From positions 1 through 64,000 of the forward strand of contig WGNG01000001.1 in assembly GCA_016124675.1 (NCBI GenBank): a stretch of DNA of 64,000 nt, given 5' to 3'. The position numbers and the translations under genes were made by a program. Origin of the DNA: Alphaproteobacteria bacterium. GTDB lineage: Bacteria > Pseudomonadota > Alphaproteobacteria > Caulobacterales > Maricaulaceae. Positions 1-64,000 of this stretch are shown one piece after another. Each line of letters opens with the position of its first letter. Positions within the stretch are counted from its first letter, which is position 1. Below the pieces are notes generated by a model. The model did no database searches, was not told where the DNA came from, and saw nothing but the letters and a program-made list of their open reading frames with translations.

Positions 1-22
1 AAAAAGCGCAACGTCCAAGCCT

Positions 23-575
23 CCTCTCCCCTCCTTGAGGGGAGAGGTAAGGTGAGGGGTGCGCGGCGGTTCGTCCAGACGCGGCGGCGCCAGACACGCC
101 AAAGAGTTCAGAAGCCAGTTTCCCCAATAAGGGGAAATTGGCACACTGCCGCCATGGCCCGCTCCAAACCCATCGCCCATGCCCGCCGCTTGAGGCGCAA
201 TCAGACCCGCTTCGAGCGGCGGCTCTGGTCGCTCCTGCGCCAGCGCCCCGAAGGATTGAAATTCCGCCGCCAGCACCCCGCCTGCGGCTTCATCGCCGAC
301 TTCGCCTGCGTGGAGGCGCGCCTGATCATCGAGCTCGATGGCGCCCAGCACGCCGATCAGCAAGCCGCCGACGCAAGGCGCACTGCGGTTCTGGAAGCAG
401 ACGGCTGGCAGGTCATGCGCTTCTGGAACATCACCCTGGATGAGGCGGCGTTCATGGCGGCTGACCACATTATCGAAACCGCGCTGATGCGCGTGCGGAT
501 GTTTCAACTGGAACGGCAAAGCCCGGACTGACCGCCCCCCCTCACCTTACCTCTCCCCCATGAATGGGGGAGAGG
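23..575. mobile_element. Family A repeat element carrying a DUF559 nuclease gene
   Basis: The DUF559 gene is bracketed by two nearly matching inverted ends. The left end is a perfect hairpin (arms 23-33 and 37-47) followed by TAAGGTGAGGGG. The right end is CCCCTCACCTTA followed by a hairpin (arms 550-561 and 564-575). Reverse-complemented, the right end matches the left over about 37 bases apart from the hairpin tip. The same ends, without the gene, recur at 650-775 and 850-1018. The arrangement resembles a gene-bearing element beside its gene-less derivatives. No target duplication was recognised. Mobility is inferred, not seen. Confidence 0.6.
154..531 (+). CDS. DUF559 (Vsr-like, PD-(D/E)XK-fold) endonuclease-domain protein
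   Basis: This 125-residue protein is essentially one DUF559 domain, a family related to very-short-patch-repair and type II restriction nuclease folds. Visible conserved residues are FRRQ (38-40 region), D49 in the IADF strand, E60 and D62 in IIELDG, H66, and the closing VMRFWN motif. These are the expected metal-binding core of this nuclease superfamily. The in-frame upstream stretch from base 52 is repeat-derived, so the ATG at 154 is preferred; it gives the MARxxxxxARxLRxxxT-type start typical of the family. The gene sits between the hairpin ends of a family A element. A second DUF559 domain lies inside rsmE. Substrate and role are unknown. Confidence 0.8.
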   Translation: MARSKPIAHARRLRRNQTRFERRLWSLLRQRPEGLKFRRQHPACGFIADFACVEARLIIELDGAQHADQQAADARRTAVLEADGWQVMRFWNITLDEAAFMAADHIIETALMRVRMFQLERQSPD

Positions 576-649
576 GGGCTTCTACGCCTCGTTCAATCCG
601 TTGAAGCCAGGCGCTTGCATTTCCGGAACAAACTCAGGCGTCAAAGCCT

Positions 650-775
650 CCTCTCCCCTCTTCAGAGGGGAGAGGTAAGGTGAGGGGTGTGCGCCGATTC
701 GCCCAGACGCGGCGAGCGCAAGGGGGGGCGGAGAGCCCCCCTCACCCTGCCCTCTCCCCATGAATGGGGGAGAGG
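650..775. repeat. Family A repeat, short form without nuclease gene (copy 1)
   Basis: The left hairpin has 12-base arms (650-661 and 664-675) and continues TAAGGTGAGGGG. The right end is CCCCTCACCCTG followed by a hairpin closing at 775. Only about 50 bases separate the ends, where the 23-575 element holds a nuclease gene. The core GCGCCGATTCGCCCAGACGC resembles the sequence just inside the left end of that element (68-90). Confidence 0.75.
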
Positions 776-849
776 GGGCGTGCGGCGCTGCGCTCTTTCG
801 GTTGGGCCAGGCGCTTGCATTTCCGGAACAAACTCAGGCGTCAAAGCCC

Positions 850-1018
850 CCTCTCCCCTCTTCAGAGGGGAGAGGTAAGGTGAGGGGTGTGCGCCGATTC
901 GCCCAGGCGCGGCGGCGCAAGGGGGGCGGAGAGGTCCCCCTCACCCTGCCCTTCGCCCTGTCGATTGATCCCCCGGATCAATCTCTCAAGAGCTCAGCCC
1001 CCATGAATGGGGGAGAGG
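850..1018. repeat. Family A repeat, short form with a nested insertion (copy 2)
   Basis: The left hairpin is identical to copy 1 (850-875). The right hairpin is disrupted: 952-997 replaces three bases of copy 1 with 46 bases. That insert carries a perfect inverted repeat, GATTGATC at 963-970 and GATCAATC at 976-983. The distal half of the right hairpin, ending at 1018, is intact. Confidence 0.7.
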
Positions 1019-1092
1019 GGGCGTGCGGCGCTGCGCTCTTTCGGTTGGGCCAGGCGCTTGCATTTCCGGAACAAACTCAGGCGTCAAAGCCC

Positions 1093-1170
1093 CCTCTCCC
1101 CTCTTGAGAGGGGAGAGGTAAGGTGAGGGGTGCGCCGGTTCATCCAGACGCGGCGGCGCAAGGGGGGCGC
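1093..1170. repeat. Family A repeat, truncated (copy 3)
   Basis: The left hairpin (arms 1093-1104 and 1107-1118), TAAGGTGAGGGG and the inner GACGCGGCGGCGCAAGGGGG segment are present. The right end is missing, and the sequence runs straight into the 3' end of the opposite-strand SRAP gene at 1176. Confidence 0.65.
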
Positions 1171-1175
1171 CGCGT

Positions 1176-1865
1176 TCACGCCGGCGCTTGTCCGCCCTCA
1201 CCCGCCACGGTCTCCACCGGATCAAGAAGCCCCGCATCATTCTCCCGCACCGCGTTCACACGCCGGCTGACCGGCCGGGTCGTCAGGGATGCCTCGGCCA
1301 GGGGCCCGAAAAACGGTCCGGGGGCCGTGTCCGGGTCCAGCCAGGCCGCAAAGGCGCCGCGCTCCAGGATCACCGGCGCCCGGTCATGCAGCCAGGCCGT
1401 ATCCGGCCCGGCCTCGCGGGTCAGGATCGCAAAACTGTCCACCCGCGCATCGCCCTCGCCCCAGCGCTCCCACAGGCCTGCAAACACCATGGGCGCGCCG
1501 TCCGTGCGGGTGATGTACCAGGGCTGCTTGCCGTCGGGCCCGGCCTGCCATTCATAGAACCCGTCGGCCGGAACCAGCGCCCGGCGCCGCTTCAGGGCGG
1601 TGCGGAAGGCGGGCTTTTCCGCAGCGGTTTCACTGCGCGCATTGATTAGGGGTTTGGCGCCTGTCGGCCCGGTCTTGGACCAGTGCGGAATGAGCCCCCA
1701 GCGGATCGCCGACAGGCGCGCCGCCCCGTCCGCGCCCCGGCGCACCACGGGCAGGTCCTGGGTCGGCGCGGCATTCCAGTTGGGCGCCAGGTTGGGCCGG
1801 TCCGCTGTTTCAAACAGCGCGCCCATCTGGTCGAGCGTCAGCGTAATGACATATCGTCCGCACAT
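1176..1865 (-). CDS. SOS response-associated peptidase (SRAP/HMCES-YedK family)
   Basis: This 229-residue protein has the usual SRAP length and starts MCGRY. Family knowledge: Cys2, exposed after Met removal, forms a thiazolidine crosslink with abasic sites in single-stranded DNA and so shields them. Other family marks visible are the APTQDLPVVR segment, PNWNA, RSETAAEKPAFR, ADGFYEW and the HDRAPVIL motif carrying the active-site His. The start at 1865 is fixed by the obligatory Met-Cys; longer in-frame upstream sequence is a shadow of the divergent NUDIX gene. It reads away from the NUDIX gene, with 42 bases between the two starts. Confidence 0.93.
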   Translation of the reverse strand: MCGRYVITLTLDQMGALFETADRPNLAPNWNAAPTQDLPVVRRGADGAARLSAIRWGLIPHWSKTGPTGAKPLINARSETAAEKPAFRTALKRRRALVPADGFYEWQAGPDGKQPWYITRTDGAPMVFAGLWERWGEGDARVDSFAILTREAGPDTAWLHDRAPVILERGAFAAWLDPDTAPGPFFGPLAEASLTTRPVSRRVNAVRENDAGLLDPVETVAGEGGQAPA

Positions 1866-1907
1866 GACCGCTTCGCTCCTCTCCCGCCCACTCAAGGCCC
1901 GCCCCGC

Positions 1908-2327
1908 GTGAGCGTCAAGCCGCGCCCTGTGGTCAGCGTCGGCGCCGTGGTGTGGCGCGGCGATGACGTCTTGCTGATCCGGCGCGCCCGCGCGCCGTTC
2001 GAGGGCCAGTGGTCCATCCCCGGCGGCAAGGTGGAGTTCGGCGAGACGCTCGAAGACGCCCTGGTGCGCGAGGTGCGCGAGGAGACCGGCGTGGAGATCG
2101 CCCTCACCGGCCTCATCGGCGTCTACCAGTCCATCGAGGCGGACACCCATTTCGTCATGGTCGACTGGTGCGCCGACTGGACCGGCGGCGAGCCGCGCGC
2201 CGCTGACGACGCGCTGGACGCGGCCTTCGTCCCGTTTGACGAGGCGCTGGAGCGCATCGCCTGGGACACCACACGCACGGCGCTGCGCGATGCGGCGCGG
2301 CTGCGCGCCCGGGCGGCCGGCGCCTGA
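1908..2327 (+). CDS. NUDIX hydrolase
   Basis: This 139-residue protein hydrolyses a nucleoside diphosphate linked to another group; the substrate is not readable from sequence. The NUDIX box is complete: GKVEFGETLEDALVREVREE followed by TGVEI, matching GX5EX7REUXEEXGU. An N-terminal strand segment (VVSVGAVVWRGDDVLLIRRA) fits the fold. The GTG at 1908 is chosen because it opens directly onto that first strand; the upstream in-frame sequence belongs to the opposite-strand SRAP gene. It resembles the small ADP-ribose pyrophosphatase / MutT-like clade. Confidence 0.88.
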   Translation: MSVKPRPVVSVGAVVWRGDDVLLIRRARAPFEGQWSIPGGKVEFGETLEDALVREVREETGVEIALTGLIGVYQSIEADTHFVMVDWCADWTGGEPRAADDALDAAFVPFDEALERIAWDTTRTALRDAARLRARAAGA

Positions 2328-2329
2328 CG

Positions 2330-3781
2330 CTACGGCGCCGGCTCGCCCTCGGCGGCGTCTTGCGCCTCCGGCTCGGGACGGGCGCGGAAGTCCACATCAC
2401 TGTCGGCCACCAGCCAGGTGAACATCGCCCAGGCGGCGACATTCTGGGCCATTTCGTCGGGCACGATCTTGTCGAACGTGTCATTGGGCGTGTGGTGGAA
2501 CTCGAAATAATCCGTCCCGTCCTGATCCAGCCGCGCCATCGGCACGCCCATCGCCGCCAGCGGGATCATGTCCGGCCCGCCGCCCGAGCTGTTGCCGCCG
2601 CGCTCAATGCCCAGAAACGCCATCTCCTGCTGCATGGCGTCGAAAAAGCCCACGGCATGCTCGCCCACACCTGACGACAGGCGCCAGACCGGGCGCGCGC
2701 CAAAATCGGATTCCGATCCGATGATGTGCTGTCCCACCGTGCCGTCCTGCATGCGGGCGCTGGCATAGGCGCGCGCGCCGACCAGGCCGACCTCCTCGGC
2801 GCCGAACAGCACGATGCGGATGGTCCGGCGCGGACGCTCGCCCGCCTCCAGGATCAGGCGCGCCGCCGCCGCCACGATGCCCACGCCCGCCCCGTCGTCG
2901 AGGGCGCCGGTGCCGGTGTCCCAGCTGTCGAGGTGTGCGCCGATGATCACAATCTCCCCGGGCGCTTCGGACCCGGTGATCTCGGCGATGACATTGCCGC
3001 TCGTCACCTCGCCGCGCCACCCCGAATGGGTGCGCAGCGCCACCCGGATCGTCTCGCCCATGGCATGGATGCGCTCGATCTGGTCAGCGTCGGGCGCCGA
3101 GACCGCCAGCGCCGGAATGTCGGGCAGGCGCTGGGCGGGAAAGCTCATCATGCCGGTATGGGCAAACCTGTGCGAGGACGTGCCCACCGACCGGATCAGC
3201 AGGCCCAGTGCGCCGCGGTTCTCCGCCTCCACCCAGCCTTGCGTGCGCTTGCGGTTGGCCCAGCCATAGCCCTCACCGCTGCGCCCGGCAGTCATGCGGT
3301 CATTGACGAAGACCAGCTTGCCCTCCAGCGCATCTTCAGCGCCGTCAAACGCCAGCAGATCGTCAAAGCTCTCAAAGAAGACGATCTCCGCCTCGATCCC
3401 GCCTTCCGGCGTCGCCGCCGCGCCGCCCAGCGAGGTGGCGTACAGCTCCTGCGGGAAGGGATGGGTGATCGCCACCTCCTCAAAGATGGAATGCCCGCGC
3501 GTCCACAAATCCATGGGGAAGTCTTCGACCCGGACGTTTTCAAACCCGAGCCCGGTCAGCATCTCCACCGCCCAGTCGCGCGCGCGGGCCTCCTGCGGCG
3601 TGCCCGCCAGGCGCGGTCCGATTTCGGTGGTCAGCGACTCGGTGATCTCATAAGCCAGATCACTCTCCAGCGCCGCCTGCGCCAGCGCCCGGGCGTGCTC
3701 GCGCGCCTCTGGCGCCAGATCGTCAGCGTGGACAGGAAAGGTGAGGAACGCAGCCGCAGCCGCTGCAATCGCCAGGCGCAT
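2330..3781 (-). CDS. M28 family metallopeptidase, secreted
   Basis: This 483-residue exopeptidase has a cleavable signal peptide (MRLAIAAAAAAFLTFPVHA), so it is exported. M28 zinc-binding elements are in order: HLDSWD in the GAHLDSWDTGTGALDDGAG segment, the AEEVG motif with the catalytic Glu, and a late HHTPNDTFD motif with the last His ligand. A PA domain lies between residues of roughly 120 and 260, as in the aminopeptidase/carboxypeptidase Q subgroup. The second Met (3781) is chosen as start because GGGAGA lies just upstream and the signal peptide begins there. The gene ends 2 bases from the convergent NUDIX gene. Confidence 0.88.
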   Translation of the reverse strand: MRLAIAAAAAAFLTFPVHADDLAPEAREHARALAQAALESDLAYEITESLTTEIGPRLAGTPQEARARDWAVEMLTGLGFENVRVEDFPMDLWTRGHSIFEEVAITHPFPQELYATSLGGAAATPEGGIEAEIVFFESFDDLLAFDGAEDALEGKLVFVNDRMTAGRSGEGYGWANRKRTQGWVEAENRGALGLLIRSVGTSSHRFAHTGMMSFPAQRLPDIPALAVSAPDADQIERIHAMGETIRVALRTHSGWRGEVTSGNVIAEITGSEAPGEIVIIGAHLDSWDTGTGALDDGAGVGIVAAAARLILEAGERPRRTIRIVLFGAEEVGLVGARAYASARMQDGTVGQHIIGSESDFGARPVWRLSSGVGEHAVGFFDAMQQEMAFLGIERGGNSSGGGPDMIPLAAMGVPMARLDQDGTDYFEFHHTPNDTFDKIVPDEMAQNVAAWAMFTWLVADSDVDFRARPEPEAQDAAEGEPAP

Positions 3782-3887
3782 GATGCTGTCTCCCGAATGT
3801 CTCATCGACCGTCACGTTAGTGCCATCGCGCCAGCGTGCAAAGCGTGCGTGGTAGGCGCGCGCCGTCAGCCGCGCTATAACCGCGCC

Positions 3888-4826
3888 ATGACCGACGCTC
3901 CCGACGCCCCTGCCGCTCCAGCCGAAACCGGCGATGCTGACCGCCCCATGGCGCCGGCGCGCGCCCGGGCGCGGTCTGTCGCCGCCGCGAAACCTGATCC
4001 GGCCTATGGCCGCTTCACCCCGGCCTGGTTCGGCCAGGCGGCGCGGGGGATCGCCTCGGCCCTGCCCGCCAACCGGACCGGGCTGCGCCTGGCCGGCGCG
4101 CTGCGCCCGGCGGCGCTGGCGGCGCTGAAGGACGAGGCGGCCGACGTGCACGCCTTCGGCCTGTCGCTGCGGCTCTATCCGCGTGACAATCTCAGCGAAA
4201 AGCGCGCCTTCCTAACGCCCCAATGCTTTGACCCGCGCGAGCTTGCCGCCCTGCGCGCCGCCATGGGACCGGGCAAGGTATTCATGGATGTGGGCGCCAA
4301 TGCCGGCCTTTATGCGCTGGTGGCCGCCCATGCCGGCGGGCCTGCGAGCCGCGTCATCGCGGTGGAGCCGCAGGGCCGGATGCGCCGGCGCATCGCCTTC
4401 AACGCCCGTCAGAACGCGCTCGAAAACATCGATATCTCCGGCGTGGCGCTGGCCGATTACGAGGGCGAGGACGTGCTTCGCTATGTGCCGGGCAATCTCG
4501 GCGGCGCGGCGCTCGCCGGTTCGCCCTCGCCCGGCGGCGAGGCGGTGCGCGTCACCACGCTTGCCAGGCTCATGGACGAGATGCGCGTGAGCAAGGCGCA
4601 CGCCATCAAGATTGATGTGGAGGGCGGCGAGGCGGCGATCCTGCGCGCCTTCTTCGCCGCCGCCAGCCCGGAGCGCTGGCCCGATCTTCTGATCCTAGAA
4701 CGCGCCGATCTCGCCGGACGCGACGGGCCGGACGCGGCCCAGCTCGCGCTGGCGCGCGGCTACACCGTCACCGAGACCACCCGCATGAACCAGATCTTGC
4801 GCCTGGACCCGCAGCCGGCCGGCTGA
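3888..4826 (+). CDS. FkbM family SAM-dependent methyltransferase
   Basis: This 312-residue protein has an Ala/Pro-rich N-terminal extension and a C-terminal FkbM methyltransferase domain. Motif I is MDVGANAGLYALVAAHAGG, the acidic end of strand 2 is VIAVEPQ, and the family signature IKIDVEGGEAAILR follows. FkbM enzymes methylate hydroxyl groups of sugars or polyketides; the substrate here cannot be told. The ATG at 3888 follows the divergent peptidase promoter region. Neighbours give no pathway hint: the peptidase is divergent and the pirin gene begins 29 bases downstream. Confidence 0.85.
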   Translation: MTDAPDAPAAPAETGDADRPMAPARARARSVAAAKPDPAYGRFTPAWFGQAARGIASALPANRTGLRLAGALRPAALAALKDEAADVHAFGLSLRLYPRDNLSEKRAFLTPQCFDPRELAALRAAMGPGKVFMDVGANAGLYALVAAHAGGPASRVIAVEPQGRMRRRIAFNARQNALENIDISGVALADYEGEDVLRYVPGNLGGAALAGSPSPGGEAVRVTTLARLMDEMRVSKAHAIKIDVEGGEAAILRAFFAAASPERWPDLLILERADLAGRDGPDAAQLALARGYTVTETTRMNQILRLDPQPAG

Positions 4827-4855
4827 ACACGCCAGCACCACAAGGAAGGCGCGCG

Positions 4856-5794
4856 ATGGCCGAACTCGATCTCATCCTCACCGGACGGCGCAAGGATCTG
4901 GGCGGATTTTCCGTTTCGCGCGTCCTGCCCTCGGCCAGGCGCCGCCGGGTCGGCCCGTTCGTCTTCCTCGACGAGATGGGCCCGGCAAGGTTTGATCCCG
5001 GCGCCGGAATCGATGTGCGCCCGCATCCGCATATTGGCCTGGCCACCCTCACCTATCTGTTCGAGGGCGAGATGGACCATGCCGACTCGCTCGGCGTGCA
5101 CCAGACCCTGACGCCCGGCGCGATCAATGTCATGGTCGCCGGGCGCGGCATCGTCCACAGCGAACGCACCGGCCCGAAGGCGCGCGCCGCCGGCCACACG
5201 CTGCACGGCATCCAGGCCTGGATCGCCCTGCCTGACGACGCCGAGGAGTGCGAACCCGCCTTCCACCATCATGACCCGGAAGAGCTGCCCCGGTTCGAGC
5301 GCGGCGGCGCGCAGATGCGCCTCATCCTGGGGTCGGCGTGGGAGCACCGCTCGCCGGTCAGGACCTTCTCGCCCCTCATCTATATCCACGCAGAGGCGCC
5401 CGCCGGCGCCGCCATCGACCTGCCCGGCGGCCATGGCGAGCTCGCCGCCTATGTCGTCTCAGGCCTGATCGAAACCGGCGGCGAGCCGGTGGGCGCGGGC
5501 CGTCTGGCGGTATTCGCGCCCGGCGAGGCGCCCGTGATCCGCGTGCGCGCCGACAGCCGGATCATGATCCTGGGCGGCGCCAATATCGGCGAGCGTCATA
5601 TCGACTGGAATTTCGTCTCGTCGCGCAAGACCCGCATCGAGCAGGCCAAAACCGGCTGGCGCGCCAGCATCGCCGGCGGCTTCAAGAACACGCCCTTCGC
5701 CCTGCCGCCGCGCGAGCACGAATGGATCCCCCTGCCGGGTGATCCCGAGCCAGGATCGCCGCCCGCGCAGACAGAAGATTGCCCGACGAGCTGA
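4856..5794 (+). CDS. Pirin family protein
   Basis: This 312-residue bicupin protein carries the pirin N-terminal signature: HPHIGLATLTYLFEGEMDH supplies the metal-binding His pair and the later His/Glu. GIVHSERT and LHGIQAWIALP are also typical. Pirins are iron-binding proteins; some are quercetinases, others redox-sensing co-regulators. The function here cannot be narrowed. AAGGAAGG stands before the ATG. It is convergent with gshA, leaving only 3 bases between them. Confidence 0.92.
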   Translation: MAELDLILTGRRKDLGGFSVSRVLPSARRRRVGPFVFLDEMGPARFDPGAGIDVRPHPHIGLATLTYLFEGEMDHADSLGVHQTLTPGAINVMVAGRGIVHSERTGPKARAAGHTLHGIQAWIALPDDAEECEPAFHHHDPEELPRFERGGAQMRLILGSAWEHRSPVRTFSPLIYIHAEAPAGAAIDLPGGHGELAAYVVSGLIETGGEPVGAGRLAVFAPGEAPVIRVRADSRIMILGGANIGERHIDWNFVSSRKTRIEQAKTGWRASIAGGFKNTPFALPPREHEWIPLPGDPEPGSPPAQTEDCPTS

Positions 5795-5797
5795 GGC

Positions 5798-7171
5798 CTA
5801 ATACGCCGCCTCTTCAAATATCGCATCCAGCTTGCCGCCCCAGGCGCCGTGATAGCGCTCCAAAAGGCGTTCGGCGGGGCTGAGTCCGGTGCGGGCGATG
5901 GCGTCGAGATCATCGAGGAAGAGCGCCTCGTTCTCGCCATGGGCGTTGAGGCGGGCGCGCGCCTTCAGGCCTGAGCGGGCGATGGCCAGCACGTCCTTGG
6001 CCACGTCCTGCAGGGTGCGGGTGCGGAACGGGGTTTTCAGCGCAAAGCGGGCCGCGCCGATGCGCAGGCAGGCGCGCTCCTCGCGCGTCCAGTCCTTCAC
6101 ATACTCCCAGGCCGCATCCAGCGCCGCATCGTCATAGAGCAGGCCCACCCAGAAGGCCGGCAGGGCGCACAGATTGCTCCACGGCCCGCCATCGGCGCCG
6201 CGCTGTTCCAGGAAGGTCTTCAGACGCACTTCAGGGAACAGGGTGGAGAGGTGATCTTCCCAGTCGCTCAGGACCGGGATCACGCCCGGGAGCGCGGGGA
6301 GCTTGCCCTGCAGGAAATCGCGGAAGGACTGGCCCGAGGCGTCGATATACCGGCCCTCGCGCTTGACGAAATACATCGGCGCATCCAGCGCCCAGTCCAC
6401 GTACTGCTCGTAGCCGAAGCCTTCCTCGAACGCGAAGGGCAGCATGCCGGTGCGGTTGGGGTCCACATCGGTCCAGACATGGGCGCGGTAGGACAGATAG
6501 CCGTTCGGGCGCCCGTCGGAAAAGGGCGAGTTGGCAAACAGGGCTGTGGCCACCGGCTGCAGCGCCAGCGAGACGCGCATCTTCTTCACCATGTCCGCTT
6601 CGCTGGCGTAATCGAGATTGGTCTGCACCGTGCACGAGCGGAACATCATCTGGTGGCCGAGACCGCCCACCCTGGGCATGTAGTTGCGCATGATCTGGTA
6701 GCGCGCCTTGGGCATCATCGGCGTGTCGGCCAGCGCCCAGACCGGCGAGAAGCCGAGGCCCAGAAAGCCTGCGCCGATCTCGTCGGCGACCTCGCGCACC
6801 TCGCGCAAATGCCCGTTCACCTCGCGGCAGGTCTCGTGCAGCGTCTCCACCGCCGCGCCCGACAGTTCAAACTGCCCGCCCGGCTCCAGCGTGATGGAGC
6901 CTCCATCGCGTTTCAGCGCGACCGTCTTGCCGTCCTCGACGATGGGCTCCCAGCCAAAGCGGGTGAGTCCGTCGAGCATTTTGCGCACGCTGGCGCCCTC
7001 GCCCTCATAGGCCAGCGGCTGGCGGCCCTCCTTGGTGAAGCCGAACTTCTCGTGCTCGGTGCCGATGCGCCAGCGCTCGCGCGGCTTTTCGCCCGAGGCC
7101 GCGTGCGCGATCAGCTGCGCCTTGCTCTCAATGGGAGCGCCTTCGCCGCCGGCGTTATAGGTCCCGCTCAT
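5798..7171 (-). CDS. gshA: Glutamate--cysteine ligase, plant/alphaproteobacterial type
   Basis: This 457-residue enzyme makes gamma-glutamylcysteine from Glu, Cys and ATP, the first step of glutathione synthesis. Length and motifs match the plant-type class shared by alphaproteobacteria: RIGTEHEKFGF near the N terminus, LEPGGQFELSG, the MRNYMPRVGGLGHQMMFRSC region, TVQTNLDYASE and the FANSPFSDGRPNGYLSYR segment. The Met at 7171 is preferred over one nine codons upstream because the family begins close to the KAQLI segment. Glutathione made here could serve the GST-family proteins at 23993 and 35564. Confidence 0.94.
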   Translation of the reverse strand: MSGTYNAGGEGAPIESKAQLIAHAASGEKPRERWRIGTEHEKFGFTKEGRQPLAYEGEGASVRKMLDGLTRFGWEPIVEDGKTVALKRDGGSITLEPGGQFELSGAAVETLHETCREVNGHLREVREVADEIGAGFLGLGFSPVWALADTPMMPKARYQIMRNYMPRVGGLGHQMMFRSCTVQTNLDYASEADMVKKMRVSLALQPVATALFANSPFSDGRPNGYLSYRAHVWTDVDPNRTGMLPFAFEEGFGYEQYVDWALDAPMYFVKREGRYIDASGQSFRDFLQGKLPALPGVIPVLSDWEDHLSTLFPEVRLKTFLEQRGADGGPWSNLCALPAFWVGLLYDDAALDAAWEYVKDWTREERACLRIGAARFALKTPFRTRTLQDVAKDVLAIARSGLKARARLNAHGENEALFLDDLDAIARTGLSPAERLLERYHGAWGGKLDAIFEEAAY

Positions 7172-7237
7172 CGTTTTGCGCCTCCGGCCCGCCCTCAAGT
7201 CGTGGCCGCACAGTTAGGCGGGCGCAGACAATGCGGC

Positions 7238-7261
7238 AAGGGCCGATATCGCCCGGCCCTT
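7238..7261 (-). terminator. Possible weak terminator downstream of rsmE
   Basis: An inverted repeat AAGGGCC (7238-7244) / GGCCCTT (7255-7261) lies between the rsmE stop and the gshA start, both on the minus strand. There is no clear T tract, so it may not terminate efficiently. Confidence 0.3.
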
Positions 7262-7278
7262 CACACAAGCGCGAGCGC

Positions 7279-8661
7279 TCACGCCCAATCACCCAGCGCC
7301 GCCTGCCACAGGGCCAGCGCCGCGGCCGCCGCCGTGTCGGCGCGCAGGATGCGCGGGCCCAGGCTCACCGCCAGAACGCCCGGCAGCGCCCGCAGCCGCT
7401 CGCGCTCCTCCGGCGCAAACCCGCCCTCGGGACCGGTAAGGATGGCCCAGTGTTGAGTCCTTCCGGCTTTGCGACTCTCGCCGTCGTCTGAACCTGGCGG
7501 ATCATCTGGACCGCTGCGCCCCCCACCCCGGCCCTCCCCCGGCGGGGGAGGGAGAGCGGCGTCGGCTGAATTGTACTTTCTGCCAGACTGAGGGCCGCCC
7601 TTCGCCGTCGCCCCGCCAATCGATCCGTCTGCCCCATACCCCTCCAGCGGCGCAGACCCGCTCCCTCCCCTTGAGGGGAGGGTTGGGGTGGGGTGGTGCA
7701 GCGCTGCAGCAATCACTTCCGCTACTCCAATGGCGTTTTCGAACAGCTCGGCGTTCCAGAAGCGCAGGACGCGGTAACCTTGGGCCTCCATCCAGGCGTC
7801 GCGCTCCCGGTCGCGGCGACCGCCATGGCCACCGCCATCGAGCTCGACCACCAGATTACGCGACAGGCAGGCGAAATCCGCCACATACGGCCCAATCGCC
7901 GCCTGGCGCCGGAAATGAGCGCCCGGAACTCTGATGTCTTTCAATAGCGCCCAGAGCTTGGCCTCGGCGGGCGTCGGTTCGGCGCGCAGCCGCCGCGCCA
8001 TAGCCAGCGTGCGGGCATGAGGCTCGGGCCGGCGGGCGCCCACTCTAAAGCCGGTCGAGTCTGGCGCCGCCTCGATGAACTGGCCATCCGCGCTGACCTC
8101 GAACAGCTGTTCATTGCGGATTGCCATCAGCGCCTCCAGCATCGGGGCGCCGCCGGTCTCGTCGCAGAAGATGAGCCGCTGCCCCTGCGGCCAGCCGTCC
8201 AGCAACGCCTCCAGCCGCACCGGTTCGCCGATCTGCGGCACGTCGAGCCGTTCGGTCTGTTCGGCCGCTTCTCGGGCGAGCGCGGACAGGCGGTCGGTGC
8301 GCACGCGCTCGGCATTGGTGCGCCGGGTGAGCACCGGAATGATGGCGCGCGCGCCCAGCTCGGTGGCTTTCTCCACGATAAAGTCGGTGCGCGCCTTCTT
8401 GACCGGCGCAAAATACAAGGTCAAAGGCGGCGGGACGGCCTGTTCGCGCAGGCGCTCGGCGATCTCAAGGCGCGCCTCGCGCTTGCCGGCGGACGCCAGC
8501 ACCGCGCGCCATTCGCCGTCGCGCCCGTTGAACACCCGCACGCTGTCGCCGGGCTGGCGGCGCATCACCGACACCAGATAATGCGCCGGATCGCGCTCCA
8601 GCGTCAGGCTGGCGCCCCCGTTCAGGGGCGCGTCGACGAACAGGCGGGGATCGGTGCTCAT
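7279..8661 (-). CDS. rsmE: 16S rRNA m3U1498 methyltransferase RsmE with an in-frame DUF559 nuclease insertion
   Basis: The 460-residue reading frame is RsmE split by about 225 extra residues. Residues 1-178 are the PUA-like domain and first SPOUT half (FAPVKKARTDFIVEKATELG, then LIFCDETGGAPMLEAL). Residues 404-460 are the SPOUT knot (HWAILTGPEGGFAPEE, SLGPRILRADTAA). Without the insert the protein is 235 residues, the normal length. Residues about 215-321 are a DUF559 domain with D262, E273, D275, H279 and VLRFWN. Residues 322-403 are translated family B hairpin repeat. No stop or frameshift interrupts the frame. Known role of RsmE: methylates N3 of U1498 in 16S rRNA using SAM. Activity of this version is unproven. 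The upstream gene overlaps its start by ATGA. Confidence 0.85.
   Translation of the reverse strand: MSTDPRLFVDAPLNGGASLTLERDPAHYLVSVMRRQPGDSVRVFNGRDGEWRAVLASAGKREARLEIAERLREQAVPPPLTLYFAPVKKARTDFIVEKATELGARAIIPVLTRRTNAERVRTDRLSALAREAAEQTERLDVPQIGEPVRLEALLDGWPQGQRLIFCDETGGAPMLEALMAIRNEQLFEVSADGQFIEAAPDSTGFRVGARRPEPHARTLAMARRLRAEPTPAEAKLWALLKDIRVPGAHFRRQAAIGPYVADFACLSRNLVVELDGGGHGGRRDRERDAWMEAQGYRVLRFWNAELFENAIGVAEVIAAALHHPTPTLPSRGGSGSAPLEGYGADGSIGGATAKGGPQSGRKYNSADAALPPPPGEGRGGGRSGPDDPPGSDDGESRKAGRTQHWAILTGPEGGFAPEERERLRALPGVLAVSLGPRILRADTAAAAALALWQAALGDWA
7453..8127 (-). mobile_element. DUF559 domain plus family B repeat inserted inside rsmE
   Basis: These boundaries mark where recognisable RsmE stops (Leu178) and resumes (His404). 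In coding order the 675-base, 225-codon insert holds about 36 codons of unassigned sequence, a DUF559 nuclease domain, then two GC-rich hairpin segments (at 7661-7696 and 7519-7556) with a roughly 105-base linker. The hairpin segments translate as HPTPTLPSRGG and PPPPGEGRGGG. The insert length is a multiple of three, so the host frame is kept. No intein-type splice motifs are seen. Exact ends are estimated from protein similarity. Confidence 0.7.
7519..7696. repeat. Family B paired-hairpin repeat within rsmE
   Basis: The ends are CCCCCCACCCCGGCCCTCCC (from about 7519) and, inverted, GGGAGGGTTGGGGTGGGG (to about 7696). Each is followed inward by a hairpin of the GGGGAGGG/CCCTCCCC type. The ends match those at 35364-35517 and 37429-37579; the linker is longer and diverged. 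Confidence 0.75.
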
Positions 8662-9152
8662 GGGTTTGCGTCACTGCAGTCGGCCGGGGCCAGATTTCCG
8701 TCCATGATCGCCGGCTCGAGCAGCCCTGCGGTCTGAAGACGCAACTGCGTCTGGGTATAGGAGGCGCCCATTGGCTCGCCCCCGAGCATCCACTCAATCC
8801 TGACCTGGCGTAGCTGGCCAAACACCACAATGCGCTTGTTCAGCAGAATCTCGACCGGATCACCGCCCAGCTGTTCGGTAAGATCCGCACGCACGCTAGG
8901 CATGAGTTCCACATTGAGCGAGCGCCGATCACGGTAGTCAGGCATCGAGTTGAGATAGCCCCGGCCCCCACTCTGCCCCGAGCCGCACACATTCATCTCG
9001 ATGGCCATTGGATGGAGGGGCGCATCCGGTTGGGCGATCGAGCGCGCGACGGCGTCTTCTGCCGCGACGGGCCACCGTTCCCGCTGGGCTTCAGCTGCGG
9101 CGCAGACAGTGATCAGCCACGCTGCGGCGGCAATGATGGCTCTTGCGACCAT
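8658..9152 (-). CDS. Hypothetical exported protein
   Basis: This 164-residue protein is not recognised. A signal peptide is visible at the N terminus (ARAIIAAAAWLITVCAAAEA), so it is probably periplasmic. The mature part is mixed, with a VNVCGSG-like stretch containing one Cys near residue 57 and another near the C terminus, which could pair. The Met at 9152 is chosen because the signal peptide starts there. Its stop overlaps the rsmE start by ATGA, implying coupled translation, but no functional link is known. Confidence 0.6.
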   Translation of the reverse strand: MVARAIIAAAAWLITVCAAAEAQRERWPVAAEDAVARSIAQPDAPLHPMAIEMNVCGSGQSGGRGYLNSMPDYRDRRSLNVELMPSVRADLTEQLGGDPVEILLNKRIVVFGQLRQVRIEWMLGGEPMGASYTQTQLRLQTAGLLEPAIMDGNLAPADCSDANP

Positions 9153-9243
9153 ATGTGCTGCTCCCGCCTGACGACACGCTACCAGTGTAGGGTATCGTTG
9201 TGTCATCTGTCTGAACACGCCGCGCAACACCTGACCAGATCCC

Positions 9244-10167
9244 ATGACCCTCCATCCTGATCGTCCCGTCCCTGATTCCCAGCCCCGAAGCTGGGTGGAC
9301 CGCGCGCCCGCCTTCGCCCGGCCCTATCTGCGGCTGGCGCGCTATGACCGGCCCGTGGGCTTCTGGCTCTTGGCCCTCCCGTGCTGGCTGGGACTGGCGG
9401 CCGCGCGGCTGGAGACCGGCATTGGCTGGGATGATCTGCGGCTGGCGCTCCTGTTCGGCATCGGCGCTGTGGCCATGCGCGGGGCGGGCTGCACCTGGAA
9501 CGACATGATCGACCGCGATCTCGATGCGCGCGTGGCGCGCACCGCAGACCGGCCGCTGGCGGCGGGCACGATCTCCTTGCGTCAGGCGCAGATATTCCTG
9601 GGCGCCCAGCTCTTTGCCGGCCTCATCGTGCTCGTGATGCTGCCCGTCCCGGCCATCCTCACCGCGCTCGCCGCCATGGTGCTGGTGGGCGCCTATCCGT
9701 TCATGAAACGCATCACCTGGTGGCCGCAGGCCTGGCTGGGGCTCACCTTCAACTGGGGTGTCCTGGTCGCCGGCGCCGCAGCGGGGGCGCTGTTCACCCC
9801 GGCCATCCTCTTCCTCTACGCCGCCCTGGTGATCTGGACGCTGGGCTATGACACCATCTACGCCTGCCAGGACAAGGAGGATGACGCGCTCGCCGGCGTG
9901 AAATCCTCGGCCCTCAGGCTGAAGGGAGCGGTCAAGCCCTTCGTGCTGGCCTGCTATATCGCGTCGGCCGCTCTGGCGCTGGCGGCCGGCCTGGCGGGCG
10001 GGGCGGGAATCGGGTTTGCGCTGGGTTTTGCGCTCTACGCCGCGCACCTGTTCCATATCGCCCAGAGCTTTGATCCCGAGCGCGGCGAGGCCTGCCTCAC
10101 CCTGTTCAAGGCCAGCGTCCCGACCGGGCTTCTGCTGACTGGCGCCTTCCTGCTGGGCGGGCTTTAG
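9244..10167 (+). CDS. ubiA: 4-hydroxybenzoate polyprenyltransferase (ubiquinone synthesis)
   Basis: This 307-residue membrane enzyme attaches a polyprenyl chain to 4-hydroxybenzoate. Both Asp-rich, Mg-diphosphate-binding loops of the UbiA family are present: NDMIDRDLDARVARTADRPL and YDTIYACQDKEDDALAGVKS. About eight hydrophobic helices follow the usual pattern, and length is normal. The start ATG at 9244 is divergent from the exported hypothetical gene. It is convergent with the auxiliary lipoprotein gene, with 6 bases between stops. UbiH/UbiG-type partners are not in this window. Confidence 0.94.
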   Translation: MTLHPDRPVPDSQPRSWVDRAPAFARPYLRLARYDRPVGFWLLALPCWLGLAAARLETGIGWDDLRLALLFGIGAVAMRGAGCTWNDMIDRDLDARVARTADRPLAAGTISLRQAQIFLGAQLFAGLIVLVMLPVPAILTALAAMVLVGAYPFMKRITWWPQAWLGLTFNWGVLVAGAAAGALFTPAILFLYAALVIWTLGYDTIYACQDKEDDALAGVKSSALRLKGAVKPFVLACYIASAALALAAGLAGGAGIGFALGFALYAAHLFHIAQSFDPERGEACLTLFKASVPTGLLLTGAFLLGGL

Positions 10168-10173
10168 CGCCCG

Positions 10174-10833
10174 TCAGCCGCAGGCGCCCGCCTGCGGATC
10201 GGCGTCGCACACAGTCTGCGCGGTCCAGCGGGCGATGTCGCCAGCGGCGTTCGCAGAGGCTTGCGAGAAGGCCTCGATGATGGCGCCCTGACGATGCGCA
10301 CTGGCGCGCACCTCGTGGCCAAACACCTGGTGCGCGGCCAGAATGCGCTCGTCGCGGTCGATGATGCGCGCCCGCACCGTCACGCGCACGAGCGGTGCGT
10401 CCGTGTCGCCCTGGTCGTAAACCGCCTCGAACCGGCGCAGCGCCACATCCAGGCGGAAACGCGCGCTCACCCCGTCCTCGGCGCGCACCGGCGACACCGG
10501 AAGGGCCTGCGCCTGGAAGGCGTCCTCCATCACCATTTCAAACATGGCCGGGGCAGGCGACGCCCAGGCCGCGCCCGCCATGTAGGCGATGGCGCCGCCG
10601 CGATCGATCGCAATCCTGTCGCCGGCCAGGGCGCGCGGCGCGGACACGCGCTCCACACTCACCGGAACAGCGCCGCGCACAGGTGCGCCGACGGTTCCGG
10701 TAAAGCCCGGATCCAGCCGGTAGAGCATGCGCGGATTGCTCTCGGGCAGAAGCGAGATGCACCCCGTCGCCGCCAGGCACGCCGTCAGCGCGGCCCCCAG
10801 CGCCAGGCGGCGGCCATGTTTGAAAGCGCTCAT
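10174..10833 (-). CDS. ABC-type transport auxiliary lipoprotein (PqiC-like)
   Basis: This 219-residue protein is the last gene of a four-gene Mla-type operon. The N terminus is a lipoprotein signal (LGAALTACLAATGC, acylated Cys after the ATG lipobox). The body matches the auxiliary lipoprotein family found with MCE-domain ABC transporters, including YRLDPGF near the N terminus and SVERVSAPRALAGDRI. It probably sits on the periplasmic side of a membrane and helps the MCE protein bridge the envelope. Its start overlaps the MCE gene stop by ATGA. Confidence 0.8.
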   Translation of the reverse strand: MSAFKHGRRLALGAALTACLAATGCISLLPESNPRMLYRLDPGFTGTVGAPVRGAVPVSVERVSAPRALAGDRIAIDRGGAIAYMAGAAWASPAPAMFEMVMEDAFQAQALPVSPVRAEDGVSARFRLDVALRRFEAVYDQGDTDAPLVRVTVRARIIDRDERILAAHQVFGHEVRASAHRQGAIIEAFSQASANAAGDIARWTAQTVCDADPQAGACG

Positions 10834-11786
10834 TGGGGAACCTCCACTTCTTCGCCGGGCGAGCGCGCGACGAACCCTGACGGGTCTTCTTCCAGATCGA
10901 GCACGATGCGTTCGATCGCGGCCAGTGCGGCGCGCAGATCCCGGATCGCGGCCGTCATCTGACCCAGCCCCTCCTCGGTGAAGCGCTCCAGGCCCGGGCG
11001 CAGCTCCACCAGCATGGCGTAGGTTTCCTGTGAGGCCCGGTCCACCTCGATGGAGGCGGCCGACACGTCTGCCACCATGACGCCCACCTCATTGGTCAGG
11101 AAGCTGTCCGCCGTACGGCCGAACTCCTCCAGGCTCACTGCCGCGCCTGACACGTCCTGGGCGGCCTGGTCGAGGCTTTGCACCGCGTTGCGCAGATCGA
11201 AGATCAACCCATCCTCGCGCGCGAGCTCGGCGGTCAGGGTCTCGATATTACCCAGGGTCCGCGAGAACACCGCGACATTCTCCTCGTTCAGCAGCGCGCC
11301 GACGCGCGTGAAGGCAAGCTGCGAGCTCTCCAGCAGCGTTTCGCCGCCCGATATCAGCTCATCAAGCTGGGTCTGGCGCGCATAGATGCGCGGCGCGCGG
11401 TCGCCGAACCGGCCTTCCAGGCGCGCCGCGTCCTGCGACCCGCCCGACACCTGGATCAGCGACAGGCCGGTCAGGCCCTGGGGCTCCAGCTGGGCGACCG
11501 AGTCCACCTTGATCGGCGTGGTCGCGTCCACGCGTATGCGCGCGATCACCTGGGTGGTGTCCTCCGGATTCAGCCCCAGATCGGTGACCTCGCCCACCTG
11601 GATGCCATTAAAGCGCACTTCTGACGCCTCGCGCAGGCCCCGCACCGGGCCATCGAACAGCACGTCGTATTCGCGGTATTCGCGATCGAACGCCATCTGC
11701 GACAGCCAGAGCGCAAAAAACCCTCCGGCCAGCACCAGAAAGATCACGAAGAAACCGACCAGGGCGTGATGGGCTTTAGTTTCCAT
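10830..11786 (-). CDS. MlaD-type MCE-domain protein of a lipid ABC transporter
   Basis: This 318-residue protein has one N-terminal membrane helix (HHALVGFFVIFLVLAGGFFA) and a single MCE domain (about residues 40-115: VLFDGPVRGLREASEVRFNG, then GLTGLSLIQVSGG). A long helical, coiled-coil-prone C-terminal part follows. MCE proteins form hexameric rings that carry phospholipids between inner and outer membranes. It follows the ATPase gene by 24 bases and overlaps the lipoprotein gene. The long C-terminal helix suggests a tube-like extension, as in proteins of the PqiB/YebT or LetB type, but with one MCE domain only. Confidence 0.88.
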   Translation of the reverse strand: METKAHHALVGFFVIFLVLAGGFFALWLSQMAFDREYREYDVLFDGPVRGLREASEVRFNGIQVGEVTDLGLNPEDTTQVIARIRVDATTPIKVDSVAQLEPQGLTGLSLIQVSGGSQDAARLEGRFGDRAPRIYARQTQLDELISGGETLLESSQLAFTRVGALLNEENVAVFSRTLGNIETLTAELAREDGLIFDLRNAVQSLDQAAQDVSGAAVSLEEFGRTADSFLTNEVGVMVADVSAASIEVDRASQETYAMLVELRPGLERFTEEGLGQMTAAIRDLRAALAAIERIVLDLEEDPSGFVARSPGEEVEVPQ

Positions 11787-11810
11787 GGTTCCGTCCGCCT
11801 GTTTGCGTTT

Positions 11811-12587
11811 TCATTGCCCGCCCGCCGAGCGCAGCGCGGCGCGTCCGCGCGGTCCGCCAAAGTATTCCTGTATCCACGGGTGGGGATTGTGCACCAGCTC
11901 TTCCAGCGGCGCATTGGCGATGACGCGCTTTTCAGCAATCACCGCCACCCGGTCGCAGATGGTGTGCAGGGTATCAAGATCGTGGGTGATCATCACCACC
12001 GTGAGGTCCAGCGTCTGCGACAATTGCCCGATCAATGTGTCGAATTTGCCAGCCGCGATCGGGTCCAGCCCCGCCGTGGGCTCATCGAGGAAGAGGATGT
12101 CAGGGTCCAGCGCCAGGGAGCGCGCCAGCGCGGCGCGCTTGCGCATGCCGCCCGACAGTTCCGAGGGCAGCTTGCCCGCCGCCTCCGGCCCCAGCCCGGC
12201 CAGCGAGATCTTGAGGTCGGCAAGCTCCTCCATCAGCGCGCGCCCCATGGACAGGTGCTCGCGCATGGGCGCCATGACGTTCTCGCGCACCGTCAGCGCC
12301 GAGAAGAGCGCGCCGTACTGGAACAGCACGCCCCAGCGCCGCTCCAGCGCCAGCGTCTCATGGGCCGTAAACTTCGAGCGCGGACGCCCCCCGAAGAACA
12401 CCTCGCCCGCCGCCGGTTCCAACAGGCCAATGATCGAGTTTACCAGCACCGACTTGCCCGAACCCGATCCGCCCACAATGCCCAGCACCTCGCCCCGCCG
12501 GACCTCCAGATCGAGCCCGTCATGGACCACGTGGCTGCCGAAACGGGTCACCAGCCCGCGCACCTCGATGAGCAGGTCCGCGCTCAT
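11811..12587 (-). CDS. MlaF-type ABC transporter ATP-binding protein
   Basis: This 258-residue ATPase powers the adjacent permease. Walker A is GGSGSGKSVL, the ABC signature is LSGGMRKRAALARSLALDPD and Walker B is ILFLDEPTAGLDP, with the switch His in ITHDLDT. The IIGLLEPAAGEVFFGGRP stretch is typical of the MlaF group. The start at 12587 overlaps the permease stop by ATGA; sequence upstream in the same frame shadows the permease gene. Confidence 0.92.
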   Translation of the reverse strand: MSADLLIEVRGLVTRFGSHVVHDGLDLEVRRGEVLGIVGGSGSGKSVLVNSIIGLLEPAAGEVFFGGRPRSKFTAHETLALERRWGVLFQYGALFSALTVRENVMAPMREHLSMGRALMEELADLKISLAGLGPEAAGKLPSELSGGMRKRAALARSLALDPDILFLDEPTAGLDPIAAGKFDTLIGQLSQTLDLTVVMITHDLDTLHTICDRVAVIAEKRVIANAPLEELVHNPHPWIQEYFGGPRGRAALRSAGGQ

Positions 12588-13735
12588 ATGTCGAGCTCCA
12601 GATAGAGCATGGCGAACAGCGCATCGATGAGGATGACGGCGAAAATCGCCTGCACCACCGCGGTGGTGACCGACGCGCCGAGACTTTCGACATCGCCGCC
12701 CACCTTCAGCCCGTGGCGGCAGCCGATGATCGCGATGACCAGGCCGAACACGGGCGCCTTGGAGAGGCCGACGAACATGTGCTGGATCGGCACCGCGTCC
12801 TGCAGGCGCACGACGAACTGCAAGGGCGAGATGTCGAGCGCCATCCAGCTGACCAGCATGCCGCCAAACAGCCCGCTCAGCATCGCCGCCAGGGTCAGGA
12901 GCGGCGTCATGATCACGCACGCCACCAGCCTTGGCAGGACCAGCACCTCATACGGGTCCAGCCCCATGACCTTCATGGCGTCGACTTCCTGCTGCATCTT
13001 CATCGACCCGATGGAGGCGGTGAAGGCCGAGGCCGAGCGCCCCGCCAGCAGGATGGCGGTAATCACCACGGCGAACTCGCGCAGCACCGCCAGCCCCACC
13101 AGATCCACGGTGAAGACTGAAAAGCCGAATACTTCCAGTAGATTGGCGCCCATGAAAGCGACCACGGCGCCGATGAACAGCGACAGGACGGCAATGATCG
13201 GCAGCGCGTTCACGCCCACCGATTCCATCTGCGCCACCATGGCGGTCACACGCCAACGAGCGGGATTGGGCGCCACCACCAGAGCAGTCATGATGGTGCG
13301 CCCCAGAAAGGCGCAGCTTTCAACCGTCTCCTGCCAGGCGCCGTGAGCGCCGGCGCCGATGCGCGCCATCACCGCAATGAGCGAGCGGTCGAGCTCGGGC
13401 TCGGGCTCGCAGCGCACATTGCGGCTGCGGATTTCGGTGATGAGGCGGCGCGCAACGGGATGATCGCCGATGAAAACATCGTCCTCACCGGCGCCGCTGC
13501 ACAGGCCGAGGGTCCGGCCCAGAAGATAGGCGCCCGCCGTGTCGATGCGTCCAAGCTGCGTCAGATCGACAGCGAGGCTGCCCGGATCGCTGTCGGTTTC
13601 AATCTTGCGCAGCGGCGCATCGAGACGGGCGATCGTCTGCACCACCCAGTCGCCCTGCGGCGCCAGGATCAGCCGTCCGGCGTCGAGGCGCGTCGACAGG
13701 CTCGCCCCGCCAGGCTTGATCGATTCGGCGTTCAT
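12584..13735 (-). CDS. MlaE-type permease with N-terminal STAS domain
   Basis: This 383-residue protein joins a STAS-like domain (about 1-110: SLAVDLTQLGRIDTAGAYLL) to an MlaE permease domain (about 130-383). Permease marks include LVGLAVLREFAVVITAILLA, the GSMKMQQEVDAMKVMGLDPY loop and LPRLVACVIMTPLLT. In E. coli the STAS protein MlaB is separate; fusion to the permease is common in alphaproteobacteria. It is the first gene of the operon permease-ATPase-MCE-lipoprotein. No MlaC or MlaA gene is in the window. Confidence 0.9.
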   Translation of the reverse strand: MNAESIKPGGASLSTRLDAGRLILAPQGDWVVQTIARLDAPLRKIETDSDPGSLAVDLTQLGRIDTAGAYLLGRTLGLCSGAGEDDVFIGDHPVARRLITEIRSRNVRCEPEPELDRSLIAVMARIGAGAHGAWQETVESCAFLGRTIMTALVVAPNPARWRVTAMVAQMESVGVNALPIIAVLSLFIGAVVAFMGANLLEVFGFSVFTVDLVGLAVLREFAVVITAILLAGRSASAFTASIGSMKMQQEVDAMKVMGLDPYEVLVLPRLVACVIMTPLLTLAAMLSGLFGGMLVSWMALDISPLQFVVRLQDAVPIQHMFVGLSKAPVFGLVIAIIGCRHGLKVGGDVESLGASVTTAVVQAIFAVILIDALFAMLYLELDI

Positions 13736-13795
13736 GCTGGCGTCCGGACCCCTTCACCCTCTTGCGTCAGACCCTTGGTCTCAAGTCCGGCGATA

Positions 13796-14965
13796 TTATG
13801 GCCTGCTTCGGCCCCGGTTTGCGAGCGTGATGGCGCAGACAAGGCCCAGCCCAGCAGGGACCGCCATCAGGGCAAAGCCGCCGGCGCCAAACGCCGCATA
13901 GGCGAAACCCGACGCAAAACTGGCGGCGGCCAGGACCAGCCCGCCTGACAGCGCCGAGTTGACAGCCTGGGCCGTCGCCGCAAACCGGTCCGATACCTGA
14001 TCTGTGGCATAACGCAGGAACCCCAGATAGGTTGCGCCGAAGCTCAGCGCATGCAGGCCTTGCAGCGCGAACAGCACGGCCAGCGGCGGCGAGAGGGCCA
14101 ACAGGCCCCAGCGCACGATCGCGGCGGCGCCGCCCATGGCCATCAGCATGGCCGGCGGCACCCGCGCCATGTAGCGCGCCGACAGGGTGAAGAAGACGAT
14201 CTCGGCCGCCACCCCGGTCGCCCACAGCGCGCCGATCCAGCCGGGCGCCACGCCCTGCGCCTGCCAGGCGACCGCCGAAAAGGTGTAATAAAATCCATGT
14301 GCGCCCTGGATCAGCGCCGAGGCCGCGAACGCCAGCGGCATGCCGCCCGCCAGCAGGGCCGCGCGCACGCCCGGACGCGGCGCGCCGGCGGGCGGCGCGG
14401 GCGCCCGGCGCCCTTCCGGCAGCCAGAACGAGGCCAGCACCGCAAGGCCCGTTCCCGTCAGCGTCCAGTACAGCGCCGCCTCCCCGCCGAGCCAGGAGAT
14501 CAGTGCGCCGCAGCCCACATTGCCCAGAATGAATGCCCCGGACCCGATGGCGCGCGGCGGCCCGAAGGCGAAGCCGCGCCGGCGCGATTCGCCCATGGCG
14601 AACGCGTCGATGATGGGATTGACGCCGGTGTAGGCCCCGCCCGCCAGCCCGGCCAGCGCCACGATCAGCCAGGGCTCGCGCGCCGGGACATGCGCCAGAA
14701 AGATCAAAAGCGCCGCCAGCGTGAAGCTCGCCACCGCCATGCGCCGGCGCGGCGCCCGATCCGCCAGATACGCCCCCAGCGGCGCGGCCAGCACCCGCCC
14801 CGCCATCGCCGCCGCCCCGGCCGCGCCGATCATTTCAGGGCTCAGGCCGCGCGCCTCGAACCAGACCGGCATATAGGGCAGGTAGGCGCCGAACCCGATA
14901 TAGAAAGCGCTGTAGAACAACGCAAAGCGCGCCGGGCGCGGCAGGGGGAAAAGGCGCAGCTCCAT
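13796..14965 (-). CDS. MFS transporter, phenylpropionate-permease-like
   Basis: This 389-residue protein has about twelve hydrophobic helices and the N-terminal FYSAFYIGFGAYLPYMPVWF segment typical of the HcaT-like (PPP) subgroup of major facilitator permeases. A charged DRAPRRR loop between helices 2 and 3 matches the MFS signature position. Family members carry aromatic acids, but substrate assignment here is weak. It lies 60 bases downstream of the Mla operon's first gene in the opposite gene order, so it is probably its own unit. Divergent from the glycosyltransferase gene. Confidence 0.8.
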   Translation of the reverse strand: MELRLFPLPRPARFALFYSAFYIGFGAYLPYMPVWFEARGLSPEMIGAAGAAAMAGRVLAAPLGAYLADRAPRRRMAVASFTLAALLIFLAHVPAREPWLIVALAGLAGGAYTGVNPIIDAFAMGESRRRGFAFGPPRAIGSGAFILGNVGCGALISWLGGEAALYWTLTGTGLAVLASFWLPEGRRAPAPPAGAPRPGVRAALLAGGMPLAFAASALIQGAHGFYYTFSAVAWQAQGVAPGWIGALWATGVAAEIVFFTLSARYMARVPPAMLMAMGGAAAIVRWGLLALSPPLAVLFALQGLHALSFGATYLGFLRYATDQVSDRFAATAQAVNSALSGGLVLAAASFASGFAYAAFGAGGFALMAVPAGLGLVCAITLANRGRSRP

Positions 14966-15084
14966 GGCTGCAAGCCTCTAGCGCGCCGCGCGGACTTGCG
15001 AAAGGCGCGAGCACGTTTGAGCCCTGCGGGTGAACAGCGTTTGCTCTTGGCCTTCGCCCGCGCTCGCTATAGCGTCCCGCGCCG

Positions 15085-16362
15085 ATGAAAGACGCCTTGC
15101 ACCCCCCTCGCCGGTCCGCGCCCCTGCGGGTTCTGGTCACAAGCTACCGCTCCCACCCCCATGTCGGGGGACAGGGCGTCTATGTGCGCGAGCTGACGCG
15201 GGCGCTGGCGCGCGAGGGCTGCGCGGTGACCGTCGCCTCCGGCCCGCCCTATCCCGAACTGGATGAGGCCATTGCGCTGGAGCGCCTGCCGTCGCTGGAC
15301 CTGTTCGCTGTGCCGAACGCGATGAGGGCGCTGCGCTGGCGCCATCTCGCCTCGCGCGCCGACCTGCATGAATGGGCTGCGCACAATACCGGCGCCTTTG
15401 GCGAAATGACGGCCTACGCGCTGCGCCTTGAAGCCTTCATGGCCGCCCGGCCCGGCCGGTTCGACATCATCCACGACAACCAGACCCTCGCCCTGCCCCT
15501 GACCCGAATCGCACGGCGCACGCCGGTGATCACCACGCTGCACCACCCCATCGCCATCGACCGCGACTTCGCCGTGGCCGGGGCGGCGACGCGCACCGGC
15601 CGGATCCTCTCGCGCCGCTGGCATTCCTTCGTCGAGGTGCAGGCGCGCGCCGCCCGGCGCCTGGAGCATTTTCTGTGCGTGTCCCACGCCTCGCGCGACG
15701 CCTATGCGCAGCGCTGCGGCGTTGATCCGGCCCGCGTGACCGTCGCCCATAACGGCATTGACCACGCCATGTACCATCCCGACCCCGCCATGACCCGCGA
15801 AGACGGCCTGATTGTCACGCTGGCGTCCGCTGACGTGCCCATCAAGGGGCTCGACGTCCTCATCGGGGCGCTGGACCGGCTCAAGCAGGAGGGGCGCACG
15901 GTGCGCCTCACCGTGATCGGCCAGCTGCGCGAAGGTCCGGCCAAACGCGCCCTCGAACGCGCCGGGCTGATGGACCAGGTGAGCTTTGTCTCCGGCCTCA
16001 CCCGCGACGCCATCGCCGATCTCTACCGGCGCTGCACGGTATTCGTCTCCGCCTCGCGCTTTGAAGGCTTCGGCTTTCCCGCTGCCGAAGCCATGGCCTG
16101 CGGCGCGCCGGTGATCGTGTCCGATGGCGGCGCCCTGCCGGAAGTGGCTGGCGATGCAGGCCTTGTCACCCCCGCCGGCGACAGCGCCGCCCTGGCCGGC
16201 GCGCTCGCCGCCCTGCTGGACAATCCCCGGCGCCGCGCGGCGATGGGCCAGGCGTGCGCAGACCGCGCCCGCACCGCCTTCCGCTGGGAGGACCATGCCC
16301 GCGCAGCCATCGCCCTCTACGACAAGGCCCTGTCGCAGCGTGAAGGCGCGCGCCCGTCATGA
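15085..16362 (+). CDS. Glycosyltransferase family 4 (GT-B)
   Basis: This 425-residue retaining glycosyltransferase has the N-terminal Rossmann domain ([19 protein letters not shown], the acceptor-side glycine loop) and the C-terminal sugar-nucleotide domain with [20 protein letters not shown], the EX7E motif of GT4 enzymes. It heads a row with a methyltransferase (ATGA overlap) and a cyclase-fold protein (ATGA overlap), so the three are surely co-translated. The product is unknown; a modified glycolipid or small glycoside is a reasonable guess. Confidence 0.87.
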
Positions 16363-17081
16363 TGGTCACACTGCGCCTTGAGGCGCTGGAGCTCGCAGAC
16401 GGTCAGCGCGTGCTCGATCTCGGCTGCGGACGGGGGCGCCACTCCCATGCGCTGTACTGGCACGACACGGCGCTGGACGTGGTCATGCTGGATTTGTCGC
16501 TCGACGACCTGAAAGGCGCCGTGGACGGATTCTTCGAGCTTCCGCCGCCGCCCCAATCGCCGCCGCGCAGCGCGGTCTGGTGCGTCGGCGACGCCGCCCG
16601 CCTGCCCTGGCCGGACGCCAGTTTTGATGTCGTGATCTGCTCGGAAGTGCTTGAACATCTGCCCGACGTGGACGCCGCGCTGACCGAAATCACCCGCGTC
16701 CTGAAACCCGGCGGGCGCTTCGCCCTGTCCGTGCCGCGCTACTGGCCCGAGGCGATCTGCTGGCGGCTCTCAACCGGCTACAGCAACACGCCCGGCGGTC
16801 ATGTGCGCATCTTCAAGGCAGGCGAACTCAAACAGCAGGTCGAGGCGCGCGGCCTCACCGCCTACAAGCGCCATCACGCCCACGCCCTGCACAGCCCCTA
16901 CTGGTGGCTGCGCTGCGCCAAATGGGACCGGCAGGAGGAGAGCCGCACCGTGGCGCTGTACCGACGCTTTCTCGAATGGGACCTGATGAAGCGCCCGCGC
17001 CTGACGCGCTGGCTGGAAGCAGCGCTGAACCCGGTTCTGGGCAAGTCGGTGGCGATGTATTTCCGGAAACGCGCCGCATGA
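16359..17081 (+). CDS. Class I SAM-dependent methyltransferase (Methyltransf_11 type)
   Basis: This 240-residue enzyme shows motif [16 protein letters not shown], the post-I acidic residue in VVMLDLS, and [18 protein letters not shown] followed by [12 protein letters not shown], all standard for small-molecule methyltransferases. The ATG at 16359 overlaps the glycosyltransferase stop (ATGA). A His/Tyr-rich C-terminal region (about 160-200) is probably substrate-specific. It likely acts on the product of the neighbouring glycosyltransferase; this is inferred from position only. Confidence 0.87.
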
Positions 17082-18181
17082 GCCCGCGCGCGCTGCATCT
17101 GGGCGTCGACATCGCCGCCTGCGCTGACCGGATCGAGGCGTTGCAGCGCCGCGACGGGACGATTCCCTGGGTTGAGGCGGGCGTGTGGGACCCCTGGAAT
17201 CATGGCGAAAGCGCCATGGCGCTCGCCATCGCCGGGCGCGCCAAGGCGGCCGCCAAGGCACTGGACGCGCTGGCTGATCGTCAGGAGGCCGATGGCGGCT
17301 GGACCGGCGAGCTCGGCGCCGGCGTGCCCATGGACGAGACCGGCGAGCGCATCGCCCCGCCGGCCATTCCCGTCACCGCGCGCGACACCAATTTCACCGG
17401 CTATGGCGCGGTCACGGTGCTGCGCTGCGCCCTGGCGCTGGACGAGCCGCGCCTGATCGCCCGTCACGCGCCCATGGTGACGCGCGCCCTCGACTGGGTC
17501 GCCGCGCGCCAGTGCGAGACCGGCGACATCGTCTGGCGCGATCCAGATCCCGGCCAGCCGCTGGAGGACATCGACTCGCTGCGCGCAGGCAACGCCTCGC
17601 TGTTCAAGAGCTTCGAAGCGGGCCTGCGCATCGCCGACGCGCTGGGCCAGCATAAACCCGACTGGGCGCGCGCGCGCCAGGCCATCGCCCATGTCTTCCA
17701 TTACGCCCCTGAGCGTTTTGACCGGATGGGCGAGGACCGCACCCGCTACGCCATGGACTGGTATTATCCCGTCCTCACCGGGGCGATCCGCGGCCAGGCC
17801 GCGCGCAGCCGGCTGGAGGCAGGCTGGACGCGCTTCGTGGTCGCCGATCTCGGCTGCCGCTGCGTGGCCGAGGAGCCGTGGGTCACCACGGCGGAAACCG
17901 CCGAACTCGCCATGGCCTGCCTCAGCGTGGGTTGGCGCGACAGGGCGCTGGGCCTGATCAGCGATCTCGCCCCGCTGGCGCGCGGCGGCGAGGGTTTCTG
18001 GATGGGCTGGCAGTTCGATCTGGGGATGATCTGGCCCAAGGAGCGTCCGGGCTGGACCTCGGCCGCCGTCGTTCTGGCCGCCGACGCCCTGTTCGCCCTG
18101 GCGCCCGGCCATGATCTGATGGTGCGCCACGCCCGGCCCGACGCCTGGCTCAAACCCGGCGCAGAAACTCGAGCGTATTGA
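17078..18181 (+). CDS. Prenyltransferase/squalene-oxidase-repeat (alpha-toroid) protein
   Basis: This 367-residue protein has recurring helical segments with Gly-Trp-rich turns ([36 protein letters not shown]), the pattern of alpha/alpha-toroid proteins related to terpene cyclases and protein prenyltransferases. A DXDD protonation motif like that of squalene-hopene cyclase is not seen, so it may not be a cyclase; a sugar- or lipid-binding toroid is possible. The ATG at 17078 overlaps the methyltransferase stop (ATGA). Its 3' end overlaps the convergent methyltransferase by 32 bases. Confidence 0.65.
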
Positions 18182-18791
18182 CCCGCCCCGCCGGCTCGAA
18201 CAGGCCTGAGGCCACCGCCAGCTTCCAGATCTCATAGGGCGGGCGCCCGCCATCCCTGGGATCGGGAAACACGTCATGGATCGCCAGCAGCCCGCCGCGC
18301 GCCACATGACCCGCCCAGGCGCGGTAATCGGCGAGCGCCGTGTCCATCGCATGCCCGCCATCAATGAACACAAAGGCCAGCGGACCGGCCCAGGCTGCGC
18401 CCACCACATCCGACCGCCCCACCATGGGGATCACGAAGCGTTCAAGATCCGCCAGCGCCAGCGTGCGCCGCAGGGCGGGCAGCGTGTCGACGCGCCCCAG
18501 CTCGGCGTCGAACAGGTCCGCGTCGTGATAGCCTTCGCCGGGCTGATGCTCTTCGGAGCCGCGATGGTGATCGACCGCAAACAGGACCCGGCCCGCATCG
18601 CGCGCCGCCCGGCCGAGATAGACGCTGGAGCGTCCGCACCAGGAGCCGATCTCGAGGAGCGCGCCCGGCGCCGCGGCGGCGGCCTCGCGTGCGCGCGCAT
18701 GGAGCGCCTCGCCCTCGTCGGGCTCCAGGAAGCCCTTGACCGATTGCGGATCGAGCCGGTCGCCCGGTATGGCCAGGGTGATGTCGGACAT
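18150..18791 (-). CDS. Class I SAM-dependent methyltransferase (Methyltransf_24 type)
   Basis: This 213-residue protein has motif I LLEIGSWCGRSSVYLG, then VLFAVDHHRGSEE, and later FVFIDGGHAMDTALADYRAW with HVARGGLLAIHDVFPD, the hallmarks of the CmcI/Methyltransf_24 family. It runs convergent to and overlaps the toroid gene by 32 bases. The association of glycosyltransferase, methyltransferase, toroid protein and this second methyltransferase suggests one pathway. Confidence 0.85.
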   Translation of the reverse strand: MSDITLAIPGDRLDPQSVKGFLEPDEGEALHARAREAAAAAPGALLEIGSWCGRSSVYLGRAARDAGRVLFAVDHHRGSEEHQPGEGYHDADLFDAELGRVDTLPALRRTLALADLERFVIPMVGRSDVVGAAWAGPLAFVFIDGGHAMDTALADYRAWAGHVARGGLLAIHDVFPDPRDGGRPPYEIWKLAVASGLFEPAGRVNTLEFLRRV

Positions 18792-18795
18792 GCGC

Positions 18796-19404
18796 CTAGC
18801 TGACCGCGCCGAGGCGCGCCGCCCAGCGGCGTTCGGCCAGGGCGTCAGCTGCCCGCGCCAGGCCCTGCTCGGCCTCGCCGAGATCGGCGAAGGCGCGCGT
18901 CATTGGCTCGTCCACGGCCTGCGCCGCATCGGCAGCCGCCACGAAGAAGGCCTGCGCACGCCGCACCGCCGCCAGCGCCCCCTCCACCGCAGCGAGTGCG
19001 CCGGCCAGGTCATCATCACGGTTCGCGCCCGCAGAAGCGGCGCGCATCGCCAGCGTGGCGGTCTCGCGCGACAGCGCGCTGACATGCCGGGCATCCTGCG
19101 CCAGCGCGGCGGCAGGGGTCTCCTCCACCGCTTCGAGATAATGCGCCACGGCCTGTTGGGTGGACCCGTCATGGCCCCGGATCAGGCGCGCCATCACCCC
19201 GGCCCCGCCCAACCGCCAGCCTTCCTCGTCCACCAGGGCGCGAAGGCGCGCCGCCGTCCGGTGCAGGTCAGCATGCGCGGAGGCGGCCTGCCCGCCGGCG
19301 AGCCCGCCAGACATGTCCACCGGCGCGCCTGCGCAGGCCGGCAGCCCGGCGCCCGCCAACAGCGCCAACGCGGCCAGGAACGACCGCATCACTGTCACAG
19401 ACAT
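18796..19404 (-). CDS. Hypothetical lipoprotein
   Basis: This 202-residue protein has a signal with a lipobox (ALLAGAGLPAC), so it is probably anchored in the outer or inner membrane. The mature part is almost all alpha-helical, Ala-rich, with regular Arg/Glu spacing, and no family is recognised. The Met at 19404 has GAGGGA upstream; an earlier in-frame Met lacks a signal at its N terminus. The gene ends 4 bases before the methyltransferase start, so the two may be co-transcribed. Confidence 0.6.
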   Translation of the reverse strand: MSVTVMRSFLAALALLAGAGLPACAGAPVDMSGGLAGGQAASAHADLHRTAARLRALVDEEGWRLGGAGVMARLIRGHDGSTQQAVAHYLEAVEETPAAALAQDARHVSALSRETATLAMRAASAGANRDDDLAGALAAVEGALAAVRRAQAFFVAAADAAQAVDEPMTRAFADLGEAEQGLARAADALAERRWAARLGAVS

Positions 19405-19558
19405 CACGCTTGTCCCTCGCGTCCGGCTATGCGGCGCCCCCTCCGACACCGCTTTCAACTCGATATAAAAGCGCATACTGTCCGACTTAACAAAAGGGAA
19501 ATATCACCGGCAGGGCGCAGTGCGCCCGGACAACCGGGGCGTGGGGCAGGCCTGAGGC

Positions 19559-20530
19559 ATGGATACGCATCGCAATTCCCGGCGTCTGGGCCTCTATCCG
19601 CCCATCGACGCGAGCCGGAGCGGCCATCTCGATGTCGGCGAAGGCCACCGCGTCTATTACGAAACCTGCGGGCGCGCCGACGGCCTGCCCGTCGTGGCCC
19701 TGCATGGGGGACCGGGCGGCGGCGCGGCCCCCGCCATGCGGCGCTTTTTCGATCCGCGCGTCTACCGCATCATCATATTCGACCAGCGCGGCTGCGGCCG
19801 CTCAACCCCCCATGGCGCGGTGGAGGCCAATGACACCGGCCGCCTCGTCAGCGACATGGAGCGCCTGCGCAGCCATCTGGGCGTGGAGCGCTGGGTGGTG
19901 TTCGGCGGGTCCTGGGGCGCGACCCTGGCGCTGGCCTATGCGCGGGCCTGCCGCGACCAGGTGATCGCGATGATCCTGCGCGGCGTGTTCGCCTGCACCC
20001 GCAGCGAGATCGACTGGTTCTACCGCGACGGCGCCAACCGCCTGTTTCCCGATGCCTGGGAGCGCCTGACCGCGCGGCTCTCCGATTCCGAACAGGCAGA
20101 CGTGCTCAAGGCCTATCATCGCCGCCTCATGACCGATGATGTCGAGGCGCGCCGCAGCGACGCCATCGAATGGGCGCGCTGGGAAAGCGCCCTGATCAGC
20201 CTGCACGCCGATCCGTCAGCTGCATCGCCCGAGCCGCGCCGCGCCGACGCGCTGGCGCGCCTGGAGACCCATTACTTCATCCATGGCGGCTTTTTCGAGC
20301 GCGACGGCATCCTCCTTGAGGACACGGCGCATCTCAAGGACGTGCCGGGCCTGATCGTCCAGGGCCGCTATGACATGGTGACCCCGGCCCAGACCGCCTG
20401 GCGCCTGGCCAAGGCCTGGCCGACCGCGCGCCTGGACATTATCCCCGACGCCGGTCACGCGGCAGGCGAGCCCGGCACGATCGACGCCCTGGTGCGGGCC
20501 GCGGACCATATTGCGCGCCGGTTTGCATAA
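19559..20530 (+). CDS. pip: Prolyl aminopeptidase
   Basis: This 323-residue alpha/beta-hydrolase releases N-terminal proline from peptides. The oxyanion-loop motif HGGPGGGAAP, FDQRGCGRS and the nucleophile elbow GGSWGATLAL (Ser118) are the S33 prolyl aminopeptidase signature. The catalytic Asp lies in QGRYDMVTP and the His in DAGHAAGE. Length is normal and no signal peptide is present, so it is cytoplasmic. Confidence 0.93.
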   Translation: MDTHRNSRRLGLYPPIDASRSGHLDVGEGHRVYYETCGRADGLPVVALHGGPGGGAAPAMRRFFDPRVYRIIIFDQRGCGRSTPHGAVEANDTGRLVSDMERLRSHLGVERWVVFGGSWGATLALAYARACRDQVIAMILRGVFACTRSEIDWFYRDGANRLFPDAWERLTARLSDSEQADVLKAYHRRLMTDDVEARRSDAIEWARWESALISLHADPSAASPEPRRADALARLETHYFIHGGFFERDGILLEDTAHLKDVPGLIVQGRYDMVTPAQTAWRLAKAWPTARLDIIPDAGHAAGEPGTIDALVRAADHIARRFA

Positions 20531-20587
20531 GCCGGGCTGGCCGGGCGCCGGATTGGAGCCATCTCAGCCCTGTCACCCCTGTCGCCC

Positions 20588-20607
20588 ATGTCATCGTGAC
20601 GTGACAT
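20588..20607 (+). promoter_or_regulatory. Inverted repeat upstream of the alkaline phosphatase gene
   Basis: ATGTCA (20588-20593) and TGACAT (20602-20607) form an inverted repeat about 58 bases before the phosphatase start. Just upstream, CTGTCA, CTGTCG and ATGTCA recur every 9 bases. PhoB boxes have 11-base spacing, so this is not a standard pho box; binding by any regulator is speculative. Confidence 0.3.
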
Positions 20608-20664
20608 AGCCCCGTTACCCTTGCGCCAAATCTGTCACTGTCCAGACTGGAGGCTTCGCAGCCC

Positions 20665-22263
20665 ATGATCCGCTATCGCTATCTTGCTTTCGCCGCCGCC
20701 ATCGCGCTGGCGCCGGCCCAGGCCTTCGCCGCCGAAGCGCCGGGCGCGCGCAATATCATCCTGATGATCTCGGACGGCGCCGGCTTCAATGGCTGGCTCG
20801 CGGCGGACTATTTTGAGGGCCGCGCCGGAACCCAGCCCTATCAGACCGCACGTCCCGACGGCACGGCGCCCTATATCGGCGCCTCCGCCCACTATGCCCT
20901 GCGCCTGATCGCCGAGGACGGCGCGGTGCTGGCCAATGAACAGGTCAACGCCGCGCGCGGCGCCGAGGAGCAATATTACGATCCGCGCGACCGCTGGACC
21001 CGGCTGGAAGGCGCGTTCGACAATGATTTCGCGCCCGTCTCCATTGCCTACACCTCCTACACCGACTCTGCGGCCGCCGGCACGGCGCTGCATGCCGGCC
21101 GCAAGACCTCCTCAGGCCGCGTCAACATGAGCTGGGACGGAAGCCAGCGGCTGCAGACCATCGGCCATATCGCCCATGACATGGGCATGGCCACCGGCGC
21201 CATCGCCACGGTGCAGGTGTCGCACGCCACCCCGGCCTCGGTATGGGCGCAGGTGGACTTCCGCAACCAGTACGCCGAAATTTTCCGGCAAATGTCTGAC
21301 GGTCGCCTCGATGTCATGATGGGCACGGGCAATCCGTATTTCAGCGCGGGCGGACGCCCGGTTGCAGAACCCGATGACCGCGCTTTCAACTATGTCGGCG
21401 GGCGCGAAACCTGGGAGGCGCTGACCAGCGAAGAGGGCCTGAACGGCTACACCCTCATCCGCGAGCGTGGGCAATTTGAAGCGCTGGCGGAAGGCGGCGT
21501 CGACCTGCCGCGCAAGCTGATCGGCATACTGCCCTCCACCGGGGCTACCCAGGCCACCCGCATGGACTTCCCGCAGGACGGATCAACGCCCTCGGGCATG
21601 GCCTTCAACCCGGACATGCCGGATCTGGCCACCATGAGCCTTGCGGCGCTCAACGTGCTCAATCAGGACGAGGACGGCTTCTTCATCATGATCGAGGGCG
21701 GGGCGGTGGACTGGATGGGCCATGCCAACAACATGCCCCGCTTCATCGAAGAGCAGATGGAATTCAACGCCGCGGTCAATGCCGTGATCGACTGGGTGGA
21801 GACCCATTCCAGCTGGGATGAGACGCTGCTGATCGTCACCTCCGACCATGAAACCGGCGGCATCTGGGGCGAGGGCACGTTCGAGGCCGCATCCGGCCTG
21901 CCCCAGCAGATCACGATGGATCAGGCGATCCTCAGCCAGACGCGCTTTGATCCCGAACGTGATCGCTTCGTCGAGTTCCGCGCCGTTCAGGACCGCGGCG
22001 CCGGCGAAATCCCCGGCCACCAGTTCGCCTCGGGCAATCACACCAATGATCTCGTCCCGCTCTGGGCGCTGGGCGCGGGTTCGCACCTGTTTGAGCCGTT
22101 CGAACGCCACGACGCCTTCGCTGAAGCGCTCTGGGGCGAGCCCTATGGCTGGGACGGCAATTACGTCGACAACACGGCCGTCTTCCACGTGATGAACGCA
22201 GTGCTGGCCAACCGGGCGCGGAACGCGGTGCGGGAGGCGAGCGAGCGCGCAGCCGCGCAGTAG
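20665..22263 (+). CDS. Alkaline phosphatase, exported
   Basis: This 532-residue phosphomonoesterase has a signal peptide (LAFAAAIALAPAQAFA), so it is periplasmic or secreted. The N-terminal metal site is ILMISDGAG, the nucleophile Ser135 is in YTSYTDSAAAGTALHAGRK, and further ligands are in FIMIEGGAVDWMGHANN and VTSDHETGGIWG, ending with SGNHTNDLVPLWALG. These match the PhoA family. The phosphatase probably releases phosphate from organic esters. No pho regulator lies nearby. Confidence 0.92.
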   Translation: MIRYRYLAFAAAIALAPAQAFAAEAPGARNIILMISDGAGFNGWLAADYFEGRAGTQPYQTARPDGTAPYIGASAHYALRLIAEDGAVLANEQVNAARGAEEQYYDPRDRWTRLEGAFDNDFAPVSIAYTSYTDSAAAGTALHAGRKTSSGRVNMSWDGSQRLQTIGHIAHDMGMATGAIATVQVSHATPASVWAQVDFRNQYAEIFRQMSDGRLDVMMGTGNPYFSAGGRPVAEPDDRAFNYVGGRETWEALTSEEGLNGYTLIRERGQFEALAEGGVDLPRKLIGILPSTGATQATRMDFPQDGSTPSGMAFNPDMPDLATMSLAALNVLNQDEDGFFIMIEGGAVDWMGHANNMPRFIEEQMEFNAAVNAVIDWVETHSSWDETLLIVTSDHETGGIWGEGTFEAASGLPQQITMDQAILSQTRFDPERDRFVEFRAVQDRGAGEIPGHQFASGNHTNDLVPLWALGAGSHLFEPFERHDAFAEALWGEPYGWDGNYVDNTAVFHVMNAVLANRARNAVREASERAAAQ

Positions 22264-22288
22264 GCAGGGCAAGGATTGGCGGGCGTTC

Positions 22289-22780
22289 TTATGCGCTGCG
22301 GCCAGCAGGGCTCAGGCCGGCCAGGCGAGCCTCCAGCTTGTCCAGGAGCGCTGAAAGCTGGGCGCGCTCCTGGGGTGTGAACCCGTCCAGCAGCGCCGCC
22401 TCATAACGCAGCGCCAGCGGCGCGACTTCGGCATAGATCGCCTCGCCCTCGGCCGTCAGCCGGACATCGCTGGCGCGCCGGTCGTCATCGCGCGCGCTGC
22501 GGCGCACCAGTCCGCGCGCATCCAGGGCGCGGATCGCCCGGCTGACCGTGACCTTGTCCATGGCGGTAGCTTCGCATACGCCTTGCGCGGTGCGTGGCGC
22601 GCCCTCGCCCAGCACCGCGATCACCCGCCACTCCCAGATCGTCAGCCCAAAGCGGGCCTGATAGGCGCGCGCGATCAGCCCGGACGCCTTGTTGGACGCC
22701 ACCGACAACCGGTATGGCAAATAGTCGCGCAGCCGCATCGGCGCGCCCCCGGGCAAGGATGGCGGCGGCGCGCCGTCCAT
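22289..22780 (-). CDS. MarR family transcriptional regulator
   Basis: This 163-residue protein has the MarR winged helix: LTIWEWRVIAVLGEGAPRTA (helix 2-3), then MDKVTVSRAIRALDARGLV (recognition helix) and RRSARDDDRRASDVRLT (wing). It follows hppD by 4 bases on the same strand, so the two are probably one transcript. MarR-type regulators next to hppD usually control tyrosine/homogentisate catabolism and respond to a pathway intermediate. A candidate operator lies between hppD and maiA. Confidence 0.88.
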   Translation of the reverse strand: MDGAPPPSLPGGAPMRLRDYLPYRLSVASNKASGLIARAYQARFGLTIWEWRVIAVLGEGAPRTAQGVCEATAMDKVTVSRAIRALDARGLVRRSARDDDRRASDVRLTAEGEAIYAEVAPLALRYEAALLDGFTPQERAQLSALLDKLEARLAGLSPAGRSA

Positions 22781-22784
22781 GGCG

Positions 22785-23855
22785 CTAGCGGACGGCGGCG
22801 GTCTTGATCACGCCGCGCCGTATCTGGTCAAGCTCGATGGATTCAAACAGGGCCTTGAAATTGCCCTCGCCGAAGCCTTCATTACCCTTGCGCTGGATGA
22901 TCTCGAAGAAGATCGGGCCGATATTCGTGGTGGTGAAGATCTGCAACAGAAGCCCGTCGCCATTCTCCGGATCGCCATCGACCAGTATGTTGTTCTTCTT
23001 CAGCCGCGCCAGATCCTCGCCATGGCCCGGCACGCGCTCGTCCACCAGCTCGTAATAGGTCTGGGGCGTGGACTGGAACTCAAGCCCCGCCGCGCGCAGC
23101 TTCTCCACCGTGGCGTAGATGTCCGGCGTGGTCAGGGCGATGTGCTGGATGCCTTCGCCGTTGTATTCGCGCAGGTATTCGGAGATCTGCGACTGGTCGT
23201 CGGAACTTTCGTTGAGCGGGATGCGCAGCTTGCCGCACGGCCCCGTCATCGCCCGCGACAGCAGGCCGGTGTGCTGGCCCTTGATGTCGAAATAGCGGAT
23301 TTCACGGAAATTGAAGACGCGCTCATAGAAGCCCGCCCAGGTGTCCATATTGCCGTTGAGCACGTTGTGGGTCAGGTGATCGAGGGTTTCCAGATTGACG
23401 CCCGTGGTGTCGCCGGCGCCGGGCAGCGGCTCAAACGCCTCGTCATAGATCGTGCGCTCGCCATAGCGGTCGACCAGATAGAGAACCGATCCGCCAATGC
23501 CACGCAGCGCCGGCGCCAGGCTGTCATCCGCCCACACGCCCTCGCCAAAGGGCTCGGCGCCGCGCGCGATCGCTTCGCCATAGGCCTTGCGCGCGTCCTT
23601 CACGCGGAACGCCATGGCGTTGGCGCTCGGACCATGGGCGGCGCGAAAATCGGCGGCCTGGCCAGCAGGTTCGCGATTGACCAGGAAATTGATGTCGCCC
23701 TGAGTCCAGCGGGTAATGTCGAGCGACTTGTGCCTGGCGACCGCGCTGAAGCCCATCGTGGTGAAAAGCGCTTCCAGCTTTTCCGGCTCGGCGCTGGTGA
23801 ACTCGACAAACTCGAAACCGTCGGTGCCCAGCGGGTTCTCGAACAGATCGGCCAT
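22785..23855 (-). CDS. hppD: 4-hydroxyphenylpyruvate dioxygenase
   Basis: This 356-residue Fe(II) enzyme converts 4-hydroxyphenylpyruvate to homogentisate in tyrosine breakdown. It has two VOC-fold halves. The C-terminal half carries the ligands: His in TLDHLTHNV, His in GIQHIALTT and Glu in IFFEIIQRKGNEGFGEGNF, the last being a family signature. AAGGAGCT lies before the ATG. It is divergent from maiA, which acts two steps later; homogentisate dioxygenase is not in the window. Confidence 0.95.
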   Translation of the reverse strand: MADLFENPLGTDGFEFVEFTSAEPEKLEALFTTMGFSAVARHKSLDITRWTQGDINFLVNREPAGQAADFRAAHGPSANAMAFRVKDARKAYGEAIARGAEPFGEGVWADDSLAPALRGIGGSVLYLVDRYGERTIYDEAFEPLPGAGDTTGVNLETLDHLTHNVLNGNMDTWAGFYERVFNFREIRYFDIKGQHTGLLSRAMTGPCGKLRIPLNESSDDQSQISEYLREYNGEGIQHIALTTPDIYATVEKLRAAGLEFQSTPQTYYELVDERVPGHGEDLARLKKNNILVDGDPENGDGLLLQIFTTTNIGPIFFEIIQRKGNEGFGEGNFKALFESIELDQIRRGVIKTAAVR

Positions 23856-23942
23856 GGCGCAGCTCCTTATTGATCACTGTGGGGGACGCCGCGCGGGGCT
23901 TGATATCGGCCTGCCGGCGCGTGCATCGTTCTTCAGGCAGAA

Positions 23943-23960
23943 TAGTATCATTTGCAACTA
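23943..23960. promoter_or_regulatory. Candidate MarR-type operator between hppD and maiA
   Basis: An 18-base imperfect palindrome TAGTATCA-TT-TGCAACTA (6 of 8 arm positions match) sits in the only AT-rich part of the divergent hppD/maiA spacer. Size and symmetry fit MarR dimer sites, and the regulator gene is adjacent to hppD. Binding is inferred. Confidence 0.4.
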
Positions 23961-23992
23961 ATTTCACCCCCGCACGCGCAGGAGCGCCCGTC

Positions 23993-24637
23993 ATGAAGCT
24001 CGTCCTCCACGGCTATTTCCGCTCCGGCACGACGTACCGCGTGCGCCTCGCCCTGAACTGGAAGAGGCTCGCCTATGAGACTGCGCCGGTGAACCTGGTG
24101 GAGGGCGGCCAGCGCGCGGCGGACTATCTGGCGCGCAACCCGCAAGGGCTCGTTCCGGCGCTGGAAGCGGACGGGCGCATCCTCACCCAGAGCCCGGCGA
24201 TCATCGAATGGATTGAGGAGACCTGGCCCGAGCGCCCGCTCCTGCCCGCCGATCCGTTTGAGCGGGCGCGGGTGCGGGCGTTTGCAGCCGCCATCGGATG
24301 CGACATCCACCCGATCCAGAATTTGCGGGTGATGAAGAAGCTGCGCGCCGATCACGGCGCCGATCAGGACGGCGCCACAGCCTGGGCGCGCCACTGGATC
24401 GAAACCGGCTTCACGGCGCTGGAACAGATGGCCGCGCACACAGGCGGACCGGATGGCTTCCTGTTCGACGGCGGCCCGTCCGTTGCGGAGATCTATTTGT
24501 TGCCGCAAATGTTCAACGCGCGGCGCTTCGGCGTCGATGTCTCCGCCTTCCCGCGCCTTGTGGCGGCGGACGCCGCCGCGCGCGCCCTGCCAGAGCTCGC
24601 CGCCGCAGACCCGGCGCTCCAGCCTGACGCCGTGTAG
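23993..24637 (+). CDS. maiA: Maleylacetoacetate isomerase (zeta-class GST)
   Basis: This 214-residue glutathione-dependent enzyme turns maleylacetoacetate into fumarylacetoacetate, after HppD and homogentisate dioxygenase. The N-terminal motif YFRSGTTYRVRLALNWK corresponds to the zeta-class SSCX[WH]RVRIAL active-site motif, but the usual Ser-Ser-Cys is Ser-Gly-Thr here, so the Cys is missing. NPQGLVPALEADG, ITQSPAIIEW-like ILTQSPAIIEW and the QNLRV segment are typical. AGGAG precedes the ATG at 23993. Divergence from hppD supports the assignment. Confidence 0.85.
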   Translation: MKLVLHGYFRSGTTYRVRLALNWKRLAYETAPVNLVEGGQRAADYLARNPQGLVPALEADGRILTQSPAIIEWIEETWPERPLLPADPFERARVRAFAAAIGCDIHPIQNLRVMKKLRADHGADQDGATAWARHWIETGFTALEQMAAHTGGPDGFLFDGGPSVAEIYLLPQMFNARRFGVDVSAFPRLVAADAAARALPELAAADPALQPDAV

Positions 24638-24645
24638 AGCGGACG

Positions 24646-25041
24646 CTAGCGCGCCAGCCAGTCGCCGCCGGACATGAAGCGGGCGGCCGTCAGCGGCTGC
24701 ACCCAGACATAGACCCAGGCCGCGACGCCTTCAGGCTCCACAAGCGTGAGGCGGCGGCGCTCATAGCGGGTGCGCGCCCTGTCGCCCGGCCAGTAGTCCT
24801 CGAACGCATCGAGGCGCGGCATGACCTGCGCATCACGCACGGAAAACAGCTCGCCGCGCACCTGACCCGGGCCACCCACCAGGCCGGGAAAATCACCCAG
24901 ATCATAAAGGAGCCCGGGGATCAGGCAGGGCCCGCGCGCCTCGAACGCGCCGGCCAGGCCAAAGCGGGCGAACCCGCTCTGACCGGCGCGCAACAGGCCG
25001 TAGACCGCAATCAGATCGCCATCGCGAACCGGCCCGCTCAC
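24646..25041 (-). CDS. Gamma-glutamylcyclotransferase-like protein
   Basis: This 131-residue protein starts LIAVYGLLRAGQSG, matching the YGSLRxGxxx signature of the gamma-glutamylcyclotransferase/AIG2 fold, and has a late YERRRLTLVEPEG segment with the usual strand pattern. The catalytic Glu of the family may be that in LDAFEDYWP. The GTG at 25041 overlaps the stop of the DUF418 gene (GTGA) and places the signature at the N terminus. It probably acts on gamma-glutamyl peptides; substrate unknown. Confidence 0.8.
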   Translation of the reverse strand: MSGPVRDGDLIAVYGLLRAGQSGFARFGLAGAFEARGPCLIPGLLYDLGDFPGLVGGPGQVRGELFSVRDAQVMPRLDAFEDYWPGDRARTRYERRRLTLVEPEGVAAWVYVWVQPLTAARFMSGGDWLAR

Positions 25042-26255
25042 GCGCCCGCACGCTCCTTCAGGATCGGATGCAGCTTGCCATAGGTCAGCGCCCGCCACAG
25101 CCACTCGAACGGTCCGTAGCGGAATGCCTGAAGCCAAAGCACCGAGACGATCAGTTGCACGGCCCACACAGCGATGACCAGCTGGACCTGCTCGATGCGC
25201 TCCATCGTGCCGAACAGGCCCAGGCCCGGCGCACCGACAAAGATGAACACCATGGCGATGGACTGGGTGAGGTAATTGGTGAACGCCATCCGCCCCGCAG
25301 CACGGAACGGCGCCCGCACCAGCGCCAGCACCGGCGCCTTGCAGATCAGCATCACCACCGCAGCATATCCAAACGCCATCAGCAAGGATCCGGCATAATT
25401 GGTGGCGGTGTGCACCCACATCTCGCCCAACGCGAATTCGGCGGCCAGCGCGTGCTCCGCCCCGAACCAGACCAGCGGCACGCCCAGGCCCAGGCCGATC
25501 GCGGCGCTGATCGCGTACTTGGCGGCCGACCAGCGCGCGAGCAGGAAGCCGCTCTTGAACAGCGCCATGCCAAGGAACATCACGCCAACAATGCGCCCGG
25601 CATACAGGATCGTGGACAACTGACCGGCGATCGCGACGAATGCATTATAGCTGCGGCTTTCCAGCCAGCCTGCCTGATAGGCCGCGACATGGTCGGCCAA
25701 CTGCTCAGGGGACATGGCCATGCCGATGTCTTCAGCGCTCATGCCCTCGGGCAGGAAGATCAGGGCGGCCATCGACCCCACCATGAACAGCCCTGTCAGG
25801 GCCGTCCAGAACAGGCCCCAGAACACCAGCTTGCCGACGCTCATGCGCCGGAAGAGCACCACGATCATGCCTGCCAGCGCATAGGTGAACAGGATGTCGC
25901 CAAACCAGAGCGCGTAGGCATGCACCAGCCCGAAAACGAGCAGCCACAGCATGCGCCGGTAATGCACCTTGGTGGAGCTGTCGGGGCCCTCCCCGGTCAT
26001 CAGGATGATCCCCGCGCCGAACATCGCCGAGAACAGCGTGATGAACTTCATCTCGAAGAAGACATGCTGGACGAACCAGACGGTCTGGTTGATTCCGGTC
26101 AAATCCATGTGCGCCGTGGGATTCTGATAGGCTGGCCACACCATGGCGAACGCCTGGATGTTCACCATCAATATGCCCATGACGGCGACGCCGCGCAGAA
26201 CGTCCAGGCTTTCAAACCGGTCCTTCGCCGCGACCGGCGCTGTGTGAGTGGTCAT
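25038..26255 (-). CDS. DUF418 family integral membrane protein (YeiB-like)
   Basis: This 405-residue protein starts with the family's RFESLDVLRGVAVMGILMVN segment, followed by about eight to ten membrane helices and the C-terminal DUF418 domain (FTNYLTQSIAMVFIF, then VLWLQAFRYGPFEWLWRALT). The fold is related to acyltransferase-3 type proteins; function is unknown, and a role in surface modification or transport is guessed for relatives. The Met at 26255 is chosen because the conserved segment follows closely. The 3' end overlaps the cyclotransferase start. Confidence 0.88.
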   Translation of the reverse strand: MTTHTAPVAAKDRFESLDVLRGVAVMGILMVNIQAFAMVWPAYQNPTAHMDLTGINQTVWFVQHVFFEMKFITLFSAMFGAGIILMTGEGPDSSTKVHYRRMLWLLVFGLVHAYALWFGDILFTYALAGMIVVLFRRMSVGKLVFWGLFWTALTGLFMVGSMAALIFLPEGMSAEDIGMAMSPEQLADHVAAYQAGWLESRSYNAFVAIAGQLSTILYAGRIVGVMFLGMALFKSGFLLARWSAAKYAISAAIGLGLGVPLVWFGAEHALAAEFALGEMWVHTATNYAGSLLMAFGYAAVVMLICKAPVLALVRAPFRAAGRMAFTNYLTQSIAMVFIFVGAPGLGLFGTMERIEQVQLVIAVWAVQLIVSVLWLQAFRYGPFEWLWRALTYGKLHPILKERAGA

Positions 26256-26468
26256 GATGCTGTCCCCGTGCCCTGAGTCCGGCCCTCGCAGTCGCGCCGG
26301 ACCCTGATCTGCCTTGCGCGGCACGCTGGCGATTTTGCCTGCCGGCTGCAAGTTTTTAGTCGCCGGATTCGGCTTTCTTACAAAGATTTCACGGCTCTTT
26401 CATCCGCTTTCGCCTTGTCAGGCTTGGCCTGTGCGGCGCATAAGGGGTCGACGAAAGGTGGGCGGGTC

Positions 26469-26723
26469 ATGACGTTCCTCATCGAGCTGATCCATATCCT
26501 GGCTGCGGCGCTGCTCGCCGTGCTGGGCATTGGCTATGAGCGCGACCGCGATGATTGCCCGCCTATCCGCTTCGAGCCGGCTGCTCATGTCAGCGTCCAG
26601 GCCGAATCTGCCCCGCACCTTGTGACGCTCGCCTATGACGACGCGTCCTCCGGCGTCATCTGGAGCGAGGTGAACCGCGATTGCGAGCAGACGCGCCCGC
26701 ACCTGACGCTTCCGGTGCTTTAA
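26469..26723 (+). CDS. Small hypothetical membrane-anchored protein
   Basis: This 84-residue frame has one N-terminal hydrophobic helix (FLIELIHILAAALLAVLGIG) and a polar tail. AAAGGTGGG precedes the ATG and its third-position base use is like that of its neighbours. It is not recognised. It stands alone between the DUF418 gene's divergent promoter and the coiled-coil gene. Confidence 0.4.
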   Translation: MTFLIELIHILAAALLAVLGIGYERDRDDCPPIRFEPAAHVSVQAESAPHLVTLAYDDASSGVIWSEVNRDCEQTRPHLTLPVL

Positions 26724-26832
26724 CTCCCCGCCTTCAAGGCCTAAAACAGACCGGCGCCTGTTGGTCCGCAAAGGGATCATCGGCGCACGTGTAGGCGCGC
26801 ATCCGCGCAAAGCTTTGAGGAAACGGGGCGCC

Positions 26833-28848
26833 ATGGCCGTCAGGGACGCGAAAACCGAACCAGCCGCTGCTCAGGCGGCGCAGGCCGCGAGCCTGCCCGG
26901 CGGCGGCGTGCTCGATACGGTGCGCACGCGCCGCGAGGTGTCCGCGCCGCCTGCGCACCCCGAACCTGGCGCGCCGGTCCGCGGCGGCGGGTGGATCGCC
27001 TTTCTGGGCCTTGCTTTCGGTCTGTTATGGGCTGGCGGCGCCGCCGCCTATCTCGCCGGATACACAGACCTCGCCAGCCTGACCGCCGCCCAGCTCGCCG
27101 GCCTGTCCGTGTTCGCCGTGGCGCCCGCGCTCCTGTTCATTCTGGCCGGCTTGCTGGGGCGCGAGGTCGCCCGCTCCGGCGCGCGCGCACGCCGCCTCGA
27201 CCTCGCGGTCGCACGCCTGGCGGCCCCGCTCACACATGCCGAGACGGACACGGCGCGGCTGGCCGACGCCATTGCGGTCCAGATCGACCGGGTGAACGCC
27301 GCGATGGAAAGCGCGCTGGCGCGCCTGGCGGCCATGGAAGAGGTGATCACCCATCACGCCGACAGCCTGGAAGACAGTTCGGGCAAGGCGCGTGAACGCG
27401 CCGAGGCGCTGGTGCGCTCGCTGCGCGCCGAGCGAGAGAAGCTGTCAGACGTCTCTGAAAGCCTCGACGACAAGGCCGCGCTGATCGCCGCCGCCATCCA
27501 GGACCAGTCCAAAATGGTCGCCGCTGCGGCGGAGCTTGCTGATTCGCGGGCGCTGGAGAGTGAAAAGCGCATCAGGTCCGGCGCCGACAGGCTGCGGCAG
27601 GCGGGTGACAGCGTGGAGGAGGCCAGCAGCCGCGTCACGCTCTCGCTGGACGCGCGCTCCAACGAATTGCGCGACTTCTCCGACGTGCTCAAGGCCCGCA
27701 TTGAAGGGCTGGAGGCGGCCTATCTCAAGCATCGCGACCGGCTCGGCGAGGCCAGCGAAACGCTGCGTAAGGAGCAGGACAAGATCGCCGCCTCGCTCGA
27801 TTTCCACAAGGCCGAGCTTGAGACCATGACCCGCACCGCCCGCGGCGGCGCCGATACGCTCAAGTCCGCCGCCGAGAAATCCGGCCAGGCCTTCCAGGCC
27901 GCTGTGGAGGCCGCGCTCAAGCGCGCCGAAGCGCTCAGCGAACTGGTGCGCAAGGAAGCCGCCGACGCCGCCCGGGCGCAGGAAAAGGCCATGGACCGGC
28001 TGCGCGCCGTGGCCGAGGCCGCCCGCGACGCCGCCGACAGCGCCGGCGCCAGTCTGGAAGCGCAGGCCGGCGCCGCCGAAGCAGCGCTCGAACGCGTCAG
28101 CGAGGCGGGGTTCGAAGCGGCGCGCCGCTCCGATGACGCGTTCCAGGCCCGGCTCCAGGAAGCTGAAGCGCTGACCGAACGCGCGGCCAAAGCGGCGGAA
28201 TCCGCCAGCGAGGCGGTGCGCCGCCAGCTGGCCGATACGCTGGACGCCTCAAAGCGCGAGACCCAGCGCGTGGAGACCGAGCTCGCCGAGTTGCGCCGCA
28301 AGCTGGAGGCGGCCCCCGAGGCGGCCCGCGAAAGCGCGCAGGCCATAGAACGCATCCTGTCGCAGGGTCTTGAGCGTCTGACCAGCACGGCGGCCGAGGC
28401 CAGCGACCAGGCGCGCGAGATCGACGCCCAGTTCCAGGCCCGCATCCGGCAGAATTACGAGCTTCTGTCCGACTTCATCCTGCGCATGGGCTCGGTGGCC
28501 GGCGGCCGCAAGCCGCTCGATCTGCCTGCCAACGAGGTGCCTGATCCCTTGAGCGCCCGGCGCACGCCCGAGAGCCGGGCCCGCGAGCGCGCCGCGCGTC
28601 CCGCTGACCCCGATGGATCGCCGGCCAGCCGTGCTGTGCGCACCGATGAGCCGGACGGCGCGCCGGACGCCGGCGGCGCCGCGCCCGCGGCAAGGCGGGA
28701 CGACGCCAGTGCGGCGCGCGCAGCGGCGGCGGCGGCCGGGCGCGATCCGGGCTGGCGCTGGCGTGACCTGCTGGCAAACATGGATCCCAAGGACGAGCCC
28801 GAATCTGAATCTGATTCCGACCCCGCCCCTCGCCCGCGCAAGCGGTGA
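26833..28848 (+). CDS. TipN-like membrane-anchored coiled-coil protein
   Basis: This 671-residue protein has two adjacent membrane helices (about 53-76 and 88-108) and then a nearly continuous Ala/Glu/Arg-rich coiled coil to about 590, ending in a disordered, Asp/Ser-rich tail. This layout matches TipN, the Caulobacter cell-pole marker that guides division-plane orientation and chromosome segregation, though TipN is longer (about 880 residues). The motif RIRQNYELLSDFILRMG just before the tail may be a conserved C-terminal element. Identification rests on architecture and taxon, so it is tentative. GAGGAAACG precedes the ATG. Confidence 0.55.
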   Translation: MAVRDAKTEPAAAQAAQAASLPGGGVLDTVRTRREVSAPPAHPEPGAPVRGGGWIAFLGLAFGLLWAGGAAAYLAGYTDLASLTAAQLAGLSVFAVAPALLFILAGLLGREVARSGARARRLDLAVARLAAPLTHAETDTARLADAIAVQIDRVNAAMESALARLAAMEEVITHHADSLEDSSGKARERAEALVRSLRAEREKLSDVSESLDDKAALIAAAIQDQSKMVAAAAELADSRALESEKRIRSGADRLRQAGDSVEEASSRVTLSLDARSNELRDFSDVLKARIEGLEAAYLKHRDRLGEASETLRKEQDKIAASLDFHKAELETMTRTARGGADTLKSAAEKSGQAFQAAVEAALKRAEALSELVRKEAADAARAQEKAMDRLRAVAEAARDAADSAGASLEAQAGAAEAALERVSEAGFEAARRSDDAFQARLQEAEALTERAAKAAESASEAVRRQLADTLDASKRETQRVETELAELRRKLEAAPEAARESAQAIERILSQGLERLTSTAAEASDQAREIDAQFQARIRQNYELLSDFILRMGSVAGGRKPLDLPANEVPDPLSARRTPESRARERAARPADPDGSPASRAVRTDEPDGAPDAGGAAPAARRDDASAARAAAAAAGRDPGWRWRDLLANMDPKDEPESESDSDPAPRPRKR

Positions 28849-28931
28849 TCAGACCTCGCCGCCTTGTGACTCGCCGCCGCGCTCCTGCGCGATAGATTGA
28901 GCGTCAGCCATCCCTTGAAAGGAGCTGCGTC

Positions 28932-29471
28932 ATGACGCTCACCACCCGCCGTCTGTTTCTGGGCGCGACCCTTGCCTTCGCCGCCGCCGGCCCGGCATGG
29001 GCGCGCGCGCACTCTGATGATGCGCTTCTGTTCGCCCACCCCGGCATCACGCCATGGGGCGAGGAAACGGAAGACTTCGCCGCCCTCACCGAAGCCGGCT
29101 GGCGCGCGCGCCTGACGCCTGCACAGTTCCACATCCTGCGCCAGGAAGGCACCGAGCGCGCAGGCTCGAGCCCGCTCGACGACGAGACGCGTGACGGGAT
29201 TTTCGTCTGCGCGGGCTGCGCCCTGCCGCTGTTTTCGTCCCACACCAAATATGACAGCCGCACCGGCTGGCCCAGCTTCTGGGCCCCGCTGGAGGGCGCC
29301 GTGCGCACGCGGCCCGACCGGCGCCTGTGGACCCCGCGCACCGAATATCACTGCGCCCGCTGCGGCGGCCATCAGGGCCACGTCTTCGATGACGGCCCCC
29401 GCCCCACCGGCCAGCGCTGGTGCAATAACGGCCTGGCGCTGAACTTCGTGCCGCGGCCGGAAGGCATTTAG
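28932..29471 (+). CDS. msrB: Peptide-methionine (R)-S-oxide reductase with Tat-type signal
   Basis: This 179-residue MsrB reduces methionine-R-sulfoxide in proteins. The N terminus (TTRRLFLGATLAFAAAGPAWA) is a twin-Arg signal, so this copy is exported and probably repairs periplasmic proteins. Zinc-binding CxxC pairs are CAGC and CARC; the catalytic Cys164 is in RWCNNGLALNF. TGWPSFW and the HCARCGGHQGHVFDDGP segment are diagnostic. AAAGGAG precedes the ATG. Confidence 0.93.
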   Translation: MTLTTRRLFLGATLAFAAAGPAWARAHSDDALLFAHPGITPWGEETEDFAALTEAGWRARLTPAQFHILRQEGTERAGSSPLDDETRDGIFVCAGCALPLFSSHTKYDSRTGWPSFWAPLEGAVRTRPDRRLWTPRTEYHCARCGGHQGHVFDDGPRPTGQRWCNNGLALNFVPRPEGI

Positions 29472-29473
29472 GG

Positions 29474-30355
29474 CTACAGCTCGATCATCTCCACCAGCAG
29501 CCCGTCCGGGCCGCGCAGCGTGCCGGAGCGTTTGCCGTTATAGGGCGCGCCCTCGCGTACTCTGGGCGGGCTCACCCAGTCGCCCTGGATGGAATCGAAA
29601 TCTGGGTGCAGGAAGCTGCCCACGCAGCAGCCGGGAACCAGCATGCCGTCATGGCGGGGGCGCACCGTGGCGGCCGCCGGCAGCTGGTCGAGCTCCAGGA
29701 ACACGTCGCGGCCATGAATGCCGGTGGAGATGGTGTGCAGCTCGGTGCGGGGCGTGCCGAACGCGTCGGCGAGCATGTGGTATTCGATCTCCATCACCCG
29801 GCCGGTCTCGAAGCCCAGCGTGTCGTCGAACCATTTCAGGCTCGCATGCATGTCCGAGCAGCCGATCACCAGGATGAACAGCCGGTCGATGGGCGCCGCC
29901 GCGCGCGGCAAGTCATAGGCCGGCAGATTGTCGCGTATCTGGGTCAGGTAGACGATCTCGCCATCAGGGCCCTTCATCTGCATGGGATAAATCGCGGGCA
30001 GGCCCTCGATCTCGCGCGGCGGGCCGATCACCTCGAACGGCGAGGGCTTGATGCGCTCATGGGCGGCCAGCACGTCCTCGACGCATATCTCGATGGAATT
30101 CCAGCCATAGCTGGTCAGCGGCGTGTAACCCGGCACGGCGGGTTGCTCGACCAGGCGCAGATAGATCTCGGCGTCCGAGGCCGGCGCCATCACGAGGCTG
30201 CGCGCACGGGCCGATCGCGGCGCGTCGAACGCGGCGGCGAGATCGTCTCCCAGCTCCCCGCGCGACACGGCCCGGTAGTCGAGAAAATCGCGATAACGCG
30301 CCTCGGCGGCGTCCAGGTCAGCGACGGTGAGTGTGGCGGCGCGCAGGAGCTTCAT
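29474..30355 (-). CDS. VOC (glyoxalase/dioxygenase-fold) family protein
   Basis: This 293-residue protein is built of two VOC repeats: one starting at LLRAATLTVADLDAAEARYR and a second around LFILVGCSDMHASLKWFDDTLG-like sequence near residue 165. Family members bind a metal and act on small substrates or antibiotics. No specific enzyme is recognised. The Met at 30355 begins directly before the first strand. It is convergent with msrB, with 2 bases between. Confidence 0.78.
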   Translation of the reverse strand: MKLLRAATLTVADLDAAEARYRDFLDYRAVSRGELGDDLAAAFDAPRSARARSLVMAPASDAEIYLRLVEQPAVPGYTPLTSYGWNSIEICVEDVLAAHERIKPSPFEVIGPPREIEGLPAIYPMQMKGPDGEIVYLTQIRDNLPAYDLPRAAAPIDRLFILVIGCSDMHASLKWFDDTLGFETGRVMEIEYHMLADAFGTPRTELHTISTGIHGRDVFLELDQLPAAATVRPRHDGMLVPGCCVGSFLHPDFDSIQGDWVSPPRVREGAPYNGKRSGTLRGPDGLLVEMIEL

Positions 30356-30526
30356 GGCGTTCAGACCCTCATTGCTGTCCCGGCGCGCAGGGCCCCGGGC
30401 ATGACGCATTCAGCCGGGCTCGCCACGGCTGCGGCAGTTGGTATACCATTTGAACCGTTCCGGTGCGCAAGCCATAGCCTGCGTTTTGTCCGCCGCCGCC
30501 AGACCCGGCGCCTGAAGGAGACACCC

Positions 30527-31273
30527 ATGGTCATCGCCCTCGCCGCCGCCTTCGCCCTGGCTCTCAATCCCCTCGCCCCGGCGGCGCCGGACGCCCTGAC
30601 CGGCGGCGAGATCGTCGCGCGCGCCCACGCGGCGGCCGGCGGCGAAGCCTGGCGCGATCCGGGCTCGCTCTATATGGAGGGGTATGGCCTGTTCTGGCGC
30701 GGCGGCGCGGACTTCGTGCGCTACGAGCCCTACCGGATGTGGCGCGTGTATGCGAGTGACAAGCCCGACGCCCGTCAGGCCAGCGGCCGCGTGCGGATCG
30801 AGGCATGGCGCGAGGATGAGATCGTCTTCCAGCTCGCCTATGACGGAGAGCGCTCCTACAATCAGGACGGCCCGGTGGAGGCGGGCGCCGACGAATGGGC
30901 GTCCAATTTCGGCTTCGGCGCCATCCGCCACGCCTTTGACGACGGCTGGACCATTGACCGCCTGCCCGATGATCTGGTGGACGCCCGGCCCGCCTACACG
31001 GTACGCCTCAATGATCCTTCAGGCGGCGAGACGATCTTCTCCATCCGCCAGGACGATTTCGCCATCGTGCGCGTCGGCTTCGACACCCCGCGCGGCTGGC
31101 ACGAGCGCATCTATTCCGATTTCTACACCAACACCGAAGGCGGCTTCGTCCAGCCGGGCCGGCTGCGCCTGTATTACAACGGCATCAAAGCCAACGAGGT
31201 CTACTGGACCGCCTTCACCACCGGCGAGACGTATGACGACGGGTTGTTCCGCATCGGGGCGGAGGGCGAGTAA
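30527..31273 (+). CDS. Hypothetical exported protein, LolA/LolB-like fold possible
   Basis: This 248-residue protein has a signal peptide (VIALAAAFALALNPLAPAAP) and a mature part of alternating strands with many Tyr/Trp/Gly residues (LYMEGYGLFWRGGADFVRYE, RLYYNGIKANEVYWTAF). The start of the mature region, ALTGGEIVARAHAAAGGEAW, is common to a family of periplasmic proteins with a lipoprotein-carrier-like half-barrel. That fold assignment is tentative. GAAGGAGA precedes the ATG. Confidence 0.6.
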   Translation: MVIALAAAFALALNPLAPAAPDALTGGEIVARAHAAAGGEAWRDPGSLYMEGYGLFWRGGADFVRYEPYRMWRVYASDKPDARQASGRVRIEAWREDEIVFQLAYDGERSYNQDGPVEAGADEWASNFGFGAIRHAFDDGWTIDRLPDDLVDARPAYTVRLNDPSGGETIFSIRQDDFAIVRVGFDTPRGWHERIYSDFYTNTEGGFVQPGRLRLYYNGIKANEVYWTAFTTGETYDDGLFRIGAEGE

Positions 31274-31280
31274 GAAAAAC

Positions 31281-31310
31281 TTGACATCCCCCTCCCTCTG
31301 CCCCCATATC
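31281..31310 (+). promoter_or_regulatory. Sigma70-type promoter of the membrane-protein/HTH pair
   Basis: A perfect -35 box TTGACA lies at 31281-31286, with a weak -10 candidate CATATC at 31305-31310 (18-base spacing). It sits directly upstream of the inverted repeat at 31316-31335. Confidence 0.45.
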
Positions 31311-31315
31311 GCGAC

Positions 31316-31335
31316 ATGTCTGGTTTTTCAGACAT
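31316..31335. promoter_or_regulatory. Inverted-repeat operator candidate before the membrane-protein/HTH pair
   Basis: ATGTCTG (31316-31322) and CAGACAT (31329-31335) are perfect 7-base arms around a 6-base T-rich centre. The position between the TTGACA promoter and the ribosome site AAAGGAGG suits an autoregulatory site for the HTH protein at 31797. Confidence 0.5.
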
Positions 31336-31354
31336 TTTGTCAAAGGAGGCAGAC

Positions 31355-31792
31355 ATGACGTTTCTGGAGAAATCGAACCTTCTGATGCTGGGCGCGATCA
31401 CCCTGGTCTACGGGGTGTATTTCGCGCTGGTGTTCGGCGGACCGCTTGTGTCGGGGGGAGAGATCAACACCGACATTGCCCTCATGATGTCGAACGGGCT
31501 GGTGATCGCCTCGATCCCGGCGATGGTGGCGATCTCCGTGTTCGGCCACATCGTGATCGCCCTGCTCAATCGCAAGGAGGCGGGGCGTCAGGATGAGCGC
31601 GACGCCCTGATCGAGATGCGCGGCGACCAGCGCGGCGGGTTTGTGATGGCGGTCTGCGCGGTTTGCGCCATGGGGCTCGCCATGATCGCGGCGGCGCATT
31701 TCTGGATCGTCAATCTGATCCTGGCGGGCCTGGTGCTGGGCGAGATCGTCAAGGCCGTCTCCAGGCTCATCGATTACCGCCGGGGCGTGTAG
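31355..31792 (+). CDS. Four-helix integral membrane protein (partner of HTH regulator)
   Basis: This 145-residue protein has four hydrophobic segments (about 8-30, 42-62, 84-106, 112-132) separated by a charged loop NRKEAGRQDERDALIEMRGD. It is not confidently assigned; the layout resembles small DUF2178-like membrane proteins that are often encoded with an XRE-type regulator. AAAGGAGG gives a strong ribosome site. The regulator gene begins 4 bases after its stop. Confidence 0.7.
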   Translation: MTFLEKSNLLMLGAITLVYGVYFALVFGGPLVSGGEINTDIALMMSNGLVIASIPAMVAISVFGHIVIALLNRKEAGRQDERDALIEMRGDQRGGFVMAVCAVCAMGLAMIAAAHFWIVNLILAGLVLGEIVKAVSRLIDYRRGV

Positions 31793-31796
31793 CGTC

Positions 31797-32015
31797 ATGG
31801 GCAAGGGCCCCAACCGCATCTCCAACACCATTCGCGAGCAGCGCTTTCATGCCGGCGAGATGACGCAGGCCGAGCTCGCCGAGGCGGTCGGCATCACCCG
31901 CCAGACCGTGATCGCCATGGAGCAGGGACGCTATTCGCCCTCGCTGGAGGTGGCGTTCCGCGTGGCGCGCACGTTTGGCAAACCGCTCGAAGAGGTGTTT
32001 CAGTACGAGGACTGA
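31797..32015 (+). CDS. Small XRE-type helix-turn-helix regulator
   Basis: This 72-residue protein is a single HTH domain: EMTQAELAEAVGITRQTVIA contains the helix-turn-helix, followed by MEQGRYSPSLEVAFRVARTF and the LEEVF ending typical of the YozG/YgzD-like group. It has no ligand domain. It is co-transcribed with the upstream membrane protein and probably represses their shared promoter through the palindrome at 31316. Confidence 0.85.
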   Translation: MGKGPNRISNTIREQRFHAGEMTQAELAEAVGITRQTVIAMEQGRYSPSLEVAFRVARTFGKPLEEVFQYED

Positions 32016-32018
32016 AGC

Positions 32019-32645
32019 CTACTGGCTGGCCCAGACAATGCGCGCCATCCAAACAATATCGCCGGGGGTCAAAAGGCGGGCGTCAAAGGCCGGGTTCAGC
32101 GAGATCAGCTCCACGCTCTGATTCGTGACCCGGCCGAGCTCCTTGGCCATCACCTCGCCGGACCGGGTCTTGACCACCACCCGGTCGCCGCGCCGGGGCT
32201 GGGCGTGGGGCGCCACCACGATCCGGTCACCCTCCCGGTAGACCGGCGCCATGGAGTCGCCTGAAATCTCCAGCGCGTAGGCGTCTTCATCATCGACACC
32301 GGGAAACCGCACCTCTTCCCAGCCTGTGCCGGCGGGAAAGCCGGCGTCATCGAAATACCCCTCGCTGCCGGCCTGGGCAAAACCGATCAGCGGCACCGAG
32401 CGGCCGCTTGCGGCGCCGGTGGCCATGGCGGCGAACTCGTCAAACCCGATGCGCGACGCCTCCAGCGCCTTGGCGATGCTTTCGGTGGAGGGCCAGCGCG
32501 GCTTGGCGCCGTCCGCGCTGACGCGCTTTGACGGGTTGAACGTGGTGGGGTCGAGCCCGGCCTGGCGCGCGAGCCCCGACGCGCTGAGGCCCGCGCGCTG
32601 GGCCAGCCGGTCCACGCCGCGCCATATCTGGGCATGGGAGAGCAT
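32019..32645 (-). CDS. LexA-like S24 family repressor/peptidase
   Basis: This 208-residue protein has an N-terminal HTH-like region (LAQRAGLSASGLARQAGLDP) and a C-terminal S24 peptidase fold: the nucleophile Ser131 is in ISGDSMAPVYREGD and the general base Lys168 in VMAKEL. An Ala92-Gly93 bond in FAQAGSEGYF is at the right place to be the self-cleavage site. Such proteins repress stress or prophage genes and cleave themselves upon RecA activation. No phage genes are near, so it is a stand-alone regulator. A palindrome upstream (32684-32697) is a likely operator. Confidence 0.85.
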   Translation of the reverse strand: MLSHAQIWRGVDRLAQRAGLSASGLARQAGLDPTTFNPSKRVSADGAKPRWPSTESIAKALEASRIGFDEFAAMATGAASGRSVPLIGFAQAGSEGYFDDAGFPAGTGWEEVRFPGVDDEDAYALEISGDSMAPVYREGDRIVVAPHAQPRRGDRVVVKTRSGEVMAKELGRVTNQSVELISLNPAFDARLLTPGDIVWMARIVWASQ

Positions 32646-32683
32646 GAATGACCTCTTCCCCCTTCAAGAGAACCTGACGCTTC

Positions 32684-32697
32684 ATTATCAGGATAAT
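32684..32697. promoter_or_regulatory. Perfect palindrome upstream of the S24 repressor gene
   Basis: ATTATC-AG-GATAAT is a perfect 6+6 inverted repeat about 39 bases before the repressor start, in the most AT-rich stretch locally. This is the expected place for autoregulation. Confidence 0.5.
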
Positions 32698-32813
32698 TTT
32701 CCTTCTCCAAGCGCCGCGCAGAACGCCAGTCTGCCCGGCGCGGGACCGTTTTGCCCACTGCGGGCTGTCTTGGCCCTTGCCTGCGCGCGCCGGGCGCCGT
32801 ACCGCCATGGCTC

Positions 32814-33164
32814 ATGAGCGCACCCGAGATTTACCGCATCGCCGATCCGGCGGCCCTGGCCGCCGCGTCCGTCTCGGGCGCCTATGAGGGCGAGGCCCAT
32901 GACCGGGCCGACGGCTTCATCCATTGCTCCACCCTGGCCCAGCTCGCCGGCACGCTGGAGGCGCATTACGCAGACGCCGGACGCCTGGCCGTGGCGGTGA
33001 TCGATGCGGGCGCGCTGGGCGGCACGCTCAAATGGGAGGCGTCGCGCGGCGGCGAGCTGTTCCCGCATATCTACGGCCCCCTGCCCTTCAGCGCCGTGCG
33101 CGCGGTGCATCTGATCACCCGCACCGGGGATGGCTGGCGCCTGCCCCAGGAGCTGTGCCCGTGA
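32814..33164 (+). CDS. DUF952 family protein
   Basis: This 116-residue protein shows the DUF952 signature GFIHCSTLAQLAGTLEAHYA, LKWEASRGGELFPHIYGPL and AVHLITR. The fold is ADP-ribosyltransferase-like in relatives, but no activity is established. The ATG at 32814 suits the family length of about 110-120 residues. Its stop overlaps the pyrD start (GTGA), so the two are translated together, a frequent alphaproteobacterial pairing. Confidence 0.9.
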   Translation: MSAPEIYRIADPAALAAASVSGAYEGEAHDRADGFIHCSTLAQLAGTLEAHYADAGRLAVAVIDAGALGGTLKWEASRGGELFPHIYGPLPFSAVRAVHLITRTGDGWRLPQELCP

Positions 33165-34201
33165 TCGCCGACGCCGCCGCCCGCCTGATGACGTTCTTGC
33201 CGCCCGAGCGCGCCCACCGCGCGGCGCTGAGCGCCCTCATCCAGGGTCTGGGCCCAAAGGTGCGCACGCCCCCCGATCCGGTGCTCGCTACAGCGATCGC
33301 GGGGATGGAGCTCGCACATCCCGTGGGTTTGGCCGCCGGGTTCGACAAGAATGCCGAGGCGCCCGACGCGCTGCTGGATGCCGGTTTCGCCTTTGTCGAA
33401 GTGGGCGGCGTCACCCCGCGCCCGCAGGCCGGCAATCCCGCCCCGCGCCTGTTCCGCCTGCGCGAGGACAAGGCGGTGATCAACCGCATGGGCTTCAACA
33501 ATGAAGGCCTTGACGCCATGAAGGCGCGGCTTGAAGCGCGCGCGGGCAAGCCCGGCGTGGTCGGCGTCAATCTCGGGGCCAACAAGGATTCCGAGGATCG
33601 CGCCGCCGACTACGCCATCCTGCTGAAATCCCTGTCAGGGCTCGCGGATTTCTTCACCCTCAACATCTCCTCGCCCAACACGCCGGGCCTGCGCAATCTG
33701 CAGGGCGCGCAGGCGCTGGATGATTTGATGAAGCGGGTCAATGACACGCGCTGGACAGAGCCGGTGTTCGTAAAAGTGGCGCCCGATCTGGAGCCTGCCG
33801 ATATCGATGCCATCGCTGAGGCCGCGCTGCGCCATCGCATGTCCGGGCTTATCGTCTCCAACACCACGCTGGCGCGGCCCGACACGCTCAAGAGCCGTCA
33901 CCGCTCCGAAGCGGGCGGCCTGTCCGGCGCGCCGGTGCGCGCGCGTTCCACGCAAATGGTGCGCGCTTTTTATCAGCGCGTGGGCGCCGAGCTGCCGATC
34001 CTTGGCGTGGGCGGGATCGACAGCGCTGAGGCCGCGTACGAAAAGATCCGCGCCGGCGCCAGCGCGGTCCAGCTCTATACCGCCCTGATCTATCAGGGCC
34101 CTGGCCTTGCGGTGCGCATCCGTGATGGGCTGGCCGCCCTGCTCAAGCGCGACGGTTATGGCCGCCTCGCCGATGCCGTCGGGGTGGACGTCAAAGCGTG
34201 A
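33161..34201 (+). CDS. pyrD: Dihydroorotate dehydrogenase, quinone-linked (class 2)
   Basis: This 346-residue FMN enzyme oxidises dihydroorotate to orotate in pyrimidine synthesis and passes electrons to quinone. Motifs: GLAAGFDKNAEAPDALLDAG, GGVTPRPQAGNPAPRLFRL, INRMGFNNEG, and the class 2 catalytic Ser in NISSPNTPGLRNLQ, then ILGVGGIDSAEAA. The N-terminal helix for membrane association is present. The GTG at 33161 overlaps the DUF952 stop, and no better start exists. Confidence 0.94.
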   Translation: MIADAAARLMTFLPPERAHRAALSALIQGLGPKVRTPPDPVLATAIAGMELAHPVGLAAGFDKNAEAPDALLDAGFAFVEVGGVTPRPQAGNPAPRLFRLREDKAVINRMGFNNEGLDAMKARLEARAGKPGVVGVNLGANKDSEDRAADYAILLKSLSGLADFFTLNISSPNTPGLRNLQGAQALDDLMKRVNDTRWTEPVFVKVAPDLEPADIDAIAEAALRHRMSGLIVSNTTLARPDTLKSRHRSEAGGLSGAPVRARSTQMVRAFYQRVGAELPILGVGGIDSAEAAYEKIRAGASAVQLYTALIYQGPGLAVRIRDGLAALLKRDGYGRLADAVGVDVKA

Positions 34202-34386
34202 TGCTCATCCTTACCCTCCTCCTCCTGGCCGCCGCCGCAGCGCTCTGGGTGCTGCTTCAGCCGCAGGCGAGCGCCCGCAACAGCGCCGCGCAAAACGCCG
34301 CCCGCGAAGCGGTGCGCCGGCGGCTCGAACCGCAGGCAGAGCCGGGCGATGAGGATGGCGGCGGCGCAGCCGGTCCGCGTTCTTGA
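34198..34386 (+). CDS. Small single-helix membrane protein
   Basis: This 62-residue frame begins GTG-ATG, overlapping the pyrD stop, and has one hydrophobic segment (MLILTLLLLAAAAALWVLL) followed by a charged Gln/Arg/Glu-rich tail. It is not recognised. Overlap with pyrD supports expression; sequence alone is too short to prove it. Confidence 0.4.
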   Translation: MMLILTLLLLAAAAALWVLLQPQASARNSAAQNAAREAVRRRLEPQAEPGDEDGGGAAGPRS

Positions 34387-34455
34387 TCACGTCCCGGCGC
34401 GCGCCTAGTGTCGCGCCCTGTTCGCCAAAGCCTCCCACTCCCGCCCGGATCCGCC

Positions 34456-35337
34456 ATGACCGCCCGCCACGCGCCCTCGTTTCAGGACCTGATCCTCACC
34501 CTGCACCGCTACTGGGCCGATCAGGGCTGCGCGATCCTGCAGCCCTATGACATCGAGGTGGGCGCGGGCACGCTGCATCCGGCCACCACGCTGCGCTCGC
34601 TCGGACCCAGGCCCTGGCGCGCGGCCTATGTGCAGCCCTCGCGCCGTCCCGGCGACGGGCGCTATGGGGAGAACCCCAATAGGCTGCAGCATTATTACCA
34701 ATACCAGGTGCTGCTGAAGCCCTGCCCGGCGAACATTCAGGACCTGTATCTCGGCTCGCTGGACGCCATCGGGATCGACCGCACGCTCCACGATGTGCGC
34801 TTTGTGGAGGATGACTGGGAGAACCCCACCGTGGGCGCCTGGGGGCTGGGCTGGGAGGTCTGGTGCGACGGCATGGAGGTGAGCCAGTTCACCTACTTCC
34901 AGCAGGTTGGCGGGCTGGATGTGGAGCTGGTTTCGGGCGAGCTGACCTATGGGCTCGAGCGCCTGGCCATGTATGTCCAGGGCGTTGAGAATGTCTACGA
35001 TCTCGATTTCAACGGCGCCGGGCTCAGCTATGGCGACGTGTTCCTGGAGAACGAACGCCAGCAATCGGCCTTCAATTTCGAGCATGCCGATGTCGACATG
35101 CTCATCGAGTGGTTCAAGGGCGCGGAAAAGCAGTGCATGGCGCTCCTGGCGCTGGACCCGCCTCTGCCCCTGCCCGCCTATGACTGGTGCCTGAAGGCGT
35201 CACACCTGTTCAATCTGGTCGATGCCCGCGGCGCAATCTCGGTCGCCGAACGCGCCAGCTGGATCGCGCGGGTGCGCGAGCTGGCCAAGGGCTGCGCCAG
35301 CGCGTGGATTGCCCATCAACACAAGGACGCGGCGTGA
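34456..35337 (+). CDS. glyQ: Glycyl-tRNA synthetase alpha subunit
   Basis: This 293-residue catalytic subunit of the (alpha-beta)2 glycyl-tRNA synthetase activates glycine. Motifs: [58 protein letters not shown] and QLTYF-like [13 protein letters not shown]. The start at 34456 fits family length. It is separated from glyS by a family B repeat and a GST-like gene, an unusual interruption of the glyQ-glyS pair. Confidence 0.96.
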
Positions 35338-35567
35338 TGACCAAGCATCGACTTGCACCGCGTCACCCCACCCCGGCCCTCCCCTCAAGGGGAGGGAGAG
35401 ATGCGGGACGGGCATCTGCGAACTTGAAAACCGACGCTACCGCTGAGGCGTCTCAAGCGTATACGGGCGCCTGCAACAACCCTCCCTCCCCCTCGGGGGA
35501 GGGTCGGGGTGGGGGGCTGCGGCGGTCAATCCATCATCGACGAGAGTCCAGAGGACTAGCCCAATGA
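35337..35567 (+). other. Open frame spanning a family B repeat between glyQ and the GST gene
   Basis: An ATG overlapping the glyQ stop (TGATG) opens a 76-residue frame that runs through the family B repeat as HPTPALPSRGG ... NNPPSPSGEGRGGG and stops in ATGA with the next gene's start. It may be only the open frame that family B repeats carry, or the remnant of a small gene. It is listed as an observation, not as an asserted gene. Confidence 0.25.
35364..35517. repeat. Family B paired-hairpin repeat (intergenic copy)
   Basis: Left end CACCCCACCCCGGCCCTCCC and right end, inverted, CCCCCCACCCCGACCCTCCC form imperfect terminal repeats of about 21 bases. Each includes a 9-base-arm hairpin (35377-35385/35388-35396 and 35484-35492/35495-35503). 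The 154-base unit is the simplest copy of the family seen here. Confidence 0.8.
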
Positions 35568-36160
35568 CCAACCTCACCGTCTGGCACGGCCCGAACACAC
35601 GTTCCACCGGCACGGTGTGGCTGGTGGAGGAGCTGGGCGTGCCCTACGAGCTCAAGAAGGTGGATGTGTTCGGCGGCGCCACGCGCGGGCCGGACTTTCT
35701 GGCGGTGAACCCGGCGGGCAAGGTTCCGGCCATCCGCCATGAGGGCAAGACCCTGACCGAGATGGCGGCCATTTCGCTCTATCTGGCCGACGCCTTCCCG
35801 GAGGCGGGCCTTGCGCCCGCCATCGGCGATTCCTTGCGGGCCGATTATCTCTACTGGTCGGTGTTCCGCCCCGGCGTCCTGGAGCCGGCCATCATCACCA
35901 AGTCGCAGGGCCTTGATGTGGACCCGCGTATGGTTGGCTGGGGCGCGTGGGATACGGTGCTGTCACTCGTCGAAGCGCAGCTTGCGCGCGGCCCGTATAT
36001 CCTGGGCGAGCGGTTCAGCGCTGCGGACATCCTGATCGGCGGAGCGCTGGGCTGGCTGAAACATTTCAAGCTGATGGACGACAATCCCGGCATTGAGGCC
36101 TATATCGACCGGCTGCACGGCCGGCCCGCCTACACGCGCATGCAAGCAACCAATACCTGA
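35564..36160 (+). CDS. Glutathione S-transferase family protein
   Basis: This 198-residue protein has the thioredoxin-like N-terminal half (LTVWHGPNTRSTGTVWLVEE, then NPAGKVPAIRHEGKTLTEMA with the cis-Pro and Glu-Ser-like glutathione contact) and an all-helical C-terminal half. It resembles the beta/theta-type bacterial GSTs that detoxify electrophiles. It lies between glyQ and glyS, ending 14 bases before the glyS start, and is probably co-transcribed with them. Confidence 0.87.
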   Translation: MTNLTVWHGPNTRSTGTVWLVEELGVPYELKKVDVFGGATRGPDFLAVNPAGKVPAIRHEGKTLTEMAAISLYLADAFPEAGLAPAIGDSLRADYLYWSVFRPGVLEPAIITKSQGLDVDPRMVGWGAWDTVLSLVEAQLARGPYILGERFSAADILIGGALGWLKHFKLMDDNPGIEAYIDRLHGRPAYTRMQATNT

Positions 36161-36174
36161 CGGACACCGCACCC

Positions 36175-38586
36175 TTGGCCGAGCTGCTCATCGAATTCTT
36201 CTGCGAGGAAATTCCCGCGCGCATGCAGGCGCGCGCCGAGGCTGATCTCGCGCGTCTGGTCTCTGCCGCGCTGAAAGACGCCGGGCTCAGCTGGGACACG
36301 CTGGAGGCGTTCTCCGGTCCGCGCCGGATGGGTCTCGCCATCTCCGGCCTGCCGCTGAAGACGCAGGCCGTGCGCGAGGAGCGTAAAGGTCCGCGCACCG
36401 ACGCGCCGGAAAAAGCCATTGAGGGCTTCCTGCGCGGCGCCGGGCTCGCCAGCATCGACAATTGCGAAGTGCGCGAGGACAAGAAGGGCGCGTTCTATAT
36501 CGCCCTGATCGAGACGCCGGGCCGCGACACCGCCGACGTGCTCAAATCCGCCCTGCCCGAGATCGCGCGCTCCTTCCCCTGGCCCAAATCGATGAAGTTT
36601 GGCGAGGGCGAGAAGGCCCAGCGCTGGGTGCGGCCGCTGCACCGGCTGATCTGCCTGCTCGATGGCCAGATCGTCCCGGCGGAGGTGTTCGGCCTGACCG
36701 CCGCCAACATCACCGAAGGTCACCGCATTCACGGCTCCGGCCCCTTCACCGTGACGGGCTTTGCCGACTATGCCGCGCAATTGAAATCCAACGGCGTCAT
36801 CCTGACCCGCGCCGGGCGCCGCCAGAAAATTCTGGACGATGCGCGCGCGGTGTGCGCCAGGGCCGGGCTCGACCTCATCGAGGATGAGGGCCTGCTGGAG
36901 GAGGTGACGGGGCTTGCCGAGCATCCGGTCGCCGTCATGGGCGATATGGATACCGGCTTCCTGGACCTGCCGCCCGAGGTCATCACCCTGACCATGCGCA
37001 CCCACCAGAAATACTTCGCGGTGCGTGACCCGAAGACCGGCGCGCTGGCGCCCAAATTCGTGACGCTGGCCAACCAGACCGCCCCCGATGGCGGCGCCGC
37101 CATCGCCGCAGGCAATGCCCGCGTGCTCTCGGCCCGCCTGTCGGATGCCCGCCATTTCTGGGATCTCGACCGCGCCAAGGGCCTTGAGGCGATGGCGGCG
37201 GAGCTGTCCAAAGTCACCTTCCACGACAAGCTCGGCACGGTGGCCGACAAGACCGCCCGCGTCGCCGCGCTGGCCCGCGAGCTCGCCCCGTCAGTGGGCG
37301 CCGACCCGGATCTCGCCGAGCTCGCGGCACGCCTCGCCAAGGCCGATCTGGTCAGCCAGATGGTCTATGAGTTTCCCGAGCTGCAGGGGGTTATGGGGCG
37401 GTATCTGGCGCTTCAGGCCGGCGCCGATCACCCCACCCCCGACCTCCCCTCAAGGGGAGGGAGAGATGCGGGGCCCGAGACGCACAAGGGAGAAGCCGCC
37501 GGTTCCGCGGCTTCAATGAGTTCCAAAGGCGCTCACAACAGCCCTCCCTCCCCCTCGGGGGAGGGCCGGGGTGGGGGGCTTGCGAGCCTTTCCGAAGAAG
37601 ACCGCCAGCAAGTCGCTGACGCCATCCGCGATCACTACAAGCCCCAGGGCCCCTCCGACGCCGTCCCCACCGCGCCGGTGAGCGCCGCTGTCGCGCTGGC
37701 CGACAAGCTCGACACGCTGGTGGGCTTCTGGGCGATTGATGAAAAGCCGACCGGGTCGAAAGACCCCTTCGCGCTGCGCCGGGCGGCGCTGGGGGTTATC
37801 AGGGTCCTTCTTTCGAACGAAAGCCGAGTCTCACTCAACAAGTGGATGCTTCGCGCTTCATTCAGAGATGCGGTCAAGGAAGAACCAGCGTTCTTCAACC
37901 CCGAAAACCTCCTCGCCTTCTTCGCCGACCGCCTGAAAGTCCACCTCAAGGAAGAAGGCATCCGGCATGACGTGATCGACGCCGTGTTCGCGCTCGGCGA
38001 TGACGACCTTGTGCGCGTGACGAACAAGTCCCGCGCGCTGCAGGCTTTCCTCGACACCGATGACGGCGCGGCGCTGCTGGCGGGTTATCGCCGGGCGGCG
38101 AATATCCTGTCGGCGGAAGAGAAGAAGGGGTTTGATCTGGGCGTGGCGGTGGCTGAGATGCTGGGCGCCGCCCCCCTCGGTCCTTCGGACCACTCCCCCC
38201 GTAAACGGGGGGAGACAAGCGAGGACGCCTTGTCCTCCCCCGCGCGCGGGGGAGGTGTCCGCGGAGCGGACGGAGGGGGGATCACGCCCGATGAACAGGC
38301 CGCCCTCCTCATCGCCATCGCCAAAACCGCGACCGCTCCTGAGGAGCGCGCCCTGATCGGCGAAATCCAGGCGGCCGAGGCTCTCGCGGGCAAAGCGCTG
38401 GGTGATGAGGACTTCTCCGGCGCCATGTCCGCCCTTGCCCGGTTGCGCGGGCCGGTGGATGCCTTCTTCGAGGCGGTTGTCGTAAACGACAAAGACCCTA
38501 TTGTGCGGCGCAACAGACTGGTGCTTCTGTCGCGGATTCGCGCCGCGGCGGACGCCGTGGCGGATTTTTCCCGGCTGGAAGGCTGA
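36175..38586 (+). CDS. glyS: Glycyl-tRNA synthetase beta subunit with two repeat-derived in-frame insertions
   Basis: This 803-residue tRNA-binding subunit begins with TTG: AELLIEFFCEEIPARMQ is the invariant GlyS start. Family marks continue: RTHQKYFAVRD, then HYKPQGPSDAVPTAPVSAAV and ALADKLDTLVGFWAIDEKPT. About residues 419-468 are translated family B repeat (HPTPDLPSRGG ... NSPPSPSGEGRGGG). About residues 666-702 are translated family C repeat. Minus these, the protein is about 715 residues, the usual size. The first insert falls just before the HYKP segment, the second in the C-terminal anticodon-binding region. The frame stays open throughout. Function is presumably kept, since glyS is essential and no second copy is seen. 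Confidence 0.93.
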   Translation: MAELLIEFFCEEIPARMQARAEADLARLVSAALKDAGLSWDTLEAFSGPRRMGLAISGLPLKTQAVREERKGPRTDAPEKAIEGFLRGAGLASIDNCEVREDKKGAFYIALIETPGRDTADVLKSALPEIARSFPWPKSMKFGEGEKAQRWVRPLHRLICLLDGQIVPAEVFGLTAANITEGHRIHGSGPFTVTGFADYAAQLKSNGVILTRAGRRQKILDDARAVCARAGLDLIEDEGLLEEVTGLAEHPVAVMGDMDTGFLDLPPEVITLTMRTHQKYFAVRDPKTGALAPKFVTLANQTAPDGGAAIAAGNARVLSARLSDARHFWDLDRAKGLEAMAAELSKVTFHDKLGTVADKTARVAALARELAPSVGADPDLAELAARLAKADLVSQMVYEFPELQGVMGRYLALQAGADHPTPDLPSRGGRDAGPETHKGEAAGSAASMSSKGAHNSPPSPSGEGRGGGLASLSEEDRQQVADAIRDHYKPQGPSDAVPTAPVSAAVALADKLDTLVGFWAIDEKPTGSKDPFALRRAALGVIRVLLSNESRVSLNKWMLRASFRDAVKEEPAFFNPENLLAFFADRLKVHLKEEGIRHDVIDAVFALGDDDLVRVTNKSRALQAFLDTDDGAALLAGYRRAANILSAEEKKGFDLGVAVAEMLGAAPLGPSDHSPRKRGETSEDALSSPARGGGVRGADGGGITPDEQAALLIAIAKTATAPEERALIGEIQAAEALAGKALGDEDFSGAMSALARLRGPVDAFFEAVVVNDKDPIVRRNRLVLLSRIRAAADAVADFSRLEG
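37429..37579. repeat. Family B paired-hairpin repeat inside glyS
   Basis: The ends CACCCCACCCCCGACCTCCC and (inverted) CCCCCCACCCCGGCCCTCCC match the intergenic copy at 35364. Both copies also share AGAGATGCGGG just inside the left hairpin and an ACAAC/ACAAC-type stretch before the right one; the middle has diverged. Translated in the glyS frame. Confidence 0.8.
38171..38280. repeat. Family C repeat inside glyS
   Basis: This 110-base unit has inverted ends: CCCCCCTCGGTCC, then GGACCACTCCCCC at the left, and GGGGGAGGTGTCCGCGGAGC with GGACGGAGGGGGG at the right. Inner hairpins CCCCCCGTAAACGGGGGG and CCCCCGCGCGCGGGGG are visible. It is a different sequence family from A and B but has the same plan. 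Translated in the glyS frame as PLGPSDHSPRKRGETSED and what follows. Confidence 0.75.
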
Positions 38587-38626
38587 TGGCTTTCACGCTC
38601 GCGGGCAAAAACGATGAGGCCTTGAG

Positions 38627-41293
38627 ATGACGAAATGGGTGTACACTTTCGGCGCCGGCGCCTCGGATGGCGACCGCAATGACAAGAATTTGCTGGGCGG
38701 CAAGGGCGCAAACCTCGCCGAGATGGCGCGCCTGGGCCTGCCGGTTCCGCCGGGCTTCACCCTGACCACCGGCGTGTGCACCGCCTATTACGACAATGAA
38801 CAGCAATACCCCGCCGATCTGGACGCCCAGGTCGAGGCCGCTCTGGCCGACCTGGAAGCCAAGGTGGACAAGCGCTTTGGCGATCCGGCCAATCCGCTGC
38901 TGGTGTCGGTGCGCTCGGGCGCGCGCGCGTCCATGCCGGGCATGATGGACACCGTGCTCAATCTCGGCCTCAACGACGAGACGGCGGAGGGTCTGGCCAC
39001 GCTGTCGGGCGACCGGCGCTTTGCGCTGGATTCCTATCGCCGCTTCATCACCATGTATTCCGACGTGGTGCTGGGCGTGCCCCACGAGACGTTCGAGGAA
39101 ATCCTTGAAATGTTCAAGGAGGACCGCGACTACACCCTCGACACCGAAATCACCGCAGATGAATGGGCCGAGGTGATCGTTGAATACAAGCGCGCCGTGG
39201 AAGACGCGCTCGGCCATCCCTTCCCCACCGATCCGCGCGCCCAGCTCTGGGGCGCCATCTCGGCGGTGTTCGGCTCGTGGATGAATGACCGGGCCATCAC
39301 CTACCGGCGCATGTACGACATCCCGGCCAGCTGGGGCACGGCGGTGAATGTCCAGGCCATGGTGTTTGGCAATATGGGCAATACGTCCGCCACCGGCGTC
39401 GCCTTCACCCGCGACCCGTCCACCGGCGAAGCGGGCTATTACGGCGAGTTCCTGATCAATGCCCAGGGCGAGGACGTGGTGGCGGGCATCCGCACGCCGC
39501 AATGCCTGACCCAATCCATGCGCGAGCGCATGGGCGACACCCAGCCCTCCATGGAAGAAGCCCTGCCCGAGGTGTTCGCCGAGCTGACCGACGTGTTCGA
39601 CCGGCTGGAGCGCCATTATCGCGACATGCAGGACATCGAGTTCACCGTGGAGCGCGGCCGGCTGTGGATGCTGCAGACCCGCTCGGGCAAGCGCACCGCG
39701 CGCGCGGCGCTGAAAATCGCCGTGGACATGGTGGCAGAGGGCCTGATCACCGAAGAAGAAGCGGTGCTGCGCATCGATCCCTCCCAGCTTGACCAGCTTT
39801 TGCACCCCACCATTGATGACAGCTATGAGCGCGATGTGCTGGCCAAGGGCCTGCCTGCCTCGCCGGGCGCAGCCAGCGGCCAGGCGGTGTTTGATTCCGA
39901 CGAGGCCGAGACCATGGCTTCCCAGGGCCTGAAAGTCATCCTGGTGCGCATGGAAACGAGCCCTGAAGACATTCACGGCATGCATGCGGCCCAGGCCATC
40001 GTGACGGCGCGCGGCGGCATGACGTCTCACGCGGCGGTCGTGGCGCGCGGCATGGGCCGGCCGTGCGTATCGGGCGCAGGCGAGATCCGCATCAGCGCGG
40101 CCGAGAAGCTGTTCACCGCACGCGGGCGCACCATCCGCCAGGGTGATGTGATCACCGTGGACGGCGCCACGGGCGAGGTGCTGTTCGGCGAAGCCCCGAT
40201 GATCAAGCCGGAGCTCACCGGCGAGTTCGGCGCGCTGATGGTCTGGGCTGACAAGGCCCGCCGCATGAAGGTGCGCACCAATGCCGACACGCCCGGCGAT
40301 GTGCAGACCGCGCGCGAGTTCGGCGCCGAGGGCATTGGCCTGTGCCGCACCGAGCACATGTTCTTTGACGCTGACCGCATCGCCGCGGTGCGCGAGATGA
40401 TCCTGGCCGACAGCCGGGCCGGGCGCGTCAAGGCGCTGGCCAAAATCCTGCCCATGCAGCGCGATGATTTCGCGGCCATCTTCCGCATCATGGAAGACCG
40501 GCCCTGCACCATCCGCCTGCTCGACCCGCCCTTGCACGAGTTCCTGCCCCACACCGCTGACGATGTGGTGGCAGTGTCTCAGGCGACCGGCCTGTCGGCT
40601 GACGCCCTGTTGCAGCGGGCGCGCGATCTGTCGGAAACCAACCCGATGCTGGGCCATCGCGGCTGCCGCCTCGGGATCACCTATCCCGAGATTTACGAGA
40701 TGCAGGCGCGCGCCATCTTCGAGGCGCAGGCGCTGGTGGAAAAGGAAACCGGAGTCAAACCGGTGGCCGAGGTGATGATCCCGCTGGTGGCCGTGGCGCG
40801 CGAGCTGGAAATTCTCAAGGTGCGCGTCGCCGCCGTGGCGCGCGAGGTGGAGAGCGAGACGGGCGTGACGCCGATCTATCTCATCGGCACCATGATCGAG
40901 CTGCCCCGCGCCGCCCTGCGCGCCGCCGACATCGCGGTCCACGCCGAGTTCTTCTCCTTCGGCACCAACGACCTCACCCAGACCACCTACGGCCTGTCGC
41001 GTGACGATGCGGGCAAGTTCCTGGGCGATTATCTCGAAGCCGGGATTTTTGAAAAAGACCCGTTCGTCTCGCTCGATCAGGACGGGGTCGGTGACCTCAT
41101 CCGCATCGCCGTGGAGCGCGGGCGCGGGGCGCGCCAGGGGCTCAAGCTTGGCATTTGCGGCGAGCACGGCGGCGACCCCGCCTCGATCCAGTTCTGCGAA
41201 TCAGCCGGGCTCGATTATGTGTCCTGTTCGCCATACCGCGTCCCCATTGCGCGTCTGGCGGCGGCCCAGGCGGCCCTGCGGCCCAAGTCGTGA
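38627..41293 (+). CDS. ppdK: Pyruvate, phosphate dikinase
   Basis: This 888-residue enzyme interconverts pyruvate, ATP and phosphate with PEP, AMP and diphosphate. Order of domains: N-terminal ATP-grasp (LLGGKGANLAEMARLGLPVP, SVRSGARASMPGMMDTVLNL), swivelling phosphohistidine domain (TARGGMTSHAAVVARGMG, His468) and C-terminal PEP/pyruvate barrel (FFSFGTNDLTQTTYG, catalytic Cys844 in GICGEHGGDP). Length matches the bacterial enzyme. It allows gluconeogenic PEP synthesis or reversible glycolysis. It begins 40 bases after glyS. Confidence 0.97.
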   Translation: MTKWVYTFGAGASDGDRNDKNLLGGKGANLAEMARLGLPVPPGFTLTTGVCTAYYDNEQQYPADLDAQVEAALADLEAKVDKRFGDPANPLLVSVRSGARASMPGMMDTVLNLGLNDETAEGLATLSGDRRFALDSYRRFITMYSDVVLGVPHETFEEILEMFKEDRDYTLDTEITADEWAEVIVEYKRAVEDALGHPFPTDPRAQLWGAISAVFGSWMNDRAITYRRMYDIPASWGTAVNVQAMVFGNMGNTSATGVAFTRDPSTGEAGYYGEFLINAQGEDVVAGIRTPQCLTQSMRERMGDTQPSMEEALPEVFAELTDVFDRLERHYRDMQDIEFTVERGRLWMLQTRSGKRTARAALKIAVDMVAEGLITEEEAVLRIDPSQLDQLLHPTIDDSYERDVLAKGLPASPGAASGQAVFDSDEAETMASQGLKVILVRMETSPEDIHGMHAAQAIVTARGGMTSHAAVVARGMGRPCVSGAGEIRISAAEKLFTARGRTIRQGDVITVDGATGEVLFGEAPMIKPELTGEFGALMVWADKARRMKVRTNADTPGDVQTAREFGAEGIGLCRTEHMFFDADRIAAVREMILADSRAGRVKALAKILPMQRDDFAAIFRIMEDRPCTIRLLDPPLHEFLPHTADDVVAVSQATGLSADALLQRARDLSETNPMLGHRGCRLGITYPEIYEMQARAIFEAQALVEKETGVKPVAEVMIPLVAVARELEILKVRVAAVAREVESETGVTPIYLIGTMIELPRAALRAADIAVHAEFFSFGTNDLTQTTYGLSRDDAGKFLGDYLEAGIFEKDPFVSLDQDGVGDLIRIAVERGRGARQGLKLGICGEHGGDPASIQFCESAGLDYVSCSPYRVPIARLAAAQAALRPKS

Positions 41294-41320
41294 TCGCCTT
41301 GATTGACAGGGACTTGGGCC
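41280..41320 (+). terminator. Hairpin at the end of ppdK
   Basis: GGCCCAAGTC (41280-41289, overlapping the last ppdK codons) pairs perfectly with GACTTGGGCC (41311-41320) across a 21-base loop, followed by a short T-containing run. It is a plausible transcription stop for the glyQ-ppdK run. Confidence 0.45.
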
Positions 41321-41431
41321 GTTATTGCCGCAGTGCACAATTCACGCCCAATTTTCGCCCCAACTGAACACTATTGACCAGCTGCTTGAGGCGACTTAGG
41401 TCGTCTGCTTAAGGGGTTCATTCCTTGCATG

Positions 41432-41452
41432 TGGGTTTGGTGAACAAACCCA
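41432..41452. promoter_or_regulatory. Hairpin in the leader of the SleB-type hydrolase gene
   Basis: TGGGTTT (41432-41438) pairs with AAACCCA (41446-41452). It lies about 75 bases before the gene start in a 200-base leader that otherwise shows no clear feature. Role unknown. Confidence 0.25.
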
Positions 41453-41525
41453 TGTCGCGGGCCGACGCTTCGGACCGCCCGCCCGGTTTGGCGGGACGCA
41501 AGAAGCGCCAATGACGGAAGGCTGA

Positions 41526-42278
41526 ATGCTGGCCGCCAAAGATTTGATCCGGCGCACCCGTACAGCGCTCAAGGGCGCCGCTGCCACAGCGGCGTTTGTT
41601 CTGGTGGCCGGTGCGGTCACCCTGGCGCCCGAGCGCGCCCGCGAGCAGGACGAGGCCGCCGTCTGGCGCAGCCTGGCTGTGGCGTATCTGCAAGCGGGCG
41701 ACGCGCTGGAATGGGAGGCGCCCGCAGAGCTGGTCTCCGCCTCCTTCAACGCAGCGCCCGAGGCCGGCTCCGGTGACGGGATCGTCACCCGCTCGCTGGA
41801 CGATCTGCGCAGTTTTGACGCCTCGCACCTGCAGCGCGCGCGCCTGAACGCGCGCGAGCGCCAGTGCCTGGCTGAAGCCATCTATTACGAGGCGCGCGGC
41901 GAAAGCTTCGCCGGCCAGCTGGCCGTGGCGGAAGTCGTGCTCAACCGTGTGCGCCACCGCGCGTATCCTGAGACCGTGTGCGGCGTGGTCTATCAGGGCT
42001 CCGACCGCCACACAGGCTGCCAGTTCTCCTTCACCTGCGACGGCTCGATGGAGCGCACCGCCCAGGGCCGCGCCTGGCGCCGGGCCGAGCTGGTGGCCGA
42101 TCACGCCCTGATGGGCTTTGCACGCCCGATGACGCGCTCGGCGACGCACTATCACACCATCGCCGTCGATCCGGTCTGGAACGACTCGCTGGTGCAGACC
42201 CGGCGCATCGGCGCGCACATCTTCTACCGCATCCCGAGCCCGTCCGAGCGCCGCATCCTCAACGAGCGCGAGGCCTGA
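41526..42278 (+). CDS. Cell wall hydrolase, SleB/Hydrolase_2 family
   Basis: This 250-residue protein has an N-terminal membrane anchor or signal (about 15-33) and a C-terminal Hydrolase_2 domain: [20 protein letters not shown] (catalytic Glu), then [29 protein letters not shown] and [16 protein letters not shown]. In spore-formers SleB is a lytic transglycosylase; in alphaproteobacteria these act as general peptidoglycan remodelling enzymes. A strong terminator follows. Confidence 0.92.
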
Positions 42279-42310
42279 CCGGCTTTCATCACCGCATGGC
42301 ATGAAAAAAA

Positions 42311-42335
42311 GCCCCGGAGCCAACAGCGCCGGGGC
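42311..42335. terminator. Bidirectional intrinsic terminator
   Basis: GCCCCGG (42311-42317) and CCGGGGC (42329-42335) form a perfect stem around an 11-base loop, flanked by an A run (42304-42310) and TTTT (42336-42339). It can stop transcription from the hydrolase gene on the plus strand and the NSS transporter on the minus strand. Confidence 0.9.
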
Positions 42336-42367
42336 TTTTGCTTGATTCAGGTTTGAAGCGCCAGCCG

Positions 42368-43735
42368 TCAGTCAGTGGCCACTTCGGCTTGGCCGAGGAA
42401 TGGCAGGCTGATGTTGAACATGCTCATCAGCCCGGCGATGATGATCAGCGCCACGGCGACCGGCGCCAGATAGCGGATGGTGAAGAGCCAGAAGCCGAAG
42501 AAGCCCGCGCTCGCCTGGTCGAGCTCCTTGCGCATCAGCTGGCGCGAGACGACCCACCCGGTGAACAGCGCGATCAGCAAGCCTCCCAGCGGCAGCAGGA
42601 TATTGCCTGACACCTTGTCGAGCACATCAAAGAAGCCGCCCGAGAACGCGGCGCCCACCCCGAACATGAAGATGATCGCGCCAAAGAACACCGCCGAGCC
42701 GACGCGGCCGAAATCAGTATGCTCCTCGCCGAAGGAGACGATCACCTGCAGGAGCGAGATCGAGCTCGTCAGCGCCGCGATAAACGCCAGCACGAAGAAG
42801 GCGGTGCCCACCCACTGGCCGCCCGGCATCTGGGCGAACACGGCCGGCAGGGTTTCAAAGAACAGCCCGGGACCCGCTTCCGGATCCAGACCTAGGGCGA
42901 ACACGAAGGGGAAGATCGCCAGACCGGCGATGATCGCCACCATGGTGTCGGCGCCCGCAATAAGGCCCGCCGACTGGGGCAGGTTGTCATTGCGGCGCAG
43001 ATAGGAGCCGTAGGTGATCATGATCGCCGAGCCAACCCCGATGGAGAAGAAGGCCTGGCCCAGCGCCGCAATCAGGGTCTGGCCGCTGAACTCGCTAAAG
43101 TCCGGCCTGAACAGATACTCCAGCGCCGCACCCATGTCCGCCGTCAGGCCGGCATAGGCCACAAGCCCCACCAGCATCAGGAAGAAGAGCGGCATGAGGA
43201 TGGTGACGGCGCGCTCAATCCCCTGCGTCACGCCCAGGGATACGATGCCGACGGTCATCACCATGAACAGGGCATGCCAGCCGATGACGGTGGGCACGTC
43301 TGCGACCAGATTCCCGAACGAGGAGGCGATCTCTTCCGGCGGCGCGTTCACAAACCCGCCAGTGGCCATTTCGAACACATAGGCGGCGACCCAGCCGGCC
43401 ACCACCGAATAGAAGCACAGGATCATCACCCCGCCGCACATCGCCACCCAGCCGGCGATGGACCACATCTCCGAGGCGCCGGCGTCAAACGCCATCTTGC
43501 GGGTCGATCCGACCGCGGAGCGGCGCGCATGGCGGCCCACCGCCAGCTCGGCGATCAGAATGGGAAAGGCGATGAGGATGACGCAGCCCAGATAGACCAG
43601 GACGAATACCGCACCGCCATTCTCGCCAGCGGTGTAGGGAAAGCGCCAGAAATTGCCCAGGCCCACTGACGAGCCGATGGCCGCCATCAAGAACCCGAAC
43701 CGCGTGTTCCAGGTAACCGTCGCGCCGCCGGCCAT
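42368..43735 (-). CDS. Sodium-dependent transporter (NSS/SNF family)
   Basis: This 455-residue symporter carries the NSS helix 1 signature GFLMAAIGSSVGLGNFWRFPY, with the unwound Na/substrate site, followed by about ten more helices (YLGCVILIAFPILIAELAVG, FSIGVGSAIMITYGSY). Family members import amino acids or related amines with sodium. Substrate unknown. The Met at 43735 is chosen because the conserved segment follows directly. Confidence 0.92.
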   Translation of the reverse strand: MAGGATVTWNTRFGFLMAAIGSSVGLGNFWRFPYTAGENGGAVFVLVYLGCVILIAFPILIAELAVGRHARRSAVGSTRKMAFDAGASEMWSIAGWVAMCGGVMILCFYSVVAGWVAAYVFEMATGGFVNAPPEEIASSFGNLVADVPTVIGWHALFMVMTVGIVSLGVTQGIERAVTILMPLFFLMLVGLVAYAGLTADMGAALEYLFRPDFSEFSGQTLIAALGQAFFSIGVGSAIMITYGSYLRRNDNLPQSAGLIAGADTMVAIIAGLAIFPFVFALGLDPEAGPGLFFETLPAVFAQMPGGQWVGTAFFVLAFIAALTSSISLLQVIVSFGEEHTDFGRVGSAVFFGAIIFMFGVGAAFSGGFFDVLDKVSGNILLPLGGLLIALFTGWVVSRQLMRKELDQASAGFFGFWLFTIRYLAPVAVALIIIAGLMSMFNISLPFLGQAEVATD

Positions 43736-43880
43736 GAAGCCCTCCCCGTCATTTGTTCCGGCGCGCCCGGGTGCGGATGCGCCTGTATGGTGTGCAGCCC
43801 CTTGCAAGGCAGGGCCATTTGGCGCGCGAGCGTGGGCGATCCGCCGCGCCCGGTCAAGCGGGCGGGCGCCCTTGGCGCGG

Positions 43881-45026
43881 CTATCCGAACAGGCCCGCCC
43901 CTTTGGGCGGCTCGGCGCCGCGGTGCACGTGCGCGCCAATGATCAGTCCCAGACCGATCAGAACGGTCATCATCACCGACCCGCCATAGGAGATCATCGG
44001 GAGCGGCACGCCGACCACCGGGAACAGTCCCATCACCATGCCTGCATTGATGAAGACGTAAAACGCGAAGGTCGAGGCCACGCCCATGACCACGAGGCGC
44101 AGGAAGGTCGACTTGCACGACGCCGCGATCAGGAGGCAGTTCATCAGCAAGACGGCGTAGAGGCCCAGCACCACAATGCAGCCGATAAAGCCGAACTCCT
44201 CGCCCAGCATGGTGAAAATGAAATCGGTCTGCTTTTCGGGCAGGTAGTTCAGGTGAGCCTGACTGCCCTGCATATAGCCCTTGCCCGTCATGCCGCCCGA
44301 TCCCAGCGCGATCTTGGACTGCATGATCTGGTACCCGGCGCCCAGCGGATCGGCTTCGGGATTGAGAAAGGTGAAAATCCGTTCGCGCTGGTAGTCTTTG
44401 AGCCCGTACCGGATCAGCCCCCACACTCCGATGGCGCCGAACACCGATCCGGCTGCGATCACCCGCCAGGACAGGCCGGCGAGGAACACCATGACAAGAC
44501 CTGTGGCGCCGATCAGCACGGACGTCCCCAGATCCGGTTGGCGCTGCACCAGCAGAACCGGGGCGGCGATCATCATGATGGGTATCAACAGCCCAAGCAG
44601 GCTTGATACGCGGCGCTCGTCCAGATCGTGATAATAGCGCGCCAGCGCCAGAACGAGCGCGACCTTCATGATCTCGGACGGCTGCATCCGGATCGGCCCG
44701 ATATCCAGCCAGCGCTTGGCGCCCATCGCCACCGAGCCGAAGAACTCCACCCCGACCAGCAAGACCAGCGCCCCCAGATAGGCCGGATAGGCGAGGCCCA
44801 TCCACAGCCGCGGCGGCGCCAGGGCGACCGTGAGCATCACACAGAAGCCGGCCGCAAAGCGCACGGCATGACGCGAGGCGTACGGGTCCCATTGCCCGCC
44901 CTCGACCGAATAGAGCATGCCCACGCCGATCAGGCCGAGCAGAACGATCAACAGCACGAAGGCCCAGTTGATCTCATAGAGCTTGTCGCGCAGGCTGCGC
45001 GGAACAGACTGGGTGAACACGCCCAT
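43881..45026 (-). CDS. rodA: Peptidoglycan glycosyltransferase RodA (SEDS)
   Basis: This 381-residue, ten-helix SEDS enzyme polymerises lipid II for lateral wall growth and pairs with PBP2. Marks are LLYSVEGGQWDPYASRHAVR, IQPSEIMK-like RMQPSEIMKVALVLALARYY with the catalytic Asp region, QPDLGTSVLIGATGL, and VGVPLPMISYGGSVMMT near the end. It is the last gene of the elongasome operon, 3 bases after mrdA. The start at 45026 suits the family. Confidence 0.95.
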   Translation of the reverse strand: MGVFTQSVPRSLRDKLYEINWAFVLLIVLLGLIGVGMLYSVEGGQWDPYASRHAVRFAAGFCVMLTVALAPPRLWMGLAYPAYLGALVLLVGVEFFGSVAMGAKRWLDIGPIRMQPSEIMKVALVLALARYYHDLDERRVSSLLGLLIPIMMIAAPVLLVQRQPDLGTSVLIGATGLVMVFLAGLSWRVIAAGSVFGAIGVWGLIRYGLKDYQRERIFTFLNPEADPLGAGYQIMQSKIALGSGGMTGKGYMQGSQAHLNYLPEKQTDFIFTMLGEEFGFIGCIVVLGLYAVLLMNCLLIAASCKSTFLRLVVMGVASTFAFYVFINAGMVMGLFPVVGVPLPMISYGGSVMMTVLIGLGLIIGAHVHRGAEPPKGAGLFG

Positions 45027-45029
45027 GGC

Positions 45030-46907
45030 TCAGCCCCCCCGTGCGCGGGGGCGCGCAAGATCAGCGACAGGGGCGAGGCGGCTGGCGGCCGGATCACGCA
45101 GGACCAGATCGCGCAGTATGTCGCGCGCCGGGCGCGCCGCCGAGCGCGTGCCGCCCATGCCATGCTCGACCACCACCGACACGGCGTAGCGCGGATTGTC
45201 TGACGGGGCATAACCCACGAACAGGCCGTGATTGCGCATGCGCCAGGGCAGATCCTCCTGGTCGCGCACGCCGCGCGCCCGCTCTTCGGGCGTGATGGAA
45301 TAGACCTGGGCCGTACCGGTCTTGCCGCACATCTGCGCGTCGCCTGCGCCAAGCCCGGGCTGGAGAGTCCAGTAGGCCGTTCCGCCCGGCTCGTTGACGA
45401 CGCCATGCATGGCCTGGTGAACCGCCGCGACGTGTGCGTCGCTGAAACCCAGCGGATCAAATGCGAAACCCTCCGGGCGGCGCGCCAGCGTCGGCATGAC
45501 CGCCCGCCCGGTCGCCACGCGCGCCGTCATCACGGCGAGCTGAAGCGGCGAGGCGAGCAAATAGCCCTGACCGATGCCGGTGTTGTACGTGTCGCCCGTG
45601 GTCCAGGGCTGGCCGCGGCGGGCGCGTTTCCAGGCGGGGCTGGGGACGAGGCCCGAGGCGCGCTCGGGGATCGGCAAACCGATATCGAACAGCTGCCCCA
45701 GCCCGCACCGCTCGGCCATCTCGCGAATGCGGTCAATGCCCAGCCGGCGCGCGACCTCATAGTAATACGTGTCGCAGGAGACCTTCATGGCGTCATGCAT
45801 GTGCACGTGACCATGGCCCTCACGCCGCCAGCAATGGAAGCGCCGGTCGCCCAGCAAGACGCTGCCCGAGCAATGGATGCGCTCGGTAGGGCTGATGACC
45901 CCATGCTCCAGCGCAGCCATCGAGATGACGCCCTTGATGGTGGAGGCGGGGGCATAAAGCCCTGTGGTCGCCTTGTTAAACAGCGGGCGCCTTTCATTGG
46001 TGTTAAGCGCGTTGAACTCTTCCTGGCCGATGCCCAGGACAAAGGCGTTGGGATCAAATCCCGGCGTCGAGGCCAGCACCAGAATCTCGCCATTGGTGAC
46101 GTCCAGCGCCACAGCAGCGGCCGCTTCCTGCGCCAGCGCCTGCATCGCGACGCGCTGGGCGCGCAGATCAATGCTCAGCGCCACATCATCGCCGGCGCGC
46201 GCCGGAATGGACTGTTCGGGCAATTCACGGATCACGCGGCCAAAGGCGTTGACCTCGACCTTGAGCTGGCCCGCCGCGCCGCGCAGCGCCGTTTCATTGG
46301 CGATCTCCGCCCCGGCGCGCCCGATCCGGAAACCGGGATGCAGCAGCAGCCGGTCATTCTGCGCGGCTTCGACCGACGCCACCTGAACATAGCCTGTGAC
46401 ATGCGACATCACATGGGCGTGGGGATAGGTGCGCACCTCTCCCACGTCCGGCACGATGCCGGGCAGCTCGGGCAGATGCAAATTGATGCGCGCAAAGGTC
46501 TCCCAGTCGAGATCTTCGGCCACTGTGACCGGCTGGAAGCGCGGCGCGCGGGCGATCTGGGCGAGCAGACGCTCCATGCGAGGCTCGATGGACGGCAGAT
46601 GCTGCGCCAGGCGCTCCAGCGCCTGTTCGGCATTGCCCGCCTGTTCGGGCACGATGAAGAGCCGGTAATTGTCCCGGTTCTCCGCCAGCGGCTCGCCGAA
46701 CCGGTCCAGAATGCGGCCGCGTTCGGGCGGCTGCAGGCGGAAGCTGAACTGATTGCTGTCAGACAGGGTGCGATAGCGTTCCTGTTCGAGGATCTGCAGC
46801 GTGTACAGACGCCCCGTCAGCCCGGCGAACATCAGCGCGCCGGCGCCGCCGATCAGCATCACGCGCCGATTGAACTGCGCCTGGAATTCCTGCTTGTCGC
46901 GTCTCAT
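45030..46907 (-). CDS. mrdA: Penicillin-binding protein 2 (elongation transpeptidase)
   Basis: This 625-residue protein has an N-terminal anchor helix (MLIGGAGALMFAGLTGRLYT), a dimerisation/pedestal domain and a C-terminal transpeptidase. Active-site motifs are S322-x-x-K325 (APASTIKGVIS), SCD in VSCDTYYYE, and K529-T-G (MCGKTGTAQVYS). It crosslinks peptidoglycan during elongation with RodA. Between mreD (43 bases) and rodA (3 bases) in the mre operon. Confidence 0.96.
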   Translation of the reverse strand: MRRDKQEFQAQFNRRVMLIGGAGALMFAGLTGRLYTLQILEQERYRTLSDSNQFSFRLQPPERGRILDRFGEPLAENRDNYRLFIVPEQAGNAEQALERLAQHLPSIEPRMERLLAQIARAPRFQPVTVAEDLDWETFARINLHLPELPGIVPDVGEVRTYPHAHVMSHVTGYVQVASVEAAQNDRLLLHPGFRIGRAGAEIANETALRGAAGQLKVEVNAFGRVIRELPEQSIPARAGDDVALSIDLRAQRVAMQALAQEAAAAVALDVTNGEILVLASTPGFDPNAFVLGIGQEEFNALNTNERRPLFNKATTGLYAPASTIKGVISMAALEHGVISPTERIHCSGSVLLGDRRFHCWRREGHGHVHMHDAMKVSCDTYYYEVARRLGIDRIREMAERCGLGQLFDIGLPIPERASGLVPSPAWKRARRGQPWTTGDTYNTGIGQGYLLASPLQLAVMTARVATGRAVMPTLARRPEGFAFDPLGFSDAHVAAVHQAMHGVVNEPGGTAYWTLQPGLGAGDAQMCGKTGTAQVYSITPEERARGVRDQEDLPWRMRNHGLFVGYAPSDNPRYAVSVVVEHGMGGTRSAARPARDILRDLVLRDPAASRLAPVADLARPRARGG

Positions 46908-46950
46908 GCCGCTTGGGCCTCACGCTTCGTGTCGCCGGGGTCGCGTCAGC

Positions 46951-47475
46951 TTATCCGCCGCGGCCGGAATTGAACATGGCGGCGCGTTCTTTACGCCGTG
47001 CAAACAACCAGCCCAGAACCGGAAACAAAAGAATGGTCATCAGCGCCTCGGTGATCAATGGCCATACCCCGGCCGGCGCGCCGATGGCTGCTGACCCCAC
47101 CGCCCAGGCGGCGCCGAAGGCCAGAAGCGCCAGCACGATGAACCGCACGGTGAGCGGCAAGACATCCGCCACGCCTTCGTCGCTGCGCGGCCGCGCAATG
47201 GCGAAGGCCGCCAGATAGGCCACCGCCCACACCCCCATCACCCCGCCGCTGATCAGATCCTGCAACAACCCGGCCAGAAGGATGACCGGCGGCGACACGA
47301 ACCAGGGCCGGCGCACCGCCCAGATGTACAGCGCGATCAGCGGCAAGGACGGCGTCAGATCGGGCAGGCCCGCGACGCTGGACGGCGCGGTATATAACAC
47401 CAGCGCCAGCAGGAGCGACATCATGAACCCGGCCACCGAGGGCCACAGGGCGCTGCGATCAGGGCTGGCGCGCAT
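46951..47475 (-). CDS. mreD: Rod-shape-determining membrane protein MreD
   Basis: This 174-residue protein has about five membrane helices, with the typical pattern DLTPSLPLIALYIWAVRRPW, then FVSPPVILLAGLLQDLISGG and GVMGVWAVAYLAAFAIARP. MreD links MreC/MreB to the wall synthases. The ATG at 47475 shares one base with the mreC stop (TGATG); a TTG one codon upstream is less likely. Confidence 0.9.
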   Translation of the reverse strand: MRASPDRSALWPSVAGFMMSLLLALVLYTAPSSVAGLPDLTPSLPLIALYIWAVRRPWFVSPPVILLAGLLQDLISGGVMGVWAVAYLAAFAIARPRSDEGVADVLPLTVRFIVLALLAFGAAWAVGSAAIGAPAGVWPLITEALMTILLFPVLGWLFARRKERAAMFNSGRGG

Positions 47476-48422
47476 CAACCGTCCCCTTCAACCAGGCCCG
47501 GCTCGGCGGAGATGGCCGGCGGCGCCCCCGCCATATCCCCGGTCAGCCCGGCAGGCTCGTCCGGCTCAGGCTCGTCCCCGGGAAACTCGACCGTCTCGAA
47601 AGGCCATATCCACACCAGATCCAGCGGCGCCGCGTCGCTGTACAGCGCCACGCGCCAGCGCCCCTGGCCATCGCGAAACGCCTGCCCCACGGGCAGGCCG
47701 CGCGGCAGGATATTGTCATCGCCCGATGTGACGATCCGGTCGCCGTCCACCAGATCCGGCTCCCGGCTGAGATATTCAAGGCGCGGCTGGCCGGTATTGT
47801 CGCCCAGCAGCAGGGCGCGCGCATTGGAGCGGTCCGCCATCACCGCGACCCGGCTGTTGAGGTCGGTCAGCAGCAGGATGCGCGAGGAGGACTGGCCCAC
47901 ATCCACAATGCGCCCGACAAGCCCGTAGACATTCACCGCCGGAAAGCCCGCACGCACGCCAGCCTCGGCTCCGGCCCCCACCAGGCGCGACCGGACGAAC
48001 GCGTTCGAGCGGTCCGCCACCGTCCAGGCGGTAATGCGTTCACCGGTTTCGAGCCCTTGCAGATTGAGCGCTTCGCGGTAGCGCGCATTGCGCTCCTGAA
48101 CGGCCAGCGCCACATCGCGCCAGGCGCGCAGCTCGGAGATCTGCAGGCGCAGCTGCCGGTTCTCTTCAGCCAGAGCCAGCTGATTGCGCCACCACGGCCC
48201 GGTATTGGCGAGCCCGCGGAAGGGGCGGGCCGCCAGAGCCAGCACGGGAGCGGACAGATCATTGAAGCCGGCGCGCAGGCTGGCCAGCGGCGCGATGCGC
48301 GCATCAGGGCGGTCCAGGAAGGTCAGAACCAGGGCGATCACGATACAGGCGATAGTCAGGGCCGGCGCGAAGCGGACCCCGTCATCATTCTGCCGTCGAC
48401 CGGTCCAGCGCTGCGCCAACAC
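47475..48422 (-). CDS. mreC: Rod-shape-determining protein MreC
   Basis: This 315-residue protein has one N-terminal membrane helix (ALTIACIVIALVLTFLDRP), a coiled segment with ENRQLRLQISELRAW and a periplasmic beta-barrel region containing GLVGRIVDVGQSSSRILLLT, DLNSRVAVMADRSNARALL and the SGDDNILPRGLPVG motif. MreC stimulates the PBP2-RodA pair. A Pro/Glu/Asp-rich tail extends beyond the conserved domain. Confidence 0.94.
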   Translation of the reverse strand: MLAQRWTGRRQNDDGVRFAPALTIACIVIALVLTFLDRPDARIAPLASLRAGFNDLSAPVLALAARPFRGLANTGPWWRNQLALAEENRQLRLQISELRAWRDVALAVQERNARYREALNLQGLETGERITAWTVADRSNAFVRSRLVGAGAEAGVRAGFPAVNVYGLVGRIVDVGQSSSRILLLTDLNSRVAVMADRSNARALLLGDNTGQPRLEYLSREPDLVDGDRIVTSGDDNILPRGLPVGQAFRDGQGRWRVALYSDAAPLDLVWIWPFETVEFPGDEPEPDEPAGLTGDMAGAPPAISAEPGLVEGDG

Positions 48423-48447
48423 TCACCCCGCCTGTTGCGCCTGTGCC

Positions 48448-49533
<1,086 letters not shown>

Positions 49534-49554
49534 CTATGGTAAAAATATATGGCT

Positions 49555-50325
49555 CTACTCCTTGTGCGACGGTCCGGGCGTCTTTGCAAGCACGTCGCCC
49601 GCTTCCCTGTCAGCCGCTTCGCCGGTCTCCGGTCCGCTCAGCCAGCGCCGGGCGATCAGCATGGCCCCCAGCCACCCGCCCGCCGCCAGCAGCGCCGACG
49701 CGGCGAGCCACAGACTGCCCCCTCCGACGAGCTCCAGCACCCCGCGCCCGGCGAAGGCGACGAGCGCGATCTTCGGGATGATCCCGATGCCGGTGCCGGC
49801 GATGAACGCCAGAAACGTCATGCGCGACACGCCTGCGGCCATGTTCACGACGATGAACGGCGCGCTGGGCACGTTGCGGATGATCATGCTCGCCCAGAAG
49901 CCGTTGCGGCCCACGAATTCGGAAATGCGGTTGACGGTTCGCCCGCCATAGCGGCGCACCACTTCCGCGCCCGCCGCGCGGCCGGTGTAGAAGGTCGCCG
50001 TGGCCGATACGAGGGTGGCGACCCAAGCATAGCCTGATCCGGCCCAGGGCCCGAACGCCAGCACGCAGGCGGCCATCAGCGCAAATTGCGGCGCGCCGAT
50101 ATAGGCGAGCGCGGTGAAAGCCAAGATCGCGGCGGGCAGCGCGTAATACCAGTGGCGCGCCGTCGCGGCGAGCCAGGCGTTGATGGTCGCCGAATCCACC
50201 AGCCCGCTGCGCCCCAGGATGAACATCACCGCCACCAGCGCGAACAGGCCAAGCGATATGGACACCGCGCGCACGGCGCGCGCATCCATGTTGGTGAAGA
50301 AATGGATGATCGAATCCAGCTTCAT
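49555..50325 (-). CDS. TVP38/TMEM64 (VTT-domain) membrane protein
   Basis: This 256-residue protein has about six helices and the VTT core: GAPQFALMAACVLAFGPWAG, ATFYTGRAAGAEVVRRYGG and RNVPSAPFIVVNMAAGVSRM, with the conserved NGF/FWASMIIRN segment. Relatives (DedA, TMEM41B) act as lipid scramblases or flippases. The Met at 50325 sits before the first helix; earlier in-frame Mets lack support. It is 66 bases upstream of mreB on the same strand. Confidence 0.85.
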   Translation of the reverse strand: MKLDSIIHFFTNMDARAVRAVSISLGLFALVAVMFILGRSGLVDSATINAWLAATARHWYYALPAAILAFTALAYIGAPQFALMAACVLAFGPWAGSGYAWVATLVSATATFYTGRAAGAEVVRRYGGRTVNRISEFVGRNGFWASMIIRNVPSAPFIVVNMAAGVSRMTFLAFIAGTGIGIIPKIALVAFAGRGVLELVGGGSLWLAASALLAAGGWLGAMLIARRWLSGPETGEAADREAGDVLAKTPGPSHKE

Positions 50326-50377
50326 GTCGGTGTCCGCCCTGCGCCTCCTGACGCCGTCCCGTGCAAGCCCGGCGCCG

Positions 50378-51367
50378 TCAGCCGCGCCGCGCAGCGCCCG
50401 CCCGGATCGCGGCGCCGGCCGCTTCGGCCGGATGCCTGCCCGCCGCCTCGCGGCGCGCCAGAAGGGTTTTGCGTCCGGCTTCATAGTCCGCGACCCAGCG
50501 CTGCGCAAATGCGCCGGACGTCACGTCCTTTACAATCGCCTCAAACACCGGGCGCACGGCCTCGCGGATCGCGCCTTCCACCTCATGGGCGCCGAACTCG
50601 GCGGTGTCGGAAATGGCCTCATACATGCCCGCCATGCCGCGCTCATGGATCAGGTCGGCGATGTATTTGATCTCGTGAACGGTGTCGATATACGCCATTT
50701 CGGGGCGGATCCCGGCCCGGATCAATGTTTCGAACCCCTCGCGGGCCAGCGCGCAGACGCCGCCCACCAGCACGGCCTGCTCGCCCAGAATGTCGGCCAG
50801 CGCTTCCTCGCGGAAGCTGGTTTCGCGAATGCCGGCCCGCCCGCACCCCAGGCCTGCAAGATAGGCTTTGGCCAGGGCGCCGGCCTGGCCGCTGGCGTCC
50901 TGGTGCACCGCCCAGAAGCCCAGAAGCCCGCCGCCGCGCTCGAACGCCGTGCGCACCGCCCCGCCCGGCCCCTTGGCCGCAGCCAGGATGACATCGCCAT
51001 CGGGCGCCGGATCGATCTGCCCGTAATCAATGGAAAAGCCATGGCACAGGATCAGCGCCTGACCGGGCTTGCGGTTGGGCGCGATGTGCTCGCGCCAGAT
51101 CTCGCCATGCGCCTCGTCGGCGGCCAGAAGTGAGACGATGTCGGCGCGCCGGGCGCCATCCGCCAGGCTCACCACCTCAAATCCGTCCGCCTCGGCGCGC
51201 GCGCGGTTGGGCGAGCCTTCGCGCAGCGCCACAAGCACGCCCTCCGCGCCCGTGTCGCGCAGGTTGAGAGCGTGCGAGCGGCCATGATTTCCGTAGCCGA
51301 TGATGGCCAGCGTCCGCCCGCGCAGCACGCTGGCGTCAATGTCGGCCTCGTAGAGGACGTCGGTCAT
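50378..51367 (-). CDS. Ketol-acid reductoisomerase-like protein, divergent
   Basis: This 329-residue protein follows the class I KARI plan: Rossmann IIGYGNHGRSHALNLRDTG, LREGS, AAAKGPGGAVR, AVHQDASG, ETSFREEALADILGEQAVLV (metal ligands Asp192 and Glu196), MAYIDTVHEIKYIADLI and MYEAISDTAEFG. Differences from orthodox IlvC: the GYGSQGHAH loop is GYGNHGRSH, and the FECLHE metal-binding Glu is Asp228. KARI makes dihydroxy acids for valine, leucine and isoleucine synthesis using NADPH. This may be a working but diverged enzyme or a paralogue with another substrate. Its start overlaps the miaA stop (ATGA). Confidence 0.75.
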   Translation of the reverse strand: MTDVLYEADIDASVLRGRTLAIIGYGNHGRSHALNLRDTGAEGVLVALREGSPNRARAEADGFEVVSLADGARRADIVSLLAADEAHGEIWREHIAPNRKPGQALILCHGFSIDYGQIDPAPDGDVILAAAKGPGGAVRTAFERGGGLLGFWAVHQDASGQAGALAKAYLAGLGCGRAGIRETSFREEALADILGEQAVLVGGVCALAREGFETLIRAGIRPEMAYIDTVHEIKYIADLIHERGMAGMYEAISDTAEFGAHEVEGAIREAVRPVFEAIVKDVTSGAFAQRWVADYEAGRKTLLARREAAGRHPAEAAGAAIRAGAARRG

Positions 51368-52311
51368 GGCTGAAGGCTTTCAAAATGCGCGTTGAGAAGG
51401 GCGTCAAGCTCGGCGCAGGCCGCCTGCGGGTCAAGGCTGGTGATGCGCGCCCAGTCCGGATGCTGGTTGGAGAACCAGGTGAACTGGCGCTTGGCGTAGC
51501 GCCGGCTGTCCCGCTTGGCGGTCTCGATGGCCGCCTCCCGCGTGATGTGTCCCGCCAGATGGTCCAGCAGCGGCGCCAGCCCCACCGCTTTCATCGCCGG
51601 CAGGTCCGGAGCGAGCCCCCGCGCGGCCAGGGCGCGCGCCTCGTCCAACGCGCCGTCCGCCATCATGGCGTCAAAGCGCGCCTCTATGCGGGCATAGAGC
51701 GCCGCCCGGTCCGGCAGGATCGCCACGCCCAGCGCCGTGGCCGGATCGATCATGGGTCGGGTGTCAGCCTGCAGCTGCGACAATTGCTGTCCGCTGGCGC
51801 GCGCCACGACGATCAGCCGCATCAGGCGCTGCCGGTCGCCCGCCTCCACCCGCGCCGCGCCTGCGGGGTCAAGGCGTTCGGCCTCGGCGCGCAATGCCGG
51901 CACGCCTCCGGCGGCGTAAAGCGCATCCACCGCGTCCTGTATCTCAGCCGGAATGGCCGGCGCCGGCGCCAGCCCCTCCAGCAAAGCCTTGAAATAGAGC
52001 CCCGTTCCGCCCGCCAGCACAATGCGCCGGCCGCGCCCGCGAATATCTTCGATCAGGTCCACAGCCAGACGCGTCCAGCGCCCCACCGAGCATCGCTCGC
52101 CCGGATCGATGGCGCCAAACAGGTGGTGGGTCACGCCGCCGGTCTCGTCCGGACCGGGCCGGGCCGAGAGCACGCGCAGGCCGTCATAGACCTGCAGCGA
52201 GTCCGCATTGATGATCTCGGCGTCCAGCCGGCGCGCTGCGTGCAGCGCCAGCGCCGTCTTTCCCGACGCGGTCGGACCGCCAAGAAGCAATATGTCCCGG
52301 CGAAGGCTCAC
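51364..52311 (-). CDS. miaA: tRNA dimethylallyltransferase
   Basis: This 315-residue enzyme puts an isopentenyl group on A37 of tRNAs reading codons that begin with U. Motifs: P-loop GGPTASGKTALAL, IINADSLQVYDGLRVLSARP, GGTGLYFKALLEGLA, and the FTWFSNQ C-terminal motif (KRQFTWFSNQHPDW). It starts with GTG at 52311, overlapping the degP stop (GTGA). It sits between degP and the KARI-like gene in a tightly packed run. Confidence 0.95.
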   Translation of the reverse strand: MSLRRDILLLGGPTASGKTALALHAARRLDAEIINADSLQVYDGLRVLSARPGPDETGGVTHHLFGAIDPGERCSVGRWTRLAVDLIEDIRGRGRRIVLAGGTGLYFKALLEGLAPAPAIPAEIQDAVDALYAAGGVPALRAEAERLDPAGAARVEAGDRQRLMRLIVVARASGQQLSQLQADTRPMIDPATALGVAILPDRAALYARIEARFDAMMADGALDEARALAARGLAPDLPAMKAVGLAPLLDHLAGHITREAAIETAKRDSRRYAKRQFTWFSNQHPDWARITSLDPQAACAELDALLNAHFESLQP

Positions 52312-53705
52312 CCGCGCAAGGTCTGGAGCAGATACTGGCCCTGCCGGTTGAGCGTGACCAGCACCGGCCCGCTGGCGCGCGCGGTCTCGGCGACTTCACG
52401 CGCCTGCTCCAGGCTCTCCAGCCGCGTCCAGGCGATCTCTTCAAGCACATCGCCCACGCGCACCTTGCCGGCGGCGTCGCTGGCGGCGTCCACGGCGGTC
52501 ACCATCAGGCCCTGAGCATCGGGATGCACGCGGTACTGGCGGCGCAGCGCGTCCGTCAGCGGCGCCAGGGTCAGTCCGAACAGACGCGTGTCGGCAGGCT
52601 CGGCGGCCGCGGCGTCATCGCCTGGACGGGAGGCTGCGCCCACCGGAGCGGCGCGCTCGCGCAGGCGGGCGATCTCGACAGTCAGGGTCAGCGATTCGCC
52701 GCGGCGGAACACCTCAAGGCTCACGCGCGCGCCCGGCTCGGTTTCCGCCACGATGCGCGTCAGGCGCCGGTCATCGGCCACCGCGCGCCCGCCAATGGCC
52801 AGGATCACGTCTCCGGCCTGCAGGCCGGTGTCAGCGGCTGGCCCTTCGGGATCGATGCGCGTCACCACGGCGCCCCTCGCCGAGGACAGGCCCATGGCGC
52901 GCGCCATGTCCGGCGTCACCGGCTGGACATTCACGCCCAGCCAGCCGCGGCGCGTCTCGCCATACTCGATGAGCTGGGCGATCACCGGCTGCGCCACGGC
53001 GCTGGGCACCGAGAAGGAAATACCCACGCTGGCGCCCGTGGGCGAAAAGATCGCCGTGTTCACGCCGATGACCTCTCCATCGAGATTGAACAGCGGCCCG
53101 CCCGAATTGCCCCGGTTGATCGACACATCGCTCTGCAGATAGTCGTCATACTGGCCGCCGATATCGCGCCCGCGCGCGCTGATCACGCCCACGGTCAGCG
53201 AACCGCCGAGGCCAAACGGATTGCCGATCGCCACCACCCAGTCGCCCACGCGCGCCGCATCGCTGTCGCCGAACACGACATGGGGAAGCACCTCGCCGGC
53301 GTCCACGCGCAGGACGGCGAGATCGGTGGCGGGATCACGCCCGATCACCTCGGCGGGCAGGACCCGGCCGTCCTGGAGCACCACCTCGACATCGTCGGCC
53401 TCCTCGATGACATGGTTGTTGGTGATCACCAGCCCTGCGCCATCGATGATGAAGCCCGAGCCCAGCGACCGGGCCATGCGCGGCCCCTCGCCCAACATGT
53501 CGTTGAACCGTTCCAGCGGCGAGCCGGGCGGAAACACCGGCAGGCCGTCCCCGGCGCCGACGCGCTGCGCAGTCGCGATATTCACCACGGCCGGGCTCAG
53601 CCGGTCGTTGAGGTCGGCAAAACCCTGCGACGGCTGGGCCGGCGCCGCGCCTGCGGCGGCGAGCATCAGCGTCAGGCTGGCGGCGAACAGGGCGTAAGGG
53701 CGCAT
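52308..53705 (-). CDS. Periplasmic serine protease, DegP/HtrA family
   Basis: This 465-residue protease has a signal peptide (LFAASLTLMLAAAGAAPAQP), a trypsin-like domain with His98 (ITNNHVIEE), Asp128 (DPATDLAVLRV) and Ser201 (RGNSGGPLFN), and two PDZ domains (about 260-350 and 365-465). It degrades or refolds misfolded envelope proteins. The Met at 53705 is where the signal peptide begins; an N-terminal extension to 53933 has no signal. The order hflK-hflC-DUF2065-degP is conserved in many proteobacteria and links it to membrane protein quality control. Confidence 0.94.
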   Translation of the reverse strand: MRPYALFAASLTLMLAAAGAAPAQPSQGFADLNDRLSPAVVNIATAQRVGAGDGLPVFPPGSPLERFNDMLGEGPRMARSLGSGFIIDGAGLVITNNHVIEEADDVEVVLQDGRVLPAEVIGRDPATDLAVLRVDAGEVLPHVVFGDSDAARVGDWVVAIGNPFGLGGSLTVGVISARGRDIGGQYDDYLQSDVSINRGNSGGPLFNLDGEVIGVNTAIFSPTGASVGISFSVPSAVAQPVIAQLIEYGETRRGWLGVNVQPVTPDMARAMGLSSARGAVVTRIDPEGPAADTGLQAGDVILAIGGRAVADDRRLTRIVAETEPGARVSLEVFRRGESLTLTVEIARLRERAAPVGAASRPGDDAAAAEPADTRLFGLTLAPLTDALRRQYRVHPDAQGLMVTAVDAASDAAGKVRVGDVLEEIAWTRLESLEQAREVAETARASGPVLVTLNRQGQYLLQTLRG

Positions 53706-53791
53706 CAGCGGCTCCGGCGGCGGACTGCAACGGGGTGTATGATGACTTAACGCGCCAAGGCGGCCCGCGCCAAGGGGCGCCCTGCGCACGC

Positions 53792-53986
53792 CTAGCCGAG
53801 GCGGGTCACAAGCGCGACAACACCCACCCCGAATGCGACAGCTGCAAGGCCGGCCAGGCGCAGATGCCGTGGCGCGGCGCTCGCCGCCAGAGCGGCCATC
53901 TTCTGCATCGCGCCGGGTGCTGCGGCGTAGCACACGCCCTCAAGGACGAATGCTACGCCGAGCCCGATCAGCAACGCGTCAATCAT
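53792..53986 (-). CDS. DUF2065 family small membrane protein (YjeT-like)
   Basis: This 64-residue protein has two hydrophobic helices (ALLIGLGVAFVLEGVCYAAAPGA and LRLAGLAAVAFGVGVVALV, given shortened), the DUF2065 pattern with a conserved VLEG..Y motif. It directly follows hflC, sharing one base with it, as in many proteobacteria. Function unknown; position suggests a role with the HflKC complex. Confidence 0.85.
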   Translation of the reverse strand: MIDALLIGLGVAFVLEGVCYAAAPGAMQKMAALAASAAPRHLRLAGLAAVAFGVGVVALVTRLG

Positions 53987-54903
53987 CAGCGCGGCGTGGG
54001 AGCCGAGCCGCGCTCACTGCGGAAATACCGGAAGAATTCCGAATCTGCCGGCACGATGATCGGGGTTCCGGCCCGCATCGCCGTCTCATAGGCGATCATC
54101 GTACGGTAGAAGTCGGCAAACTCCGGGTCCTGGCCATAGGCCGCCGCGAAGATGCGGTTTCGCTCGCCGTCGCCTTCACCGCGAATGCGTTCGGAATCGG
54201 CGCGCGCATTGGCCAGAATGACCTCTACCTGGCGGTCAGCGTCGGCGCGCACCTCACGCGAGCGCTGCTCGCCCTCGGCGCGGATCTGGGCCGCTTCCTG
54301 CTGACGCTCGGCGCGCATGCGTTCGAACACCTGGTTGGCGATCTGCTGGGGCAGGTCGGCGCGCTTGATGCGCGCATCAATCACCTCGATGCCGAGGTCC
54401 TGATTGATCGCCTGGGTCTCCACCGCCACGCGGATCCGCTCCATCAGCCCGGCGCGCTGGCCGGAAATGATCTCGTTGGACGGCATGGAGGCGACGACGC
54501 CGCGCACCGAGTCATCCATGATCGCCTGCAGCCGCTGGCGCAGGCCGCGCTCGTCGCGCACCGTCTGGAACACCCGCAGCGGGTTGACCACGCGGTAGCG
54601 CAGGAAGGCGTCCACCACGATCCGCTCCTGGTCGGAGGCCAGGATCTCGGCCGGGTTGGTGTCGAATTCGAGATTGCGCTTGTCGAACATCGTGACCGTG
54701 GTCACGAACGGCATGCGGAAGTGCAGGCCGGCTTCGCTCGGACGCGGGTTATCCGGATCGACAATCGCGTTGACCACGCCGACCGGCTCGCCAAAGCGCA
54801 GCACCAGCGCCTGCTGGCGCTCGGTGACGATATAGACCGAATTCATCAGGACGATGACGCCCGCGATGGCCAGGGCGATGATGAGATATATGATCGTGCG
54901 CAT
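53986..54903 (-). CDS. hflC: HflC, subunit of the FtsH-regulating HflKC complex
   Basis: This 305-residue SPFH/Band 7 protein has an N-terminal membrane helix (IIYLIIALAIAGVIVLMNSV), the SPFH domain starting VYIVTERQQALVLRFGEPVG and a coiled Glu/Arg/Ala segment (RMRAERQQEAAQIRAEGEQR). HflK and HflC form a cage around the FtsH protease and moderate membrane protein degradation. It starts 3 bases after hflK. Confidence 0.95.
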   Translation of the reverse strand: MRTIIYLIIALAIAGVIVLMNSVYIVTERQQALVLRFGEPVGVVNAIVDPDNPRPSEAGLHFRMPFVTTVTMFDKRNLEFDTNPAEILASDQERIVVDAFLRYRVVNPLRVFQTVRDERGLRQRLQAIMDDSVRGVVASMPSNEIISGQRAGLMERIRVAVETQAINQDLGIEVIDARIKRADLPQQIANQVFERMRAERQQEAAQIRAEGEQRSREVRADADRQVEVILANARADSERIRGEGDGERNRIFAAAYGQDPEFADFYRTMIAYETAMRAGTPIIVPADSEFFRYFRSERGSAPTPR

Positions 54904-54906
54904 GGC

Positions 54907-56052
54907 TCACTGGCCTCCCGTGCGGCCACGCGACTGGGTCGCGCTGTTCTGGGGGGCCGCACCCCGGTTCTGTCCAAGCCTGTCGAGCGGCAGATAGGGC
55001 ACTGCCCCGCCATCCGCCTCCAGGATCATGAGATCGGAACGTCCAATCACCTGCTCCATGGTTTCCAGGTACATCCGCCGGCGGGTCACCTCGGGGGCCA
55101 GCTGGTATTCGGCGTAAATGGAATTGAAGCGGTCAGCCAGACCCGCCGCCTCGGCGATCACGCGCTCGCGATAGCCGCGGGCCTGCTCGTCGATGCGCGA
55201 GGCTTCACCGCGCGCTTCCGGGATCACCGTGTTGGCGTAGGCGCGCGCCTCCAGTTCCAGCCGGGTGCGGTCCTGGCGGGCCGCGTCGACGTCACGGAAG
55301 GCGTCAATGACGGTCGCGGGCGGGGTGGCTTCCTGCAGCTGGACTTCGAGAATCTGGATGCCCGCCGCGTAATTGTTCAGCGCGGTCTGAAGGATATCGC
55401 GGGCGCGGCGGCCCACTTCCGTACGGGCCTGGGTGATGATGGGCTGCAGATCGTTGGTGCCGACGACTTCGCGCATGGCGCTCTCGGCCACAGCCTTGAT
55501 CATGCCTTCCGGGTCGCGCACGTTGAACAGGAAATTGCGCACGCCGTCAGGCTCCGTCAGATCGACCCGCCACTGCACCGTGAAGGTGATGTCGACGATA
55601 TTCTCGTCGCGCGTCAGCATCAGGCTTTCCTGCGGATTCAGGCCGACGCGGATTTCGTTCACGGTCGTGACCGCAGGCAGTTCCACCGTCTCCACCGGAT
55701 AGGGCAGCTTCAGCCGCAGGCCCGGATCTTCCGTGCGGCTGTATTCTCCAAAGCGCAGCACGACGCCCGCCTGCTCGGCGCCGACAAAGTAGTAGAAATT
55801 GCCCGGCACCGCGACCCAGATGAAGACCGCCGCCACGATGACCAGGCCGGCAAGCCCGCCGCCGCCGCCGCGGCCGCCGAACAGTCCGCCGAGCCAGTCC
55901 TGGAACTTGCGCACGGCGTCTTCCAGATCCGGTTCGCGCCCGCCTTGCGGACGGCGCGGCCCGTTCGGACCGCGTCCCCAGGGATTATTGTTGTTGCCGC
56001 CGCCGGACGGTCCCCACGGACCGCCGCTGCCTGCATTGTTATTCCAGGGCAT
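54907..56052 (-). CDS. hflK: HflK, subunit of the FtsH-regulating HflKC complex
   Basis: This 381-residue protein has a Gly/Asn/Pro-rich cytoplasmic N terminus (GGGNNNNPWGRGPNGPRRPQ), one membrane helix (LAGLVIVAAVFIWVAVPG) and an SPFH domain (VGAEQAGVVLRFGEYSRTED). The Gly/Asn-rich start and ATPPATVIDAFRDVDAARQD segment are characteristic of HflK. First gene of hflK-hflC-DUF2065-degP. Confidence 0.95.
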   Translation of the reverse strand: MPWNNNAGSGGPWGPSGGGNNNNPWGRGPNGPRRPQGGREPDLEDAVRKFQDWLGGLFGGRGGGGGLAGLVIVAAVFIWVAVPGNFYYFVGAEQAGVVLRFGEYSRTEDPGLRLKLPYPVETVELPAVTTVNEIRVGLNPQESLMLTRDENIVDITFTVQWRVDLTEPDGVRNFLFNVRDPEGMIKAVAESAMREVVGTNDLQPIITQARTEVGRRARDILQTALNNYAAGIQILEVQLQEATPPATVIDAFRDVDAARQDRTRLELEARAYANTVIPEARGEASRIDEQARGYRERVIAEAAGLADRFNSIYAEYQLAPEVTRRRMYLETMEQVIGRSDLMILEADGGAVPYLPLDRLGQNRGAAPQNSATQSRGRTGGQ

Positions 56053-56194
56053 GGTGCTTTACGTCTCCCGGCATGAAACACGCGCTCCGCCGCGAGGCGG
56101 CAGGCGCGCTGTCTGTGCAGTATCTGTACGCTCGCAGCCTCCGGTTCAAGCGAAACCGGATGCGTAAGGGGCGCTCGCGCACAGTGACAGCGTG

Positions 56195-57056
<862 letters not shown>

Positions 57057-57078
<22 letters not shown>

Positions 57079-57470
57079 GCCAGCATTCCTTCTTCACCGA
57101 CGGCCGCTGAAACGAACTCTGTGGCCTCCGGTCGGGATATTGTCTCATACCGGGTCGAAATCGACCATGCTCTGACCAGTGACCACCGCACCTCGAAATC
57201 TGCGTCCTGACCCAACCTCACTTGCAGCGGCCCCTTGATTCCGGAGAGCCCCATCAAGTCATCAAGTTGATGCGAGTGAGCGCGGTCAACTATTTTGCGG
57301 TCAGGCAGAACGCCATCCAGAAAATGGTCGCATATTAGAGCCTTGAGACTGCATTCGAGAGCGACCCCTGCCAGATGGACCGCATTGGTATGCCGGTGTG
57401 CTTCCAGAAGCATGCGCGCATCTTCTGCATGCATCTCTGCCAGCTGCTGGAACTGCAGCTTTGAGGTCAT
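57057..57470 (-). CDS. HEPN-domain-like protein
   Basis: This 137-residue protein has the helical HEPN pattern: AEDARMLLEAHRHTNAVHLA, GVALECSLKALICDHF and then RAHSHQLDDLMGLSG. HEPN proteins are often RNases in toxin-antitoxin or immunity systems, active through an Rx4-6H motif; an RxxxH-type arrangement (RAHSH) is present but not certain to be it. It begins 8 bases after the thyA stop with GAGG upstream, so it uses the thyA transcript, and overlaps the next gene by 22 bases. Confidence 0.6.
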
Positions 57471-57478
57471 CTAAAGCC

Positions 57479-58321
57479 TCATACCGCCACTGGCGCCTTG
57501 ATCGGCGGATGCGGGTCATATCCCTCCAGCGTGATGTGCTCGTATTCGAACGCGAACAGATCGGTGACCGACGGGTCCAGTCTCAGCCGCGGCGCCGGGC
57601 GCGGCGCGCGCGACAGCTGCTCGTGCACCTGGTCCATGTGGTTGGCGTAGATGTGCGCATCCCCGAACGTATGCACGTACTCGCCCGGCTCATGCCCCGT
57701 GGCCTGCGCCACCATGCACAGGAGCAGTGCGTAGCTGGCGATATTGAACGGCACGCCGAGGAACATGTCGGCGCTGCGCTGGTAGAGTTGCAGGTGCAGC
57801 CGTCCGCCGAGCACCCGGAACTGGAACAGTGTGTGACACGGCGGCAGGGCCATGGAGGGCACGTCCGCCGGGTTCCACGCCGACAGGACGAGGCGCCGGC
57901 TGTCGGGCGTCGTGCGGATCGCCTCGATCAGATCAGCGAGCTGGTCGATCTCCTGCCCGTCCGGGCCGGTCCAGCGCCGCCACTGCTTGCCATAGACGGG
58001 ACCGAGCTCGCCGTCGGCGTCCGCCCACTCGTTCCAGATCGACACCCCGCGCTCCTGCAGCCAGCGCACATTGGTCATCCCCTTGATGAACCACAACAGC
58101 TCCACCGCCACCGACTTGAAATGCACTTTCTTGGTGGTCAGAAGCGGGAAGCCGTCCGCCAGATCACAGCGGATCTGGCGCCCGAACACCGCACGCACCC
58201 CGGTGCCCGTGCGGTCACCGCCTGGCGCGCCGTGCGCCATCACCTCGCGCAACAGATCAAGATACGCCGCCTCCATCACGGACGGGCGCGGGGGAGCGGT
58301 GTCGGTAAGGGCAAGGGCCAT
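57479..58321 (-). CDS. thyA: Thymidylate synthase
   Basis: This 280-residue enzyme methylates dUMP to dTMP using methylenetetrahydrofolate. Motifs: [41 protein letters not shown]-like [20 protein letters not shown], catalytic Cys in [12 protein letters not shown], then [20 protein letters not shown]. The start is uncertain: 58276 gives 265 residues, the length of the E. coli enzyme, but 58321 has a slightly better ribosome site; 58384 is also open. Confidence 0.95.
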
Positions 58322-58585
58322 GGGCTGCATCCGATTCGCCAGCAAACTGTCCGCCAGTGTGCCGCCCCCCGCCGCCGCCGTCATCCGCCGGTTCAGCCCG
58401 TCTGCAGATGGGTGCGCGGGCGATTTCTGCTGTCCTGCCTACATCGCCCGGTTCGCCGGCCGGTGCGGGTGATCGGCCGCCGTCGGGTTTTGCACAGGCA
58501 TTTTTCCGACCGCCAATCACTTCCCGCTTGCGTCCGGCGCGCCCTGGCGCCAAATTATCAAGATCGGAACAAAAGGGGAATACGC

Positions 58586-58954
58586 ATGATTGGCTATGTG
58601 ACGCTCGGCAGCCGCGATGTTCAGAAGGCGGCGCCGTTCTATGACGCTCTGGCGAAGGAGCTCGACACCCCGCGCATGATGGAAAGCGACACCTTCATCG
58701 CCTGGGGCCGTCCCGATGGCGCGGCAGGCATCGGCCTCACCCTGCCCTTCAATGGCGAGCCGGCGACGGTGGGCAATGGCGTCATGGTGGCGCTGGCCGC
58801 CCGCGACGCCGACCAGGTGCGCCGGCTGTACGAGATCGCGCTGGCCCATGGCGGCAAGTGCGAAGGCCCTCCCGGCCCGCGCGGCGAAACCTTCTATGCG
58901 GCCTATTTCCGCGATCCCGACGGCAACAAGCTCAACGCCTTCGTGATGGTGTAA
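58586..58954 (+). CDS. VOC family (glyoxalase-like) protein
   Basis: This 122-residue protein is one VOC domain: MIGYVTLGSRDVQKAAPFYD at the start and ETFYAAYFRDPDGNKLNAFV at the end, the latter being the usual metal-ligand motif. The ATG at 58586 has AAAAGGGGA upstream, overriding the long in-frame upstream region that shadows thyA. Substrate unknown; relatives include lactoylglutathione lyase-like and fosfomycin-resistance-like proteins. Confidence 0.85.
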   Translation: MIGYVTLGSRDVQKAAPFYDALAKELDTPRMMESDTFIAWGRPDGAAGIGLTLPFNGEPATVGNGVMVALAARDADQVRRLYEIALAHGGKCEGPPGPRGETFYAAYFRDPDGNKLNAFVMV

Positions 58955-59227
58955 GGCGCGCACCAGGTGGGCGGCGGGCCGTCCGGGGCGAAACGGCGCC
59001 GCCGGGCCGTTTCGTGTTCTGGCGGCCAGCGCTCCATACCCTGGACAGGCAGGCCGACCCGCAGCCAGGATCCCGGCGAAATCCGGGCGCCGCAGCGCGG
59101 ATTAACCCTATGCGTTATGGCTGAATTGCAAACCCGCCTGTTGGTTGCATGGCGGGACGCTCCGCTTCAGTATGCGCAAATAGGTGTCCCGCCAGAAGCC
59201 ACCAGAAGCCAACGGAACATACCCATC

Positions 59228-60073
59228 ATGCGATTTGAAGGCACAGCGTCCTATGTCGCCACCGCCGAGCTTGCCGCGGCGGTCAATGCGGCAATCATCC
59301 TGGAGCGTCCGCTCCTGGTGAAGGGCGAACCCGGCACGGGCAAGACCGAACTGGCCCGCCAGGTCGCCGAGTCGCTCGGCGCGCCGCTGCTGGAATGGCA
59401 CATCAAGTCCACCACCAAGGCCCATCAGGGCCTTTACGAGTATGACGCGGTGGCGCGCCTGCGCGATTCCCAGCTCGGCGATGACCGCGTTCATGACGTG
59501 CGCAACTATATCCGCAAGGGCAGGCTGTGGGAGGCCTTCACCGCGCCCCAGCGCCCCGTGCTGCTGATCGACGAGATCGACAAGGCCGACATCGAGTTTC
59601 CCAACGATCTCCTGCAGGAGCTCGACCGGATGGAGTTCAATGTCTACGAGACCGGCGAAACCATCCGCGCGGAACGCCGGCCGGTGGTGATCATCACCTC
59701 CAACAATGAGAAGGAGCTGCCCGACGCCTTCCTGCGCCGCTGCTTCTTCCACTTCATCGCCTTCCCCGACGAGGAAACGATGGAGCAGATCGTCAAGGTC
59801 CACTTCCCCAATCTCAAGGGCCGGCTCCTGTCGGACGCCCTGTCGCGCTTCTTCGAGCTGCGCACCGTGCCGGGCCTGAAGAAAAAGCCGTCCACGTCGG
59901 AGCTCCTGGACTGGCTGAAACTCCTGCTGGCCGAGGATGTGGACCCGGCCGTCCTGCGCGAGCGCGATCCGCGCAAGCTCATCCCGCCCATGCATGGCGC
60001 GCTTTTGAAGAACGAGCAGGACGTGCAGCTGTTCGAGCGCCTGGCCTTCATGGCCCGCCGCGATGGCGGGTGA
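59228..60073 (+). CDS. MoxR-type AAA+ ATPase
   Basis: This 281-residue ATPase has Walker A GEPGTGKT (residues 33-40), Walker B VLLIDEIDKADIEFPNDLLQ and sensor 1 IITSNNEKELPDAFLRRC. It matches the MoxR group that works with a VWA-domain protein in protein-complex maturation. The Met at 59228 fits the family; the longer frame upstream lacks conservation. The VWA partner gene starts 15 bases downstream. Confidence 0.92.
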   Translation: MRFEGTASYVATAELAAAVNAAIILERPLLVKGEPGTGKTELARQVAESLGAPLLEWHIKSTTKAHQGLYEYDAVARLRDSQLGDDRVHDVRNYIRKGRLWEAFTAPQRPVLLIDEIDKADIEFPNDLLQELDRMEFNVYETGETIRAERRPVVIITSNNEKELPDAFLRRCFFHFIAFPDEETMEQIVKVHFPNLKGRLLSDALSRFFELRTVPGLKKKPSTSELLDWLKLLLAEDVDPAVLRERDPRKLIPPMHGALLKNEQDVQLFERLAFMARRDGG

Positions 60074-60088
60074 GCGGGACCCCGCGCC

Positions 60089-61264
60089 ATGTTCCACCGC
60101 TTCTTCACCGAGCTGCGCAGCGCGAAAATCCCGGTCTCGACCCGGGAATATCTCACCCTGCTTGAAGCCCTGCACAAGGGCGCGATCAGCACCGACCTTG
60201 ACAGCTTCTACGCCGTCAGCCGCGCCGCCCTGGTCAAGGACGAGCGCCATTTCGACAAGTTCGACAAGGTCTTCGCCCATGTCTTCGAAGGTGTCGAGGC
60301 GCTGGGCGACCTCTTCAAGGGCGATGAAGTCCCAGAGGACTGGCTGCGCGCCGAGCTGATGCGCCATCTCTCCGACGAGGACAAGGCGGCGCTGGCCGCC
60401 ATGGACTTTGACGCCCTGATGGAGAAGTTGCAGCAGCGCCTGAAGGAGCAGACCGAACGCCATCAGGGCGGCAATAAATGGATCGGCACGGGCGGGACCA
60501 GCCCCTATGGCCATTCCGGCTGGAACCCGGCCGGCGTGCGTATTGGCGGCCAGTCGCGCAACAGGCAGGCGGTGAAGGTCTGGGAGCACCGGCGGTTCAA
60601 GGACCTTGATTCAGAGCGCGAGCTCGGCACCCGCAATCTGAAAGTGGCGCTGCGCCGCCTGCGCCGCTTCGCCCGCGACGGCGCCGCCGAGGAGCTGGAC
60701 CTCAAGGAAACCATCAACGCCACGGCGCGCCAGGGCCATCTGGACGTGAAGATGCGGCCCGAGCGGCGCAACGCCATCAAGGTGCTGGTGTTTTTCGACG
60801 TCGGCGGGTCCATGGACCCGTATATCGACCTCACCGAGCGATTATTCTCCGCCGCGCGCTCGGTGTTCAAAAACCTCGAATACTTCTACTTCCACAACTG
60901 CCCCTATGAGGCGGTCTGGCGGTCCAACGCGCGCCGGCGCCAGGAAGTCCTCCCTGTCTGGGATGTGCTGCACAAATACCCTGCCGACTACAAGGTGGTG
61001 TTCGTGGGCGATGCGGCCATGGCGCCCAGCGAGATCACCCATCCCGGCGGCTCGGTGGAGCACTGGAACGAGGAAGCCGGCGGGGTCTGGCTGCGCCGCA
61101 TCCTCCAGACCTACCCCCATGCCGTCTGGCTCAATCCGACACCCGAAAGCTGGTGGGCGCATACCTATTCGGTGCAGCTGGTGCGCGAGATCATCGGGCC
61201 CCAGCGCATGTTCCCCCTGACGCTGGATGGCGTCGACCGGGCCATGAAGGCGCTGGCGCGATGA
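60089..61264 (+). CDS. VWA-domain CoxE-like protein
   Basis: This 391-residue protein starts FFTELRSAKIPVSTREYLTL and has a C-terminal VWA/CoxE domain (about 215-391). The MIDAS loop is VLVFFDVGGSMDPYIDL, where the first Ser of canonical DxSxS is Gly, as is usual in this family. The YFHNCPYEAVWR and WLNPTPESWWAHTYSVQLVR motifs are typical. With the MoxR ATPase it forms a chaperone pair; in carboxydotrophs the homologue CoxE helps CO dehydrogenase maturation, but no CO dehydrogenase is seen here. Confidence 0.88.
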   Translation: MFHRFFTELRSAKIPVSTREYLTLLEALHKGAISTDLDSFYAVSRAALVKDERHFDKFDKVFAHVFEGVEALGDLFKGDEVPEDWLRAELMRHLSDEDKAALAAMDFDALMEKLQQRLKEQTERHQGGNKWIGTGGTSPYGHSGWNPAGVRIGGQSRNRQAVKVWEHRRFKDLDSERELGTRNLKVALRRLRRFARDGAAEELDLKETINATARQGHLDVKMRPERRNAIKVLVFFDVGGSMDPYIDLTERLFSAARSVFKNLEYFYFHNCPYEAVWRSNARRRQEVLPVWDVLHKYPADYKVVFVGDAAMAPSEITHPGGSVEHWNEEAGGVWLRRILQTYPHAVWLNPTPESWWAHTYSVQLVREIIGPQRMFPLTLDGVDRAMKALAR

Positions 61265-61326
61265 GCGCGCCCTGCGGCGCCGCGCCCGCTTGGGCGGCGC
61301 GCATCACCGTCCTATAAGTCCGCACT

Positions 61327-61680
61327 ATGACACGCTCCACGCCTCTGCCCCACGGACTGGACCTCGATGATCTGGCCGCGCGCACCGCGCCGCAGGCCTG
61401 CCGCACCATGGCGGATGTGCGCGACGGGGTGGACAGGCTCGACCGCACCCTGGTCGCCCTCATCGCCGAGCGCACCCGCTACATGGACGCCGCCGCCCGC
61501 ATCAAGCCCGACCGCGCCGCCGTGCGCGACGAGGCGCGAATCGAGGATGTGGTGGAGAAAGTCTGCCACGCCGCCGCCGAAGCTGGCCTGCCGGCGTCCC
61601 TGGCCGAACCGGTCTGGCGCGAACTCGTCGAGCGCTCCATCGCCTACGAGCTGGACGTGTTCGACCGCACGCGCGGTTGA
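61327..61680 (+). CDS. Chorismate mutase, AroQ type
   Basis: This 117-residue all-helical protein is a stand-alone chorismate mutase, converting chorismate to prephenate for tyrosine and phenylalanine. Motifs: RDGVDRLDRTLVALIAERTR (the first helix with the active-site Arg) and YMDAAARIKPDRAAVRDEAR (with the Lys/Arg for the substrate), then WRELVERSIAYELDVFD. It ends in a 256-base gap (61681-61936) in which no gene or repeat was recognised. Confidence 0.88.
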   Translation: MTRSTPLPHGLDLDDLAARTAPQACRTMADVRDGVDRLDRTLVALIAERTRYMDAAARIKPDRAAVRDEARIEDVVEKVCHAAAEAGLPASLAEPVWRELVERSIAYELDVFDRTRG

Positions 61681-61936
61681 TCGCTTTCGGATCGTGCGAG
61701 GCTCATCGCATTCAATCCTTGGAACCCGGCTCCCCCCGCTTGGGGTTCGACCTATTGCATTTGCCTCCGGGTGATGGCCGGAGCCGGCACCGGTGGTCAA
61801 TCCTCCCCGTCTCTCCATGCTGGAAGATCACGCAAGGCGATCGCAGCCTGTCAAGGACGGCCTGCGACGCTTGCGAAAATGGCCCGGCAAGGATCGACGG
61901 CGAGATAGGATCGCACTTCGCTGCCCGCCCCTGCCC

Positions 61937-62278
61937 CTACCCGGCGCGCGCCGCCCGCATGGCGTCCGTGGCCGCCTGCGCCGCCTTGATCAGCGCCTCC
62001 AGCGCGTCGCGGTCCAGCGGGCGGGCTTCGGCGGCGGCGCACGCCTCTCCCAGCTGCATGGCGCCCACGCCGCGCGCGGCGCCTTTGAGCGTATGGGCGG
62101 CGTCCCGCCACGTCCGGTCCTCTCCCGGCCCCGCACGCCCCATCGTCTCGATACACGTGGTCATCTGGGCCTCCAGCAGGTCGAACAACTCGGCCTCCAG
62201 CGCCGCATCTCCGCCGCTGTACATCGCCAGATGAGCACGATCGAGCACGGGCGCTCGTGCAATCTCGCGCTCGCTCAC
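61937..62278 (-). CDS. Histidine phosphotransfer (Hpt) domain protein
   Basis: This 113-residue protein is one Hpt domain; His62 in AAHTLKGAARGVGA is the phosphorylated residue, followed by the helix LGEACAAAEARPLDRDAL. Hpt proteins pass phosphoryl groups between hybrid kinases and response regulators. It starts with GTG and overlaps the tricorn-like protease stop (GTGA), so it is translated with it, an odd partner. No kinase or regulator gene is in the window. Confidence 0.85.
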   Translation of the reverse strand: MSEREIARAPVLDRAHLAMYSGGDAALEAELFDLLEAQMTTCIETMGRAGPGEDRTWRDAAHTLKGAARGVGAMQLGEACAAAEARPLDRDALEALIKAAQAATDAMRAARAG

Positions 62279-64000
62279 TCCTGCGTCTCCAGAATATCCA
62301 GCAGCGCCTGCACCGCCGCCTGAAGCTGGGCATCCTCGCCGCGCGCAGCCTCTGCAGGCGGGTTGTCGACGCGGATATCGGGCTGCAGCTCCTGATTCTC
62401 CACCGGACGGTCATCGGGATCGAGAACCGGCAGCTGCGGGATTCCGAACACCAGATCGCCGGTCATCAGCGTTTCCCACCACACCGCCGTGCCGGTGCCC
62501 GGCACCGGCATGCCCACCAGCGGTCCCACGCCGAACAGCTGGTACACAAAGGGGAACATGTGGGCGTTGGAGTAATTGCCCTCGTTCATCACAACCGCGC
62601 TGGGGCGCGACCAGCGCTCCTCGGGGGCGCCGCGAATGATCCGGTCGCGCGCCCGCAGCCGGAAATAATCCTCGCCCGTCAGAAGGGTGAGCAGATCGTC
62701 GTGCAGCCAGCCCCCGCCATTGAAGCGGGTGTCGATGACCACCGCCTCGCGATGGAAATTGCGGCCCAGAAGCTCGCCATAGACCTGGCGGTACCCTGTG
62801 TCATTCATCGAGCGGATATGGGCGTAGCCGATGCGGCCGCCGGACGCCTCCTCCACAAGCGCGCGCCGCCGTTCGATCCAGCGCTCATAGCGCGCCTGGG
62901 CCTCCTGGCCCTGGCTGTAGGGGCGTACGGTGAACTCCCGCGCGCGCCCGCCCCGGGCCGGCTCGACCGTGACGCGGATGCGCTGTCCCGCGCGCCGGTT
63001 GAGCAGGCTGAACGGATTGACGCCCTCTTCCAGCGCGGCGCCCGCGATCGCGGTGATGCGCGCGCCGGGGCGGATGTCGAATCCGTCGCGGTCCAGCGGC
63101 CCGCCCGGCAGGATCTCCGCGATCACCAGCCCCGGCCCGGCCGCCGTCAGGTCATAGATCACGCCCAGCGAGGCGGTGGAATCGTTGACATTGCCCGGAT
63201 CCAGCGGGCGGAAGCGCATGCCGGTATGGCTGGCGTTGAGCTGGCCCAGCATTTCCGACATCAGCAGCGCAAAATCCCGGCTGGTGGAGACGCCCGCGAG
63301 CTTGGGCTCATAGGCCGCGCGCATGGCCGGCCAGTCGACGCCGTGGAACTCGCGATCGTAGAACTTGTCCTCCACCTGACGCCACACATGCTCGAACAGG
63401 TGCTCGCGCTCGCTGTCCGCGCGCAGGCTGACCTCGGCGGTGATCGCTACCGGCGTCACCGTGCCGGCCGGCAGATCGACCTTGCGCAGATTGCCGTCGA
63501 CCAGCACGAAAGCCGTGGAATCATCGGCCAGCTGCAGGCTGGCGCTGCGCGCATTGAGCTGGGCGATCCGCCGGGTCTCGCCCTTGGTCAGGTCCTGCAT
63601 CCACAGATCAAACCCGCCCTCGAAGCGGGCGAGGTAATACAGCTGCGTCAGATCGGAATTGAGCCTGGCGTCCGCCAGTTCCGACGAATGAATGGTCAGG
63701 CGCCGCGTGCGGTGCTCCACCGCATCGAGATCGAGCTGCGTGGGTCCCTCCAGCGCAGCGCCGATCCAGTTGAAAAAGTCCGCCAGCGCGCCGTCAGTCT
63801 CCCCGTTTTCCTCACCCTCCTCCATCTCTTCGGCCAGGGCGCGTTCCTGTTCGGTCAGATTGAAACGGTCCCAGGCCGACTGGGTCAGGAAGCCGGCCAT
63901 CACGTCCTGCTGCGCGCCCCAGCTGCCATGGCTGCGCGGCCCGAACCGGTTGGAGATCCAGACAATCGCACCGCCCGCATGCCATTGCGGGCTGTAATCG
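62275..64000 (-). CDS. Tricorn-type S41 protease (C-terminal part; continues beyond the window)
   Basis: The frame is open to the right edge, so the N terminus lies beyond 64000. Visible parts, in order: end of a beta-propeller (IVWISNRFGPRSHGSWGAQQ at the edge), a linker, a PDZ-like domain (about LGVIYDLTAAGPGLVIAEIL) and the S41 peptidase core (GGRIGYAHIRSMND, VVIDTRFNGGGWLHDDLLTL, NEGNYSNAHMFPFVYQLF with the likely nucleophile Ser). Tricorn proteases process oligopeptides after larger proteases. It may be exported, as bacterial homologues usually are; the start cannot be seen. Confidence 0.88.
   Translation of the reverse strand, partial: DYSPQWHAGGAIVWISNRFGPRSHGSWGAQQDVMAGFLTQSAWDRFNLTEQERALAEEMEEGEENGETDGALADFFNWIGAALEGPTQLDLDAVEHRTRRLTIHSSELADARLNSDLTQLYYLARFEGGFDLWMQDLTKGETRRIAQLNARSASLQLADDSTAFVLVDGNLRKVDLPAGTVTPVAITAEVSLRADSEREHLFEHVWRQVEDKFYDREFHGVDWPAMRAAYEPKLAGVSTSRDFALLMSEMLGQLNASHTGMRFRPLDPGNVNDSTASLGVIYDLTAAGPGLVIAEILPGGPLDRDGFDIRPGARITAIAGAALEEGVNPFSLLNRRAGQRIRVTVEPARGGRAREFTVRPYSQGQEAQARYERWIERRRALVEEASGGRIGYAHIRSMNDTGYRQVYGELLGRNFHREAVVIDTRFNGGGWLHDDLLTLLTGEDYFRLRARDRIIRGAPEERWSRPSAVVMNEGNYSNAHMFPFVYQLFGVGPLVGMPVPGTGTAVWWETLMTGDLVFGIPQLPVLDPDDRPVENQELQPDIRVDNPPAEAARGEDAQLQAAVQALLDILETQE

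Follow-up and report, generated by a model that had tools for sequence, protein, structure and literature searches.

A DUF559 nuclease in frame inside rsmE, and the pairing of DUF559 clades with short-palindrome families in Alphaproteobacteria

REPINs, dispersed palindrome pairs with which this locus can be compared, come with RAYTs, which are distinct and single-copy (PMC3116915). Intragenic REPs are known in uvrA and other genes (PMC3733652), and PMC12350094 refers to an EDxHD/Vsr homing endonuclease domain. Two described proteins bear on DUF559 itself. In Alphaproteobacteria, bll5746 is a TrmJ relative (SPOUT, COG0565) with a C-terminal DUF559 (PMC1829167), and Caulobacter VsrA (CCNA_02930) is a DUF559 protein treated as a Vsr-like nuclease of the mismatch-repair type, for which repair of deaminated 5mC has been proposed (PMC12907096). 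In the literature that we searched, with subscription journals mostly outside it, we found no report of a DUF559-palindrome pairing or of REPIN/RAYT in alphaproteobacteria, and none of a nuclease insertion at the rsmE site described here, in agreement with the original prediction.

We analyzed a window of 64,000 nucleotides, by which we mean the whole stretch of DNA, from the genome that we call G000. It contains an rsmE gene with the following parts.

7279..8661, minus strand: rsmE with an in-frame DUF559 insert, one 460-aa ORF (ORF and domain models)
8128..8661, minus strand: RsmE residues 1-178, the PUA domain and N-terminal SPOUT part (domain models, structure model)
8014..8127, minus strand: left linker, residues 179-216, like the spacer of the upstream palindrome pair of genome G009 (by eye)
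7699..8007, minus strand: DUF559 Vsr-like nuclease domain, residues 219-321 (Pfam, alignment, Foldseek)
7661..7695, minus strand: left unit of the family A palindromes, with core CCCTCCCC-TCAA-GGGGAGGG, translated HPTPTLPSRGG
7555..7660, minus strand: spacer separating the two palindrome units, within a near-neutral region (region dN/dS 0.905, G000 versus G013)
7518..7554, minus strand: family A palindrome, right unit, inverted orientation, translated PPPPGEGRGGG
7450..7517, minus strand: right linker
7282..7449, minus strand: RsmE C-terminal part, residues 405-460 (SPOUT knot)

The ORF is single and open, as had been predicted for a nuclease lying in frame in rsmE with neither frameshift nor stop. 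The same fused frame is also open in two separate assemblies, Marinicauda salina WD6-1 (G026) and MAG bin.34 (G009, JANSXV). NCBIfam models for RsmE match residues 3 to 180 and then, in several models, again within residues ~399 to 459. The RsmE equivalog NF008696 scores 320 bits, with 234 needed, split over two stretches in which the PUA and SPOUT parts are complete, and the RsmE part (PRK11713, COG1385) has a fold match in 4j3c (Foldseek). DUF559 (PF04480) matches residues 219 to 321 with 107.2 bits against a curated cut-off of 20.6 (Pfam). The order is therefore RsmE 1-178, the nuclease, two palindromes, and the SPOUT knot from residue 405, where RsmE resumes with the strand preceding GPEGGF. 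The limits first proposed, with RsmE at 1-178 and 404-460, shift slightly, the insert extending from residue ~179 to 183 up to residue 404. Both translated hairpins of the original prediction are present, and in this allele both lie C-terminal to the nuclease. A single RsmE match (E ≤ 0.001) was obtained in the genome.

The nuclease domain is complete. D262, E273, and H279 are the residues first pointed out, and E233, D275, and D284 complete a Vsr-like PD-(D/E)XK set. E233, D262, D275, H279, and D284 are invariant in 43 aligned sequences, and E273 is nearly invariant in the same alignment. The residue order of the embedded DUF559 fits the E-D-x-H-D motif of the EDxHD family. In Foldseek searches the DUF559 part matched an endonuclease-like protein, 3hrl, with a TMt of 0.88, and the I-Bth0305I catalytic domain (3r3p_B) with a TMt, by target length, of 0.74 and an E value of 7.8e-4.

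AlphaFold returned well-folded RsmE and DUF559 parts (mean pLDDT 71.6, pTM 0.47), from an alignment in which only 3 of 43 sequences cover the RsmE part. Residues 184 to 209, 325 to 372, and 374 to 400, with pLDDT below 50, are linkers. The earlier suggestion that the host might deal with the segment post-translationally found no backing; there is no sign of processing, and the model is one of folded parts on low-confidence linkers. Its statement that intein-type junctions are lacking held, no HINT or intein family being among the four Pfam families that match the protein. An intron was likewise considered and set aside, Rfam giving two matches only in 7000 to 9000, both far under gathering scores, as was a defense gene, for which PADLOC gave a weak DpdF match alone (E 0.021).

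No ATG, GTG, or TTG lies at a position common to the G000, G009, and G026 alleles, so an RsmE-DUF559 fusion is the likeliest product of the gene. G009 and G026 do share one ATG, within the first DUF559 helix.

We then compared the rsmE site in relatives. An RsmE match was present in 78 of 81 genomes, and we examined the best 30 loci, our own included. From an FCDE-type motif to GPEGG the distance was 63 to 111 nt in 23 of the 30 genomes, which we call empty, and 720 nt in G000. The other seven sites were filled, with DUF559 in G000, G009, G012, and G026 and with palindromes only in G013, G010, and G028 (by eye in G028, where our script found only an unrelated hairpin). Genome G009 has the fullest form, with a palindrome pair, DUF559, and a second palindrome pair, and carries an extra palindrome nested in its first palindrome unit. 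Palindromes stand on the N-terminal side of the nuclease in G009 and G026, and G000 keeps only spacer-like sequence there. G013 has kept the right-hand palindrome pair, lacks the nuclease, and is still in frame. The length between the two motifs was divisible by 3 in 29 of the 30 loci, the exception being G012, whose frame is offset at the palindrome and unreadable past the hairpin because of Ns inside it. Ns are scattered within the rsmE palindrome region of this genome (L007), which is a single contig.

The original prediction had proposed a search of relatives for the empty site and had named, as the finding that would speak against it, a fused protein fixed in all close relatives without flanking repeats. 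What we found is patchy and repeat flanked, with DUF559 in 4 of the 30 genomes and an empty site in 23. On an RsmE tree of 28 of the 30 loci, G011, with an empty site, is the sister of G000 (support 0.896), and the site is also empty in two other close relatives, G005 and G008. Deep support on this tree, which bears on the choice between one ancient insertion followed by losses and repeated transfer, is weak. DUF559 of G000 is 69% identical to that of G009 and 68% to that of G026, values near those of the N part of RsmE (61% and 72%), which favors a long residence of the insert in rsmE. No target-site duplication was definable among the alleles compared, because the empty alleles differ in length and sequence. 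The earlier description of a mobile segment draws support from the repeats and from presence and absence, from which we infer mobility; the genomes compared showed neither a transposition event nor an empty site within one species.

Estimates of selection indicate that nuclease and host are under similar purifying selection. Between G000 and G012, dN/dS was 0.127 for DUF559, an indicative value from one genome pair with 7 nonsynonymous and 17 synonymous changes whose second member has a frame unreadable at the hairpin. In the same comparison dN/dS was 0.119 and 0.108 for the N and C parts of RsmE and 0.336 for the left linker. The palindrome region, compared in one pair, G000 and G013, was near neutral (0.905). 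Fisher tests on rounded counts gave p values of 2e-6 for DUF559 and 0.85 for the palindrome region. The low RsmE values, from two insert-bearing genomes, agree with the earlier proposal that the host protein tolerates the insert. They also bear on the possibility of an assembly or annotation artifact, or of a nonfunctional insertion in a decaying rsmE, which we regard as very improbable. Hairpins are difficult to assemble, and G012 has its Ns and frame offset at the palindrome. An artifact is nevertheless already contradicted by the same architecture lying open in separate assemblies and by the presence of a single rsmE match per genome in all four that are DUF559 filled, and a dN/dS of ~0.12 in both RsmE and DUF559 argues against a dead insertion.

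The four rsmE-embedded nucleases were monophyletic in a tree of 115 DUF559 domains (local support 0.998). In a screen of 398 genomes of the order, with up to 12 candidates scored per genome, they scored 208 to 213 bits and the next match 124, and no close relative of the embedded nuclease was found outside rsmE. Family A of this genus has its sole known nuclease copy in frame inside rsmE, and because it was not found elsewhere, this nuclease does not look self-mobile. The idea that DUF559 is commonly fused in frame to other host genes was rejected. We inspected by eye the open frames at DUF559 matches, taking in as many as 60 residues N-terminal and 80 C-terminal to the domain; those outside rsmE resembled spurious frames, rich in GC, that precede a small independent ORF. 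Five IMG/VR viral contigs carry DUF559 relatives (L309 to L313), and no RsmE was found in the viral contigs.

These properties could also describe a domesticated RsmE-DUF559 protein of two activities, with a selected joint role such as a ribosome- or stress-tied nuclease and with mobility only in its history. The purifying selection on both parts, the occurrence of the embedded lineage in rsmE only, the lack of a start codon position common to the three alleles, and the fusion of DUF559 to another SPOUT methylase (PMC1829167) are in its favor. Against it, the domain is absent from the close relatives G011, G005, and G008, palindromes occur alone in G013, and the spacer is near neutral. We consider domestication distinctly improbable.

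The palindromes of the insert are no chance occurrence. The pattern CCCTCCCC-N2-8-GGGGAGGG has 48 sites in the G000 genome and its reversed control 1; CTCCCC-N2-8-GGGGAG has 108 and its reversed control 4. Four families recur, as defined only after inspection of hairpins adjoining DUF559: A with loop TCAA, B with loop ATCAA or GTCAA, C with CCTCCCCCGYNNRCGGGGGAGG, and D with TCTCCCCTC...GAGGGGAGA. The four DUF559 genes of the genome adjoin one family each: A at rsmE, B at C2:73363, C at C23:119226, and D in the window. Two further features of the window belong here.

154..531, plus strand: DUF559 as a gene of its own, surrounded by family D palindromes (25-45, 652-673, 852-873, 1095-1116)
35364..35517, no strand: family A palindrome pair, intergenic

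In G020 and G036 several similar DUF559 copies adjoin one family. Family D units lie near both ends of contig C20 (window 556 to 1135; G000:C20:180486 and 180688), which suggests that the assembly breaks at these repeats. A GATCAATCC-GGATTGATC palindrome is nested in or among units of other families in L025 (rsmE of G009), at window ~960 to 990, and in L063, and is perhaps a repeat that inserts into repeats. In four loci the right unit of the A pair is swapped, in frame, for a GGTCCGGGGGACC-type hairpin variant: L181 (glyS of G005), L012 (rsmE of G010), L174 (pdhB), and L011 (rsmE of G026).

Most DUF559 genes, in the order and in a mainly alphaproteobacterial sample, have palindromes close by. 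Counting stems of at least 9 as hairpins around 78 DUF559 loci of the order, we found that the 250 bp upstream held one in 47 of 77 cases and the 250 bp downstream in 45 of 76, compared with 90 of 2,324 bins at 1 kb or more; 59 of the 78 loci had at least one hairpin inside 500 bp. A wider sample of 78 loci from named records, 62 being alphaproteobacterial by title, gave 51 of 74 upstream and 54 of 77 downstream within 250 bp against 97 of 1,647 far bins, and 10 of its 78 loci had no hairpin inside 250 bp. Overall, ~60 to 70% of DUF559 sides have a palindrome within 250 bp against a background of 4 to 6%. At the edges of rsmE genes, used as a control with approximate starts, hairpins numbered 1 of 30 and 0 of 30. 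The two flanks of a locus had at least 16 nt in common in 93 of 180 loci but in only 1.3% of 600 crossed pairs; the set includes two overlapping G020 loci and a few duplicate records (for example, L253 with L060 and L259 with L064).

The palindrome family is more closely tied to the nuclease clade than to the genome, a wider pairing that the original prediction had missed. We scored the sharing of 14-mers, in hairpin segments only, by nuclease protein identity. For pairs from different genera, sharing was seen in 73 of 3,758 at below 45% identity, 82 of 1,393 at 45 to 55%, 27 of 101 at 55 to 65%, and 3 of 5 above 65%. The corresponding counts were 3 of 121, 6 of 118, 15 of 35, and 23 of 31 within a genus and 2 of 45, 2 of 41, 1 of 10, and 8 of 12 within a genome. 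Sharing of whole flanks likewise climbs with nuclease identity. On the nuclease tree the family label changes 5 times, compared with a mean of 19.2 and a minimum of 14 in 1,000 shuffles, a count that rests on the 37 of 115 loci carrying a label. Across 49 genomes, a family had more nonlocal copies in those possessing a DUF559 with that family at its flanks (p 0.0014 for A, 0.00046 for B, 0.00029 for C, and 1e-6 for D); the label rule missed G009, which has another loop, and G012, with its Ns, as family A carriers, a bias against the association. In 81 genomes the number of DUF559 genes correlated with that of general palindromes (rho 0.56, p 4e-8) and less with the control pattern (rho 0.18, p 0.11). 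The count, sharing, label, and correlation statistics are all uncorrected for relatedness. The correspondence has exceptions. Six of 25 genomes without DUF559 have at least 10 general palindromes (G002 has 119, with no DUF559 found), and 19 of 56 with DUF559 have fewer than 10. Family A copies occur without a detected family A nuclease in G005 (12), G010 (12), and G013 (13), and three genomes in which a DUF559 is flanked by family B or D (G015, G006, G007) have zero copies elsewhere.

Such a pattern might arise if the palindromes were spread by a RAYT, an IS200-like enzyme, or replication slippage while Vsr-like DUF559 repair or defense genes hitch-hiked among them by homologous recombination. 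The Vsr-like nuclease action of the DUF559 protein VsrA (PMC12907096), the 6 palindrome-rich genomes among the 25 that have no DUF559, and the repeats up- and downstream of DUF559, which would permit recombination, are all compatible with this scenario. Yet if DUF559 genes hitch-hiked on local repeats, sharing should follow the genome, and the observed rise is with nuclease identity; the four DUF559 genes of one genome adjoin four different families; and the A units inspected lack the GTAG end. We judge hitch-hiking unlikely, if less so than domestication. A further result counts against the pairing of nuclease with palindrome family that we prefer, namely, the single sharing pair of 10 at 55 to 65% nuclease identity within a genome.

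Palindromes also lie in frame in other genes. Two such inserts occur in glyS (36175-38586) of the window.

37429..37579, plus strand: family A palindrome pair, in frame in glyS
38171..38280, plus strand: family C palindrome insert, the second in frame in glyS

For the first of these sites, 19 loci were compared, our own included, one of which (G002) runs off its contig. Of the 18 that span the site, 8 have 43 to 84 aa between the flanking motifs and 10 have 11 to 15 aa. Hairpins, not all of one family, are present in 6 of the 8 long loci and in G002. Within glyS, both in the window and in L180 to L198, the stretch between "ALGVIR" and "LLAFFADRLK" varies in length and sequence in most of the species compared and by eye does not look palindromic. 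Family A palindromes are in frame in uvrA (L176) and in the genes for pyruvate dehydrogenase E1 beta (pdhB) and E2 (L174; NCBIfam names). These three come from one genome, in a reading frame unlike that of rsmE and glyS. Of 9 family A sites examined, at least 5 (rsmE, glyS, uvrA, pdhB, and E2) are intragenic, compared with 0 of 19 family B sites; the intragenic filter missed rsmE, which was added by hand.

The explanation that we favor, and think probable, is that DUF559 nucleases are dedicated partners of palindrome families and that the family A nuclease, from a tolerant loop of RsmE, spreads palindrome pairs. In Alphaproteobacteria one Vsr-like DUF559 lineage would serve each short-palindrome family, as RAYT does for REPINs. 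An element made of palindromes, the nuclease, and a palindrome pair would have entered the RsmE loop that precedes the SPOUT knot strand, and the nuclease would be translated within RsmE on flexible linkers, unspliced, and be retained by selection. It probably nicks or cuts DNA at the palindromes, so that short pairs spread; the substrate may be hairpins in single-stranded DNA at replication forks, from which pairs would be copied to new sites. Intragenic copies would survive only if in frame in flexible linkers. About the stronger form of the proposal we are evenly divided: that DUF559 is a second, RAYT-independent class of palindrome mobilizer, in which every lineage across Alphaproteobacteria is specific for one REPIN-like family and copies it within the genome by hairpin cutting, and whose family A enzyme is sheltered unspliced in the RsmE of Oceanicaulis and Marinicauda.

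If the proposal is right, the C-rich palindromes of many such genomes would have an enzyme assigned to them, the DUF559 "protein of unknown function" nucleases would have a genomic role, and a nuclease with no relationship to transposases would be shown able to serve as the center of a REPIN-like system. In the rsmE allele, nature provides a test of how far foreign sequence can split a conserved knotted enzyme, and the glyS inserts show an aminoacyl-tRNA synthetase gene accepting different palindrome families at one place, repeatedly.

Several described systems resemble this one in part. The VsrA residues E73, D102, D115, H119, and D124 fit E233, D262, D275, H279, and D284 by order, unaligned; VsrA is, however, a stand-alone gene, and the string "palindrom" is absent from the main text of its report (PMC12907096). 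In bll5746, DUF559 is again joined to a SPOUT methyltransferase in Alphaproteobacteria, but as a C-terminal tail on a COG0565 protein, an arrangement that the rsmE allele does not share, its DUF559 lying inside COG1385/RsmE; repeats go unmentioned in the part of that source consulted (PMC1829167). With the EDxHD/Vsr homing endonuclease I-Bth0305I (3r3p) the locus has in common the catalytic fold and a nuclease in frame in a conserved gene. Unlike such homing endonucleases, it has no intein, no intron family above cut-off, and palindromic borders.

Housekeeping genes, uvrA among them, also contain Rickettsia palindromic elements and GTAG/CGTC REPs in frame, often as dimers and possibly in linkers (PMC3733652). 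As with the Rickettsia elements, the palindromes here are in frame within the ORF of a protein that, judged by its conservation, is functional. Those elements differ in encoding 20 to 30 aa, with no nuclease inside mentioned in the part of the source consulted (PMC3733652), and in their end tags, the family A units being without the CGTC end (by eye).

Another parallel is REPIN/RAYT. Both systems have inverted pairs of short palindromes with a variable spacer, dispersed in many copies, and both have several families per genome (PMC3116915). In the window genome a distinct gene lies beside each family, much as each RAYT flavor has its own. The family A units, however, are by eye without the GTAG end of that REPIN class, and their location is not extragenic, as at least 5 of the 9 sites examined show. 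DUF559 is present in several similar copies in some genomes, whereas RAYTs are single-copy (PMC3116915). The proposed partner gene adjoining the palindromes, DUF559 in the four cases found in the window genome, encodes a Vsr-like PD-(D/E)XK nuclease instead of a tyrosine transposase (PMC3116915), and one such gene itself lies within rsmE.
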